Part shown: positions 1 to 46,448 of the stretch, one piece after another
How the letters are laid out: every line of letters begins with the position of its first letter
Numbering within the stretch: position 1 is the stretch's first letter
Source of the DNA: Chloroflexales bacterium ZM16-3
Lineage (GTDB): Bacteria > Chloroflexota > Chloroflexia > Chloroflexales > Chloroflexaceae
Length of the DNA stretch: 46,448 bases
NCBI GenBank assembly: GCA_004138175.2
Contig: RYFE02000038.1
Location: 1 to 46,448, forward strand
Direction of reading: 5' to 3'
The notes under the pieces: model-generated
What the model was told of the DNA's origin: nothing
Seen by the model: the letters and a program-made list of their open reading frames with translations, nothing else
Database searches by the model: none
Position numbers and translations under genes: made by a program

Positions 1-51
1 CATGCGGGTTAGTTGGTCGTCTTCTACGATGAGGATGCGCTGTTGATTCAC
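1..51 (-). CDS. Response regulator receiver domain, N-terminus only (runs off window edge)
   Basis: The first 17 codons of a minus-strand gene are visible, starting at a GTG at 49-51 and running out of the window. They read V-N-Q-Q-R-I-L-I-V-E-D-D-Q-L-T-R-M, the typical first beta strand of a CheY-like receiver with the acidic pair (E-D-D) that binds magnesium. A GGAACAGG stretch lies just upstream of the GTG and could serve as ribosome binding site. The output domain cannot be seen. The call rests on the strand-1 motif alone, which is characteristic but short. Confidence 0.6.
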   Translation of the reverse strand, partial: MNQQRILIVEDDQLTRM

Positions 52-259
52 GACCTGTTCCTATGGGTTGCATCTGGTAATTGATTGCGAAATCCGCAAC
101 CACATCGACACTGCTACTACATTATGTAGTTGACTGCAAGAATAGACTCCGTGTGTAACCATGTATTACCAGCCCCGCGCTATTCATAATGATGTGATGG
201 GGTGATGCTTGCTCTACGGTGCTATGACTCTGACTGGCGCAGCGACGGGCTGATCGCGC

Positions 260-573
260 ATGAGATCTGCGTATTTCTGCTTGATGTATCTGCTGCTGCT
301 GGCGGCTATAGTCTGCCAGCAGCCTTTTGTCCGCCGCCCCTGGGCTGTGCGAGGCGATGATGATTGGGGCACCGAGATTACCTATGAAGGCAATACCGCA
401 GAAGTAACCCTGTGAAGTGTTCTGTCATTCTGAGCGCAGCGAAGAATCCCGGCCGGGACGCTTCGCTGCGCTCAGCGTGACATGGGTGACAGGGTTACTT
501 CTGCGGTATTGCCTATGAAGGTATCATGTATGCACCGGGACGTAATATTGGTCTCACCGGGATCGGCACGTAA
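260..573 (+). pseudogene. Small ORF interrupted by a MITE
   Basis: An ATG at 260 opens a frame with a hydrophobic, signal-like N-terminus (residues 8-18 rich in Leu, Ala, Ile) and runs to a TGA at 413-415 inside the 123-bp element. Removing the element and one 8-bp target duplicate (390-520) restores a frame that continues from GGT (389+521-522) through I-M-Y-A-P-G-R-N-I-G-L-T-G-I-G-T to a TAA at 571-573, about 60 codons in all. The 131-bp insertion is not a multiple of three, so it shifts the frame. No family is recognised and no clear ribosome binding site precedes the ATG, so the ORF may already have been a relic before insertion. Confidence 0.35.
390..512. mobile_element. MITE-like element, copy 1 (123 bp) with 8-bp target duplication
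   Basis: The element begins GCAATACCGCAGAAGTAACC and ends with its reverse complement, giving terminal inverted repeats of about 23 bp. The centre is an imperfect palindrome (CATTCTGAGCGCAGCGAAG ... CTTCGCTGCGCTCAGCGTG around CCCGGCCGGG). It is flanked by perfect 8-bp direct repeats CTATGAAG (382-389 and 513-520), the mark of transposase-mediated insertion. No protein is encoded, so any transposase must act in trans. Its sequence is the exact reverse complement of 5679-5801. Confidence 0.88.
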
Positions 574-598
574 TCCCATCTGTATCCGTTTACTGTAA

Positions 599-766
599 TG
601 TAGAGCCTTCCCGCTTGTACCTCAACCGCCCCTGGGCGATCCTCTGCCTGCGTGGGATGACGAGCAGTTGCAATTCCTCGCCGTCGCCGGGTCGATCCTC
701 GTGGCCTCGCTCGATTCCGAGATAGTGCTTACAAGTATTGCCCATCTAAGGACCGGCTCACGTTAA
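599..766 (+). pseudogene. Relic of a GAF domain (C-terminal end)
   Basis: The frame is open from 599 to a TAA at 764-766 with no plausible start. It encodes a stretch (A-W-D-D-E-Q-L-Q-F-L-A-V-A-G-S-I-L-V-A-S-L-D-S-E) that resembles the last helix of GAF domains, where an acidic run precedes a Leu/Ala helix. Just before it, the neighbouring frame reads L-Y-L-N-R-P, like the beta strand that normally precedes this helix, so a frameshift near 630 is likely. I read this as a decayed sensor-kinase fragment. The match is by pattern only. Confidence 0.35.
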
Positions 767-975
767 ACCCGCTTCACGAGCGTTCCTGTGCGCACGACTG
801 GTAGCGGGTGCGGCACTTCCAAGATGGGTAGCGGCTGCACCACCATCGCATCGCGAAAGCTGCCCTGCGATTCCTGGATCACGCCCACCGGAGTCAAGGA
901 TCGCAGGGTGCGCCCAACCAGGCGCTGATGGGTGTCGATCTCATCGATCACGAGTTCAATCTCTTTCCTGGGCAA
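763..975 (-). CDS. Hypothetical small ORF of unknown function
   Basis: This is a 70-codon minus-strand frame. The annotated start is a TTG (973-975); a GTG seven codons later (952-954) is better placed behind an AGGAAAGAG purine stretch. Codon use is rich in G/C at third positions (GTG, ATC, CTG, CGC), like the real genes around it, which argues for past or present coding. The product is mostly beta-prone (Val, Leu, Pro) with no motif I recognise. Because the segment also holds other relics, it may be the 3' fragment of a lost gene. Confidence 0.3.
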   Translation of the reverse strand: MPRKEIELVIDEIDTHQRLVGRTLRSLTPVGVIQESQGSFRDAMVVQPLPILEVPHPLPVVRTGTLVKRV

Positions 976-1340
976 TCACCTGCGTGATGGCGTCGGCGGG
1001 GCGCGTTGCGCCGGGCATCGTCATGCGCCGACGCCGGAACCGCCCGCCTACGCAGGTGGCTGGCCGCTGTCCCCTGTGACGCGGCTTCAGCCACCAGCGA
1101 TGTTGCACCTCCTAGGACTGTCACTCTGGCAGAGGACGTAACTTTCTGATAGAATTGAGAGTTAGAAATAGGTGGTAGCCCTGCTATGCTCAAACCAACC
1201 ACGAGTCCTCGTTCAGATGATAGTGGAGTATTTATAATCTGGGACGCGCCCTGCTGCGCTCGTCATGTGTGAGCGCGGCACCCCGATGGCATCCGAGACG
1301 CGGTGATCGAGAGTCTGAAGGGGACATAAGGAGTAGTTGT
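976..1340. other. Non-coding stretch upstream of the first response regulator
   Basis: I see no supported gene in these 365 bases; the short frames here are low-complexity Arg/Ala/Pro reading. A TATAAT at 1233-1238 lies about 100 bases before the ATG at 1341 and may be the -10 box for the regulator/kinase genes, but no good -35 box is present at 16-18 bases upstream. Confidence 0.35.
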
Positions 1341-2021
1341 ATGCATATTCTGGTAGCCGACGACGATATCCCGAGTGTCAAGCTAACGTCGTTTGTGCTT
1401 GAAGAAGCGGGATACCGCGTGGTGAAAGCCTATGACGCCCAGAGCATCCTCCAGGCTGTCGAGCAGAACAATCCGGATTTGATCTTGCTCGATGTGATGA
1501 TGCCGAAGTCGAGCGGCTTCGACATCTGCCGCCAGATCCGCCGCAACTCCGATGTGCCGATTATCTTCCTGTCGGGCCGCTCTCAGCTCCAGGATCGGGT
1601 CATGGGCCTCCAGATCGGCGGCGATGACTATCTGGTGAAGCCCTATGAGCCATCTGAGTTGCTTGCCCGCGTCGAGGCGGTGCTGCGCCGGCGCAACAGC
1701 GACATGCTCAATCCCTCGTCGCGGCTGAGCCAGGGCGACCTGACGCTCGACCCGGTGGAGCACAAGGTGCTCTTCTCCGATAACCGGGCCGTTGAGCTGA
1801 CTCCGCTTGAGTTTCGGCTGCTCTACTACCTCATGAAAAACTCAGGCCGCATTCTCAACATCAGCCAGATCCTCAGTAAGGTCTGGGGCTATGACTACGA
1901 GGGCGAGAGCAACCTCGTGGCGGTCTACATCCGCCGTCTGCGTACGAAGGTGGAGAAAGATCCAGAGCACCCGCGGCACGTGATCACCGTGCGCAACCTG
2001 GGGTATAAGTTTGAGGCATGA
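1341..2021 (+). CDS. OmpR/PhoB-family response regulator
   Basis: The 226-residue protein has an N-terminal receiver (residues 1-115) with the acidic pocket D7-D8-D9, phospho-acceptor D51 (L-L-D-V-M-M-P) and the conserved K near residue 102 (V-K-P-Y). A winged-helix DNA-binding domain of the OmpR type fills residues 130-226 (E-L-T-P-L-E-F-R-L-L, then V-R-N-L-G-Y-K-F near the end). ATG 1341 is chosen because AAGGAG lies seven bases upstream; an earlier in-frame start at 1269 adds residues unrelated to a receiver. The kinase at 2204 on the same strand is the likely partner. The target genes are unknown. Confidence 0.9.
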   Translation: MHILVADDDIPSVKLTSFVLEEAGYRVVKAYDAQSILQAVEQNNPDLILLDVMMPKSSGFDICRQIRRNSDVPIIFLSGRSQLQDRVMGLQIGGDDYLVKPYEPSELLARVEAVLRRRNSDMLNPSSRLSQGDLTLDPVEHKVLFSDNRAVELTPLEFRLLYYLMKNSGRILNISQILSKVWGYDYEGESNLVAVYIRRLRTKVEKDPEHPRHVITVRNLGYKFEA

Positions 2022-2203
2022 TACGTCGCCCGGAGAGCGCTATTGGGTGAGCACCGCCAAACCCCAGCGCACGGTCGACGGCTGGCGCAAGATGCGCCCG
2101 ATATTAACGTACACCTACCGCGCTGGATCATGGGTCATCCCTGCATCACGCCCCCGGCACCATATCGCCAAGAACACAAGCGGTAGCATGGAGAACGCTG
2201 GTC

Positions 2204-4387
2204 ATGGCTGCGACCGATACGCTTCTTGCGCGGGCTGAGCCCTGGCTGCGCGCAAATATCCGCGACGGTTTGCGCGTGGTGCTGCCGCTCCCCATCCTCG
2301 CGTTGTCGTGGTGGTTTGTGCGGCTGCCGGTCGACCGCATCTCAGCCATCGGGCTGATTATTTACGCGGCATTCAATCTGTTTTTGCTGGTGGCCCTGCG
2401 CTACACGCAGGACGCTCAACACGAGCGACAGGCCACCGCACTGCTCCTGGCATCCGCACTGGGTGATATCGCCCTCGCCATCTGGCTGCTCTTCTCGGTC
2501 GGCCCCTTCACCCTGAGCATCTTCCCGATCTATACGGTGCTGGGGATGAAGGCCATCCACTATCGTCGCCGGTTCCTGCCGGTGATCCTGGCCCCGGCTA
2601 TGCTCGGGCCGCTCTACCTCTCGGCGAGCTATCGTATGGGCCGCGGGGTCGATAGCCTCTCCACTGAGCAGACCCTCGCCTACTGGGGGCTGGTTGGCGG
2701 AAGCTGCCTCTTCATCGGCCTCCTACTCGCCCTCGGCGAGCGCCGCCTGCGCCAGACACGCCAACTGACCAACCAGATAGCCCAGCTGCGCGCCGAGCAC
2801 GATTCGCGGGTGGCCGAGCTAGAGAGCATCAACACCGACCTGCGCGTGCGCATCCGCCGCCAGCAGTCACTTGAGGAGAGCCTGCGGGCGATCACCGGAT
2901 CGCTGAGCCTTAACGATGTGCTCAGCCAGATCCTCGACAGCATGATGCAGATGCTCGGCACGCCTCGCGTGAGCGCTGCCGGGCTGACCCTGGTTAGCGG
3001 GGCGGGCTTCACCCACCGCACGATCGGCCTCGACGGTGTGGTGGCAAGCTGCTGGGCCGAGCCGCTGGCCCAACGTGTGGTGAGCACGCGTGGCCCGGTG
3101 GTGGTGGGCGATGCGCTGCTTAACCGTGACTGGCGTGAGGTGCAGCGCTGTGGGGCGCTGTCGGCCCTCAGCGTGCCCTTGATCGACCCGGATGGGCAGG
3201 TGCTCGGTGCCCTGACGGTGGTGAGCACGCAGCGCCACGCCTTCACGCCAACCGAGGCCCGTCACCTGACATCGTTCAGCATCCAGGCCAGCGTGGCCAT
3301 CCATAACGCCGAGCTGCACACGCGCCTTGGTCGCCAGCAGGCGATGCTCCAGGCGGTGCTGCGCGATATTGGCGACGGCCTGATTGTAGTGGATGCGCAG
3401 GGCGCGATGGTGATGGCGAACCCGGTGGCCTACCAGTCGCTCCAGCAGAGCGACTCGCTCGACGGCGGTCTGCGCGACGCCCTCGACCAGATCACCCGCG
3501 AGCTGCGCGATGAGGGCACGCCGATGATCGAGCGCGAGCTTCAGTTTGGCGAGGAGGATCAGGAGCGCGCCTATCAGATCTTCGCCTCGCTCGTGCGAAC
3601 CGCCGACGATGACGAGAGCTATGTCGCGCTCATTCTGCGCGATATCACCGACCACAAGCAGCAGGAGCGCCAGCGCGTCGAGTTTATCTCGATGGTCTCA
3701 CACGAGTTGCGCAATCCGCTCAATACGCTCAATGGATTCCTGAAGGTTGTGCTCCAGGGCAAGGCCGGGCCGCTCAGCGAGCTCCAGCAGGAGTTCCTCG
3801 GCCTCGCCGATAGCCAGGCCGATGCCTTGAAGGGGCGGATCACCGAGCTGCTAGAGTTTAACCGCCTGGAGGCCGGGCGGCTGCGCCTCCAGCCACAGTG
3901 GGCGAACCTGACCGACCTGCTACTCAATGCGAGTGCGCGCTTTCAGATCCAGGCCGAGCAGTTTGAGCTCACGGTGGACGCCGATATCCCCGACAATATC
4001 CCCGAGCTACTGATAGACAGCGAGCGCATCGGCCAGGTGGTGACGAACCTGATCGAGAATGCGATGAAGGCCACCCCGGCAGGGGGGCACATTCGGCTGA
4101 GCGCGCAGATTCACGAGCACAAGGTGCAGGTGCAGATTTCCGACACGGGCGTCGGCATCGCCCCAGATCAGCGCGAGAAGATCTTTAGCCGCTTCTATCG
4201 GCTTGAGAATAAGTCATCGAAGCACGGCGTTCACCTTGGGCTGGGCCTTTCGATCTGCCAGCAGATTGTCGAAGGGCATAACGGGCAGATCTGGGTTGAC
4301 AGTGAGCTCGGCAAGGGTAGCCGCTTTAACTTTACGATCCCAATGGTGCGACGTGAGCAGCTGATTAGCGAGCCGGTTGCGCCCTAG
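2204..4387 (+). CDS. Membrane sensor histidine kinase (5-6 TM, GAF, PAS, HisKA, HATPase)
   Basis: The 727-residue protein starts with about 190 residues holding five or six hydrophobic segments, then a coiled coil (195-225), a GAF domain (about 225-370), a PAS-like domain (about 375-485), a HisKA dimerisation domain with phospho-acceptor H500 (S-H-E-L-R-N-P-L) and a HATPase_c domain with N box (N-L-I-E-N-A-M-K), G1 (D-T-G-V-G-I) and G2 (G-L-G-L-S-I). It lies 182 bases after the OmpR-type regulator on the same strand and is presumably its kinase. The ligand of the membrane/GAF/PAS input cannot be deduced. The 182-base gap holds no gene I can support. Confidence 0.88.
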   Translation: MAATDTLLARAEPWLRANIRDGLRVVLPLPILALSWWFVRLPVDRISAIGLIIYAAFNLFLLVALRYTQDAQHERQATALLLASALGDIALAIWLLFSVGPFTLSIFPIYTVLGMKAIHYRRRFLPVILAPAMLGPLYLSASYRMGRGVDSLSTEQTLAYWGLVGGSCLFIGLLLALGERRLRQTRQLTNQIAQLRAEHDSRVAELESINTDLRVRIRRQQSLEESLRAITGSLSLNDVLSQILDSMMQMLGTPRVSAAGLTLVSGAGFTHRTIGLDGVVASCWAEPLAQRVVSTRGPVVVGDALLNRDWREVQRCGALSALSVPLIDPDGQVLGALTVVSTQRHAFTPTEARHLTSFSIQASVAIHNAELHTRLGRQQAMLQAVLRDIGDGLIVVDAQGAMVMANPVAYQSLQQSDSLDGGLRDALDQITRELRDEGTPMIERELQFGEEDQERAYQIFASLVRTADDDESYVALILRDITDHKQQERQRVEFISMVSHELRNPLNTLNGFLKVVLQGKAGPLSELQQEFLGLADSQADALKGRITELLEFNRLEAGRLRLQPQWANLTDLLLNASARFQIQAEQFELTVDADIPDNIPELLIDSERIGQVVTNLIENAMKATPAGGHIRLSAQIHEHKVQVQISDTGVGIAPDQREKIFSRFYRLENKSSKHGVHLGLGLSICQQIVEGHNGQIWVDSELGKGSRFNFTIPMVRREQLISEPVAP

Positions 4388-4527
4388 TACGATTGCAGAC
4401 TGTAGATGATGCTCTGGCTATTGGGATGAGATCGGCGGTGCGGCGCACTCCCAACTGAGAACGAGAAGACCTGCGTTTATATGGCACGGGTGGCTGAGGA
4501 GCCCCCTTCCGAGAGTGAGGTTCGCGT

Positions 4528-5652
4528 GTGAATGTGGCTTTGATTGCACTCCCTTGCATTGGTAAGCTGTCGGTGCCTCCGCTGACGCTGGCATATATTG
4601 CGACCTTGCTGGAGCAGCGGCGTCATATTGTGCGGATCTATGATCTCGCGCTTGACCCGGAGGCACCCCTCAGCGCCGCCTTCCAGCCCCTGCGATCATT
4701 TCGCCCGCAGGTGCTGGTGGTTGCCGGCGAGCATCCCGAGATGCTCGCGGCGGCAGTGGACGCGCTACACGAAGATCAGCACCAGCATGTGCTGCCGGTG
4801 CTGATGAGCCGCAGCAGCCTGAATGCAAATCAGATCTGTAGCGGGGCGATCCAGTGGATCGATAGCCAGCGCGGCGGCCCGAAAGGCCCGGCTGATCCGT
4901 CTGTTGCGATCACGTTGATAGATGATCTGCCCTTCCCGGCCCGGCACCTGCTCTCGTTGGAGAGCTACGACTTACGAGCGGTCGGCGGCGAGCTCCAGAC
5001 GATCGTGCTGGTGGCCGGGCTCGACTCCTCCGAGAGCGAGAAGATCGTCCTGCGCTCGCCCACGCAGATCGTCGCCGAGCTGCGCAGCGTCTCGCACGAG
5101 TTCGGCCTGCGTCACTACCTCTTCCCCGATGTTTCGATCACCGCAGACCGGGCCTGGCTGGTGGAGTTGCTGACGCGGCTGTGCGATGCCGGGCTGAATA
5201 TTGGCTGGGAGGCGAGCGCCGACGCTGACCAGCTCGATGAGGCGCTCAGCGCGCATATGGCGCGGGCCGGCTGCGAGGCGATCACCCTGCACCTGCGGGC
5301 AGCTAGCGTGTTTGAGTCAGTCGATGTGCGCAGCCGGGTGCGCCAGGCGGTGACGACGGCGCGCGACCAGGGGGTGTTCGTGCGCGCCCACGTGCGCCTG
5401 GAGCCGCCTTACGAGTCGGTGCCGCACCTGGTGGATGTGGCCGCGACCTTTAACCTGGATGATGTGCGCTTCGATGTGGTACACGCCGGGGCGGTGGGCG
5501 AGGCGGGCGATGGCACCCAAGTGAAAAAGCTGGCCCGCCAGATGTATGATGCCGGGCGCAACCGTCAGCGCTTCATCAGCCGGTTTGGCCCGGCTCTGGG
5601 CAATCTGATCTGGAAGCTCAGCGGCCCGCGCGGGGCGTCTTCCGACACGTAG
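4528..5652 (+). CDS. Cobalamin-binding/radical-SAM-like protein lacking Fe-S cysteines
   Basis: The start is GTG 4528, with GAGG seven bases upstream; 374 residues. Residues 1-115 look like the Rossmann-type B12-binding domain of B12/radical SAM proteins (opening M-N-V-A-L-I-A-L-P, then P-P-L-T-L-A-Y-I-A-T-L-L-E). Residues 132-142 (D-D-L-P-F-P-A-R-H-L-L) are the linker typical of that class. Residues 175-340 follow the radical SAM barrel pattern (R-S-P-T-Q-I-V-A-E-L-R, then Y-L-F-P-D, then M-A-R-A-G-C-E-A). Where the C-x3-C-x2-C cluster should be, about residues 163-172, the sequence is A-G-L-D-S-S-E-S-E-K with no cysteine. The DxHxxG cobalamin motif is also not evident. It is probably a non-catalytic paralogue, or acts by another chemistry. 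It follows the kinase by 140 bases and may belong to that signalling unit. Confidence 0.72.
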   Translation: MNVALIALPCIGKLSVPPLTLAYIATLLEQRRHIVRIYDLALDPEAPLSAAFQPLRSFRPQVLVVAGEHPEMLAAAVDALHEDQHQHVLPVLMSRSSLNANQICSGAIQWIDSQRGGPKGPADPSVAITLIDDLPFPARHLLSLESYDLRAVGGELQTIVLVAGLDSSESEKIVLRSPTQIVAELRSVSHEFGLRHYLFPDVSITADRAWLVELLTRLCDAGLNIGWEASADADQLDEALSAHMARAGCEAITLHLRAASVFESVDVRSRVRQAVTTARDQGVFVRAHVRLEPPYESVPHLVDVAATFNLDDVRFDVVHAGAVGEAGDGTQVKKLARQMYDAGRNRQRFISRFGPALGNLIWKLSGPRGASSDT

Positions 5653-5678
5653 GGACGCAGCGCGCTAAACCTCTATCG

Positions 5679-5801
5679 GCAATACCGCAGAAGTAACCCT
5701 GTCACCCATGTCACGCTGAGCGCAGCGAAGCGTCCCGGCCGGGATTCTTCGCTGCGCTCAGAATGACAGAACACTTCACAGGGTTACTTCTGCGGTATTG
5801 C
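5679..5801. mobile_element. MITE-like element, copy 2 (123 bp) with 8-bp target duplication
   Basis: This copy is the exact reverse complement of copy 1 at 390-512 over all 123 bases. It is flanked by perfect direct repeats CTCTATCG (5671-5678 and 5802-5809), a different 8-mer from copy 1, so the two are independent insertions. It sits in the intergenic space after the cobalamin/radical-SAM-like gene. Identity across the full length implies recent mobility or recent gene conversion. Confidence 0.88.
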
Positions 5802-5813
5802 CTCTATCGTATA

Positions 5814-5852
5814 TTGCAGCAATGGGCCAGCTTCGCTGGCCCATTGCTGCAA
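5814..5852. terminator. Perfect 17-bp hairpin, CCAGC-family tip
   Basis: The arms TTGCAGCAATGGGCCAG (5814-5830) and its exact complement (5836-5852) flank a CTTCG loop. It lies between convergent genes (plus gene ending 5652, minus gene ending 5882) and could terminate both. No T-run follows on either strand, so intrinsic termination is uncertain. The central CCAGCTTCGCTGG is shared with other hairpins in the window. Confidence 0.6.
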
Positions 5853-5881
5853 CATACTGAGGATCTTTGGGAGAGCCCGCG

Positions 5882-6862
5882 CTATACGATGATGTTGCGC
5901 AGCGTGCCCAGGCCGGTGATCTCCAGCTCGACCTCATCGCCCCGCTCTAGCCACGGCCCATAGCCCGCCGTCAGCTCCAGCAGGCAGCCGGTGCCCACCG
6001 TGCCGCTGCCCAGAACGTCGCCGGGGTAGAGGGTGACGTCGCGGCTGGCGTGGGCAATTATGTCGGCGAAGCGGTAGTACATGCTGGCGGCGTTGCCCCG
6101 CGAGCGCTCGACGCCGTTGACCCTGGCGACCATCGTCAGGCTCAGGCGTCCGTCGTCGTCGGCGTAGATCTCTAGCTCGTCGGGGGTGACGAGCCAGGGG
6201 CCGAGCGAGGTGGCGAAGTCCTTGCCCTTGGCCGGGCCGAGGCCGATCCGCATCTCCTGGCCCTGGATGTCGCGGGCGCTCCAGTCATTCATAATTGTGT
6301 AGCCGGCGATGTAGAGCTCGGCGTCGTCGGGGTGGATGTTGCGACCCTGGCGACCGATCACGCAGGCCAGCTCCAGTTCGTAGTCGAGGGCCTCGGTCTG
6401 CGGCATGGGGATGTCGTCGTCGGGGCCGTAGATCGCGCCGTGGTTGGAAAAGTAGAAGGTGGGGATGCGGTACCACTCCTCGGGCACCTTCTGGCCGCGC
6501 TGAGCGCGGGCGGTGGCCACGTGCTGCTCGAAGACGAAGAAGTCGCGCAGGCTGCTCGGGCGAGGCAGCGGGGCCTGTAGGCGCACCTGGGCCAGGGGGA
6601 GGAGCATGGCCTCGCCACCGATCTGGAGGCCGCCAGCTATCTCGCCGTCGGCGATCTGGGCGACTGATGCGACGATGTCGGCGGCGGTATCTAGGTTGAC
6701 CTCATCCTGGTCGCCGCGCAGGAGGCTGACCATGTCCCAGCGCAGGTGCTCGGCGTCCTCAATGACGAGGGCGGCGGCGGAGGCCAGGTCGACGACGGCG
6801 TCGCCGAGGAGCGCACCCGCGCGCGCGGGGCCGTCGGGCGGGGTGAAGGTGACGAGACGCAT
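5882..6862 (-). CDS. Fumarylacetoacetate hydrolase (FAH) family protein
   Basis: This 326-residue protein has the FAH-family fold from about residue 100 on. Visible marks are L-D-Y-E-L-E-L-A (the acidic metal ligands E-x-E), N-D-W-S-A-R-D (active-site loop), K-G-K-D-F-A-T-S-L-G-P-W, and P-G-D-V-L-G-S-G-T-V-G-T-G. Family members cleave C-C bonds in acylpyruvates, fumarylacetoacetate or related 2-oxo compounds with Mg2+ or Ca2+; the exact substrate cannot be told from sequence. AAGGAG five to six bases before ATG 6862 supports the start. It is followed downstream by the convergent hairpin at 5814-5852. Confidence 0.85.
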   Translation of the reverse strand: MRLVTFTPPDGPARAGALLGDAVVDLASAAALVIEDAEHLRWDMVSLLRGDQDEVNLDTAADIVASVAQIADGEIAGGLQIGGEAMLLPLAQVRLQAPLPRPSSLRDFFVFEQHVATARAQRGQKVPEEWYRIPTFYFSNHGAIYGPDDDIPMPQTEALDYELELACVIGRQGRNIHPDDAELYIAGYTIMNDWSARDIQGQEMRIGLGPAKGKDFATSLGPWLVTPDELEIYADDDGRLSLTMVARVNGVERSRGNAASMYYRFADIIAHASRDVTLYPGDVLGSGTVGTGCLLELTAGYGPWLERGDEVELEITGLGTLRNIIV

Positions 6863-6901
6863 GGGAACTCCTTGCTGAATGTTGAGTGTTGAATTGCTGC
6901 G

Positions 6902-9900
6902 CTAGGGAATGATTTGCGCTCCCTCTTCCCTCACTTTTTTGAGGGCATCCCGTTTCGCGAGGTTGAGTCGGCAGATGTTGGCGTAGGCGCAGAATGAGGG
7001 GCACTCGCCGCTGGGGCTCACGGGGAAGCGGCCGGTGCGGGCACCGGTGATGGCTTTGCCCAGGCTCGTGCGTAGTGATTGCTCGGCATCAGTGCGATTG
7101 GCGGAGGTGAGCGCCTTGCTGCGTCTGCCGCTGCCGAGGGCGAGGTAGCCAGCCTGGGCGACCGGCTGCCCGGGAGCCAGGATCTGCTCGGCGGCCAGTG
7201 TGTAGACGGTGAGCTGGACATCTCGGCCGTTCAGGGTGTCGCCAAGGTTCGGCGGCGTGCTGCCGCTCTTGTAGTCGATCAGGGCCAGGCTGCCGTCGGC
7301 GGCCCGGTCGATGCGGTCGATCCGCCCGATGATCAGGGCTGGGCCAGCGGATGTGTCGATCTGGAGCGGCTGGTGGCCCCGGCCTATGCCGAAGCTTGTC
7401 TCGGTGTCGGTGGGCGTGTACTGTTCCCAGCCGTCGCTAGCGCGCAGGCTGCGGCGGAGGGCGCGGGCAAGGGTGCCGCGCAGGTCGGCCTGCTCCCATT
7501 CCCAGAGCGGCCCCGGCTCGAAGCCGTAGGTCTGCGGCGCGGTGGACAGAACCTCGGCGGCGGCGGCGGCTAGGTCGGCCAGGTAGGCATCCTCATGAGC
7601 CTCGGCGGCGGGCATGTCGCGCGCGGCCCAGCGCCGCCCGGCGCTGGAGAGGATCGCGTGGAGCAGCCGCCCCCGTCCGGCCTGGGCCATGCCCTCCTCG
7701 GGCTCGCCGGGCTGTCGGAGGCCCAGGATGTGGGAGGCGGCGAAGCGGAACGGGCAGATCGTGTAGTCGTTGATCTGGGTGACGCTCCACTGGTGCGCGG
7801 GGCCGAAGCGCTGGCTGAGCTGGGCGATAACCTGCGGGCTGTCGAGGATTCCCTCGTGGGGGCCGTACTCGCCGAAGCCCTCGCGCTCGCGCTCGATCTG
7901 GCAGGCGCGGGCGACGTGGGCGTGGAGCGGGTCGTCTGGATCGGGGGGCTGACCCGGCTTGGCGACCATGAGGGCGATCAGGCGCTCCTGGGGCGATGCG
8001 GCTTCGGCGAGATCGGGCGCGCTGCCTGCTTGGATGCGGTGCTTTGGGATGCTGCCTTTTATGAAGCGACCGAGCAGGTCGCGCAGGTAGGGCGATGGTT
8101 CGAGCGGGTTGCCGCCCTCGTCGAGGCGGGTGTAGCAGAGGGCGAGGCTCTGCTGGGCGCGGGTGACTGCCTCGTAGAAGAGGGTGCGCTCGTCGGCGGG
8201 TGCGTTAGCGGGCAGGGGGACGCCGCGCGCTGCCAGAGTTTCTCGTTCGCGGCGGGTGTAGAAGGCGGGCGCGGGCAGCCGGGCGGGGAACTCGCCCTCG
8301 GCGAGGCCGATCAGAACGACGTGGGGGAAGCAGGCGCTGCGGGCGGCCAGCGCGTCAAGGGCGGCCACGTATCCCTGCTCGGGCGACTGCTGGCCGTAGC
8401 TGGCGGCGCTGATCGTGGCCTGGAGATCAGACAGGAAGGCGCTGTAGCTCTGGGGCGGCTCCTGGAGCATGCGGGATGATTCGGCGAGGTCGGATAGGAC
8501 TCTGCGCAGCCGCTCGGCCTGGGCGGGGGTGAACGGGAGTCGGGAGTCGGGAGTCGGGAGTCGGGAGTCGGGAGTCGGGAGTCGGGAGTCGGGAGTCGGG
8601 AGTCGGGAGTCGCCCCCTGCCTCTGCGCTGTGATCATCGGCGCTGCCAGGGTTGTCGCTCCAGCTTAGAAGTTGCCGTGTCCACTCGACATAACCTGCTG
8701 GCGTGGCGGTGGCGGGCGGGGTGAGCCAGGTGACGAAGGCGGCGAGCAGGGCGAGGAGGGCGGTCGCCTCGGCGGGGGTGATGGCGGGGCCGTCTAGGTC
8801 GTCGTCGGGCGGGGGCGGGTTGTCGGCGAGGCGCTGGAGCAGGGCGCGCAGGCGGTCGAGCCGACCGGCGTAGCCCCCGGCGCGGGTGGCGCGGTCGAGC
8901 AGGCTGGCGGCTATGGTGAAGCTGGGGATGTTCGGCAGGTCGGCACCGACGAGCGATGGGCTGTGCGTGCCGAGGTCGCGCCAGCACTCGACGAGGGCGC
9001 GGCGCGGGTAGCCGGAGCTTGGCAGGCTGAGCAGGGAGAGCAGGGAGACGATGGGCGGGGCCTCGGCGAGGGGCAGCCCGGCGACGATGGCCAGGGGCAG
9101 GCTGTACTCGGCGGCGACCTCGCGGAGCAGCGGCGCGTAGGGCGCGGCGCTGCGGAAGATGACGGCGATGTCCTCGGGGGCGGTGCCTTCGCGCAGCAGG
9201 CGGCGGACATGGCGCAGGGCGGCGCGCACCTCGCGCTCGCGGTCGGGCGCGCTGATGAGCTGGATGGCCCCGCCCGCGTCGGCTGGGGGATGATCGGCGA
9301 GATCGAAGAGGCTGGCCTCGGCGTGGGCGAGGGGCGGCAGCGGGGATGTGGCGCGCGGCAGCTGCTTTAGCTGCGCCTCGGGCAGGGCGGCGCGCAGGGC
9401 GGCCAGGGTAGCGATGAAGCGGCGGTGGGCCGGGCGGGCGTCGGGGCCTCCGGTGAGTGTTATCAGGCTGCGCTCGGCGCGGTCGCAGAGGGCGCGCAGA
9501 AGGTTCATCTGGAGAGGGGTAAACTGGTCGAAGCCGTCGACGATGAGGAGCGCGAGGTCGGCGAGGGGCGGGCTGGCGGACTGGAGGATGTCGATGGCGC
9601 GGGCCATGCGCCCGGCCTCGTCCTCGACGCCGATCCGGATAAGGGCGGCCTGGTAGGCGGCGTAGATCGCGGCGAGGTCGGTGTCATAGCTGCCGACGGA
9701 GGCAGCCCCCAGCGACTCAGGGGCGATCTGGGCGGCCTGGAGATCGTCGATCAGGGCGAGGGTGTCGGCGACGAGCCCGGCCTTGTGGGCCACGGGCGCG
9801 AGCTGCGGGATGGCGCCCTCGTCGGCGAGGCGGCGCAGCTCGGCGCGCAGCAGGCGGGCGCGCAAGGTGGGGGTTGCCTGCGGCAGCTCGGCCGCTGCCT

Positions 9901-10117
9901 CTTTCAGGATGATGCTGACGAGGCGGGACGGCTGACACAGCGAGGCGCGGGAAATTCTATCGCGCACCTGAGGGGCCAGCTTATCGCGGTGGAGCCCGCT
10001 GGGAACCAAGAGTATGGCCCGGCCGCGCCGAGGCTCCGCCATCCCCGCAAGGGCGGCTATGGTCTTGCCAGCAGCTGCGGGGGCAAGTAGGATGGTGATG
10101 TCGGGTGCATGGGGCAT
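6902..10117 (-). CDS. AddB/RecB-like ATP-dependent nuclease subunit with PD-(D/E)XK domain
   Basis: A protein of about 1071 residues. The N-terminus carries a P-loop-like A-P-A-A-A-G-K-T, in which the usual first glycine is alanine, followed by inactive-helicase-like segments (L-L-I-V-D-G-F-D-Q-F as Walker-B-like). The C-terminus is a RecB-type nuclease: I-G-R-I-D-R-I-D-R, then L-I-D-Y-K-S-G (catalytic D and D-x-K). Cysteines at Y-T-I-C-P-F-R-F and C-P-S-F-C-A-Y-A-N-I-C match the 4Fe-4S staple of AddB. Expected role: double-strand end resection with an AddA helicase-nuclease, which is not in the window. The ATG at 10117 is preferred because a TATAAT (10164-10169) lies inside the longer frame starting at 10180. 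A run of DSRLPTP heptapeptides interrupts the middle (see 8535-8611). Confidence 0.8.
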   Translation of the reverse strand: MPHAPDITILLAPAAAGKTIAALAGMAEPRRGRAILLVPSGLHRDKLAPQVRDRISRASLCQPSRLVSIILKEAAAELPQATPTLRARLLRAELRRLADEGAIPQLAPVAHKAGLVADTLALIDDLQAAQIAPESLGAASVGSYDTDLAAIYAAYQAALIRIGVEDEAGRMARAIDILQSASPPLADLALLIVDGFDQFTPLQMNLLRALCDRAERSLITLTGGPDARPAHRRFIATLAALRAALPEAQLKQLPRATSPLPPLAHAEASLFDLADHPPADAGGAIQLISAPDREREVRAALRHVRRLLREGTAPEDIAVIFRSAAPYAPLLREVAAEYSLPLAIVAGLPLAEAPPIVSLLSLLSLPSSGYPRRALVECWRDLGTHSPSLVGADLPNIPSFTIAASLLDRATRAGGYAGRLDRLRALLQRLADNPPPPDDDLDGPAITPAEATALLALLAAFVTWLTPPATATPAGYVEWTRQLLSWSDNPGSADDHSAEAGGDSRLPTPDSRLPTPDSRLPTPDSRLPFTPAQAERLRRVLSDLAESSRMLQEPPQSYSAFLSDLQATISAASYGQQSPEQGYVAALDALAARSACFPHVVLIGLAEGEFPARLPAPAFYTRRERETLAARGVPLPANAPADERTLFYEAVTRAQQSLALCYTRLDEGGNPLEPSPYLRDLLGRFIKGSIPKHRIQAGSAPDLAEAASPQERLIALMVAKPGQPPDPDDPLHAHVARACQIEREREGFGEYGPHEGILDSPQVIAQLSQRFGPAHQWSVTQINDYTICPFRFAASHILGLRQPGEPEEGMAQAGRGRLLHAILSSAGRRWAARDMPAAEAHEDAYLADLAAAAAEVLSTAPQTYGFEPGPLWEWEQADLRGTLARALRRSLRASDGWEQYTPTDTETSFGIGRGHQPLQIDTSAGPALIIGRIDRIDRAADGSLALIDYKSGSTPPNLGDTLNGRDVQLTVYTLAAEQILAPGQPVAQAGYLALGSGRRSKALTSANRTDAEQSLRTSLGKAITGARTGRFPVSPSGECPSFCAYANICRLNLAKRDALKKVREEGAQIIP
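8535..8611. repeat. Eleven perfect copies of heptamer GGGAGTC inside the AddB-like gene
   Basis: GGGAGTC is repeated 11 times without error (77 bases). On the coding (minus) strand it reads GACTCCC and gives repeated DSRLPTP between an Ala/Gly-rich linker and P-A-Q-A-E-R-L. Because 7 is not divisible by 3, all three frames of a strand give the same heptapeptide and none contains a stop. It lies in a linker between conserved blocks, so the protein probably tolerates it. Confidence 0.95.
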
Positions 10118-10163
10118 GGGTTTGTGGTAGGCTTTCTTTGTGAGTTGGGTGTTGAGTGTGGTC

Positions 10164-10193
10164 ATTATAGAGGATCTCATAATGTATCGTCAG
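10164..10193 (-). promoter_or_regulatory. Candidate promoter of the AddB-like gene
   Basis: On the minus strand a CTGACG box (10188-10193) stands 18 bases from a perfect TATAAT (10164-10169). A start of transcription a few bases on lies 40-50 bases before ATG 10117. The -35 box is only a partial match to TTGACA. The region overlaps the start of the divergent PIG-L gene. Confidence 0.45.
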
Positions 10194-11072
10194 ATAGAGA
10201 TGGCGGGCGGGGCGCGGCCGCGGGTGCTGGTGGTGCTGGCGCACCCGGACGATGAGAGCTTTGGGGCGGGCGGGACGCTGGCGCTCTATGCGTGGTGCGG
10301 GGCGGAGGTGCATCTGGTCTGCGCGACGGGCGGCGAGGAGGGGGAGATGGCGCCGGAGCTGCTGGAGGGCTACGGCTCGACGGCGGAGCGGCGGGCGGCG
10401 GAGCTGGACTGTGCGGCGCGGGCGCTGGGCCTGGCGAGCGTGACGATGATGGGCTACCGCGACTCGGGGATGCCGGGGGCGGAGGCGAACCGGCACCCGC
10501 AGGCGCTGTTCGCCCAGTCGCTGGATTCGGTGGCGGCGCGGGTGAATGCGGAGATCCGGCGGGTGCGGCCGCATGTGGTGATCACCTTTGACCCGATCGG
10601 CGGCTATCGCCACCCTGACCATATCGCCATCCAGCAGGCGACGGAGTTGGCCTTCTATACGGCGGGCGACCCGGCGCGCTACCCTGGCGATCTGCCAGCC
10701 TACGCGCCGCAGAAGCTCTACTTCCAGACCTTCTCGCGGGGCCTGCTGCGGCTGGCGGTGTGGCTGATGCCGCTGTTTGGGCGCGACCCCCGGCGCTTCG
10801 GGACGAATGGTGATATCGACCTGGCCTCGCTGGCCGAGGTGGACTTTCCGGTCCATGCTGTGATCGACTTCCTGCCGGTGGCGAAGGCCCGCGAGCAGGC
10901 GGGGGCATGCCACGTCAGCCAGGGCGGCGGGGGCGGCGGGGGGCTGCGCAGGCTTGTTGGGCGGGTGCTTCTGCTGCTCGGCGGGCGCGAGACGTTTATG
11001 CGGGCCTACCCTGAGCCGCCGCGCGGGCTGCGCGAGCGGGATCTGTTCGAGGGGGTGGACTTCGAGCGCTGA
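10182..11072 (+). CDS. PIG-L (LmbE-like) family deacetylase
   Basis: A 296-residue protein with the PIG-L/LmbE zinc motif A-H-P-D-D-E near residue 25 and the second ligand motif H-P-D-H-I near residue 145. Members remove acetyl groups from GlcNAc-type sugars in glycolipids, mycothiol/bacillithiol precursors or antibiotics; the substrate here is not evident. ATG 10182 is chosen because AGAGGA lies about eight bases upstream; ATG 10200 is also possible. An uninterrupted Gly run of about eight residues near position 250 is an odd low-complexity insert. It is divergent from the AddB-like gene with shared upstream DNA. Confidence 0.85.
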   Translation: MYRQIEMAGGARPRVLVVLAHPDDESFGAGGTLALYAWCGAEVHLVCATGGEEGEMAPELLEGYGSTAERRAAELDCAARALGLASVTMMGYRDSGMPGAEANRHPQALFAQSLDSVAARVNAEIRRVRPHVVITFDPIGGYRHPDHIAIQQATELAFYTAGDPARYPGDLPAYAPQKLYFQTFSRGLLRLAVWLMPLFGRDPRRFGTNGDIDLASLAEVDFPVHAVIDFLPVAKAREQAGACHVSQGGGGGGGLRRLVGRVLLLLGGRETFMRAYPEPPRGLRERDLFEGVDFER

Positions 11073-11210
11073 GCTTCCGCGCACTCAGCGACTCCGCGTG
11101 GATCTTAGCTCATCTTTAGCTTGCGGTCACAGGGGCTTTAACCTCCGGGGCGATACTCTTCCTATAGAGCGTAAGCTCTAACGAAGCATATAGCTCTGGA
11201 GGTAAGATAC

Positions 11211-12464
11211 ATGAACCGCTCGAAAATTATCGCCACCGCCCTGGCCGTGCCGACGGCCTTGGCTATCGCGGGCTGCTCGGCCATCAGCACCGGCACGCCG
11301 CCGCCGCAGGCCGCCGCCGCGCCCGCTGGCGCGCCTATCGCCTCGGCGGCACCCGCCACCGGTGGCACTGGCTCACTGGCCGCCTACGAAGGCACCTTGG
11401 AGCAGATCTACAGTCAGGTCAACCCCTCGGTCGTCCACGTTGAGGTGGTGGAGCAGGCAGCGGCCCAGCCCGCCATGCCCGACCCCTTCGGCCTCTTCAA
11501 CGGGCAGCAGGGCCAGCCGCAGGTGCAGGTCGGCTCGGGCTCGGGCTTCCTCTGGGATAACCAGGGTCACATCGTGACCAATAACCATGTGGTGGCCGGG
11601 GCCAGCAAGATCAGCGTCACCCTCTCCGACGGCACCACTGTGCAGGCCAGCGTGGTTGGTGCCGACCCGACTAGTGACCTGGCGGTGATCGCGGTTGACC
11701 CGCAGGCCACCGCCTCGCTCCAGCCGATCCAGGTTGGCGACTCGACCCAGGTGAAGGTTGGCCAGCTGGCCATCGCCATCGGCAACCCCTTCGGCCTGGA
11801 CGGCACCATGACCACCGGGATCATCAGCGCGATCGGCCGCTCGCTGCCCACGGGGAGCGGGAACGCGCCGAGCTACACCATCCCCAATGTCATCCAGACC
11901 GACGCCTCGATCAACCCAGGTAACTCAGGCGGCGTGCTGCTTGATGACGCCGGGCGGCTGATCGGCGTCACGGCGGCGATTGAGTCGCCGGTGCGCGCAT
12001 CCTCGGGCGTGGGCTTTGCCATCCCGGCGGCGGTCGTGCAGCAGGAGGTGCCTGGCTTGATCAAGGACGGGAAATATGAGCACCCCTGGATTGGGCTGAG
12101 CGGCTCGACCCTGAACCCGGATGAGGCCCAGGCGATGAGCCTGCCCGCAGGCCAGCGCGGCACCCTGGTGGCGACCGTGGTGAGCGGCGGGCCTGCCGAC
12201 AAGGCGGGGCTGCGCGGCAGCGACCGCCAGGTGACGATTAGCGGGATGCAGGCCCAGGTTGGCGGCGATGTGATCACCGCCGTGGATGGCCAGCCCGTGA
12301 AGAGCTTTGACGACCTGGTGGCCTATTTGGCCGACCACACCAAGGTCGGGCAGTCGGTGAAGGTTACGCTGCTGCGTGGCGGCAAGGAGCAGACGATTGA
12401 TCTGACTCTGGCGGCGCGGCCGAGCGACCCCGCCGGCGTGGCGAATAACACGGGCGGCAACTGA
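11211..12464 (+). CDS. HtrA/DegP-type serine protease lipoprotein with PDZ domain
   Basis: The 417-residue protein has a lipoprotein signal (L-A-I-A-G-C, Cys22), a Pro/Ala-rich linker, a trypsin-like domain (about 55-285) with catalytic triad H126 (T-N-N-H-V-V), D156 (S-D-L-A-V) and S239 (G-N-S-G-G), and one C-terminal PDZ domain (about 300-405). It should act outside the cytoplasmic membrane in protein quality control. GGAGG about eight bases before ATG 11211 fixes the start. The leader contains the short dyad AGAGC-GTAA-GCTCT just upstream of the ribosome binding site. tatA follows after 11 bases, so the two are probably co-transcribed. Confidence 0.93.
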   Translation: MNRSKIIATALAVPTALAIAGCSAISTGTPPPQAAAAPAGAPIASAAPATGGTGSLAAYEGTLEQIYSQVNPSVVHVEVVEQAAAQPAMPDPFGLFNGQQGQPQVQVGSGSGFLWDNQGHIVTNNHVVAGASKISVTLSDGTTVQASVVGADPTSDLAVIAVDPQATASLQPIQVGDSTQVKVGQLAIAIGNPFGLDGTMTTGIISAIGRSLPTGSGNAPSYTIPNVIQTDASINPGNSGGVLLDDAGRLIGVTAAIESPVRASSGVGFAIPAAVVQQEVPGLIKDGKYEHPWIGLSGSTLNPDEAQAMSLPAGQRGTLVATVVSGGPADKAGLRGSDRQVTISGMQAQVGGDVITAVDGQPVKSFDDLVAYLADHTKVGQSVKVTLLRGGKEQTIDLTLAARPSDPAGVANNTGGN

Positions 12465-12475
12465 AGGAGGGTGTG

Positions 12476-12658
12476 ATGGGCGATATCGGTGTCCCTGAGC
12501 TGCTGATCATCCTGGCGATCATTATGGTTGTGATCGGGCCAGGGAAGCTGGCTGGGCTTGGCAGCGCGCTCGGCAGATCCATCCGCGAGCTGCGCCAGGG
12601 GCTGCGGGATGAGCCTGTGCAGCACGACGAGGGCGCGCAGCCTGAAGCGACAAAATAG
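12476..12658 (+). CDS. tatA: Sec-independent translocase protein TatA/TatE
   Basis: The 60-residue protein has the Tat A/B layout: a short N-terminus, one transmembrane helix (E-L-L-I-I-L-A-I-I-M-V-V), a hinge F/G-P-G-K-L region (I-G-P-G-K-L), then an amphipathic helix and an acidic/polar tail. TatA forms the pore that moves folded twin-arginine substrates across the membrane. AAGGAGG ends five bases before ATG 12476; a GTG one codon earlier is in frame but less well spaced. No tatC lies in the window. It sits directly after the HtrA-like gene and ends at a strong hairpin. Confidence 0.9.
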   Translation: MGDIGVPELLIILAIIMVVIGPGKLAGLGSALGRSIRELRQGLRDEPVQHDEGAQPEATK

Positions 12659-12659
12659 T

Positions 12660-12706
12660 GATATAGTGGCGATACGGCGGCGGAGCCGCCGTATCGCCAC
12701 TATATC
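12660..12706. terminator. Perfect 22-bp hairpin after tatA
   Basis: The arms at 12660-12681 and 12685-12706 are exactly complementary with a GGA loop. The position directly after the tatA stop and before the next regulator gene suits a terminator, though no T-run follows. Confidence 0.65.
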
Positions 12707-12721
12707 TGTTAGAGATTCCCG

Positions 12722-13402
12722 ATGAGCCAACGCATACTGATAGTCGAGGACGAGGCGGAGATCGCGGGCTACCTGCGGCGCGGCCTCGTCTATGAGGGAT
12801 ACACGGTGGAGGTGGCGACCGGCGGGGCAGACGCTCTGGCGGCCGCCCGCGAGCGTCCGCCAGACCTGGTGATCCTCGACCTGGGGCTGCCCGATATTGA
12901 CGGCCTGGATGTGGCCCGCCGCCTGCGGGGCGGCCCGTCTCTGGCCATCCTCATGCTCACCGCCCGCGATGCGGTGGCCGACCGGGTGGCCGGCCTTGAG
13001 GGCGGCGCCGACGACTACCTGACGAAGCCCTTCGCCTTCGAGGAGCTGCTCGCCCGCGTCCATGTCCAGCTGCGCCGCCGCAGCGCTCAGCAGGAGCACG
13101 AGCTGCTCACCGTCGGCCCGCTGAGCCTCGACCCAGCCGCCCACGAGGTGCGGGTGGCGGGCCAGCGCGTCGAGCTGACCGCCAAAGAGTTTGAGGTGCT
13201 CGACATCTTCATACGCCACCCGCGCCAGGTGCTGACCCGCGAGCAGGTCTACGAGGGGGTCTGGGGCTACGACTTCGGCAGCGACAGCAATGTGCTGGAG
13301 GTGTATGTGCGCGCCCTGCGCCTGAAGCTGGAGGCCGCCGGGGCGCCGCGCATGATCCACACGGTGCGCGGGGTGGGCTACGCGCTGCGCGAGGATGCGT
13401 AG
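12722..13402 (+). CDS. OmpR-family response regulator
   Basis: 226 residues: a receiver with E9-D10-E11 acidic pocket and phospho-acceptor D53 (I-L-D-L-G-L-P), conserved T-x-K-P-F near residue 101-105, then an OmpR-type winged helix (E-L-T-A-K-E-F-E-V-L ... V-R-G-V-G-Y-A-L). Its stop codon is directly followed by the GTG of the kinase at 13403, so the two are translationally coupled and form a standard pair. The DNA targets are unknown; the upstream HtrA/TatA genes would be natural candidates for envelope stress control, but no site shows this. Confidence 0.92.
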   Translation: MSQRILIVEDEAEIAGYLRRGLVYEGYTVEVATGGADALAAARERPPDLVILDLGLPDIDGLDVARRLRGGPSLAILMLTARDAVADRVAGLEGGADDYLTKPFAFEELLARVHVQLRRRSAQQEHELLTVGPLSLDPAAHEVRVAGQRVELTAKEFEVLDIFIRHPRQVLTREQVYEGVWGYDFGSDSNVLEVYVRALRLKLEAAGAPRMIHTVRGVGYALREDA

Positions 13403-14848
13403 GTGCGCCGAACCCACTCACTGCGCACCCGCCTGGCCTTCGGCTACGGCCTCTTCTTCGCTGCCGTGCTTGTGCTGATGAGCGCCGGGGTCTACTGGCT
13501 GGTGCGCCAGGCTTTGCTCACCGAGGTCTCCCAGGAGCTTGCCGCCGCCGCCGAGCTGATCCAGCAGGACTTCGCCGCGAGCGCGGGGCCGCTGCCCGGC
13601 TTCTTTAGCGACCCTGATGTGCTCCTGAAGTCACTGCCGCCTCGGCTCACCGAGCTTGATACGCCAGCCTTCTATGTGCAGGTGAGCGACCTCGACGACC
13701 AGTTCAGCATTGGCTCGGCCAGCCTACGCGGGCAGCAGCTTCCCCGCACGCCCGAGGATCAGACGGCGGCGATGGGAGGCAGCACGACGACCAGGATCTT
13801 CCCGCTCGGGCGCGGGCGGGTGATCCAGCTCAGCGCGCCCCTGCTCGCCGGGGGCGCGGTGGTGGGCGTGCTCCAGGTGGCCCAGTCGCTCCGCCCGGTC
13901 GATCAGACCCTCCAGGTGCTCCTGGAGGGTCTGGCTATCACTGGGCTGATCGCCCTGGTGGCCGCCGTGCGCGGCGGGGTCTGGATCGTTAGCCGCTCGC
14001 TTGGGCCGGTGAACGAGATCACCTCCACCGCCCGCCAGATCTTCCAGGCCGCCGACCTGGCCCGCCGCGTGCCCGCCGCATCCGCCGCCGACGAGATCGG
14101 TGCCCTGGCCGACACGATCAACGCCATGCTAGAGCGGCTGGAGAGCCTCTTCACGGCCCAGCGCCGCTTTGTGGCCGATGTTAGCCACGAGCTGCGCACG
14201 CCGCTCACGGCCATGCGCGGGCACCTGGAGCTGCTCCAGCGCGGGGTGGTACGCGACGCCGAGGACCAGGCCGAGATGACGGCTGACCTGCTGCGCGAGG
14301 TGAACCGCCTGACCCGTATGGCCAATGACCTGCTGCTGCTGGCCCAGGCCGAGGTTGGCCTTCAGCTACGCTGCGCGCCTGTCGCGCTCGACGATCTGGT
14401 GCTTGAGGTGGTGCGTGAGCTGCGCCCCCTCGGCGAGGGCGTGGCCATGCGGCCGCAGCTTGCCGAGCAGGTGGCGATCAGCGGCGACCGCGACCGGATC
14501 AAGCAGGCGCTGATCAACCTAGTGGCCAATGCCATTCAGCATAGCCCCGTCGACGGCACGGTGACGGTGGCCCTCGACCAGGATGGCGAGTCGGCCTACC
14601 TACGGGTGCGCGACGAGGGCCAGGGCATTGCGCCCGAGGATCTGTCGCATGTCTTCGAGCGTTTCTACCGCGCCGACCGCGCCCGCGCCCAGCGCACCGG
14701 CGGCGCTGGCCTGGGGCTCGCGATCGTCCAGTGGGTTGCCCATGCCCACGGAGGCGAGGTTCTGGTTGAGAGCGCCCTTGGCAGCGGCGCGGCCTTCATC
14801 ATTCGCCTGCCGCTGAGCAGAGAACAGGAGACAGAGGACAGGGGATAG
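13403..14848 (+). CDS. Sensor histidine kinase with HAMP domain
   Basis: 481 residues from a GTG adjoining the regulator stop. Order: TM1 (about 15-38), an extracellular sensor of about 130 residues, TM2 (about 172-195), HAMP (195-250), HisKA with H262 (V-S-H-E-L-R-T-P-L) and HATPase_c with N-L-V-A-N-A-I-Q-H, D-E-G-Q-G-I and G-A-G-L-G-L-A-I. The EnvZ/BaeS-like layout suggests sensing of an envelope signal. The last residues (S-R-E-Q-E-T-E-D-R-G) are encoded by a degenerate 7-bp repeat (see 14823-14877) and are probably a recent extension of the C-terminus. Confidence 0.92.
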   Translation: MRRTHSLRTRLAFGYGLFFAAVLVLMSAGVYWLVRQALLTEVSQELAAAAELIQQDFAASAGPLPGFFSDPDVLLKSLPPRLTELDTPAFYVQVSDLDDQFSIGSASLRGQQLPRTPEDQTAAMGGSTTTRIFPLGRGRVIQLSAPLLAGGAVVGVLQVAQSLRPVDQTLQVLLEGLAITGLIALVAAVRGGVWIVSRSLGPVNEITSTARQIFQAADLARRVPAASAADEIGALADTINAMLERLESLFTAQRRFVADVSHELRTPLTAMRGHLELLQRGVVRDAEDQAEMTADLLREVNRLTRMANDLLLLAQAEVGLQLRCAPVALDDLVLEVVRELRPLGEGVAMRPQLAEQVAISGDRDRIKQALINLVANAIQHSPVDGTVTVALDQDGESAYLRVRDEGQGIAPEDLSHVFERFYRADRARAQRTGGAGLGLAIVQWVAHAHGGEVLVESALGSGAAFIIRLPLSREQETEDRG

Positions 14849-14877
14849 GACGAACATGGTCCGTATCCCCTGTTCTC
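14823..14877. repeat. Degenerate heptamer repeat (GACAGGR) with inverted copy
   Basis: Four consecutive 7-base units (AACAGGA, GACAGAG, GACAGGG, GATAGGA; 14823-14850) are followed by a 13-base spacer and the inverted sequence TATCCCCTGTTCTC (14864-14877). The first half encodes the last residues of the kinase; the second half is intergenic. The repeat - spacer - inverted repeat layout matches the other heptamer loci in this window. Confidence 0.7.
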
Positions 14878-14893
14878 TAGCTACCTACAGTCC

Positions 14894-15895
14894 CTAGCGC
14901 CCCGACACTGAGCTCGTGTTCGTCGGTAGCCCCATGCGGCTGAGGGCGGCCACGGGGCGAGCGAAGGGGAGATCCGATACCCCGCTATACTGGCGCAGCA
15001 GGTGGTAGGTCAGCAGCAGCTGGGTGATCGCCAGCGGGTCGCTGTGGCGCGTCTCGCTGCGATCAAGGTAGTCACCGAACTGATCACCCTGCAGGGGAGA
15101 CAGATCGGGCAGGTGCTGCCAGATCGCGTCCTCCAGCTTAATGGCGTGATCCGTGGAGACGCTACCGTCGATCTCCAGAATATCCACAGGGCGACCACCA
15201 TCGCGGCCGAGCTCCAGGCGCACGCCGGGGCTGCGCGTGTCGTCCTCGCAGAGATAGGTCAGGTCGGGGTGGGGGATGGTCGGGCGCAGGGTCAGCCGCG
15301 CGTTCAGGGTCGGCCCAGCCTCCTCCATCGGCACCTCGGGCGGGGGGTAGAACTGCACCACGATGTCGGCGTGGTCGCGCTGAGGGCGGATGAAGGCGGC
15401 GGAGTCAGGCTCGCGCACTTCCATCTCGGCCAGCACCTGCTCGGGCTTGTAGCCGCGCTTGGTCACGTCGCGCTTCACCTTCCAGACCCGACGCAGCTCC
15501 TCGGGCGGGTTGAGGTAGACCTTCACATCATAGAACTGGCGCATGATCGCGCTGGAGAAGCCGAGCAGGCCCTCGACGATCACAAACTCTTTGGGCTGGA
15601 CATACTCGGGGCGCACCAGGCTGCCGGTGCTGTGGTCGTACACTGGCTTGAGGATGGGCTGGCCATAGTGCAGCCGCTCCAGGTGCAGCTCCATCACATC
15701 CAGATAGTTGCAGTCCGGGTGCAGCGCGGTGATGCCATTCGCGGCGCGCTCACGCCGATCATACTTATGGTAATCATCGGTGCAGACATGAGTCACCCGA
15801 TCTGGGCCGAGCAGCTTCACCAGTCCCGAGGTAATCGTGGTCTTCCCGGCGGCGCTATCGCCCACAATCCCCAGGATAATCGGTCGCTTGCGCAT
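14894..15895 (-). CDS. prk: Phosphoribulokinase
   Basis: This enzyme phosphorylates ribulose 5-phosphate to RuBP, the RuBisCO substrate. 333 residues: Walker A G-D-S-A-A-G-K-T-T (12-20), then C-T-D-D-Y-H-K-Y-D-R, G-I-T-A-L-H-P near 55-61, and V-I-V-E-G-L-L-G as Walker B-like strand. Length and the D-D-Y-H-x-x-D-R motif fit the class II (cyanobacterial/plant/other) branch better than the shorter class I enzyme of Proteobacteria. The P-loop cysteine used for thioredoxin control in plants is absent. It is last in the order cbbL-cbbS-cbbX-prk; 150 bases with a hairpin separate it from cbbX. The ribosome binding site is weak (AGAGAAAG). Confidence 0.92.
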   Translation of the reverse strand: MRKRPIILGIVGDSAAGKTTITSGLVKLLGPDRVTHVCTDDYHKYDRRERAANGITALHPDCNYLDVMELHLERLHYGQPILKPVYDHSTGSLVRPEYVQPKEFVIVEGLLGFSSAIMRQFYDVKVYLNPPEELRRVWKVKRDVTKRGYKPEQVLAEMEVREPDSAAFIRPQRDHADIVVQFYPPPEVPMEEAGPTLNARLTLRPTIPHPDLTYLCEDDTRSPGVRLELGRDGGRPVDILEIDGSVSTDHAIKLEDAIWQHLPDLSPLQGDQFGDYLDRSETRHSDPLAITQLLLTYHLLRQYSGVSDLPFARPVAALSRMGLPTNTSSVSGR

Positions 15896-15975
15896 TGTCG
15901 TGATCGCTTTCTCTACTACGTCTCTGCTATTACGGTGTCACACGCCTTCGGCAGATCGGTATGACAATATGCCCT

Positions 15976-16007
15976 CAGGGATATGGCAGCAATGCTGCCA
16001 TACCCTG
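15976..16007. other. Hairpin between cbbX and prk
   Basis: CAGGGATATGGCAG (15976-15989) pairs with CTGCCATACCCTG (15995-16007) with one bulged base and a five-base loop. Its place between cbbX and prk within one transcription unit could uncouple prk expression from the upstream genes, by partial termination or by protecting the processed 3' end of cbbLSX mRNA. No T-run is seen. Confidence 0.5.
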
Positions 16008-16045
16008 AAGAACAGACGCTTGGGGCGCGCAGCGCCGCGCGCACG

Positions 16046-16957
16046 TCAGGATGGCGTCTCTGAAGCAGTCCCACCACGGAACACCCGGCTCGCCCGCACA
16101 TCCTCGGCGTCGATGCGGGCCAGGTCTTTGGCGACAATGCTGCCGCCGGCGCGGATGAGCCGGTTGGCCTGGCGCAGCTTGATCCGATCCAGGGCATTGC
16201 GCACGCTGCGGGCGTTCGCAAAGTGCGGCTGCTGCACGCGAAGATCCAGGTACTCGCGAAATGCCTCCCGCGAGTCATCGTCGAAGGCGTACATCTGCTG
16301 CCGCACCATCAGATCAGCGATCTGCACCAACTCATCCAAGCTGTAGTCTGGGAAGTGGATGTGGTGAGCGACCCGCGAGTGGAAGCCTGGGTTCGACTGG
16401 AAGAAGGTGTCCATCCGCTCTTTGTAGCCGGCCAGGATGACGACAAAGTCGTCGCGCTGGTTCTCCATGGCCGTCAGGAGCATCTCGATCGCCTCTTGCC
16501 CGTAGTCACGCTCATTCTCGGGCCGGTAGAGGTAGTACGCCTCGTCGATGAAGAGCACTCCACCGATGGCCTTCTTGAGCATCTCCTTGGTCTTCGGCGC
16601 GGTGTGGCCCACATACTGGCCCACCAGGTCGTCCCGCGAGGCCACCACCAGGTGGCCCTTGCGCACATAGCCGAGCGAGTGCAGGATCTTCGCCATGCGC
16701 ATGGCAACGGTGGTCTTGCCAGTGCCGGGGCGACCGGTGAAGCTCATGTGCAGCGTCGGCCGGTCGGTGAGCATCTGGTGCTGCTCGCGCAGACGTGCCA
16801 CCAGCAGCATGGCCGCGATCTCGCGGATGCGCGTCTTCACCGGCACCAGCCCGATAAGCTCCTCGTTGAGCTTATCGAGCAGGGACTGGATCTCCGAGCT
16901 CTGCCAGACCTGGTCCAGATCAATCTGCTCGGACGGAGTCTCTAGGGTATCTGCCAT
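16046..16957 (-). CDS. cbbX: Red-type RuBisCO activase CbbX
   Basis: 303-residue AAA+ ATPase that pulls the C-terminus of the RuBisCO large subunit to release inhibitory sugar phosphates. Walker A is G-R-P-G-T-G-K-T-T (75-83) and Walker B is V-L-F-I-D-E-A (134-140); sensor and arginine-finger segments follow (I-L-A-G-Y-K-E-R-M, then N-P-G-F-H-S-R-V). ATG 16957 lies two bases after the cbbS stop, so translation is coupled. CbbX is specific to red-type form I enzymes, in agreement with the cbbL and cbbS types here. Confidence 0.95.
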
Positions 16958-16959
16958 AG

Positions 16960-17379
16960 TTATTCGTAGCGCCGGCCGCTCGGCTTATCGGCGGCGTAGG
17001 AGCGGATGGTGTAGCGCACCTGGCGGTCGTTCGTCTCCTGGCGCTCCAGGTGGAAGCCGGGCTCGTCGGTGGGGCGATGGACGATGAACTGGAGCGCCGT
17101 GGTCGCCCGCCCGAGCGAGCGGTCGTAGCCGGATACGCGGATATAGCCGTTCGGGAAGGTGGCCTTGCACTCGGCCAGGGTCTGCATGATCGCCACCGGG
17201 TCCTTGATGTCGAACATCGGCAGCCCGTACATGTCCCAGTAGACATTGCGCGGGTGCGGGTCGTCGGTGTACTCGATGGCGATCGGCCAGTCATTATTCA
17301 GGCAGTACTGGATCTGGGCCTGGATCTGCTCATCGTCGAAGTCGGGCAGATACGAGAAGGTTCCCTGCGTGATTCGCAT
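16960..17379 (-). CDS. cbbS: RuBisCO small subunit, red type
   Basis: 139 residues from ATG 17379 ([12 protein letters not shown]), the usual start of red-type small subunits; an upstream in-frame extension to 17460 has no family match. The length and the C-terminal extension (after about residue 115, ending G-R-R-Y-E) are typical of form IC/ID small subunits, where the tail forms a beta-hairpin in the central channel. It sits 81 bases after cbbL. The spacer carries a G/C-rich inverted repeat (GGGGAGGGCAAAGCCCGCCCC on the coding strand, about 17409-17445) that may set the L to S transcript ratio. Confidence 0.95.
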
Positions 17380-17460
17380 GTCGCTTCGCTCCGTATAGTG
17401 TAGAAGAACCAGGGGGAGGGTAGGGGCGGGCTTTGCCCTCCCCAAACCCCTCCCTGCCAA

Positions 17461-18994
<1,534 letters not shown>

Positions 18995-19094
18995 CAGGAG
19001 AGGGGTAATTCCTCACCCCCCTAGAAGGAAAACCCCGATGTCCATCACCTCTGGCGGGGTTTAGTGGCACCTCCCCCTCCGCGCCACTCTTTGC

Positions 19095-19107
19095 TATAAT
19101 AGCCCTA
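19095..19107 (+). promoter_or_regulatory. Extended -10 box giving a near-leaderless transcript of the NarL-type kinase
   Basis: TTGCTATAAT places a TATAAT at 19095-19100, preceded by TG-N as in extended -10 promoters. The kinase ATG starts only seven bases after the box, where transcription would normally begin. No ribosome binding site is present. The mRNA is therefore expected to be leaderless. No -35 match is visible. Confidence 0.5.
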
Positions 19108-20405
19108 TGACTACGCGTCCCAACAGCCTACCCCCACCCGCTCCCGACTCCGACAGCGAGGTAGAGACTCTGCGCCGCCGCGTGGCCGACCTAGAGCAGC
19201 TCAACAGCGTCCTGGCCACTGAGCACATCAAGCTTGAGCGCATCAGCCGGGTCTTCCACGTTACCCACGTCCTCGCCGTGGAGATGCAGTCGGCCAGCAA
19301 TATCTCCGAGATCCACGAGCGCGTGCTCACCCTGATCACTGCCGAGCTTGGCTACGAGCGCGCTGTGCTGGCCGTGGTCGAGCCCCACGATGAGGTGCTC
19401 ACCGGGTGGCTGTGTAGCACCAGCGGACCGGGTGCCCACTTCCAGCGTATGCCCCACACGGCCCGCCTGCCCCTCGATGACGGGACCTGGCTGCTGTCGT
19501 CCGTCCTGCGCAACGGTGCCCCCCTGCTCGTAACCGATGACCGCCCGCCCACCGGCGACGCTCAGGCGAACGCGCTGCTTGGCCTCTGTGGCTACGCCGT
19601 GCTGCCGATGGTGCTACTGGGTCAGCCCCTCGGTCTGCTGATCGTCGATAACCCCCAGGGCGGGCGGACGATCACCGCCGACGACCGCGACTTGCTCCAG
19701 CACGTGGCGGATCACGCCGCCGTGATGATCGGCGGCATCCAGTCCGTGGTTCGCCGCGCCCAGCGCCTCGCCGTCGATGAGGAGCGCTCGCGGATCGCAC
19801 TGGAGATCCACGACTCGATCTCGCAGCAGCTCTACGGGATCACCTACACGATCGGGGCGTGCGCCCGCCAGCTCCCCGCCAACCCCGAGGCTGTGCGCGA
19901 GCAACTGCTCTACCTGCTGCCCCAAGCCCAGCACGCCGCCCAGGGACTGCGCCGCGCCATCTTCGACCTCTGGCCCGATGACCTTGACGCCACCCGCTTC
20001 AAAGAGGAACTGTCTGGCTACCTTGAGGAGATCGTCCCGCCACCTCGCCCACGCCTCTTCCTCCAGGTTGATGCCGTGTTCGATATGCTGCCCACCCCAG
20101 TGCGCCGACAGCTCTACCGCATCGCCCAGGAGTCCCTGAACAACGTGTCTAAGCACGCCGCCGCCCGCCAGGCCAAACTCACCCTGCTGCGCCAGGGCGA
20201 CGAGGTGATCATGCGCCTCGCCGACAACGGCAAGGGCTTCGACCCGACCGTCGTCCTGTCTGACGGCACGGCCAGTGGGCACTATGGCTTCACCAGCATG
20301 CGCGAGCGAGCCGAGGCTCTCGGTGCCCAGCTCCGCGTCGATAGCGTTCCAGACGAGGGCACGACTATCACTGTGACACTCCCTTTTCGGATCCGTGATG
20401 CGTGA
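19107..20405 (+). CDS. NarL-type sensor histidine kinase with GAF domain (HisKA_3)
   Basis: 432 residues, no membrane segment: an N-terminal coiled coil (about 17-47), a GAF domain (about 65-212), a HisKA_3 dimerisation domain with phospho-acceptor H235 (R-I-A-L-E-I-H-D-S-I-S-Q-Q-L) and a HATPase_c domain (N-N-V-S-K-H-A, D-N-G-K-G-F, Y-G-F-T-S-M-R-E-R-A). As a cytoplasmic sensor it could read redox, light or a small molecule via GAF; no cofactor cysteine signature is certain. It is divergent from the RuBisCO operon and is followed by its regulator. It is thus the best candidate in the window for control of CO2 fixation, by position only. Confidence 0.9.
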   Translation: MTTRPNSLPPPAPDSDSEVETLRRRVADLEQLNSVLATEHIKLERISRVFHVTHVLAVEMQSASNISEIHERVLTLITAELGYERAVLAVVEPHDEVLTGWLCSTSGPGAHFQRMPHTARLPLDDGTWLLSSVLRNGAPLLVTDDRPPTGDAQANALLGLCGYAVLPMVLLGQPLGLLIVDNPQGGRTITADDRDLLQHVADHAAVMIGGIQSVVRRAQRLAVDEERSRIALEIHDSISQQLYGITYTIGACARQLPANPEAVREQLLYLLPQAQHAAQGLRRAIFDLWPDDLDATRFKEELSGYLEEIVPPPRPRLFLQVDAVFDMLPTPVRRQLYRIAQESLNNVSKHAAARQAKLTLLRQGDEVIMRLADNGKGFDPTVVLSDGTASGHYGFTSMRERAEALGAQLRVDSVPDEGTTITVTLPFRIRDA

Positions 20406-20448
20406 CCTAACAGGTCACCTATCAGAGATCTCGCCCAAAGGTGAAGAA

Positions 20449-21096
20449 ATGATCCGCATTCTGATCGTAGACGACCACGCGGTTGTACGCCACGGTATCA
20501 TGAGTATGCTCAAGCTTGAGGATGATATCGAGGTGGTTGGCGAGGCCGACAGCGGTATGGCCGCCGTCGAGAAGGTGCGCACCCTCCTCCCCGCCGTGGT
20601 GCTGCTTGACCTGAAGATGCCCGGGATGGGCGGCCCGCTCGCCTGCCGTGCGATCAAGGAGGTCTCCCCCAGGACGCGGGTGCTCATCCTCACCGGGGTG
20701 GGCGCCGAGCAGGATGTGATGACGGCCCTTGAGCACGACGCCGACGGCTATATGCTCAAGGACGCCCCTGCCGAGGAGTTGCTGCACGCGATCCGGGTGA
20801 TCGCCGACGGTCAGGCATATCTCCAGCCCAGCATCACCCGCCGCGTCCTGCGGCGGCTGTCGGCTGGGGCCGCGCCCCAGCAGCCCCTGCTGCCGCCTCA
20901 GCTCACCCCCCGCGAGCTCGATGTGCTGCGCCTCATGGCGACCAGCCGCTCGAACAAGGAGATGGCTGAGGCGCTCACTGTCACCGAGGAGACGGTGCGC
21001 TCGCATATCAAGAGTATCTTGGGCAAGCTGCGCCAGCCCAACCGTATGCAGGCGGTGCTGTCTGCCCTGCGACTGGGCATCATCGAGCTTGAGTAG
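20449..21096 (+). CDS. NarL/LuxR-family response regulator
   Basis: 215 residues from ATG 20449, preceded by AAAGGTGAAG; a longer GTG-started frame overlapping the kinase end is less likely. The receiver has D8-D9 and phospho-acceptor D54 (L-L-D-L-K-M-P) and K near 101-102 (Y-M-L-K-D-A). A LuxR-type helix-turn-helix occupies about 145-210 (L-T-P-R-E-L-D-V-L-R-L-M, then E-T-V-R-S-H-I-K-S-I-L-G-K-L). It pairs with the kinase 43 bases upstream. The gap holds a GTGACC-TAACA-GGTCAC dyad overlapping the kinase stop. Confidence 0.92.
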   Translation: MIRILIVDDHAVVRHGIMSMLKLEDDIEVVGEADSGMAAVEKVRTLLPAVVLLDLKMPGMGGPLACRAIKEVSPRTRVLILTGVGAEQDVMTALEHDADGYMLKDAPAEELLHAIRVIADGQAYLQPSITRRVLRRLSAGAAPQQPLLPPQLTPRELDVLRLMATSRSNKEMAEALTVTEETVRSHIKSILGKLRQPNRMQAVLSALRLGIIELE

Positions 21097-21233
21097 GCTC
21101 GCGCGTTAGGCACTATGCCTCGGCTGTGCGAACCTCGCCCCAGCAGCTGTGCGACCCCCGCTGCTGCTGGATTGACACTCAAACCCTGCGTCCGCGCCGC
21201 GATCCTCATATCATGACATAAGGCGACGAACCC

Positions 21234-22598
21234 ATGGCCCTTGAACTTGAAGGGAGCACCATCCTCATCGCCGACGACGAGGCACCGATCCGCGAGATGC
21301 TCCAGGAGATTCTGGAGCTGGAGGGCGCGCGCACCATCCTCGCCGGCACCGGCACCGAGGCGCTCTCCGCCCTCACCGCCGAGGAGCAGCCCGATGTGGC
21401 TATCCTCGATGTGCGCATGCCTCCCCCCGACGGCCTCTCGGTGCTCCAGCAGATCCGCAGCAGTGGCATTGATCTCCCCGTGCTGATCATTACCGCCCAG
21501 GACTCCTCGACCATGACAATCGAGGCTATGCAGCGCGGTGCCTACGATTACCTGGGCAAGCCCTTCGACACCGACGAGATCCTGCACACGGTGCAGCGCG
21601 CCCTAGAGCACCGTCGACTCACCCGGCGGGTGAGCGCCCTTGAGAAGCGCATTCCCGCCGACCCGCGCGATATCCTGATCGGCCACAGCGCGCCTATGCA
21701 GCAGGTCTACAAGCTGATCGGTCGCGTGGCCGCCAGCGACGCTACGGTCATGATCACTGGCGAGAGCGGCACTGGCAAAGAGCTGGTGGCTCAGGTGCTC
21801 CACCGCAGCTCGCTGCGCAACGAGGGGCCATTTATCGCCATCAACTGCGCCGCCCTCCCCGAGACTCTGCTGGAGAGCGAGCTGTTCGGTCATGAGAAGG
21901 GTGCCTTCACCGGGGCGCTCGCCCAGCGCAAGGGTCGCTTTGAGCAGGCCAACAAGGGCACGATCTTCCTCGATGAGATCGGCGATATGAGCCCTGCCAC
22001 CCAAAAGAAGCTACTGCGCGTGCTCCAGGAGCGTACATTCGAGCGCGTCGGCGGCAATATCACGGTGAAGGTCAACGTGCGCGTGATCGCGGCCACCAAC
22101 CGCGACCTGCTCCAGGATATTGGTACCGGCGGCTTCCGCGAGGATCTCTACTACAGGCTGAATGTTGTCAATATCCACATGCCCCCGCTGCGTGATCGCG
22201 CCGACGACCTGCATATCCTGATCGACCACTTCCTGCGCAAGTACCGGGTGGGCGGACGCAACGCCCGGCTCAGCGAGGTGGCCATGCAGCAGATCACTGG
22301 CTACGACTGGCCGGGCAATGTGCGCCAGCTTGAGAACACCATTGAGCGGGCCGTCGTCCTCGCCCAGGGCGGCATGATCAGCCCCGAGCACCTGCTGCTC
22401 GCCGAGGGCGGCTCGGCCCACGATCGCAGCCTCACCGATGCGCTTGGCCGCCTGCTCGACGTGGGCGGCGGTCTCGACGGCGCCCTCCATGCCGCCCGCC
22501 AGCGCCTGATCGAGATCGCCATCGAGCGCAGCGGCGGCGACCGGGCCGCGGCCGCGCTGCTGCTTGGTGTCTCCGAGGATGAGCTAACCACAACTTAA
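21234..22598 (+). CDS. NtrC-family sigma-54 response regulator with shortened C-terminal HTH
   Basis: 454 residues: receiver with D14-D15 and phospho-acceptor D59, a AAA+ domain with Walker A G-E-S-G-T-G-K-E (176-183), the G-A-F-T-G-A loop (223-228) that touches sigma-54, Walker B T-I-F-L-D-E (243-248) and G-N-V-R-Q-L-E-N. The C-terminus enters a Fis-type HTH (A-A-A-L-L-L-G-V-S-E-D-E-L) but stops three residues later (T-T-T), where family members continue with about ten residues of recognition helix (typically x-L-x-R-K-L-x-x-Y). DNA binding may be lost or altered. It starts 137 bases after the NarL-type regulator on the same strand. Confidence 0.9.
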   Translation: MALELEGSTILIADDEAPIREMLQEILELEGARTILAGTGTEALSALTAEEQPDVAILDVRMPPPDGLSVLQQIRSSGIDLPVLIITAQDSSTMTIEAMQRGAYDYLGKPFDTDEILHTVQRALEHRRLTRRVSALEKRIPADPRDILIGHSAPMQQVYKLIGRVAASDATVMITGESGTGKELVAQVLHRSSLRNEGPFIAINCAALPETLLESELFGHEKGAFTGALAQRKGRFEQANKGTIFLDEIGDMSPATQKKLLRVLQERTFERVGGNITVKVNVRVIAATNRDLLQDIGTGGFREDLYYRLNVVNIHMPPLRDRADDLHILIDHFLRKYRVGGRNARLSEVAMQQITGYDWPGNVRQLENTIERAVVLAQGGMISPEHLLLAEGGSAHDRSLTDALGRLLDVGGGLDGALHAARQRLIEIAIERSGGDRAAAALLLGVSEDELTTT

Positions 22599-22726
22599 AA
22601 ATGTCTGAGCATCAGGTGGCCGGAAGCAATGCGGGTTGGCCCTCATCAGGTCGCCGCTGCTAACGATGCGCTCTGGGGCGGCCACCTCTGCCCGCTGGCT
22701 GAAGCAGCGCGGGTAGCGACCTGCCA

Positions 22727-23329
22727 TCAGTCACCGAGCGGCGTATCGATCATCCGCACCGGGCCGTGGCCCGGGTAAATCATGGTCGCCCCGCGCTCGC
22801 GCAGCAGGCGCCAGCTCGCCATGACCACAGCGGCATCGTCCTCGCTGACCATTGCTGGGTGGGTCAGGTCGCCGGTGAAGACCGCGCCATTGTCAAGCAG
22901 CAGCGAGACGCTGTCGTCGGAGTGGCCGGGCGTGTGCAGGATCTCGCCGTCGATGCCGATCTGCCTCAGCAGCGGGCGGCTCTCGGCAAACGTGATTACT
23001 CGGTTATCGTGAGTGGTGATGTCGAGGTAGTTGTCCTGCGGCTTCGTGTGGCGCTTCATCAGCGGCATGGCCGCGACCTGTATATCAAGCACCAGCAGCG
23101 ACACCCCGGCCCGCTTCAGCTCCTGGGCGCAGCCGGCGTGGTCGATATGGTAGTGCGTGGCCAGGCCATAGCGGATCTCGCTCAGCGGCACATCCACCCG
23201 CCGCAGGCTCGCCTGAAACTCACCCATGCGGCCCGGCCAGCCCAGGTCAACCAGCAGCCGCGCCCTGCCGACGCTGATCAGCCAATAGTTCGTCGAGCGG
23301 TAGCCGACATTCATGATCGTCAGAGGCAT
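22727..23329 (-). CDS. MBL-fold metallo-hydrolase
   Basis: 200 residues with all five metallo-beta-lactamase-fold motifs: H-Y-H-I-D-H (about 59-64), H-T-P-G-H-S-D-D-S, T-G-D-L, and Y-P-G-H-G-P near the C-terminus. Metal-dependent hydrolases of this size act on thioesters, lactones or other esters; the substrate cannot be told. It is downstream of the VanW gene on the same strand, separated by a strong hairpin, so it may have its own promoter. The ribosome binding site is poor. Confidence 0.85.
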   Translation of the reverse strand: MPLTIMNVGYRSTNYWLISVGRARLLVDLGWPGRMGEFQASLRRVDVPLSEIRYGLATHYHIDHAGCAQELKRAGVSLLVLDIQVAAMPLMKRHTKPQDNYLDITTHDNRVITFAESRPLLRQIGIDGEILHTPGHSDDSVSLLLDNGAVFTGDLTHPAMVSEDDAAVVMASWRLLRERGATMIYPGHGPVRMIDTPLGD

Positions 23330-23339
23330 AAAAACTCAC

Positions 23340-23390
23340 GTTATGTTGGCCACGATGGCCAGCGAAGCTGGCCATCGTGGCCAACATAAC
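23340..23390. terminator. Perfect 23-bp hairpin, CCAGC-family tip
   Basis: The arms at 23340-23362 and 23368-23390 are exactly complementary around a CGAAG loop; the tip reads CCAGCGAAGCTGG. It touches the stop codon of the VanW gene and precedes the MBL gene on the same strand, so it probably ends the VanW transcript. No T-run is present. Confidence 0.65.
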
Positions 23391-25243
23391 TACCGTCCCG
23401 TCCCGCGCACGTAGATGTCGGGCCAGGGCTTGAACGTGGTCTTGAAGGTATCGCTGGAGAGGATCTGTCCGCCGACGCGCACCGTGCGGTAGACCTCGGC
23501 GCGCATGCCGCCGCGGGCGGTGTCGCTTTTGCGGAAGCTGCCCGCCGGTTGCTCGGGGTCGTCCACATAGACCGGCTGAGTGGGCGCGGGGGTGCGCTCC
23601 AGCACCGCGTGGCCCATGCTCACCTCGCGGACGGAGGGCATCCCGTAGAGCGCGATGCTTAGCCGCTGACGCCGCAGGTCGACCGCGCTCTGCATCAGCA
23701 GCCAGCCGCCAGTGTCGTTGGTGAAGCGCATATCCTGCACGCCAGTGAAGATCGCGGCGTCGAGGCCGGGCGGCTCGCCGAGCTCCTCGTACCAGCTGAT
23801 GCGGAAGGAGTGCTCGTGGCGCTCGGTGATCGGCATGCCGCCCCAGAAAGCGGCGCGAAATACCGTCGTGCTCACCTGGCAGAGCCCGCCGCCCCACTCC
23901 TTCTGGGTGCGGTTCTGGATGATCGCGTAGCCCTCGACAAAGCCGTTCTCAGCTGTCACAGCGCCGAGGTTGTCGTTGAAGGAGAAGCTGCCGCCGGGCG
24001 GGATGAGGATGCCGTTCATCTGGCGCGCCCCGGCCTGGATGTTCGTGATCCGGTACTGCTCAGACTTCGCGAAGGAGCTGAGCCCCTGGCTCACCTGCTC
24101 GGTGATGCCGAGGCTGGCTAGGTTCGCCTCGGTCACTGGCGGGGGTAGGGCGACCAGCGGCAGGCGGATCGTGCGCGGCCCGCCGCTCAGGGCGGCGTTG
24201 ATCTGGGCCAGGGCTTGGCCTGCGTCTAGCCCACGCCCCGGCTCGCCGGGCGTGGTGATGCGCAGCGCGCCGCCGTTCCAGTTCACCCTGGGCAGCGTGC
24301 CCTCCTCGCGCAGGGCGGCGGCCACCGGGCGCAGGGCGCTGCGGATGGCCCCCTGGTCTACGCTTATGGCGAGGGCGGGGCGTCCATCGACGGCTGCGGT
24401 GTGGCGCAGGCTGATCCAGCCGGCGATCTGGGCGGGCGACCACTCCCAGGCGCAGCCAGGCGCGCAGCTGCTGCTCGGGCTGGCCATGACAATTGGCCCA
24501 GCAAGCAGCGTGCGCAGCTGAGCGACGGAGGGGGCCATGTCAGAGTCGCGCACGCGCGGCTCAAGGGCGCGGGTGCGCAGGATTACCGGCTGCGGCTCCA
24601 GCGACTGGGTCGCTGCCGTCATCTCGGTGATCGACTCGTCTACCATCACCTGGAGACCCCATGCATCCGGCCGCACCCGGATGTTGGCCCCGTCCAGCCA
24701 CACATCGGCGTCGGTCGGAGGCAGCTCGACGCTGACGGCGATCTGGATCAGGTAGCGCTGCATGGCGGTCTGGTCGATCATCAGGCGCAGCGGCAGATCG
24801 ACACCCTGATCCCAGACGGCGGCAGTGGTGCGCAGGTTCTCGGTCCGCACGTCGTCCCTGCCAATACGCAGCGCCGCATCTAATGCGCCGTCCACATCAA
24901 GGCTGACGCCGATCTCCTCGGCGCTGGGGCGCCAGATCTGCTCGCCGTAGCTGATGCTGACCGGGCTGCGGAGAAACGAGGCGTAGCGGCGCTTGATCGC
25001 CTGGCGGGCAGCGTCGCGGCTGAGGCCGCCCACGGGGACACCGCGCACGCTGATATGTGGGTAGATGCGCTGCGCAAAGCCGCGCTCGCCCAGAAGCAGC
25101 GCCGCTGTGGCCAGTGCGGCCAGCAGCGCCACCAGGGTGAGCAGCACAAGCAGCCACTCGAAGAGCCGCCGCAGGGGGGCGCGGGCGCGGGGGGTGGTGT
25201 GTCGGCGCTCGCGCGGCGGCATTGACACCGTCCGCTCGCTCAT
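23390..25243 (-). CDS. VanW family protein with peptidoglycan-binding-like (PG_binding_4) repeats
   Basis: 617 residues: an Arg-rich cytoplasmic start, one transmembrane anchor (about 27-50), two PG_binding_4-type domains (about 60-330, with the first marked by H-I-S-V-R-G-V-P-V-G-G-L-S), then the VanW domain (about 400-560: N-I-Q-A-G-A, P-P-G-G-S-F-S-F-N-D, W-G-G-G-L-C-Q-V-S-T-T). VanW proteins are cell-surface proteins of uncertain biochemical role found in glycopeptide-resistance clusters and widely in Chloroflexota; no other resistance gene is here, so a cell-wall role is the safer reading. ATG 25243 has a weak ribosome binding site; the Met seven codons later is an alternative. Confidence 0.85.
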   Translation of the reverse strand: MSERTVSMPPRERRHTTPRARAPLRRLFEWLLVLLTLVALLAALATAALLLGERGFAQRIYPHISVRGVPVGGLSRDAARQAIKRRYASFLRSPVSISYGEQIWRPSAEEIGVSLDVDGALDAALRIGRDDVRTENLRTTAAVWDQGVDLPLRLMIDQTAMQRYLIQIAVSVELPPTDADVWLDGANIRVRPDAWGLQVMVDESITEMTAATQSLEPQPVILRTRALEPRVRDSDMAPSVAQLRTLLAGPIVMASPSSSCAPGCAWEWSPAQIAGWISLRHTAAVDGRPALAISVDQGAIRSALRPVAAALREEGTLPRVNWNGGALRITTPGEPGRGLDAGQALAQINAALSGGPRTIRLPLVALPPPVTEANLASLGITEQVSQGLSSFAKSEQYRITNIQAGARQMNGILIPPGGSFSFNDNLGAVTAENGFVEGYAIIQNRTQKEWGGGLCQVSTTVFRAAFWGGMPITERHEHSFRISWYEELGEPPGLDAAIFTGVQDMRFTNDTGGWLLMQSAVDLRRQRLSIALYGMPSVREVSMGHAVLERTPAPTQPVYVDDPEQPAGSFRKSDTARGGMRAEVYRTVRVGGQILSSDTFKTTFKPWPDIYVRGTGR

Positions 25244-25309
25244 GGTACCGTGCGTCGCTTTCCTAAAGGGTGGAGACTCTACCGAGTGTACATCACGGCA
25301 TGTGCAGCG

Positions 25310-25984
25310 TCAAGAGTTATCTGTGACGACCGTCGCCCGCAACGCCGTCAGGGCGGCCAGCACCTCATCGCGGGGCAGACCGCCGGCCTCCAGATCAGCA
25401 TCATCGCGGTCGAGCAGCCCCTCGTAGAAGGACACCCCGGCCCCGATCAGCCCAGCGTCGGTAGGACGCTCATCTAGCAGAACCGCCAGCACATCTTCGG
25501 CGTGGGCGTAGCGGCCCGCGCGGGCGAGCAGGGTGAAGAGGGCGGCGCGGGTCTTCGCCGGCAGCTCATAGTCGCTTAGCATGCCAAGCAGTTCGTCGCG
25601 GGGCGGAGCATACTCGGGAAGGGGCTGGTCACTGGCGAGGTCGCACTCAAGCAGCAGCTGGAGGGACAGCATCGCCCTGGGGGTCGCATCGTCTGGCTGG
25701 CCCTGCTCTTGGAGGATCACCGCCTCGCTGTAGAGCAGCGACGCCACAAAGGCCCCCGTCTCACGCCAGGAGCCATTCGTCTCACCGAAGCGCACCAGCG
25801 CCAGGATCTGGCTGTCGGAGAGGGCCGCCACGGCATCTGAGCCGAGGCCAAGCCGCTCGCGGTAAGCGTTATCGATCGCGATCAGCGCCAGGGGATACTG
25901 GCCGCGCCGGCGCATCCCCAGGATGTAGGCGTAGATCTGGCCGAACTGCCGGATCATCCGCATGATGTAGTCGTCACGAAACAT
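25310..25984 (-). CDS. DUF6483 family protein
   Basis: 224 residues, soluble, mostly helical, with the opening M-F-R-D-D-Y-I-M-R-M-I-R-Q-F that I associate with the DUF6483 family. Tetratricopeptide-like helices may be present in the second half (A-L-F-T-L-L-A-R-A-G-R-Y-A-H-A-E-D-V-L). Function unknown. A good -35 box and an inverted repeat overlap its promoter, and the ATG lies at the expected transcription start (see 25988-26019), so expression is likely leaderless and regulated. Confidence 0.7.
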   Translation of the reverse strand: MFRDDYIMRMIRQFGQIYAYILGMRRRGQYPLALIAIDNAYRERLGLGSDAVAALSDSQILALVRFGETNGSWRETGAFVASLLYSEAVILQEQGQPDDATPRAMLSLQLLLECDLASDQPLPEYAPPRDELLGMLSDYELPAKTRAALFTLLARAGRYAHAEDVLAVLLDERPTDAGLIGAGVSFYEGLLDRDDADLEAGGLPRDEVLAALTALRATVVTDNS

Positions 25985-25987
25985 AGA

Positions 25988-26019
25988 GACACCCTACCGC
26001 ATTGGCGATAGGGTGTCAA
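25988..26019 (-). promoter_or_regulatory. Promoter with overlapping 9-bp inverted repeat before the DUF6483 gene
   Basis: On the minus strand TTGACA (26014-26019) is followed 17 bases later by TAGGGT (25991-25996); the ATG at 25984 comes six bases after that box. GACACCCTA (25988-25996) and its complement TAGGGTGTC (26009-26017) form a dyad that spans both boxes. This could be an operator for a repressor, or the terminator stem of the upstream 65-aa gene. Confidence 0.5.
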
Positions 26020-26045
26020 CCAATCTGATGAGCGCTGTGGGAGCC

Positions 26046-26243
26046 TTACATCCGTCGTCGGCGCAACTGCCAGCGCCAGATCACCATCCGCTCAGAGGAT
26101 CCATCAGCCCCATCCTCATTGTCGAACAGCGCCATGTCGCCGGCGACACGGGCGTTCGTGCGGATCGTCGGTCGCGTGCTGATCGGGTCCGTCGCCATGT
26201 GTCGTTCGCGGCGCGCCTGCAACTCCTTGAGCGACTCGTGCAT
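26046..26243 (-). CDS. Small hypothetical protein (65 aa)
   Basis: The start ATG at 26243 is preceded by a near-ideal GAGGAGG five bases upstream, which is stronger than most sites in the window and argues that this is a real gene. The product is hydrophilic: a basic N-terminus (L-K-E-L-Q-A-R-R-E-R-H), an acidic centre (D-N-E-D-G-A-D) and a very basic end (W-R-W-Q-L-R-R-R-R-M). No family is recognised. It lies 61 bases upstream of the DUF6483 gene on the same strand. Confidence 0.6.
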   Translation of the reverse strand: MHESLKELQARRERHMATDPISTRPTIRTNARVAGDMALFDNEDGADGSSERMVIWRWQLRRRRM

Positions 26244-26362
26244 CGGTGCCTCCTCATAAACATAAATAAGTGCGTCGATCCATGCATCTAAACGCGCTCA
26301 TGGTGCCTTCCGGGCACAGTTAGAGGAAGGTGAAAATAGTGTTATCTGATGCGTACGTGAGA

Positions 26363-26379
26363 GGCTGGTATGCCCAGCC
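26363..26379. terminator. Short hairpin after the HPr-kinase-like gene
   Basis: GGCTGG-TATGC-CCAGCC lies just beyond the stop codon of the minus-strand gene ending at 26381. A second stem (GTGCC-TTCCG-GGCAC) lies at about 26302-26316. Either may end transcription; neither has a T-run. The remaining bases to 26244 show nothing else. Confidence 0.4.
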
Positions 26380-26380
26380 G

Positions 26381-27136
26381 CTATGTCACATGTTCGATCA
26401 GGGCCGCAGCCATCTCCAGATCCCCACCGCTATGTAGCCGATAGGCAGCCCGCACCGCCCTCGCCGCCTCGTCCAGCCCAACGACATCCGCCGCTGGCTG
26501 CGGGATGATCTGGCTGGCCCGGCCCGCGCCCCGCTCTAGCAGGCAGACCGTCACCGGCCCCGTGCAGCTCAGCAGATCGCCGCCCGCCCCATCGCCCCAG
26601 ATCCGTAGATCGCCCGCGCCGTCGCTGATATGGACGATGTTACGGGCCAGTAACCGTAGCCCGCGCGCCGCGCAGGCGGCCAGAAGCGGATCACCGGTCG
26701 CGCCGATCAGCAGCACCCCTCGCCCGTTGAGCTCCAGGGCCGCCGCCTGAACCGGTACCCGGCCATGCCCGCGGGCCAGCAGCGCACCCAGTTCCCAGAT
26801 CGCCCTGATCGCATCGCCGAGCGGCTCGGCAGGCAGACAGGCCATGCCGTAGCCCCGCTCGGTCTGGGCCATCAGCAGGCGCGGGCCATCCCCAGCTAGG
26901 GCCGTCTGCCCGTGACGGAACAGACGCATCCCGCCGATCTGCTCGTGAGCCTCGCCCAGCAGCACGTCGATCTGGAGCGTCGGCACCGGCGCGATTAGCG
27001 CAGGCGGCAGATGCGCCCAGCCGCCGAGGGGCTGCTCCCAGTCAAGTACGTCGCTGAGCGCCCGGCTGTTCGTGCGCAGCTCCAGCGGCAGGCCGAGCAG
27101 CGGCAGCCAGTGCGTGTGCTCCAGCGGGCTAGTCAT
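26381..27136 (-). CDS. HPr-kinase-like protein with degraded P-loop
   Basis: 251 residues. The second half follows the HPr kinase/phosphorylase-like ATPase pattern (V-Q-A-A-A-L-E-L-N-G-R-G-V-L-L-I-G-A-T-G-D-P-L-L-A-A-...), with the glycine turn in the expected place. The Walker A lysine and Ser/Thr are replaced: G-A-T-G-D-P-L-L instead of G-x-S-G-x-G-K-S/T. ATP binding is therefore doubtful. AAGGAGC seven bases before ATG 27136 supports the start. The start overlaps two short upstream frames (see 27129-27176). I infer a non-catalytic relative; the cellular role is unknown. Confidence 0.55.
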   Translation of the reverse strand: MTSPLEHTHWLPLLGLPLELRTNSRALSDVLDWEQPLGGWAHLPPALIAPVPTLQIDVLLGEAHEQIGGMRLFRHGQTALAGDGPRLLMAQTERGYGMACLPAEPLGDAIRAIWELGALLARGHGRVPVQAAALELNGRGVLLIGATGDPLLAACAARGLRLLARNIVHISDGAGDLRIWGDGAGGDLLSCTGPVTVCLLERGAGRASQIIPQPAADVVGLDEAARAVRAAYRLHSGGDLEMAAALIEHVT

Positions 27137-27176
27137 CGATCAGCTCCTTCTGCCCTGATATCAGCTGAGTTGGCAT
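27129..27176 (-). CDS. Possible 15-aa leader peptide overlapping the HPr-kinase-like start
   Basis: ATG 27176 has a perfect AGGAGG five bases upstream and encodes M-P-T-Q-L-I-S-G-Q-K-E-L-I-D-D, ending in a TAG that overlaps the first codons of the gene at 27136. In another frame, an ATG at 27240 opens a 35-codon frame whose TGA overlaps the same start as ATGA, the classical coupling arrangement, but it lacks a ribosome binding site. Only one of the two is likely to be translated. This may be a coupling leader, or chance. Confidence 0.35.
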   Translation of the reverse strand: MPTQLISGQKELIDD

Positions 27177-27316
27177 ACAAACCTCCTGTGTAGCCTGAAT
27201 GATACGTCATCTTACCGATGGGCTTCGGCTGATACGCCATGGTATAATAGTAATTCCAAAATGCACTAGATAATCTCACAATGCCCTGAGGCCACGCGCG
27301 CCGGGGTCTAGCCTGA

Positions 27317-29005
27317 TTGGTTCTTGTGGAATACCAGCCGAATGTCAAAAATATCACGGGTGAGGGCGGACTGATCAGCGCCGTCCGCGCCGACAGTATC
27401 GCCGCCGACCTGGGTATCCAGCCTGGCGACACCCTCGTCGCCGTGGGTGGGCTGCGCCTGCGCGATGTGATCGACTACCGCTTCAGCATCGCCGAGGAGC
27501 GGATCGAGGTGCTGGTGCGCTCATCCGCCGGCATCGAGACGATCTACGAGATCGAGAAGGATCCCGACGAAGATCTGGGCGTGGACTTTGACGAGCCGCT
27601 CTTTGATCGGCTGCGCACCTGCAATAATAAGTGCCCCTTCTGCTTCCTCACCCAGATGCCGCGGGGCTTTCGCAAGACGCTCTACCTGAAGGATGACGAC
27701 TACCGCCTCTCGTTCATCTACAGTAACTTTGTTACCTTCACCAATCTGACCGAGGACGACTGGCAGCGCATCGAGGCGCAGCACCTCTCGCCGATGAACA
27801 TCAGCGTCCACGCCACCGACCCGGCCTGGCGCGCAGTTATGCTTGGCAAGCGCGATGTCCCCGATGTGCGCGAGCAGATCCGCCGCCTCGGCGATATGGG
27901 CGTCTCCGTCCATACCCAGATCGTGGCCTGCCCCGGCGTGAATGATGGCGACGTGCTGCGCCAGAGCATCGCAGACCTGGCCGCGCTCTACCCGGTCGTC
28001 CAGTCGATTGCGGTGGTGCCTGTTGGCCTGACCAAGTACCGCTTCGAGGGCAAAGCCCCCAAGTCTATCCGCGCCGCCATTGAGATCCACGAGACGCCGG
28101 AGTGGATCGACACGAACTGGGAGCGGCAGCCTTTGTGGGATTCAGGAGTCGGGGGGCAGGAGTCGGGAGTCGGGGATCCGATCCCGCTCATCGCATCTCC
28201 ACCTGCTCCCCTGACTCCCGACTCCCGACTCCCGACTCCCGACTCCCGACTCCCGATGACTCCCGACTCCCGACTCCCGACTCCCGACTGCCGACTCCCG
28301 ACTCCCGACTCCCGACTCCCGACTCCCGACTCCCAGCACGACCCGGCCCTCGGCTTCTGCTCGCGCCTGGGCGCGGCTACCGATGTGCCACTGCGCTGCT
28401 ACACCGGCGAGGAGTCGGCCCAGGTGCTCGACCTGATCCTGGGCTACAGCCAGACATACCAGCGCGAGCACGGGCTGAGCCTGGTCTACCCCAGCGATGA
28501 GTTCTACATCCTGGCCGGCCGCGAGACGCCCCCGGCCGACTTCTACGATGATATGCCGCAGTACTCCAACGGCGTCGGCATGGTGCGCGACTTTCTGGAC
28601 GGCTGGGCGAAGGCCAAGCGGCGTCTGCCCGCGCGCATCCCCCACCCGGCCACGGTGGCCCTCGTCTGCGGAACCCTTGTCGGCCCGCTGATGGGGCAGG
28701 TGGCCGCCCGGCTAAACAAGATCGAGGGGCTAGAGGTGCGGGTGCTGCCGGTGGTTAACCAGTTCTTCGGCGACACAGTCACGGTCAGCGGGCTGCTGAC
28801 CGCGCAGGATCTCATCCCTGCCCTGCGAGCGAGCGGCTGCACGCGCGCGATCTTGCCCAGGGTCATGTTCGACTACCAGGGCACGCGGACGATTGATGAC
28901 CAGAGCCCACAGCAGATCGCTGAGGCAGCCGGTGTTGCCGTGGCACTGGCCGGCGACCCGGCCGAGCTCGCACGCTACGTGCGCGCCCTGGGTCATGCCA
29001 GATAA
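27317..29005 (+). CDS. DUF512 family radical SAM protein with N-terminal PDZ-like domain
   Basis: 562 residues. A PDZ-like domain (about 15-75) precedes a radical SAM segment with C102-x3-C106-x2-C109 (T-C-N-N-K-C-P-F-C-F), then the DUF512 domain (Y-P-S-D-E-F-Y-I-L-A-G ... Y-S-N-G-V-G-M-V-R-D-F). The reaction is unknown. The protein is about 100 residues longer than usual because a heptamer-repeat block (roughly residues 275-340) lies between the barrel and the C-terminal domain. The start is TTG 27317 or GTG 27326; neither has a strong ribosome binding site. A TATAAT at 27243-27248 may be its -10 box. Confidence 0.85.
   Translation: MVLVEYQPNVKNITGEGGLISAVRADSIAADLGIQPGDTLVAVGGLRLRDVIDYRFSIAEERIEVLVRSSAGIETIYEIEKDPDEDLGVDFDEPLFDRLRTCNNKCPFCFLTQMPRGFRKTLYLKDDDYRLSFIYSNFVTFTNLTEDDWQRIEAQHLSPMNISVHATDPAWRAVMLGKRDVPDVREQIRRLGDMGVSVHTQIVACPGVNDGDVLRQSIADLAALYPVVQSIAVVPVGLTKYRFEGKAPKSIRAAIEIHETPEWIDTNWERQPLWDSGVGGQESGVGDPIPLIASPPAPLTPDSRLPTPDSRLPMTPDSRLPTPDCRLPTPDSRLPTPDSQHDPALGFCSRLGAATDVPLRCYTGEESAQVLDLILGYSQTYQREHGLSLVYPSDEFYILAGRETPPADFYDDMPQYSNGVGMVRDFLDGWAKAKRRLPARIPHPATVALVCGTLVGPLMGQVAARLNKIEGLEVRVLPVVNQFFGDTVTVSGLLTAQDLIPALRASGCTRAILPRVMFDYQGTRTIDDQSPQQIAEAAGVAVALAGDPAELARYVRALGHAR
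28142..28334. repeat. GACTCCC heptamer array (17 units) with inverted copies, inside the DUF512 gene
   Basis: 28213-28334 holds six perfect GACTCCC units, a GAT, four more, one variant (GACTGCC) and six more. Upstream (about 28142-28174) the inverted unit GGGAGTC occurs three times in degenerate form. The block encodes D-S-R-L-P-T-P repeats and, in the inverted part, E-S-G-V-G. It is the same unit as at 8535-8611 in an unrelated gene 20 kb away. Confidence 0.95.
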
Positions 29006-29072
29006 ATTGCAGATTGCACATTGCACATTGAGGGGGAGACGATGCAATCAGCCAATCTGCAATCTGCAATCA
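29005..29072. repeat. ATTGCAG-type heptamer repeat with inverted copies between DUF512 and HD-GYP genes
   Basis: AATTGCAGATTGCACATTG (from about 29005) is followed by a short spacer and CAATCTGCAATCTGCAATC (about 29053-29071), built from the 7-base unit CAATCTG and its complement. A related repeat lies inside the hybrid kinase gene at 35984-36045. Confidence 0.75.
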
Positions 29073-29089
29073 GATCAGAGGGGGCACCT

Positions 29090-30769
29090 ATGACAGCCCA
29101 GCAGACCCGTCTCCAGCAATATGTGGAGGTCATTCAGCAGGCGAACCAGATCGCCGCGACCACAGAGCTCGACGACCTGCTCGATAAGATGCTCGGCCTG
29201 CTCATCAGCGTGACCCAGGCCGAGGCCGGCACGCTCTATCTCTATGACGCGGCGACCCACGAGCTGGAGTTTAAGGTGGTGCATGGCAACACCGCCAGCG
29301 GACTCCTGGCGGGGGCGCGGATCAGCGCCGACCGGGGGGTGGCTGGCCAAGTCCTGCGCAGCGCCGAGCCCCTTTTCATCGACGATGTGGCCAACGACCC
29401 GCGCTGGGATCGGGCCACCGGCGAGCTGACCGGCATGCGCCTGCGCACCATGTACTGCCTCCCGCTTATGTTGCGCGGCCAGCCGCTCGGCGTCGTTCAG
29501 GTGTTTAACCTGCCCCTCGACACCTGCGACGACCCGGATGAGCTGGCGCTGATTGGGCTGCTCTGCTCGCGCCTGGTGACTGAGGTGGAGAAGACGCGAC
29601 TGCTTGAGGAGGCCCAGCGGCGGGCCAAGCGCCAGCAGGCTCTGGTTGAGATCATCTCTAATCTCACCACCACCCTCGACAGCGACACGCTCCTGAACCG
29701 GATCATGACCCACGCCTGTGACCTGCTAGGGGTCGAGGCGACCTCGATCTGGCTGCGCGACGCTCAGAGCGGCGACCTGGTGCTGCACATGGCCACCGGC
29801 GAGAAGCGTGAGCATATGCACGCCAGCCGCGTTCCCTCTGGCCACGGGATCATCGGCCATGTGGTGGACACCGGCGAGACGGTGGTGGTGAACGATGTCA
29901 CCCAGGACAATCGCTTCTACCGCAACATCGACGCGCAGAGCGGGTTCCATACTCGGGCCATCCTCTGCGTGCCAATGCGCGCGCCCAAGATCATCCTCAG
30001 CGGCGAGCGCGGCGAGGTGGAGGAGCAGGTGATCGGCGGCGCCCAGGCGCTCAACCCCTTTAGCAAACGCGCCTTCTCGCAGGACGACATCAGCCTGTTC
30101 GAGTCGCTGGCGAGCCAGGCCGCCACGGTGATTCGGCTGGCCCGGCTCTACGAGGAGACGGACAGACTCTTCACGCGGATCATCGACGCGATCACCGGGG
30201 CGATCGACCTGAAGGACCCCTATACGCGCGGCCACAGCCAGCGGGTAAGCGACTTCTCGGTGGGGATCGCCCAGGAGCTCGGGCTGTCGAAGCAGGATGT
30301 CTACCGGGTGCGTATCGCCAGCAAGCTCCACGACGTGGGGAAGATCCGTATCCCTGACCGCATCCTCAAGAAGCGTAAGGGGCTCACCGAGACCGAGTTT
30401 CGCCAGATGCGGCAGCACCCCACCTATGGGCTGGAGTTTCTGCGTGAGAACGGCCTGCTTAGCCTGGAGCTGCTGGAGAACTCGTGGCAGGCGCTCTCGC
30501 AGCACCACGAGCGGCTCGACGGGCGCGGCTACCCCTCCGGCCTCAAGGGCGATGAGATCACGCTGATCGGCAGGATCGTCGCCGTCGCCGATGTGTTTGA
30601 CGCAATCACCAGCCACCGGCCCTACCGCCCGGCCCGCACCGCCGATCAGGCGATCACCATCCTGCGCTCGGCCGTCGGCGCAGAGTTTGATCCAGAGTGC
30701 GTCGAGGCGCTGGTGCGCGCCCGCGAGGGAGGGAATGTCAAGACCCAGGATGAGCGCAGCGGCGCGTAG
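29090..30769 (+). CDS. GAF-GAF-HD-GYP domain protein (probable c-di-GMP phosphodiesterase)
   Basis: 559 residues from ATG 29090 (GAGGGGG about seven bases upstream; an earlier ATG at 29021 lies in repeat DNA). Two GAF domains (about 20-180 and 190-355) precede an HD-GYP domain with H414-D415 (K-L-H-D-V-G-K-I), R-x-H-P-x-x-G and H-H-E-R-L-D-G-R-G-Y-P. Family members hydrolyse the second messenger c-di-GMP. The GYP triad is present (G-R-G-Y-P), so activity is likely. An insert of about 20 residues in the second GAF (S-G-E-R-G-E-V-E-E-Q) is unusual. No diguanylate cyclase lies in the window. Confidence 0.9.
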   Translation: MTAQQTRLQQYVEVIQQANQIAATTELDDLLDKMLGLLISVTQAEAGTLYLYDAATHELEFKVVHGNTASGLLAGARISADRGVAGQVLRSAEPLFIDDVANDPRWDRATGELTGMRLRTMYCLPLMLRGQPLGVVQVFNLPLDTCDDPDELALIGLLCSRLVTEVEKTRLLEEAQRRAKRQQALVEIISNLTTTLDSDTLLNRIMTHACDLLGVEATSIWLRDAQSGDLVLHMATGEKREHMHASRVPSGHGIIGHVVDTGETVVVNDVTQDNRFYRNIDAQSGFHTRAILCVPMRAPKIILSGERGEVEEQVIGGAQALNPFSKRAFSQDDISLFESLASQAATVIRLARLYEETDRLFTRIIDAITGAIDLKDPYTRGHSQRVSDFSVGIAQELGLSKQDVYRVRIASKLHDVGKIRIPDRILKKRKGLTETEFRQMRQHPTYGLEFLRENGLLSLELLENSWQALSQHHERLDGRGYPSGLKGDEITLIGRIVAVADVFDAITSHRPYRPARTADQAITILRSAVGAEFDPECVEALVRAREGGNVKTQDERSGA

Positions 30770-30778
30770 AGGCGAGGG

Positions 30779-30810
30779 GCGTAGGGGCGGCTCGCGAGCC
30801 GCCCCTACGC
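30779..30810. terminator. Perfect 32-bp palindrome between convergent genes
   Basis: GCGTAGGGGCGGCTCG and its exact complement form a palindrome without loop, midway between the HD-GYP stop (30769) and the recJ stop (30815). The place and symmetry suit a bidirectional terminator. A second partial copy (GCGTCCCTACGC) follows at once. Confidence 0.6.
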
Positions 30811-30814
30811 GTCC

Positions 30815-32527
30815 CTACGCGCGCCGAAAATCCTTCACGTTCAGCTGGAGCTTACGCGCGCCGTTCCACTCGTTGGCCTCCAGAGTGTAGAGGACATCGA
30901 TACGCGGGTGGCGGCGCAGAGCCTCGGCTAGGTGCCCCAGGCGGAAGGCAATCGCCTCGTAGGGAGGGCCAGCATCCTTACGCAGCACGAGCTTGAGGTG
31001 CTGTCCGTCGGCCCCGCGGGGGCGGGCGTCCACTACCTGCACCCCGGCGCTCATGAGGGTCGGCTGGGGGTTGGCCTGGCCGAACGGCTCTAGCTGGGCC
31101 AGATCTTTCAGCAGATCCCAGCTCAGCTCGTTTAGGCCCACCTCGGCATCCACGCGTAGGTAGGGCTGGAGCATCTCATCGCTCAGCTGCTCGGCGGCGA
31201 TCGCCTGGAGCCGCTCGTCTAGCGCGGGGATGTTCTCGTTGGCGATGCTGAAGCCCGCCGCCGCCGAGTGGCCGCCGAAGCGCTCGAACAGATCCTTGCA
31301 GCTGGTGAGCGCGTCGATGATGCTGAATCCCGGCACCGAGCGGGCCGATCCACGCGAGGTGCCCTCGCCGCGCTCGATCAGCAGCACCGGGCGGCCCCAC
31401 TCCTCGGCCAGCTTGCCGGCCACCAGGCCGACCACCCCGGCCTGAAACTCCTCACCGTCGAGCACCACGATCCGCCGCTGGCTGCGCCCATCGGTCTCGG
31501 CCAGCGCCTTCGCCGCCGCCTGTACCTGCTTCGTCAGCTCCTGGCGGGCCCGGTTGGTCTGGTTTAGCTCGTCGGCCAGCACCTTCGCCTGCGCGTAGCC
31601 GTCGGCCAGAAGCAGCTCGTAGGCCCGCACGGCGTCATCGAGGCGACCGGCTGCATTGATCCGTGGGCCGAGCATAAACCCGATATCTGAGGAACTCACC
31701 TTGCCCAGGGTCAGGCCAGAGACCTCGACCAGGGCGCGCAGGCCGGGGCGCTTGGTGGCGTTCAGGGCGTCGAGGCCAAACTTCACCAGCACGCGGTTCT
31801 CACCGTCCAGCGGCCCCATATCCGTCACCGTGCCGAGGGCCACCACGTCGAGCAGGTCGCGCCCGCGCAGCTCGCCGAGCCGCTGGCCACGCTTGACGAG
31901 CGCCTGCACGAGCTTGAAGGCGATGCCGACGCCCACCAGCTGCTTGTAGGGGTAGGCGCAGCCGGGCTGCTTGGGGTTGATGATGGCGAGGGCGGCGGGC
32001 AGCTCGGCTGGCGGGTGGTGGTGGTCGGTGACGATCACGTCTAGGCCGAGGGCCATGGCCTGGGCCACCTCGGCCACATTGCTGATCCCGCAGTCCACAG
32101 TGATCAGCAGGCGCACGCCATCCTCGGCGAGCTTCTCGATCGCCAGGTTGTTTAGGCCATAGCCCTCGCGGGTGCGGTGGGGGATGTAGGGCCGGATCTT
32201 CCCACCCATGGCCGTGATCGCCTGGACGAGCAGCGTCACCGCAGTGACCCCGTCGGTGTCGAAGTCGCCGTAGACAGCCATGGGCTCGCCCTCGGCGATG
32301 GCGCTGGCGATGCGGGCGCTAGCCTCGGGCATGCCCTTCATGAGCATCGGGTCGTGCAGGCCGCCGCGATAGTCGGCCTCCATAAATGCCCGCACCGTGT
32401 CCGGCTCGCGCAGCTGGCGCTGGTAGAGCAAAGTCGCCAGCAGAGGGCTACATCCGAGGCGGCGGGCGAGATCGGCGGGGGCGGCGGGCATCAGATCCCA
32501 GCGCTTGCGGCGTGCGGACATGGGCAT
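30815..32527 (-). CDS. recJ: Single-stranded-DNA-specific exonuclease RecJ
   Basis: 570 residues from ATG 32527: DHH domain with G-D-F-D-T-D-G-V (87-94; D88, D90, D92), V-D-C-G near 145, D168-H169-H170 (T-D-H-H-H-P), then DHHA1 with G-x-x-F-G-G-H-S-A-A-A-G-F and an OB-like C-terminus. RecJ degrades single-stranded DNA 5' to 3' in recombination and mismatch repair. The frame is open further upstream with an ATG at 32578 behind GGAGG, but a consensus promoter overlaps that ATG (see 32577-32604), so its transcript would begin inside the longer frame; 32527 or 32521 is preferred. Confidence 0.92.
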   Translation of the reverse strand: MPMSARRKRWDLMPAAPADLARRLGCSPLLATLLYQRQLREPDTVRAFMEADYRGGLHDPMLMKGMPEASARIASAIAEGEPMAVYGDFDTDGVTAVTLLVQAITAMGGKIRPYIPHRTREGYGLNNLAIEKLAEDGVRLLITVDCGISNVAEVAQAMALGLDVIVTDHHHPPAELPAALAIINPKQPGCAYPYKQLVGVGIAFKLVQALVKRGQRLGELRGRDLLDVVALGTVTDMGPLDGENRVLVKFGLDALNATKRPGLRALVEVSGLTLGKVSSSDIGFMLGPRINAAGRLDDAVRAYELLLADGYAQAKVLADELNQTNRARQELTKQVQAAAKALAETDGRSQRRIVVLDGEEFQAGVVGLVAGKLAEEWGRPVLLIERGEGTSRGSARSVPGFSIIDALTSCKDLFERFGGHSAAAGFSIANENIPALDERLQAIAAEQLSDEMLQPYLRVDAEVGLNELSWDLLKDLAQLEPFGQANPQPTLMSAGVQVVDARPRGADGQHLKLVLRKDAGPPYEAIAFRLGHLAEALRRHPRIDVLYTLEANEWNGARKLQLNVKDFRRA

Positions 32528-32576
32528 CGGGGGTCTCTTCTGGCTATGGCCGGATTCCGTATGCGTACCAACGGGC

Positions 32577-32604
32577 ATTATAGAGCCTCCGGGGTGCGTG
32601 TCAA
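32577..32604 (-). promoter_or_regulatory. Consensus sigma-70 promoter of recJ
   Basis: On the minus strand a perfect TTGACA (32599-32604) stands 16 bases from a perfect TATAAT (32577-32582). Transcription should start near 32570, about 43 bases before ATG 32527. This is the best -35/-10 match in the window. Confidence 0.7.
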
Positions 32605-32617
32605 CAGCGGGTGATTC

Positions 32618-32731
32618 GCAATAGAGCATACGTAACGCTGTCACCCTGAGCGAAGCGAAGGGTCCCGGCCGGGATTCTTCGCTTCGCTCAGAATGACAGG
32701 ACGCCTCACAGCGTTACTTCTGCGGTATTGC
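32618..32731. mobile_element. MITE-like element, copy 3 (diverged, 114 bp)
   Basis: The right end is intact (GTTACTTCTGCGGTATTGC) but the left end is decayed (GCAATAGAGCATACGTAACG). The core CTGAGCGAAGCGAAGGGTCCCGGCCGGGATTC follows the pattern of copies 1 and 2 with changes in the stems. The flanks GGTGATTC and GACGATTC match at 6 of 8 positions, consistent with an old target duplication. It lies between recJ and the PotD-like gene. Confidence 0.75.
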
Positions 32732-32850
32732 GACGATTCCTACCACATATACCGCAGTAGCATAGGAAGAGGGTTCGCATCGTTTTATGTTCCACAGCCC
32801 ACAGGTTACGTCCCCCTGCTATAGTTAGGGCGACATGAGGTATGATCGCC

Positions 32851-33918
32851 ATGGCCAGATATCGAGCGCTGCTAACATTGATCTGCATGACCCTGGCCGC
32901 CTGCGCCGCCGGAGATCCTGTCGTTCCTGAGTCTAGCTCCACCCCGTCCCCAACCGTCTTGCGCATCTACAACTGGGACACCTACATCAAGCCGGAGCTG
33001 CTCGTGCGCTTCACCCGCGAGACGGGCGTGCAAATTACGTACGACACCTACAGCAGCAACGAGGAGATGCTCGCCGCTGTCCAAGCTAATCCCGACGCCT
33101 ATGACATCGTCGTCCCGAGCGACTACATGGTCACTATTATGCGCCGCAAGGAGCTGCTCGCCCCGCTCGACCGGGCCGCTGTGCCTTCTATGGCCAATAT
33201 CGACCCGCTCTTCGTCAGCCCAGGCTACGATCCCGGCAACAGCTACTGCGCGCCCTACCTCTGGGGCACCCTCGGCATCGGCTACAATATCGCCGCAACG
33301 GGGCGCACAATCCGCAGCTGGGCCGATCTGTTCGACCCGGCCTTCAGCGGGCGTGTCGCGCTCCTTGATGACCCCCGCTCGACTCTGGGAGTCACCCTGT
33401 TGAGCCTCGGCTACAGCCCGAACACGACGAACCCGACCGAGATCGCCGCCGCCCGAGACTTCCTGGCCGAGCATGCCTCGCAGATCGCCGCCTATGCGCC
33501 CGACAATGGGCAGGAGTTGCTGGCGAGCGGGCAGGTTGACCTGGCTTTCGAGTCTAGCGGCGATATCTTTCAGGTGATGGCAGCGAACCCCGATTTGCGT
33601 TACAGTATCCCTGCCGAAGGTTCGGTGATCTGGATCGATAATATGTGCATCCTGAACAGCTCTCCCAACAAGGTGATCGCCGAGCGATTCCTAAACTTCA
33701 TCCTCACCCCCGACGTCGGTGCCGATCTGGCCAGCTACACGCGCTATAGCAGCCCAAACACCGCAGCCCTCGGCCTGATCTCCCCCGAAGATCGTGCCAA
33801 CACGGCCCTCTACCCGATTGCGCCGACGCGCGACCGACTCTTCTTCATGGTGGATGTGGGCGGACTGGCAAACGCGCTGTACAATGATGCCTGGGCGCGC
33901 CTGATGAGCAGCCCATAG
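32851..33918 (+). CDS. PotD-like (spermidine/putrescine-type) substrate-binding lipoprotein
   Basis: About 355 residues with a lipobox (L-A-A-C, Cys18 from ATG 32851). The mature part has the PotD/PotF layout: L-R-I-Y-N-W-D-T-Y-I at the start, Y-D-I-V-V-P-S-D-Y-M, then Y-L-W-G-T-L-G-I-G-Y-N. It should bind a polyamine or similar solute at the outer membrane face. No PotA, PotB or PotC gene is adjacent; instead a hybrid kinase begins 33 bases later on the same strand. ATG 32842 is an alternative start. Spacing from GAGG favours 32851. Confidence 0.87.
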   Translation: MARYRALLTLICMTLAACAAGDPVVPESSSTPSPTVLRIYNWDTYIKPELLVRFTRETGVQITYDTYSSNEEMLAAVQANPDAYDIVVPSDYMVTIMRRKELLAPLDRAAVPSMANIDPLFVSPGYDPGNSYCAPYLWGTLGIGYNIAATGRTIRSWADLFDPAFSGRVALLDDPRSTLGVTLLSLGYSPNTTNPTEIAAARDFLAEHASQIAAYAPDNGQELLASGQVDLAFESSGDIFQVMAANPDLRYSIPAEGSVIWIDNMCILNSSPNKVIAERFLNFILTPDVGADLASYTRYSSPNTAALGLISPEDRANTALYPIAPTRDRLFFMVDVGGLANALYNDAWARLMSSP

Positions 33919-33951
33919 ATTGCCGTTCACTGATTGCAGGTTGTGTGTAGC

Positions 33952-36900
33952 ATGTTTCCCTCACGTCGACTGCCCCTCGCCCGCCATCTCGCCACCATTC
34001 GCCGCCAGCTCATCATCGGGCTCGGGCTGATCGTTCTGCTGATGCTGATCTCTGCCGTGATCGCCTTCCTCGGACAGCAGGCTGTGACCCGGCAGATTAA
34101 CGACACCCTCCAGGCGGCTGCCGAGGAGCGCGACCTGAGCCTTCAGGTGCAGAATGCCTTCCTGATGGCCCGGCAGAGCGAGGGTGATTTTATCAGCTCC
34201 TGGCGCGTGATCGGCATCGATGACGCCCAGCCGCTTCTGGATGCCAACCGCCAGCATCTGGCCGACGCACGCTCCCGCCTCGACCAGATCGATGCGATGT
34301 ACCTCAATAGCCCAAAGGAGCACGACAGGTCGCTGCGCGAGGCCACGGCCCGCCTGCGCCCGCTCCTCGACAGCTATGAGCAGACATTTCAGGCCACGGT
34401 TGATGGGATCAGCCAGCGCGGGCGGGCCGATGGCCTAGAGAGTGATCTGCGCGCCCGCCTCAACCAGCTCGATGATAGCACGCAGGATCTGCCAGACGCA
34501 TCCGCCCGCATCCTCGTCCTCCAGCTGCGCTCCGACAGCCTATCGTACCTCTCGACCCAGCGCCAGGAGTTCGCTGACACGGTGCGCCTACGACTGAACC
34601 ACCTGGAGAAGCTGCTCGGCGCGAGCCCCGATGCGGAGCAGATCCTCGCCGACTCCGTGCGCTTCCACCAGTCCTTTAGCGACCTGATCACCCTTGATCA
34701 CGAGATCTCTGGCAACATTGCGGTCTTCCACGATCTAACCGGCAAGATCACCGCGATCACAAACCAGATCAGTGACCTGAGCGCCCGAGAGCTGGCCGAG
34801 GCCCGTGACGAGATCGACCAGCTGAATCTGCGCAGCGCCATGAGTATTGTCTTCGTCTCGTTGCTCGCCATCATCAGCGCCGTCCTGGCTGCGCTCGTGC
34901 TCACCAAGCGGATTGCCGTCCCGCTGCACAACCTGACGGAGGCCGCCGAGCGCCTCGGCCAGGGTCGGCTCGATGAGCGCATCCCCGACGGTGGACGCGA
35001 CGAGTTTGCCACCCTGGCCCGCGCCTTCAACCGGATGGCCGACCAGATCCGCAGCCTGATCGGCTCGCTTGAGGAGCGCGTCGCCGAGCGCACCGGACGT
35101 CTGGAGCATGCGGCTGCCGAGAACGCTCGGCTGCTCGCGGCCGAGCGTATCCAGTCGCGCCGACAGCAGGCGCTCTTTGAGCTCAGCGCGGCGCTCTCCG
35201 CCCAGCTCACCGAGGATGAGGTCTATACGGAGCTGGCCAAGCATCTGTACGACCCTGGATTCGGCTACGGATCTGTCGCGATCTACACCACTGACGTCGA
35301 TCAGATAGCCCCGAGGCTGCGGGCCAGCCAGGGCGATGTGGAAACCGCAGGAGGTGGCGATCAGGCGATGCCGCTCGTCATCGGGGGGGAGACGTCTGGG
35401 GTGATTCGGGTTCGGGGCGAGCAGGATGCGGGCGGCAACCACAGCGCCCTCGCCGCTGTGGCGAACCAGGCCGCCGCCGCCATCGCTCGCGCCCAGCTCT
35501 ACGAGTCGCTGGAGCGAGCCAGGGAGGTCGCCGAGGGGGCCAACCAGGCCAAGAGCACCTTCCTGGCCAATATGAGCCACGAGCTACGTACCCCCCTGAA
35601 CGCGATCATCGGCTACAGCGAGATGCTCCAGGAGGATCTTAGCGAGAGCGATCACGCCGCTCTCGTGCCCGACATCCAGAAGATCCATGGTGCAGGCCGC
35701 CACCTGCTCGGCCTGATCAACGATATCCTCGATATCTCAAAAATCGAGGCCGGCAAGATGGATCTCTACCTTGAGCAGTTTACCGTCTCCAGCCTGATCG
35801 ACAGCATCATCAGCACGATCGACCCGCTGGTGGCCCGCAACCATAACCGGCTCATCATCGAGCGATCACCCGACCTGGGCGCGATCTCCGCCGACATGAC
35901 CAAGCTGCGCCAGGTGCTGCTCAACCTGCTCTCGAACGCTTGTAAGTTCACCGAGGGCGGAACCGTGACGCTGCGCGTCAACTCGATTGCAGATTACAAA
36001 TTGCAGATTGTAGAATCGGGCTTTGGCGCGGCGCAATCTGCAATTGTGTTTGAGGTAAGCGACACCGGCATCGGCATGAGCGCGGAGCAGATCGCCCGGC
36101 TCTTCCAGCCCTTCAGCCAGGCTGATGTTAGCACCACCCGCAAGTATGGCGGGACTGGCCTGGGCCTGGCGATCAGTCGCCACTTCTGCCGCATGATGGG
36201 TGGCGATATCAGTGCGCGCAGCGAGCTCGGCCACGGAACGACGTTCACCGTCATCCTGCCCACCAACATGCCTATCACCCTGCCTGTCAGCCCACAGCCC
36301 GCCGAGGAGACACACCTGGCCGAGCCTGACTTCGCCGAGCTGACGATGGTGAGCGGCGCGGCCAGCATCCTGATCATCGACGATGACCCCGACGTCCATA
36401 TCATCCTCCAGCGCGCCCTTAGCCAGCGCGGCTGGCAGATCCATTCTGCCAGCGACAGCGCCGAGGGGCTGCGACTGGCCCGCCTGCGCCCCCCCGACCT
36501 CATCCTCCTTGATGTGGTGCTCCCCGGTGTCGATGGCTGGCAGACCCTCGCAACGCTCAAGGGCGACCCCGATCTGATGGATATTCCGGTGATTATGCTC
36601 ACCATGCTCGACGAGCGCGGCCTCGGCTTCGCCATGGGTGCCGCCGATTATCTGACCAAGCCGATCGACACACAGCAGCTGACCGGCCTGCTCCAGCGCT
36701 ACATCGAGCAGAGACAGAATCAGTCGATCCTGATCATCGAGGACGATAACGTCACACGGGCGATGAACCGCCGCCTGCTGGAGCGCGAGGGCTGGACGGT
36801 GTACGAGGCGTCGGACGGCAAGGGAGGGCTTGAGGAGGTGGAGGCCCACCGCCCCGGCCTCATCTTGCTCGATCTGATGATGCCGGAGCTAGATGGGTTT

Positions 36901-37101
36901 GGCTTTGTGGCAACGCTGAGCCAGAACCCCAAGTGGAGCGATATCCCTGTGGTGGTGATTACGGCTAAGGAGCTGACCGCAGAGGAGCGCCAGGAGCTTG
37001 ATACGTACGCCGCCCGTGTGCTGCGCAAGGGCACCTACGGTAAAGAGGCACTGCTGCGCGAGATCCAGCGCCACATGGATCGTCGGGCGGCCCGGCGCTA
37101 G
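33952..37101 (+). CDS. Hybrid sensor histidine kinase with two receiver domains
   Basis: 1049 residues from ATG 33952: TM1 (about 18-42), an extracellular helical sensor (45-290), TM2 (about 298-322), HAMP (322-375), coiled coil, a GAF-like domain (about 395-515), HisKA with H543 ([10 protein letters not shown]), HATPase_c ([22 protein letters not shown]), receiver 1 with D854 and receiver 2 with D974. No DNA-binding domain, so it signals through phosphotransfer or protein contact. An insert of about 20 residues made of ATTGCAG-type repeats lies in the HATPase domain, between the N box and the D-T-G-I-G box. It directly follows the PotD-like lipoprotein. A TTG at 33934 is a less likely start. 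Confidence 0.9.
35984..36045. repeat. ATTGCAG-type repeat with 12-bp inverted arms inside the hybrid kinase HATPase domain
   Basis: GATTGCAGATTACAAATTGCA begins the block; AATTGCAGATTG (35999-36010) is repeated inverted as CAATCTGCAATT (36034-36045). It encodes about 20 extra residues ([20 protein letters not shown]) where related kinases pass directly from a T-L-R-V strand to F-E-V-S-D-T-G. It is A+T-rich against its G+C-rich surroundings. Confidence 0.8.
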
Positions 37102-37102
37102 G

Positions 37103-37163
37103 GAATCATATGGTTGGTTGAAATTGCCAGCAAAGCTGGCAATTTCAACCAACCATATGATTC
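37103..37163. terminator. Perfect 28-bp hairpin, CCAGC-family tip
   Basis: The arms at 37103-37130 and 37136-37163 are exactly complementary around CAAAG; the tip is CCAGCAAAGCTGG. It fills the space between the convergent hybrid kinase (stop 37101) and gpmI (stop 37176) genes. It is the longest perfect stem in the window. Confidence 0.7.
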
Positions 37164-37175
37164 GGATCGGGGCGA

Positions 37176-38801
37176 CTAGCCGCGCACGATCAGGCTCTCG
37201 CCGGTCATGTCCTCGTCTTTGGCCAGGCCCAGCAGATCGAGCAGGGTCGGCGTGATGTCGGCCAGGCACCCGCCAGTCCGCAGCGACACCTGGCCCTTGT
37301 CCAGGCCCAGCCCCTCGGCCGCCACCAGAATGCAGGGTACCAGGTTTGTGGTGTGGGCCGTGTGCGGCCCGCCCGTCTCCGGGTCGATCATCACCTCGGC
37401 GTTGCCGTGGTCGGCGATGATGATCACCGCCCCGCCCTGGGACTGGATGGCCGACACAACCTCCCCCATATCGGTGTCGACCGTCTCGCACGCCTTAATC
37501 ACCGCCGGGATCGACCCGGTGTGGCCGACCATATCGGGGTTGGCGAAGTTCACCACGATCAGGTCGTACTGCCCGCTGTTGATCGCTTCCAGCAGATGAT
37601 CCTTCACCCCTTCGGCGCTCATCTCGGGCTGAAGGTCGTAGGTGGCAACCTTGGGCGAAGGCACAAGTACACGATCTTCGTGATCGAAGGGCTCCTCGCG
37701 TCCGCCGTTGAGGAAGAAGGTCACGTGGGGATACTTCTCGGTCTCGGCGATGTGGAACTGCGTGCGGCCTGCGGCGCTGACCACCGCTGCCAGGGGGTGG
37801 CGTACCGGGCGCGGGCTGAAGGCCACATGCACCGGCAGCCCCTCCTCATACTGGGTCATCGTCACAAAGAAGAGGCCCTGGAGCTGTCGGCCGCGCTGCC
37901 AGATCGTATCGGGCAGCTTCTGGCCCTCCTGCTTCTGTCGCTCGTAATGCTTTGTAATCTGCGCGTCGAGGTCAGGTGTAACAAAGGCGCGGGTGAGCTG
38001 GCGTCCGCGGTCGGGCCGAAAGTTGGTAAAAATGACAGCGTCGCCGTCCCGCACCGTCGCCACCGGCGCGTCGTCGCGCATGATCACCGTGGGCATCACA
38101 AACTCATCGTTGGTGTCCTTGGCGTATGCCTGCTGGATGGCCTCACGGGCACTTGATGCCGTCTCGCCCTTGCCAGAGACGAGTGCCGCGTAGGCCAGGC
38201 CGGTGCGCTCCCAGCGCTTATCGCGATCCATAGCATAGTAGCGGCCGCTCACGGTGGCGATCTGGCCCACGCCGAGGCGATCAATCACACCCTCCAGGGT
38301 GTCGAGGAAGCCGAGGGCGCTGCGCGGCAGCACATCGCGGCCATCGAGGAACAGGTGCAGATAGACACGATCAAGCCCGTGGCGTTGGGCCAGGGTGAGC
38401 AGGGCGTGCAGGTGGTCCTCGTGGGCGTGGACGCCGCCGGGGCCGAAGAGGCCCATCAGATGCAGCGCGCCGCCTGCCTTGGCGTGGCTCAGGGCGGCCA
38501 ACAGCATCTCGTTCTCGAAGAAGTCGCCGTCGACGATGCTCTTGCTGATCCGGGTCAGCTCCTGGTAGACCACGAAGCCAGCGCCAATGTTCAGGTGCCC
38601 AACCTCAGAGTTGCCCATCTGGCCCTCGGGCAGGCCCACGGCGAGGCCAGAGGCGGCCAGCTTGGTGAAGGGCCGCTCAGCCATCCAGCGGTCTACATTG
38701 GGCGTATTGGCAAGATCAACGGCATTGCCGGGGCCAGGGTCGGTTAGTCCCCAGCCGTCCATAATCGCCAGCACCACCGGGCGAGGGCGTGCAGTTGTCA
38801 T
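37176..38801 (-). CDS. gpmI: 2,3-bisphosphoglycerate-independent phosphoglycerate mutase
   Basis: 541 residues. It interconverts 3- and 2-phosphoglycerate using two Mn ions and a phosphoserine intermediate. Visible are D15 (I-M-D-G-W-G), catalytic S65 (Q-M-G-N-S-E-V-G-H-L), R/K substrate residues (S-G-R-Y-Y-A-M-D-R-D, F-R-P-D-R), N-F-A-N-P-D-M-V-G-H-T-G and A-D-H-G-N-A-E. AAGGAG about seven bases before ATG 38801 fixes the start. It draws on 3-phosphoglycerate, the RuBisCO product, on the way to pyruvate. Its 3' end faces the hairpin at 37103-37163. Confidence 0.95.
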   Translation of the reverse strand: MTTARPRPVVLAIMDGWGLTDPGPGNAVDLANTPNVDRWMAERPFTKLAASGLAVGLPEGQMGNSEVGHLNIGAGFVVYQELTRISKSIVDGDFFENEMLLAALSHAKAGGALHLMGLFGPGGVHAHEDHLHALLTLAQRHGLDRVYLHLFLDGRDVLPRSALGFLDTLEGVIDRLGVGQIATVSGRYYAMDRDKRWERTGLAYAALVSGKGETASSAREAIQQAYAKDTNDEFVMPTVIMRDDAPVATVRDGDAVIFTNFRPDRGRQLTRAFVTPDLDAQITKHYERQKQEGQKLPDTIWQRGRQLQGLFFVTMTQYEEGLPVHVAFSPRPVRHPLAAVVSAAGRTQFHIAETEKYPHVTFFLNGGREEPFDHEDRVLVPSPKVATYDLQPEMSAEGVKDHLLEAINSGQYDLIVVNFANPDMVGHTGSIPAVIKACETVDTDMGEVVSAIQSQGGAVIIIADHGNAEVMIDPETGGPHTAHTTNLVPCILVAAEGLGLDKGQVSLRTGGCLADITPTLLDLLGLAKDEDMTGESLIVRG

Positions 38802-38844
38802 AATCTATCTCCTTCTGATAACTGGTTAATGGGCAGACACAGAT

Positions 38845-38910
38845 ATAGCCGATAGCAGATCTGCGGATTTGAACTATGAGGCTGCTATCGGCTATCGGCT
38901 ATCGACTATC
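38845..38910. repeat. GGCTATC-type heptamer repeat with inverted copy
   Basis: ATAGCCGATAGCA (38845-38857) and its complement TGCTATCGGCTAT (38883-38895) flank a 25-base spacer. The right side continues as tandem GCTATCG units (38884-38904) and ACTATC. It lies between gpmI and the small membrane protein gene and just reaches the latter's stop codon. Confidence 0.75.
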
Positions 38911-39157
38911 ACCCCAGCCCAAGGGCGACGAGGGCGATGCGCACGGCCCCAAGCAGGCCGATGGCGGCCACTCCGGCGAGCGGCACGCCAACGAACAGCA
39001 AGGTCAGGGCGCGGTCGGCGGGGCCAGGGTTCGCGCTGACGAAGCCGCGCAGCAGCTCGTGGCGGATGGCCTGGAGGCCGCCCCAGACAGCCAGTCCAGC
39101 GATGGCGGCAAAGGCCAGGGCCGCGCCCAGGGCGATGATCGATCCAAGGATGGCCAT
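38909..39157 (-). CDS. Small membrane protein (82 aa, two TM helices)
   Basis: ATG 39157 is preceded by GGAGG six bases upstream. The product has two long hydrophobic helices (about 3-28 and 50-80) separated by a polar loop (R-H-E-L-L-R-G-F-V-S-A-N-P-G-P-A-D-R). No family is recognised. It lies upstream of gpmI on the same strand, 107 bases away, and downstream of the ROK glucokinase gene, so the three may be one unit. Confidence 0.6.
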   Translation of the reverse strand: MAILGSIIALGAALAFAAIAGLAVWGGLQAIRHELLRGFVSANPGPADRALTLLFVGVPLAGVAAIGLLGAVRIALVALGLG

Positions 39158-39213
39158 AGAAACCTCCGGTGAGGGCCAGGGAGGGCTTCGCTCTCCCTAA
39201 AACCCTCCCCAAC

Positions 39214-39963
39214 TCAGAGCAATTCTGGGAATGCCTCGGCGGCCGCCAGGGCAGCGCCGACCATGCCGGCCTCATTGCGCAGCTTCGCGGGCACAACCTC
39301 GACAGGGGCCGTGAGCTTCGATGCAAACTTCTCGTAGGATCGGCTGCCCCCGCCGCCGAGGATGATCAGGTCGGGCCAGAGCAGTGAGCTGATGCGGCAG
39401 AGGTACTCGTCAAAGCGCTTCGCCCACGCGCTCCAGCTCAGACTCTTGTGGGTGCGAATCGAGTCGGCGGCGCGGCTCTCTGCATCTTTGCCGCGGATCT
39501 CGATATGGCCGAGCTCCGTGTTCGGTATGAGGTGGCCATCCATAAAGAGAGTCGTGCCAAGGCCAGTGCCAATCGTGATCATCAGCACCAGGCCACCGCG
39601 CCCGCGCCCGGCGCCCAGGCGCATCTCGGCGATCCCGGCGGCGTCGGCATCGTTGAGCAGCAACACCGAGCTACCAGCGGCCTCGCCGAAGAGCCGTGCG
39701 GCATCTGTTCCCACCCAGCTCGGCGCGATGTTTGCCGCCGTGTATACAATGCCGCCCTTGATCACCGCTGGGAAGCCGCATCCGATCGGCCCAGACCAGG
39801 CGAAGTGGTGTACGATCTGGCCCACCGCATCGGCGACCGCTGCCGGCTCGGCCCCCTCTGGCGTGGGGATGCGCTTCCGCGGTGTCAGCATCTCACCGCT
39901 GCTCACATCGATCATCGCCCCCTTGATCCCAGAGCCTCCGATATCTAAACCAAGCACCTGCAT
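39214..39963 (-). CDS. ppgK: ROK-family polyphosphate glucokinase-like protein
   Basis: 249 residues from ATG 39963, which has GAGG seven bases upstream. The start [16 protein letters not shown] is the phosphate-binding motif of polyphosphate glucokinases; [15 protein letters not shown] (catalytic Asp) and I-T-I-G-T-G-L-G-T follow. The expected reaction is glucose phosphorylation with polyphosphate and/or ATP. The ROK zinc-cysteine cluster of repressor-type members is absent, as in the PpgK group. The downstream spacer (39158-39213) has an imperfect hairpin of AGGGAG/CTCCCT. Confidence 0.82.
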
Positions 39964-40000
39964 CGTGTACCTCTGAGCTAGCACCATCGGCATCACGGCG

Positions 40001-41269
40001 CTACACCACGTAGCGCCCCGGATTCAGAATACCCGCCGGATCCCACGCCGCCCGCAGGGAACGCATCAGTGCCAGGCTCTCTGGCGACGGCCCCCAGATG
40101 TCGAGTGTATCACGATCAATGCCAGAGGCGTCCGGCAACGCCTCGATCACCGCGTAGCCGCCAATCGTGGCGAGGCGCTCCCGCAGTTCGGCGAGGGCGA
40201 CCGCGAGAGCCTCGGGCGGAACCCCCGCGATAGGCCATCGCGCATAGGCCAGTCCCACGCCGGCGATCACCATCCGCGCGGTCGCCCACCCGCGTGCCCG
40301 TGTCGTCATTTCGATCAGGCGGATCATCTCGCGCTGCTGGCCGATGGGTGCGCCGACCCGCAGCAGCAGGTCGCCCATAGGGCGGGTGAAATCAGCGATA
40401 GCCTCCCAGATCGGCACATCATCCGCCTCGTTCAGCTCAATCGCGCGGGCGCCGAGATCGACGCACTGAGCCACGGCCGCACGGATCTGCCGTGCGACCG
40501 CGCCCGGCGTGCCGGCGAAGCGCACTGCCACCACCAGGTAGGCCGAGCGATCAGGGAGGAAGGGATGGAGTGCGGGGATGGCGGCCTCGGCGACAGCGTT
40601 GAGGATCACCATGCTGATCGGCTGGTAGGGCGGCTGGCGCAGTTGCGAGATCGCCTCAAGCGGTGCGGTCGGCGAGGTGAAGGCAGCCAGCAGCGTCTGT
40701 CGGCGCAGCGGGATCGGGGCCACCTTGAAGGTCGCCTCAGCGATCACCCCAAGTGTGCCAAGGGCACCGATATGTAGCTTGTGCGCATCATAGCCAGCCA
40801 CGTTTTTTACCACCCGCGAGCCACTCCTCACCAGCCGACCGTCGGCGAGGGCCACACGCAGGCCCAGGGTCCAGTCGCGCGGGGAGCCATAGCCAAGGCG
40901 CAGCGGCCCCCCCGCGCCGCTGGCCAGCAGGCCGCCGATCATGGCCTGCCGGGGCAGCGGCGGGTCCCAGGGCAGCCACTGGCCGTTTGCCGCCAGCACA
41001 TCCTGCACCTGCCCCAGGGTCGCCCCGGCCTCGACGCTGATCACCATGTCGGCCGGGGTGTACTCGATCACGCGGGGCAGACCAGCCATACTCAGGGCGA
41101 CATCGTAGCGGGCGGGCGGGCCTCCGAGCAACTGGCGCGTGCCGCCTCCCCAGGGCACCACCGCTGATCCGGCGGTGCTCGCCTCGCGCAGGCAGTCGGC
41201 AAGCTCCTCGGCGGTGGTCGGGGCGATCACCCTCGCTGGAGCCTGGTTATAGAGCGTGAAATCCATCAT
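40001..41269 (-). CDS. glcE: Glycolate oxidase FAD-binding subunit GlcE
   Basis: About 422 residues with the PCMH-type FAD-binding fold ([42 protein letters not shown]) and a C-terminus ending [11 protein letters not shown]. Together with GlcD and the iron-sulfur subunit GlcF it oxidises glycolate to glyoxylate. It follows glcD by 33 bases, so the two are co-transcribed. The next gene on this strand is ppgK; glcF is not seen. ATG 41269 or 41266 is possible; no strong ribosome binding site. Confidence 0.88.
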
Positions 41270-41302
41270 ATTCAACAAGACGACAAGGCGGCTGACACGA
41301 GA

Positions 41303-42691
41303 TCACCCTATCACCCTCGGCAAAAGCTTGCCGGGGTTCATCACCCCAGCGGGGTCGAAGACCGCGCGCAGGTCGGCGAAGACACCCAGATCCTGCGCGC
41401 TAAACAGCCAGGGCATATAATCGCGCTTCTCAATACCGATCCCGTGCTCTCCGCTGATTGTCCCTCCGGCGGCCACGCAGGCTTTCAGGATCTCCTCGCC
41501 AGCGGCGATCGCCCGCTCGCGAGTGCCAGGGACGCGCAGGTCGAAGAGCAGCAGCGGATGCAGGTTGCCGTCACCGGCGTGGAAGATGTTCACCACCTTC
41601 ATGCCATAGCGAGCGGCCACCTCCTCGCTATAGCGGAGCACCTCGGGCAGGCGCGAGCGCGGCACCACCCCATCGACAATATGGTAGTGTGGGGCGATTC
41701 GCCCGCAGGCAGCCAGGGCACCCTTGCGCCCGGCCCAGAGCCGCGCGCGCTGGGCGGCGTCAGTGGCGGCGCGCAGATCACTGGCACCGCTGGCCGTACA
41801 GATCGCAGCGATGCGCTTTGCCTCGTCGGCCAGATCCTCACGCAGGCCATCGATCTCGATCAGCAGCACCGCCCGCGCGTCGGGGGGGTAGCCGGCGTGA
41901 ACCGATGCCTCGACAGCGGCGATCCCCTCGCCGGACATCATCTCCAGCGCTGCGGGGATGATGCCCTCTGCGATAATCGCCGACACGCAGGCACCGGCGG
42001 CCTCCAGGTCATCGAAGACCGCCAGGAAGGTGCGCACATCCTCGGCGTTGCGCGTGAGCCGCACCGTCAGCTCAGTGATCACGCCCAGGGTGCCCTCGCT
42101 GCCCACCACCACGCCGAGCAGGTCATAGCCGGGGGCGTCGGTCGCCGACGAGCCGAGGCGCACCACGCCGCCGTCGGCGAGCACCAGCGTTGCGGCGAGG
42201 ATATGGTTTGTTGTGACGCCATACTTGAGGCAGTGGGGGCCACCGGCGTTCGAGCCAGCGTTGCCGCCAATCGTGCTTGACCGCTGGCTACTCGGGTCGG
42301 GGGCAAAGTGCAATCCGTAGGGCGCGGCGGCCAGGCTCAGGTCGAGGTTCACCACACCTGGCTGCACCACCGCAGTCCGCGAGTCAGGATCGATAGTGAG
42401 CACACGGTTGAGGCGGGCCAGGGAGATCACCATACCGCCCTGATCAGGCACCGTGCCACCAGCCAGGCCAGTGCCAGCCCCGCGCGCCACCACCGGCACG
42501 CCCATGTTGGCGGCCACCCGCACTGCGGCGGCCACCTCGGCAGTGCTGCCCGGCAGCACCACCACATCGGGCATGGCCTGGTCGAGCGCCGAGCCGTCAT
42601 ACTCGTAGAGCATCAACTCTTCGGGCCGGTGCAGGACATACTCTGGCCCAATGGCGGACTGGAGCGCAGCGATCAGGGTTTCTCTGATCAT
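41303..42691 (-). CDS. glcD: Glycolate oxidase subunit GlcD
   Basis: 462 residues: PCMH-type FAD domain (P-V-V-A-R-G-A-G-T-G-L-A-G-G, S-T-I-G-G-N-A-G-S-N-A-G-G, G-V-V-V-G-S-E-G-T-L-G-V-I-T-E) and FAD-linked oxidase C-terminal domain with N-I-F-H-A-G-D-G-N-L-H-P and G-T-I-S-G-E-H-G-I-G. It is the catalytic subunit for glycolate (or D-lactate-type 2-hydroxyacid) oxidation. With RuBisCO in the same window it fits 2-phosphoglycolate salvage; the phosphatase for the first step is not in the window. D-lactate dehydrogenase is the main alternative, but the glcE neighbour favours glycolate. Confidence 0.9.
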   Translation of the reverse strand: MIRETLIAALQSAIGPEYVLHRPEELMLYEYDGSALDQAMPDVVVLPGSTAEVAAAVRVAANMGVPVVARGAGTGLAGGTVPDQGGMVISLARLNRVLTIDPDSRTAVVQPGVVNLDLSLAAAPYGLHFAPDPSSQRSSTIGGNAGSNAGGPHCLKYGVTTNHILAATLVLADGGVVRLGSSATDAPGYDLLGVVVGSEGTLGVITELTVRLTRNAEDVRTFLAVFDDLEAAGACVSAIIAEGIIPAALEMMSGEGIAAVEASVHAGYPPDARAVLLIEIDGLREDLADEAKRIAAICTASGASDLRAATDAAQRARLWAGRKGALAACGRIAPHYHIVDGVVPRSRLPEVLRYSEEVAARYGMKVVNIFHAGDGNLHPLLLFDLRVPGTRERAIAAGEEILKACVAAGGTISGEHGIGIEKRDYMPWLFSAQDLGVFADLRAVFDPAGVMNPGKLLPRVIG

Positions 42692-42710
42692 TGAAGATCC
42701 CGTGATAATC

Positions 42711-42767
42711 GTAGGGACGCAGCGCGCTGCGTCCCTACTGCGTCCCCACTGTGTCCCTACTTCGTCC
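42711..42767. repeat. 28-bp palindrome plus 11-bp tandem repeat upstream of glcD
   Basis: GTAGGGACGCAGCG and its complement form a perfect palindrome (42711-42738). It overlaps a tandem array of 11-base units (CTGCGTCCCTA, CTGCGTCCCCA, CTGTGTCCCTA, then CTTCGTCC; 42727-42767) that enters the last codons of the minus-strand membrane gene. The palindrome probably ends that gene's transcript. Its left half, GTAGGGACGCAGCGCGCT, recurs at 5649-5666. Confidence 0.7.
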
Positions 42768-43107
42768 GCACCCGCCGCTTAAGGTTCGAGGCCGGCCGAC
42801 GGAAGAGCAGCACATCAATAAACCCACGCGGGTAGCTTTGGGCAAAGCGCGGCACGCTGCCAGCGACCGCCCGCCAGATTCCGAGGGCCACCATCGAGAG
42901 CACCAGGGGCGCGAGGGCGATGATCGGGTTGATCGGCTGCCCGCCGAGCGAGGCATAGGCGATATAGGCAAATGCCAGCAAAATCATCATTCCCTGCCCG
43001 ACAAGCAGCAGCAGACGCGACTCGCGCAGGCGCATATAGGCGGCCAGGAAGGCCGAGACATACCAGATCTCAAACAAGATCACTACCAGAGTGAGCGAGA
43101 CAAGCAC
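42757..43107 (-). CDS. Hypothetical membrane protein (116 aa, three TM helices)
   Basis: GTG 43107 is preceded by AAGGAG eight bases upstream. Three hydrophobic helices (about 3-25, 32-54, 60-84) are followed by a basic cytoplasmic tail (R-R-P-A-S-N-L-K-R-R-V-R-T-K). No family is recognised. It lies upstream of glcD-glcE on the same strand but is separated from them by a palindrome, so co-transcription is uncertain. Confidence 0.65.
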   Translation of the reverse strand: MLVSLTLVVILFEIWYVSAFLAAYMRLRESRLLLLVGQGMMILLAFAYIAYASLGGQPINPIIALAPLVLSMVALGIWRAVAGSVPRFAQSYPRGFIDVLLFRRPASNLKRRVRTK

Positions 43108-43248
43108 AACGGGGGCTCCTTTATCTACAGATATGTGCGACCTTATGATAGCATATTCTTTCGGGGCGGGTGGGCGAACCTATGCTATAATCGCCCCCTG
43201 TTACGCAGAGCGCGCCACGGCGTATACCAGCACAGAGGGACAGAGCGC

Positions 43249-44001
43249 ATGGCAGATAGGCCAAGCATCACAGCATTCTTCCCGGCATGCAACGACGCCG
43301 GCACCATCGGGAGCATGGTTGTCAGCGTCATCGGCGCGCTTGAAGATCTCACTGACGACTACGAGGTCATCGTAGTGGAGAATGGCAGCACCGACTACAC
43401 CGTCGAGGTGCTCGAGTCGCTTGCCAGCCACTATGAGCGACTACGTGTGTTCACATATCGTCAGGCGCTCGGCTACGGCGGCGCGCTCCGCGTCGGGTTT
43501 GCCAGCGCCACCAAGGATCTGATCTTCTACACCGATGGTGACGCACAATACGACCCGCGTGAGATCAAGGTGCTCATTCCCGCCCTCACCAACAAGATTG
43601 ATATCGTCAACGGATGGAAGATCGACCGCGGCGACCCGCTGCACCGCAAGGTGATCGGGCGAGTCTATCATCACCTCGTCAAATTCCTCTTCGGCTTCAA
43701 GCTGCGCGATGTAGACTGTGACTTCCGCCTGATCCGGCGCGAGGTCTTCAATGTGATCGACCTCGAGTCCGACAGCGGGACGATCTGCCTGGAGCTGGTG
43801 AAGAAGCTCCAGGACGCCCAGTTTCGCTTCGCAGAGGTGCCGGTGCATCACTACCACCGTACCTACGGCCAGAGCCAGTTCTTCAACTTCCCCCGGCTCT
43901 GGCGCACCGGTATCCAGCTTATCCAGCTCTGGTGGAAGCTGGTGGTACGCCGCGAGCACATGCGCCGCATCGCCCGTCGCCGCGAGACCGCCCCCAAATA
44001 A
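43249..44001 (+). CDS. Family 2 glycosyltransferase (polyprenyl-phosphate sugar transferase type)
   Basis: 250 residues from ATG 43249 with GAGGGA eight bases upstream; the frame is open far upstream but that part overlaps the opposite gene. GT-A fold marks: F-F-P-A-C-N-D-A-G-T-I, V-V-E-N-G-S-T-D, and the DxD region Y-T-D-G-D-A-Q-Y-D-P (D96-D98), then D-V-D-C-D-F-R-L. No C-terminal membrane helices are present, in contrast to many bacterial members. It probably moves a sugar from a nucleotide donor to a lipid carrier. A TATAAT with TG-N (43181-43191) is a candidate extended -10 promoter. Confidence 0.85.
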   Translation: MADRPSITAFFPACNDAGTIGSMVVSVIGALEDLTDDYEVIVVENGSTDYTVEVLESLASHYERLRVFTYRQALGYGGALRVGFASATKDLIFYTDGDAQYDPREIKVLIPALTNKIDIVNGWKIDRGDPLHRKVIGRVYHHLVKFLFGFKLRDVDCDFRLIRREVFNVIDLESDSGTICLELVKKLQDAQFRFAEVPVHHYHRTYGQSQFFNFPRLWRTGIQLIQLWWKLVVRREHMRRIARRRETAPK

Positions 44002-44060
44002 GGACGCAGCAGATACGACGCGTCTACTGTGCCCTTAGAAGAAATTATACTGCTCGGAAA

Positions 44061-44246
44061 TTGAAATGTCCCATCGCGCCGTTGGGGAACGATGCGATTC
44101 TGACGCCGCAGCAGCAGGAGCACCTGGTGGCATGGCTCGATGCTGCCGTACGCAGCACCAAGGAAGCCATCACGTGGGTGGAGACGACCTTTCAGGTGCG
44201 CTACACCGAAAGTGGGATGCGCAAACTGCTCCAACGGATGGAGTAA
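44061..44246 (+). pseudogene. Remnant of an IS630-type transposase (N-terminal HTH)
   Basis: The frame reads L-T-P-Q-Q-Q-E-H-L-V-A-W-L-D, then W-V-E-T-T-F-Q-V-R-Y-T-E-S-G-M-R-K-L-L-Q-R-M-E and stops. This is the second helix-turn-helix of winged-helix/IS630 transposases, where intact members continue with a tyrosine-rich linker and the DDE domain. Neither is present, and no inverted repeats flank it. It is a 5' fragment lying between the glycosyltransferase and the glycoside hydrolase. Confidence 0.6.
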
Positions 44247-44306
44247 CGAGTAGCGCGAGAGCCAGAGTGACCAGATCGCGCCGATGCGGAGCTAGGGGTG
44301 CAGGTA

Positions 44307-45758
44307 TCACGGCACACGAGCACGAGTTATAAAGACAGCCTGGAAGCCGACTGTGATGATGATATGTACCCCATCCAAATCCAATTCGAGCGGCGGGGTG
44401 CCACCGCTCCGCGTCACTGCCGAGCGATAGGAGTTTGCTGCCAACCGCACCAGCACCTCGCTCCCGCTAGTCGACCAAAGCACATCGACAAATTCGTTTC
44501 CCTTCACAAATCGGTACGCCTCAACAGCCGAGCCATAGTCGGATGTAGCGCATACGCTCTGATACGATCCTACAGTCTCAATCAGCAGTTTATATGCGAT
44601 AAACGACGGACGCGGGTTCTGGTTCGCATCCAGGAGCCCCCCGCTGCGCCAGCCCGGCCCATTGAGCGTGTACCACGAAACTTGCTGGATATTCGCGGCG
44701 GCAGCCCGAGCCATGATACGCACAATGTGGTCGGCCTGTGCACTAAAAAACTCAGCATTAATAGGGGGGATGCACTCCTGGGTCTTCACATCTACCCAGC
44801 AGATCAGGCCGGTCTCATTCAGCCATAGCGGCTTACTCACCCCGTAGCGAGCCATCACCTCACGGAGGAATGCGGCCTTACCCAGCGTCCAGCCGCCGAG
44901 ATTAGTCCAGATATTTCCAAGGTCAGAGAGATCATGATCATAGAAGGGACTAATGTAGGATGGATAGGAATGGTAGGCGAGGATATCAAAAAAGTCGGCG
45001 GCACTGGAGCGCAGGATGCCCTCAAAAAACCGCTCGGGGGTACCACGCCCCACTATGGTGGTCTCAGGGCGATCAAGTAGCAGCCCTCCAATCACGATCT
45101 TCACATTCGGGTTGGCCGTGCGCATCGTCGGCACCACCGTCCGTAGCATCCGCCCATAGCGCTCGCCGCCGTAGTAGGGGTCATTGATATTTCCCCAGCA
45201 GCCATAAGGAGAGTTAGATGGCACTAGCCTCGGATCAACGTCGGGCTCGTTCCCCATCTCCCAGTAGGCCACATCATACTTGTACCGCTGCACCAGAGCG
45301 GCCATAAAGTTTGCAAAGTCGGGGAGGTATTGATCTTGGATCGCTGCACAGCCCGATCCAGTTACCGAAGCCCAGACCGGCGTGCCGCGGACAATCACCA
45401 CCGGGTTCATTCCCAGATTCTTTGCCTCCGCCACCGCCGCGTCGATCTGCGCGAGGGCTGCCCAGTTATAGGGTGCCCCGCGTATCGGCTCAACCTGGCT
45501 CCACAGCACACCATTCAGCCGAATCCAGTATGCCCCGAGGTTGCGCGCCTGCGCAGCGACTCGGCTGTCTCTAATCCCACTGATCGAGGTCTCAAACCCG
45601 AAGATCGATGGAGAGATTGGGCGCTCGATCAGTGGGAGATATATTCGGTTCGTCGGCGTCTGAGCCGATACAGGCAGTTGCGATAGGCCCAGGCAAGCGA
45701 GAAGTAAGAACAGCAGCGAGCCAAATTGTAGTGGAGGGGGAAAGCGATGGTGGAGCAT
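44307..45758 (-). CDS. Secreted glycoside hydrolase-like protein (clan GH-A type)
   Basis: 483 residues with a signal peptide (hydrophobic 12-27, cleavage likely after S-A-Q near 33) and a TIM-barrel pattern: W-I-R-L-N-G-V-L-W, V-A-Y-W-E-M-G-N-E-P-D (acid/base E171) and K-P-L-W-L-N-E-T-G-L (nucleophile E315). The two glutamates at strands 4 and 7 fit clan GH-A, with GH39- or GH5-like members as nearest guess. The substrate would be an extracellular polysaccharide. It ends with a beta-rich domain. Four cysteines near 137-187 and 320-328 could form disulfides. Divergent from the PspC gene. Confidence 0.78.
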   Translation of the reverse strand: MLHHRFPPPLQFGSLLFLLLACLGLSQLPVSAQTPTNRIYLPLIERPISPSIFGFETSISGIRDSRVAAQARNLGAYWIRLNGVLWSQVEPIRGAPYNWAALAQIDAAVAEAKNLGMNPVVIVRGTPVWASVTGSGCAAIQDQYLPDFANFMAALVQRYKYDVAYWEMGNEPDVDPRLVPSNSPYGCWGNINDPYYGGERYGRMLRTVVPTMRTANPNVKIVIGGLLLDRPETTIVGRGTPERFFEGILRSSAADFFDILAYHSYPSYISPFYDHDLSDLGNIWTNLGGWTLGKAAFLREVMARYGVSKPLWLNETGLICWVDVKTQECIPPINAEFFSAQADHIVRIMARAAAANIQQVSWYTLNGPGWRSGGLLDANQNPRPSFIAYKLLIETVGSYQSVCATSDYGSAVEAYRFVKGNEFVDVLWSTSGSEVLVRLAANSYRSAVTRSGGTPPLELDLDGVHIIITVGFQAVFITRARVP

Positions 45759-45907
45759 TTTTGCGAAAGTGGTACATTGGCAATCTAATGTCTGCGAACT
45801 GCCAGAAGTCTGCGCATTGTATCACAGTTCTATCGAGGATTAGAGCGCAACTCTTTGGTCCTCCACCACGTCCTATGGCCAGTGACGAGAAGGGAAAGGA
45901 GACCGCA

Positions 45908-46399
45908 ATGCAGACACCGCTACGACTGATGCGCAGCCGAGATGACAAGATGATCGCCGGCGTGGCTGGCGGGATTGGTCGATACCTCAACATTGACCCA
46001 GTGCTTGTGCGGCTGGCCTTTGTGCTGCTGGCACTGAGCGGGGCGACCCTGCTGATCTACCCGCTGCTCTGGATCATTATGCCCGAGGAGCCAGTTGGCT
46101 CGCCGCCTACCCAGCCCGGCGGACAGGTCTTTGTGGCCGAGGGGACACCCACGCAGCGCATCCGGATCGATCCGAGTACCGGAGCGCCTCAGCAGCCGCA
46201 GCAGGAGATTCCTATCCAGAACATTGGCGCTGGACAGCCCTCTGGGGCCGATCCAATGAGCCGCCAGCGCCTGCTGGGTGCGGTGCTGCTCGGCGTTGGA
46301 GCCTTCATCGCGATCAGGCTGCTCATCCCCGGTATCGGATCGCTGCTCATCCCGGCCCTGCTGATCGCCGGCGGGGTCTGGCTGCTCCGGCGAGGATGA
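45908..46399 (+). CDS. PspC domain membrane protein
   Basis: 163 residues from ATG 45908, with AAGGAG six bases upstream. The PspC domain fills about 5-60 (L-M-R-S-R-D-D-K-M-I-A-G-V-A-G-G-I-G-R-Y-L-N-I-D-P-V-L-V-R) with one membrane helix (I-Y-P-L-L-W-I-I-M-P). A Pro/Gln-rich linker (65-110) leads to two further hydrophobic helices (122-160). PspC domains occur in envelope-stress (phage shock) systems; no pspA gene is in the window. ATG 45878 is a possible earlier start. Confidence 0.88.
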   Translation: MQTPLRLMRSRDDKMIAGVAGGIGRYLNIDPVLVRLAFVLLALSGATLLIYPLLWIIMPEEPVGSPPTQPGGQVFVAEGTPTQRIRIDPSTGAPQQPQQEIPIQNIGAGQPSGADPMSRQRLLGAVLLGVGAFIAIRLLIPGIGSLLIPALLIAGGVWLLRRG

Positions 46400-46411
46400 C
46401 AACATAAATAG

Positions 46412-46448
46412 GCAATACCGCAAAAGTCACGCGGTGACGTAAACGGGG
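46412..46448. mobile_element. MITE-like element, copy 4 (left end only, cut by window edge)
   Basis: GCAATACCGCAAAAGTCACG matches the terminal inverted repeat of copies 1-3 at the first 12 bases and then diverges. The rest lies outside the window, so neither length nor target duplication can be judged. Confidence 0.5.

Follow-up and report, generated by a model that had tools for sequence, protein, structure and literature searches.

Paired heptamer arrays in genes and gene gaps of a photosynthetic Chloroflexales bacterium: a GACTCCC hairpin in a DUF512 protein linker and changing repeat units at shared sites

The DUF512 gene and its repeat-bearing linker

We analysed a stretch of 46,448 nt (the window) from the 6.27 Mb genome of the photosynthetic bacterium ZM16-3 (G000) and compared it with the nearest sequenced relative (G004). 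The nearest named DUF512 orthologue was that of Oscillochloris sp. ZM17-4 (L039), and G004 was treated as this strain, presumably correctly. The following features were identified at and around the DUF512 locus.

27317..29005, + strand: DUF512 host gene encoding a PDZ_6 – Radical_SAM_2 – DUF512 protein (P0001) of 562 aa (ORF list, Pfam, own gene caller; start possibly 27326)
28137..28174, + strand: left (5') hairpin arm, purine-rich, with degenerate GGGAGTC/AGGAGTC/GGGGGGC units (TRF, inverted-repeat analysis)
28175..28212, + strand: loop between the hairpin arms
28213..28334, + strand: right (3') arm, pyrimidine-rich, (GACTCCC)17 interrupted by a GAT insertion and a single GACTGCC unit (TRF)
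29006..29071, no strand assigned: GATTGCA-family heptamer hairpin occupying the intergenic space that follows the DUF512 gene (TRF, inverted repeats; GATTGCA-type repeats also present at the G004 site)

Pfam placed PDZ_6 at residues 20-68, Radical_SAM_2 at 81-231 and DUF512 at 357-543 of P0001, so the heptamer repeat sits between domains; the TIGR03279 match of the protein fell under the family cut-off. The original prediction of seventeen GACTCCC units, preceded by inverted copies and lying in frame between the radical SAM and DUF512 parts, was borne out by TRF, inverted-repeat analysis, Pfam and an ORF (27317-29005) with no stop across the repeat. TRF counted 17.0 copies with 93% matches in the right arm, though the run is not pure, being interrupted by the GAT and the GACTGCC unit, and a 7-period array with 70% matches in the left arm. 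Positions 28136-28175 pair with parts of the main array over at most 39 nt, the longest pairs being 84-87% complementary. Doubled GACTCCC occurred 23 times in the window (overlapping occurrences, both arrays), against 0.00 expected from shuffled sequence.

The repeat had been thought to add roughly 65 residues, which fits the approximately 64 codons of the span but exceeds the net gain in linker length. Between two conserved motifs the linker measured 71 residues in P0001 and 9-48 in 56 orthologues (56 of 58 were parsed; L073 and L096 were left out), so that it is longer by about 25 residues than in the nearest relative (46) and by about 50 than in orthologues whose linkers are about 20. An AlphaFold2 model of modest quality (mean pLDDT 69, 14-sequence alignment) gave pLDDT below 50 for residues 269-342 and, apart from a short helix at 272-276, neither helix nor strand between 277 and 346. 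The model points to a disordered linker. The repeat, which is free of stops, is probably tolerated there, and the enzyme probably draws no separate function from it.

Other repeats within the window

The remaining repeats of the window lie in or near other genes.

6902..10180, - strand: second host gene, an AddB-like helicase/nuclease (P0002; Pfam)
8534..8612, - strand: (GACTCCC)11 array within the AddB-like gene, read on its coding strand (TRF)
35985..36014, + strand: GATTGCA-family array inside gene 33952-37101 (the orthologous G004 site is a GAAGGAT hairpin)
38884..38910, no strand assigned: GCTATCG array (TRF; the orthologous site in G004 showed no detectable heptamer array)

No inverted partner of the AddB-like array was found within 8300-8900. 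Seventeen other genomes matched in the AddB comparison and 11 of these could be aligned at the array site, none of them with a clear period-7 array; G003 scored 11/14 for period 7 in its best stretch. The AddB-like linker of G007 (L218) holds a 9-mer repeat where the window gene has GACTCCC units. Further GATTGCA units were seen at about 36040, also inside gene 33952-37101, and an 11-mer tandem repeat, CTGCGTCCCTA, which is not of the heptamer class, at 42727-42771.

Heptamer arrays are abundant in ZM16-3 and its nearest relative

The ZM16-3 genome contained 268 exact (GACTCCC)3 matches (including overlaps; 116 on one strand and 152 on the other), and none was found in 60 relatives; TRF detected a single array of the GACTCCC family in G004 (L197). 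GACTCCC has therefore spread or been reborn largely within the lineage. This agrees with the suggestion that the unit recurs in unrelated places and is not restricted to the two genes of the window, though not with the mobility of a defined element (see below). GACTCCC arrays were also seen at the ends of four contigs (C57, C73, C80 and C126); arrays may thus interrupt the assembly and be undercounted.

We sampled 1.03 Mb of ZM16-3, comprising stretches around arrays and syntenic gaps, and identified 287 heptamer-repeat elements, many of them hairpins; GACTCCC was the main unit in 88. Counting perfect arrays of at least three copies, the first 928 kb gave 241 of period 7, compared with 29, 11, 13, 8 and 2 of periods 4, 5, 6, 8 and 9, an excess of at least 8-fold in the stretches examined. 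These 928 kb were chosen around GACTCCC arrays, which inflates that family, and 122 period-7 arrays remained once the GACTCCC and ACTCCTG families were removed. Periods 2 and 3 gave 2292 and 1274 arrays in the same sequence, but three copies there amount to 6-9 nt. Further families in ZM16-3 were of the GATTGCA, GGGGGTT, GAATGTT and CGGCTAT types. In 296 kb of G004 there were 75 period-7 arrays and at most seven of any other period.

Hairpin architecture and purine-first polarity

Among 69 neighbouring pairs of GACTCCC arrays no more than 150 bp apart, the order was '-+' in 60, '+-' in one, '++' in four and '--' in four. The excess of '-+' is real, because an inverted pair reads alike from either strand. 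The purine-rich arm came first in all 86 inverted pairs of ZM16-3 (21 families) and all 25 of G004 (nine families), that is, in 111/111 across the two genomes; ZM16-3 held seven direct pairs besides. This polarity applied in every gene context: inside genes (41), in tandem gaps (48), in convergent (9) and divergent (6) gaps, and at edges (7). Ordinary, non-heptamer perfect inverted repeats also lean purine-left (187:81 in ZM16-3 and 70:12 in G004, ties excluded), so the polarity is partly a general trend of hairpins in both genomes. Stretches of ten other genomes yielded 12 inverted pairs, all in G015, G034 and G005, of which 10 were purine-left. The two exceptions, classed by unit composition, were a pair lying between two adjacent hairpins and an 8-mer. 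Eight Calothrix loci (106 kb) held 15 period-7 arrays, among which a search for inverted pairs found none.

Same sites, different units

The DUF512 linker of G004 carries a hairpin of GGAGGCA/TGCCTCC units at the matching place. Its left arm is in phase with that of the window after a 4-nt gap, and the two units are two substitutions apart. Period-7 repeats were present in four of 57 DUF512 linkers (window, L039, L047 and L059), each with a different unit, and the L072 linker has a period-8 repeat. Most orthologues have no heptamer array, but the nearest relative is among those that do. The data accordingly do not support a straightforward recent insertion into a vacant linker and, with the G004 unit two substitutions away, descent with change accounts for the DUF512 linker as well as new birth does.

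The comparison was extended to 38 ZM16-3 elements with an orthologous site in G004. Arrays were found in both species at 25 of these sites, nine sharing a common unit and 16 bearing another unit label, and 13 had no array in G004. In the reverse direction, 42 G004 elements gave nine common units, 17 other units and 16 sites with no array in ZM16-3. Common units exceeded the permutation expectation (9/25 compared with a mean of 5.0, p 0.02). The 16 differing sites comprised five that were one substitution apart, three at two, four at three, two at four and two that were not comparable (13- or 14-mer calls), whereas random non-identical array pairs fell at one to four substitutions in 4%, 11%, 60% and 24% of cases. 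From these sequences, approximately half of the differing units look like descent with drift and six look like replacement. For GACTCCC itself, eight sites had a G004 orthologue, with the same family at one, another unit at four and no array at three. Orthologous gene gaps were likewise associated between the species (table 13, 10, 11, 63; OR 7.4, p 1.6e-4). Inside genes, 11 of 12 sites agreed between ZM16-3 and G004, eight under other labels, and 12 of 16 agreed in the reverse direction; the 12 elements come from seven genes, five of them sharing one gene and two mapping to a single G004 interval. Uniform density would predict 0.2 in-gene coincidences, a rough yardstick since tolerated positions are not uniform.

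These coincidences could have arisen if unrelated heptamer hairpins had appeared independently in two lineages at the few gaps and linkers that tolerate insertion. The scatter of the four repeat-bearing DUF512 linkers across lineages with different units, while most orthologues have none, is what such hot spots would produce, as are the absence of an array at three of eight GACTCCC sites in G004, the occupation of some G004 sites by another type of palindrome, and the six of 14 comparable pairs that are three or four substitutions apart, like random pairs. Against this stand the 11/12 in-gene coincidence (with the caveat on tolerated positions just given), the phase of the DUF512 left arms, the excess of common units over permutation and the greater closeness of unequal units than of random pairs. 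We consider independent gain possible, if rather unlikely. The other palindromes, of TAAGGGCGCAGCAGCG or TAGGGGCGAAGCATTCGCC type, were seen at G004 sites orthologous to heptamer arrays (L189, L191 and L197) and possibly form a REP-like family.

Loops and arms gave some indication of how units change. Of six loop sites picked by eye, two were exact reverse complements between the species, two had the same orientation and the remaining two gave no clear orientation. Exact inversion of the loop at two sites implies recombination of the arms or a switch of template. One arm at L134 18282 reads GATTGTT in its three inner units while the partner arm is still TGCAATC, and G004 has mostly GATTGCA in both; at L205 1629, almost every unit is TTGAGTG in one species but TTGAATG in the other. 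Both cases fit mutation followed by homogenisation. Larger unit changes, such as GATTGCA to GAAGGAT or GACTCCC to GATTGCA, need replacement.

Mobility of the elements

Recurrence of GACTCCC in unrelated genes had been taken to suggest mobility, and one vehicle would be a REPIN-like hairpin moved by a REP-associated (Y1/RAYT) transposase. The arm pair does act as one unit, as seen in the 60 '-+' against one '+-' arrangements, and ZM16-3 has five Y1_Tnp matches, one of them full-length and strong; PF01797 takes in IS200-like proteins as well. An all-against-all comparison of masked element interiors and flanks, on the other hand, linked 23 of the 287 elements through 29 matches, of which 18 came from a single gene with repeated modules. 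At sequence level this suggests that loops are mostly locus-specific. When 42 loops were then compared unmasked and with greater sensitivity, several pairs scored above shuffles. By eye, these were mostly leftover degenerate heptamers or duplicated modules of L134, with the exception of L119 17913-18014 and L170 4389-4505, unlinked GACTCCC hairpins whose loops scored 19 compared with 17 for the best of 20 shuffled sets. Here a hairpin may have been dispersed whole. Arms also vary in unit and length, and no Y1_Tnp match was found in G004 (98% completeness), which is itself rich in arrays. A RAYT is hence not required, and a mobile element with a common core is unsupported, given how rarely interiors and flanks are alike between loci. 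Taken together, movement of a defined element was not sustained, and we hold a REPIN-like origin to be improbable.

Gene context and possible roles

Based on our own gene calls (813 genes, 86% coding), 104 of the 287 elements lay inside genes, 63 across a gene end and 120 in intergenic sequence; among the 88 in which GACTCCC is the main unit, the corresponding figures were 49, 14 and 25. Elements sit where extra DNA is tolerated, in gene gaps and protein linkers. Heptamer units that are stop-free were enriched inside genes (74/185 compared with 13/63, p 0.006), an enrichment only moderate in size, so that tolerance can explain only part of the pattern. Many heptamer inserts, several at matching module positions, were found in a single large gene of modular, repetitive make-up (L134 5087-14431).

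The two GACTCCC arrays of the window share the same coding orientation, as had been observed, but this does not extend to a rule. Across the examined stretches, the coding strand of 52 in-gene GACTCCC and ACTCCTG elements was net C-rich in 27, G-rich in 22 and equal in three, with both arms present in 29, and we rejected a strand preference on these counts. A terminator role was also rejected, as the orientation of flanking genes matched that of all gaps. A GGG run occurred in 195 of 363 arrays but in just 16 of 45 heptamer families; with 29 families lacking a G-run, the G-quadruplex is unlikely as a common cause and was rejected as a unifying one.

We accordingly give little credence to selection for structure (G-quadruplexes, terminators or RNA stabilisers) as the origin of the elements: the G3N4 form of GGGAGTC may by analogy permit folding like that of Xanthomonas and Nostoc repeats, which form G4 in vitro according to the available part of PMC4692102, more than half of the arrays do have the GGG run, and a strong RNA hairpin is predicted (z -3.3), yet most families are without that run, convergent gene gaps are not enriched (chi-square p 0.63) and over a third of elements lie within genes.

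Relation to known heptamer repeats

The ZM16-3 repeats resemble the cyanobacterial STRR, reportedly the subject of work by Mazel in 1990 and of related studies, as dispersed tandem heptamers; the likeness is one of general form. Related heptamer repeats are already known from Xanthomonas, Nostoc and Chloroflexus. The papers cited below were available in part, and what is said of them refers to those parts.

Rehm et al. 2015 (PMC4692102) described G-rich heptamers, GGGAATC in Xanthomonas and GGGGA(C/T)T in Nostoc, that fold into G4 in vitro. As there, the repeats in ZM16-3 are 7-nt G-rich units that are dispersed, lie on both strands and in some cases within genes, and convergent inverted pairs, frequent in Xanthomonas, are found here too ('-+' in 60/69). 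The unit GGGAGTC, however, is not of the GGGNATC type, having the GGG run without the ATC end. Nor are the GACTCCC elements mostly intergenic as in that type (25/88), their in-gene share of 49/88 comparing with 7-11% in Xanthomonas and about 32% in Nostoc (PMC4692102), and many co-resident families have no G-run, unlike the repeats of both those genera. Sites also appear to be kept differently, with 83% of Xcc repeats having a G-rich repeat in the same Xac context (PMC4692102), compared with arrays at 25/38 sites here, 16 of them under another label.

Heptamers also build the P6b stems of the Nostoc trnL intron, where Class I is TDNGATT and Class II NNTGAGT (PMC4476775). The likeness extends to hairpin stems made of heptamers and to one class supplanting another at one site, but P6b is a single intron locus with a structural role, whereas many loci, including protein-coding linkers, are involved here. 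In the same phylum, Chloroflexus aurantiacus has (GATAGRA)n satellites (PMC6749651), a single heptamer that, like GACTCCC, is scattered genome-wide and species-specific; the pairing, in-gene sites and turnover seen in ZM16-3 are not reported in the available part of that paper. The TAACTGA direct repeats of Beggiatoaceae and cyanobacteria are likewise dispersed heptamers with no known mobility mechanism, and PMC4679880 relays an earlier proposal that slippage by 7 nt is set by DNA polymerase contact. They differ from the present repeats in being of a single unit, arranged as direct repeats upstream of starts with one inverted case only (PMC4679880). REPINs are hairpin-forming inverted doublets that disperse through a genome, REP sequences being linked with RAYT (PMC3116915). 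The inverted-doublet hairpin is shared with ZM16-3, but here the units vary, the relative has no detectable Y1 and element sequence is not conserved between loci, 18/29 interior or flank matches lying within one gene with one alike loop pair besides. Tandem repeats across prokaryotes, heptamers included, are tabulated in PMC4060949, and triplex repeats are treated in PMC4666352.

In the literature searched, which held few subscription papers, we found no report of purine-first polarity across families (a minor target of the search), none of genome-wide unit turnover at conserved sites, and no paper joining Oscillochloris with 'tandem repeat'.

Proposed persistence and turnover of hairpin sites

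With middling confidence, we favour over a conventional mobile element an explanation in which hairpin sites are long-lived while their units drift, are homogenised and in some cases give way to others, and GACTCCC has spread in a lineage-specific manner. It draws directly on the period of seven, the pairing of arms, their polarity, the persistence of sites, the closeness of differing units relative to random pairs, loop inversion and drift within arms. Replication slippage would keep the 7-nt period and make arms uniform, while fold-back or template switching would keep the arms paired. At some sites the unit would be replaced outright, perhaps through copying in trans from another array, and GACTCCC would be the unit that became common in the ZM16-3 lineage. 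The DUF512 site probably predates the split of the two species, a few substitutions having changed the unit before it spread along the arms. Gains or losses also happen, since 13/38 ZM16-3 sites and 16/42 G004 sites (3/8 for GACTCCC) have no array in the other species.

Slippage in situ, taken alone, does not account for GACTCCC being the main unit of 88 elements. Copying in trans, proposed for the presence of one unit at many loci, is the weakest and most interesting step. A bolder version is that 7-nt units are copied between unlinked hairpins throughout the genome, the current unit of the lineage replacing the old while site, period and purine-first polarity are kept. We regard such rewriting as doubtful. 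If true, it would be a bacterial counterpart of the concerted evolution of satellites, one that also edits protein linkers.

Heptamer repeats are known from several bacterial groups without an established mechanism. Kept sites with a changed unit, the purine-first rule and inverted loops place direct constraints on how such repeats originate, and the DUF512 gene illustrates that simple repeats can lengthen protein linkers with the frame intact.
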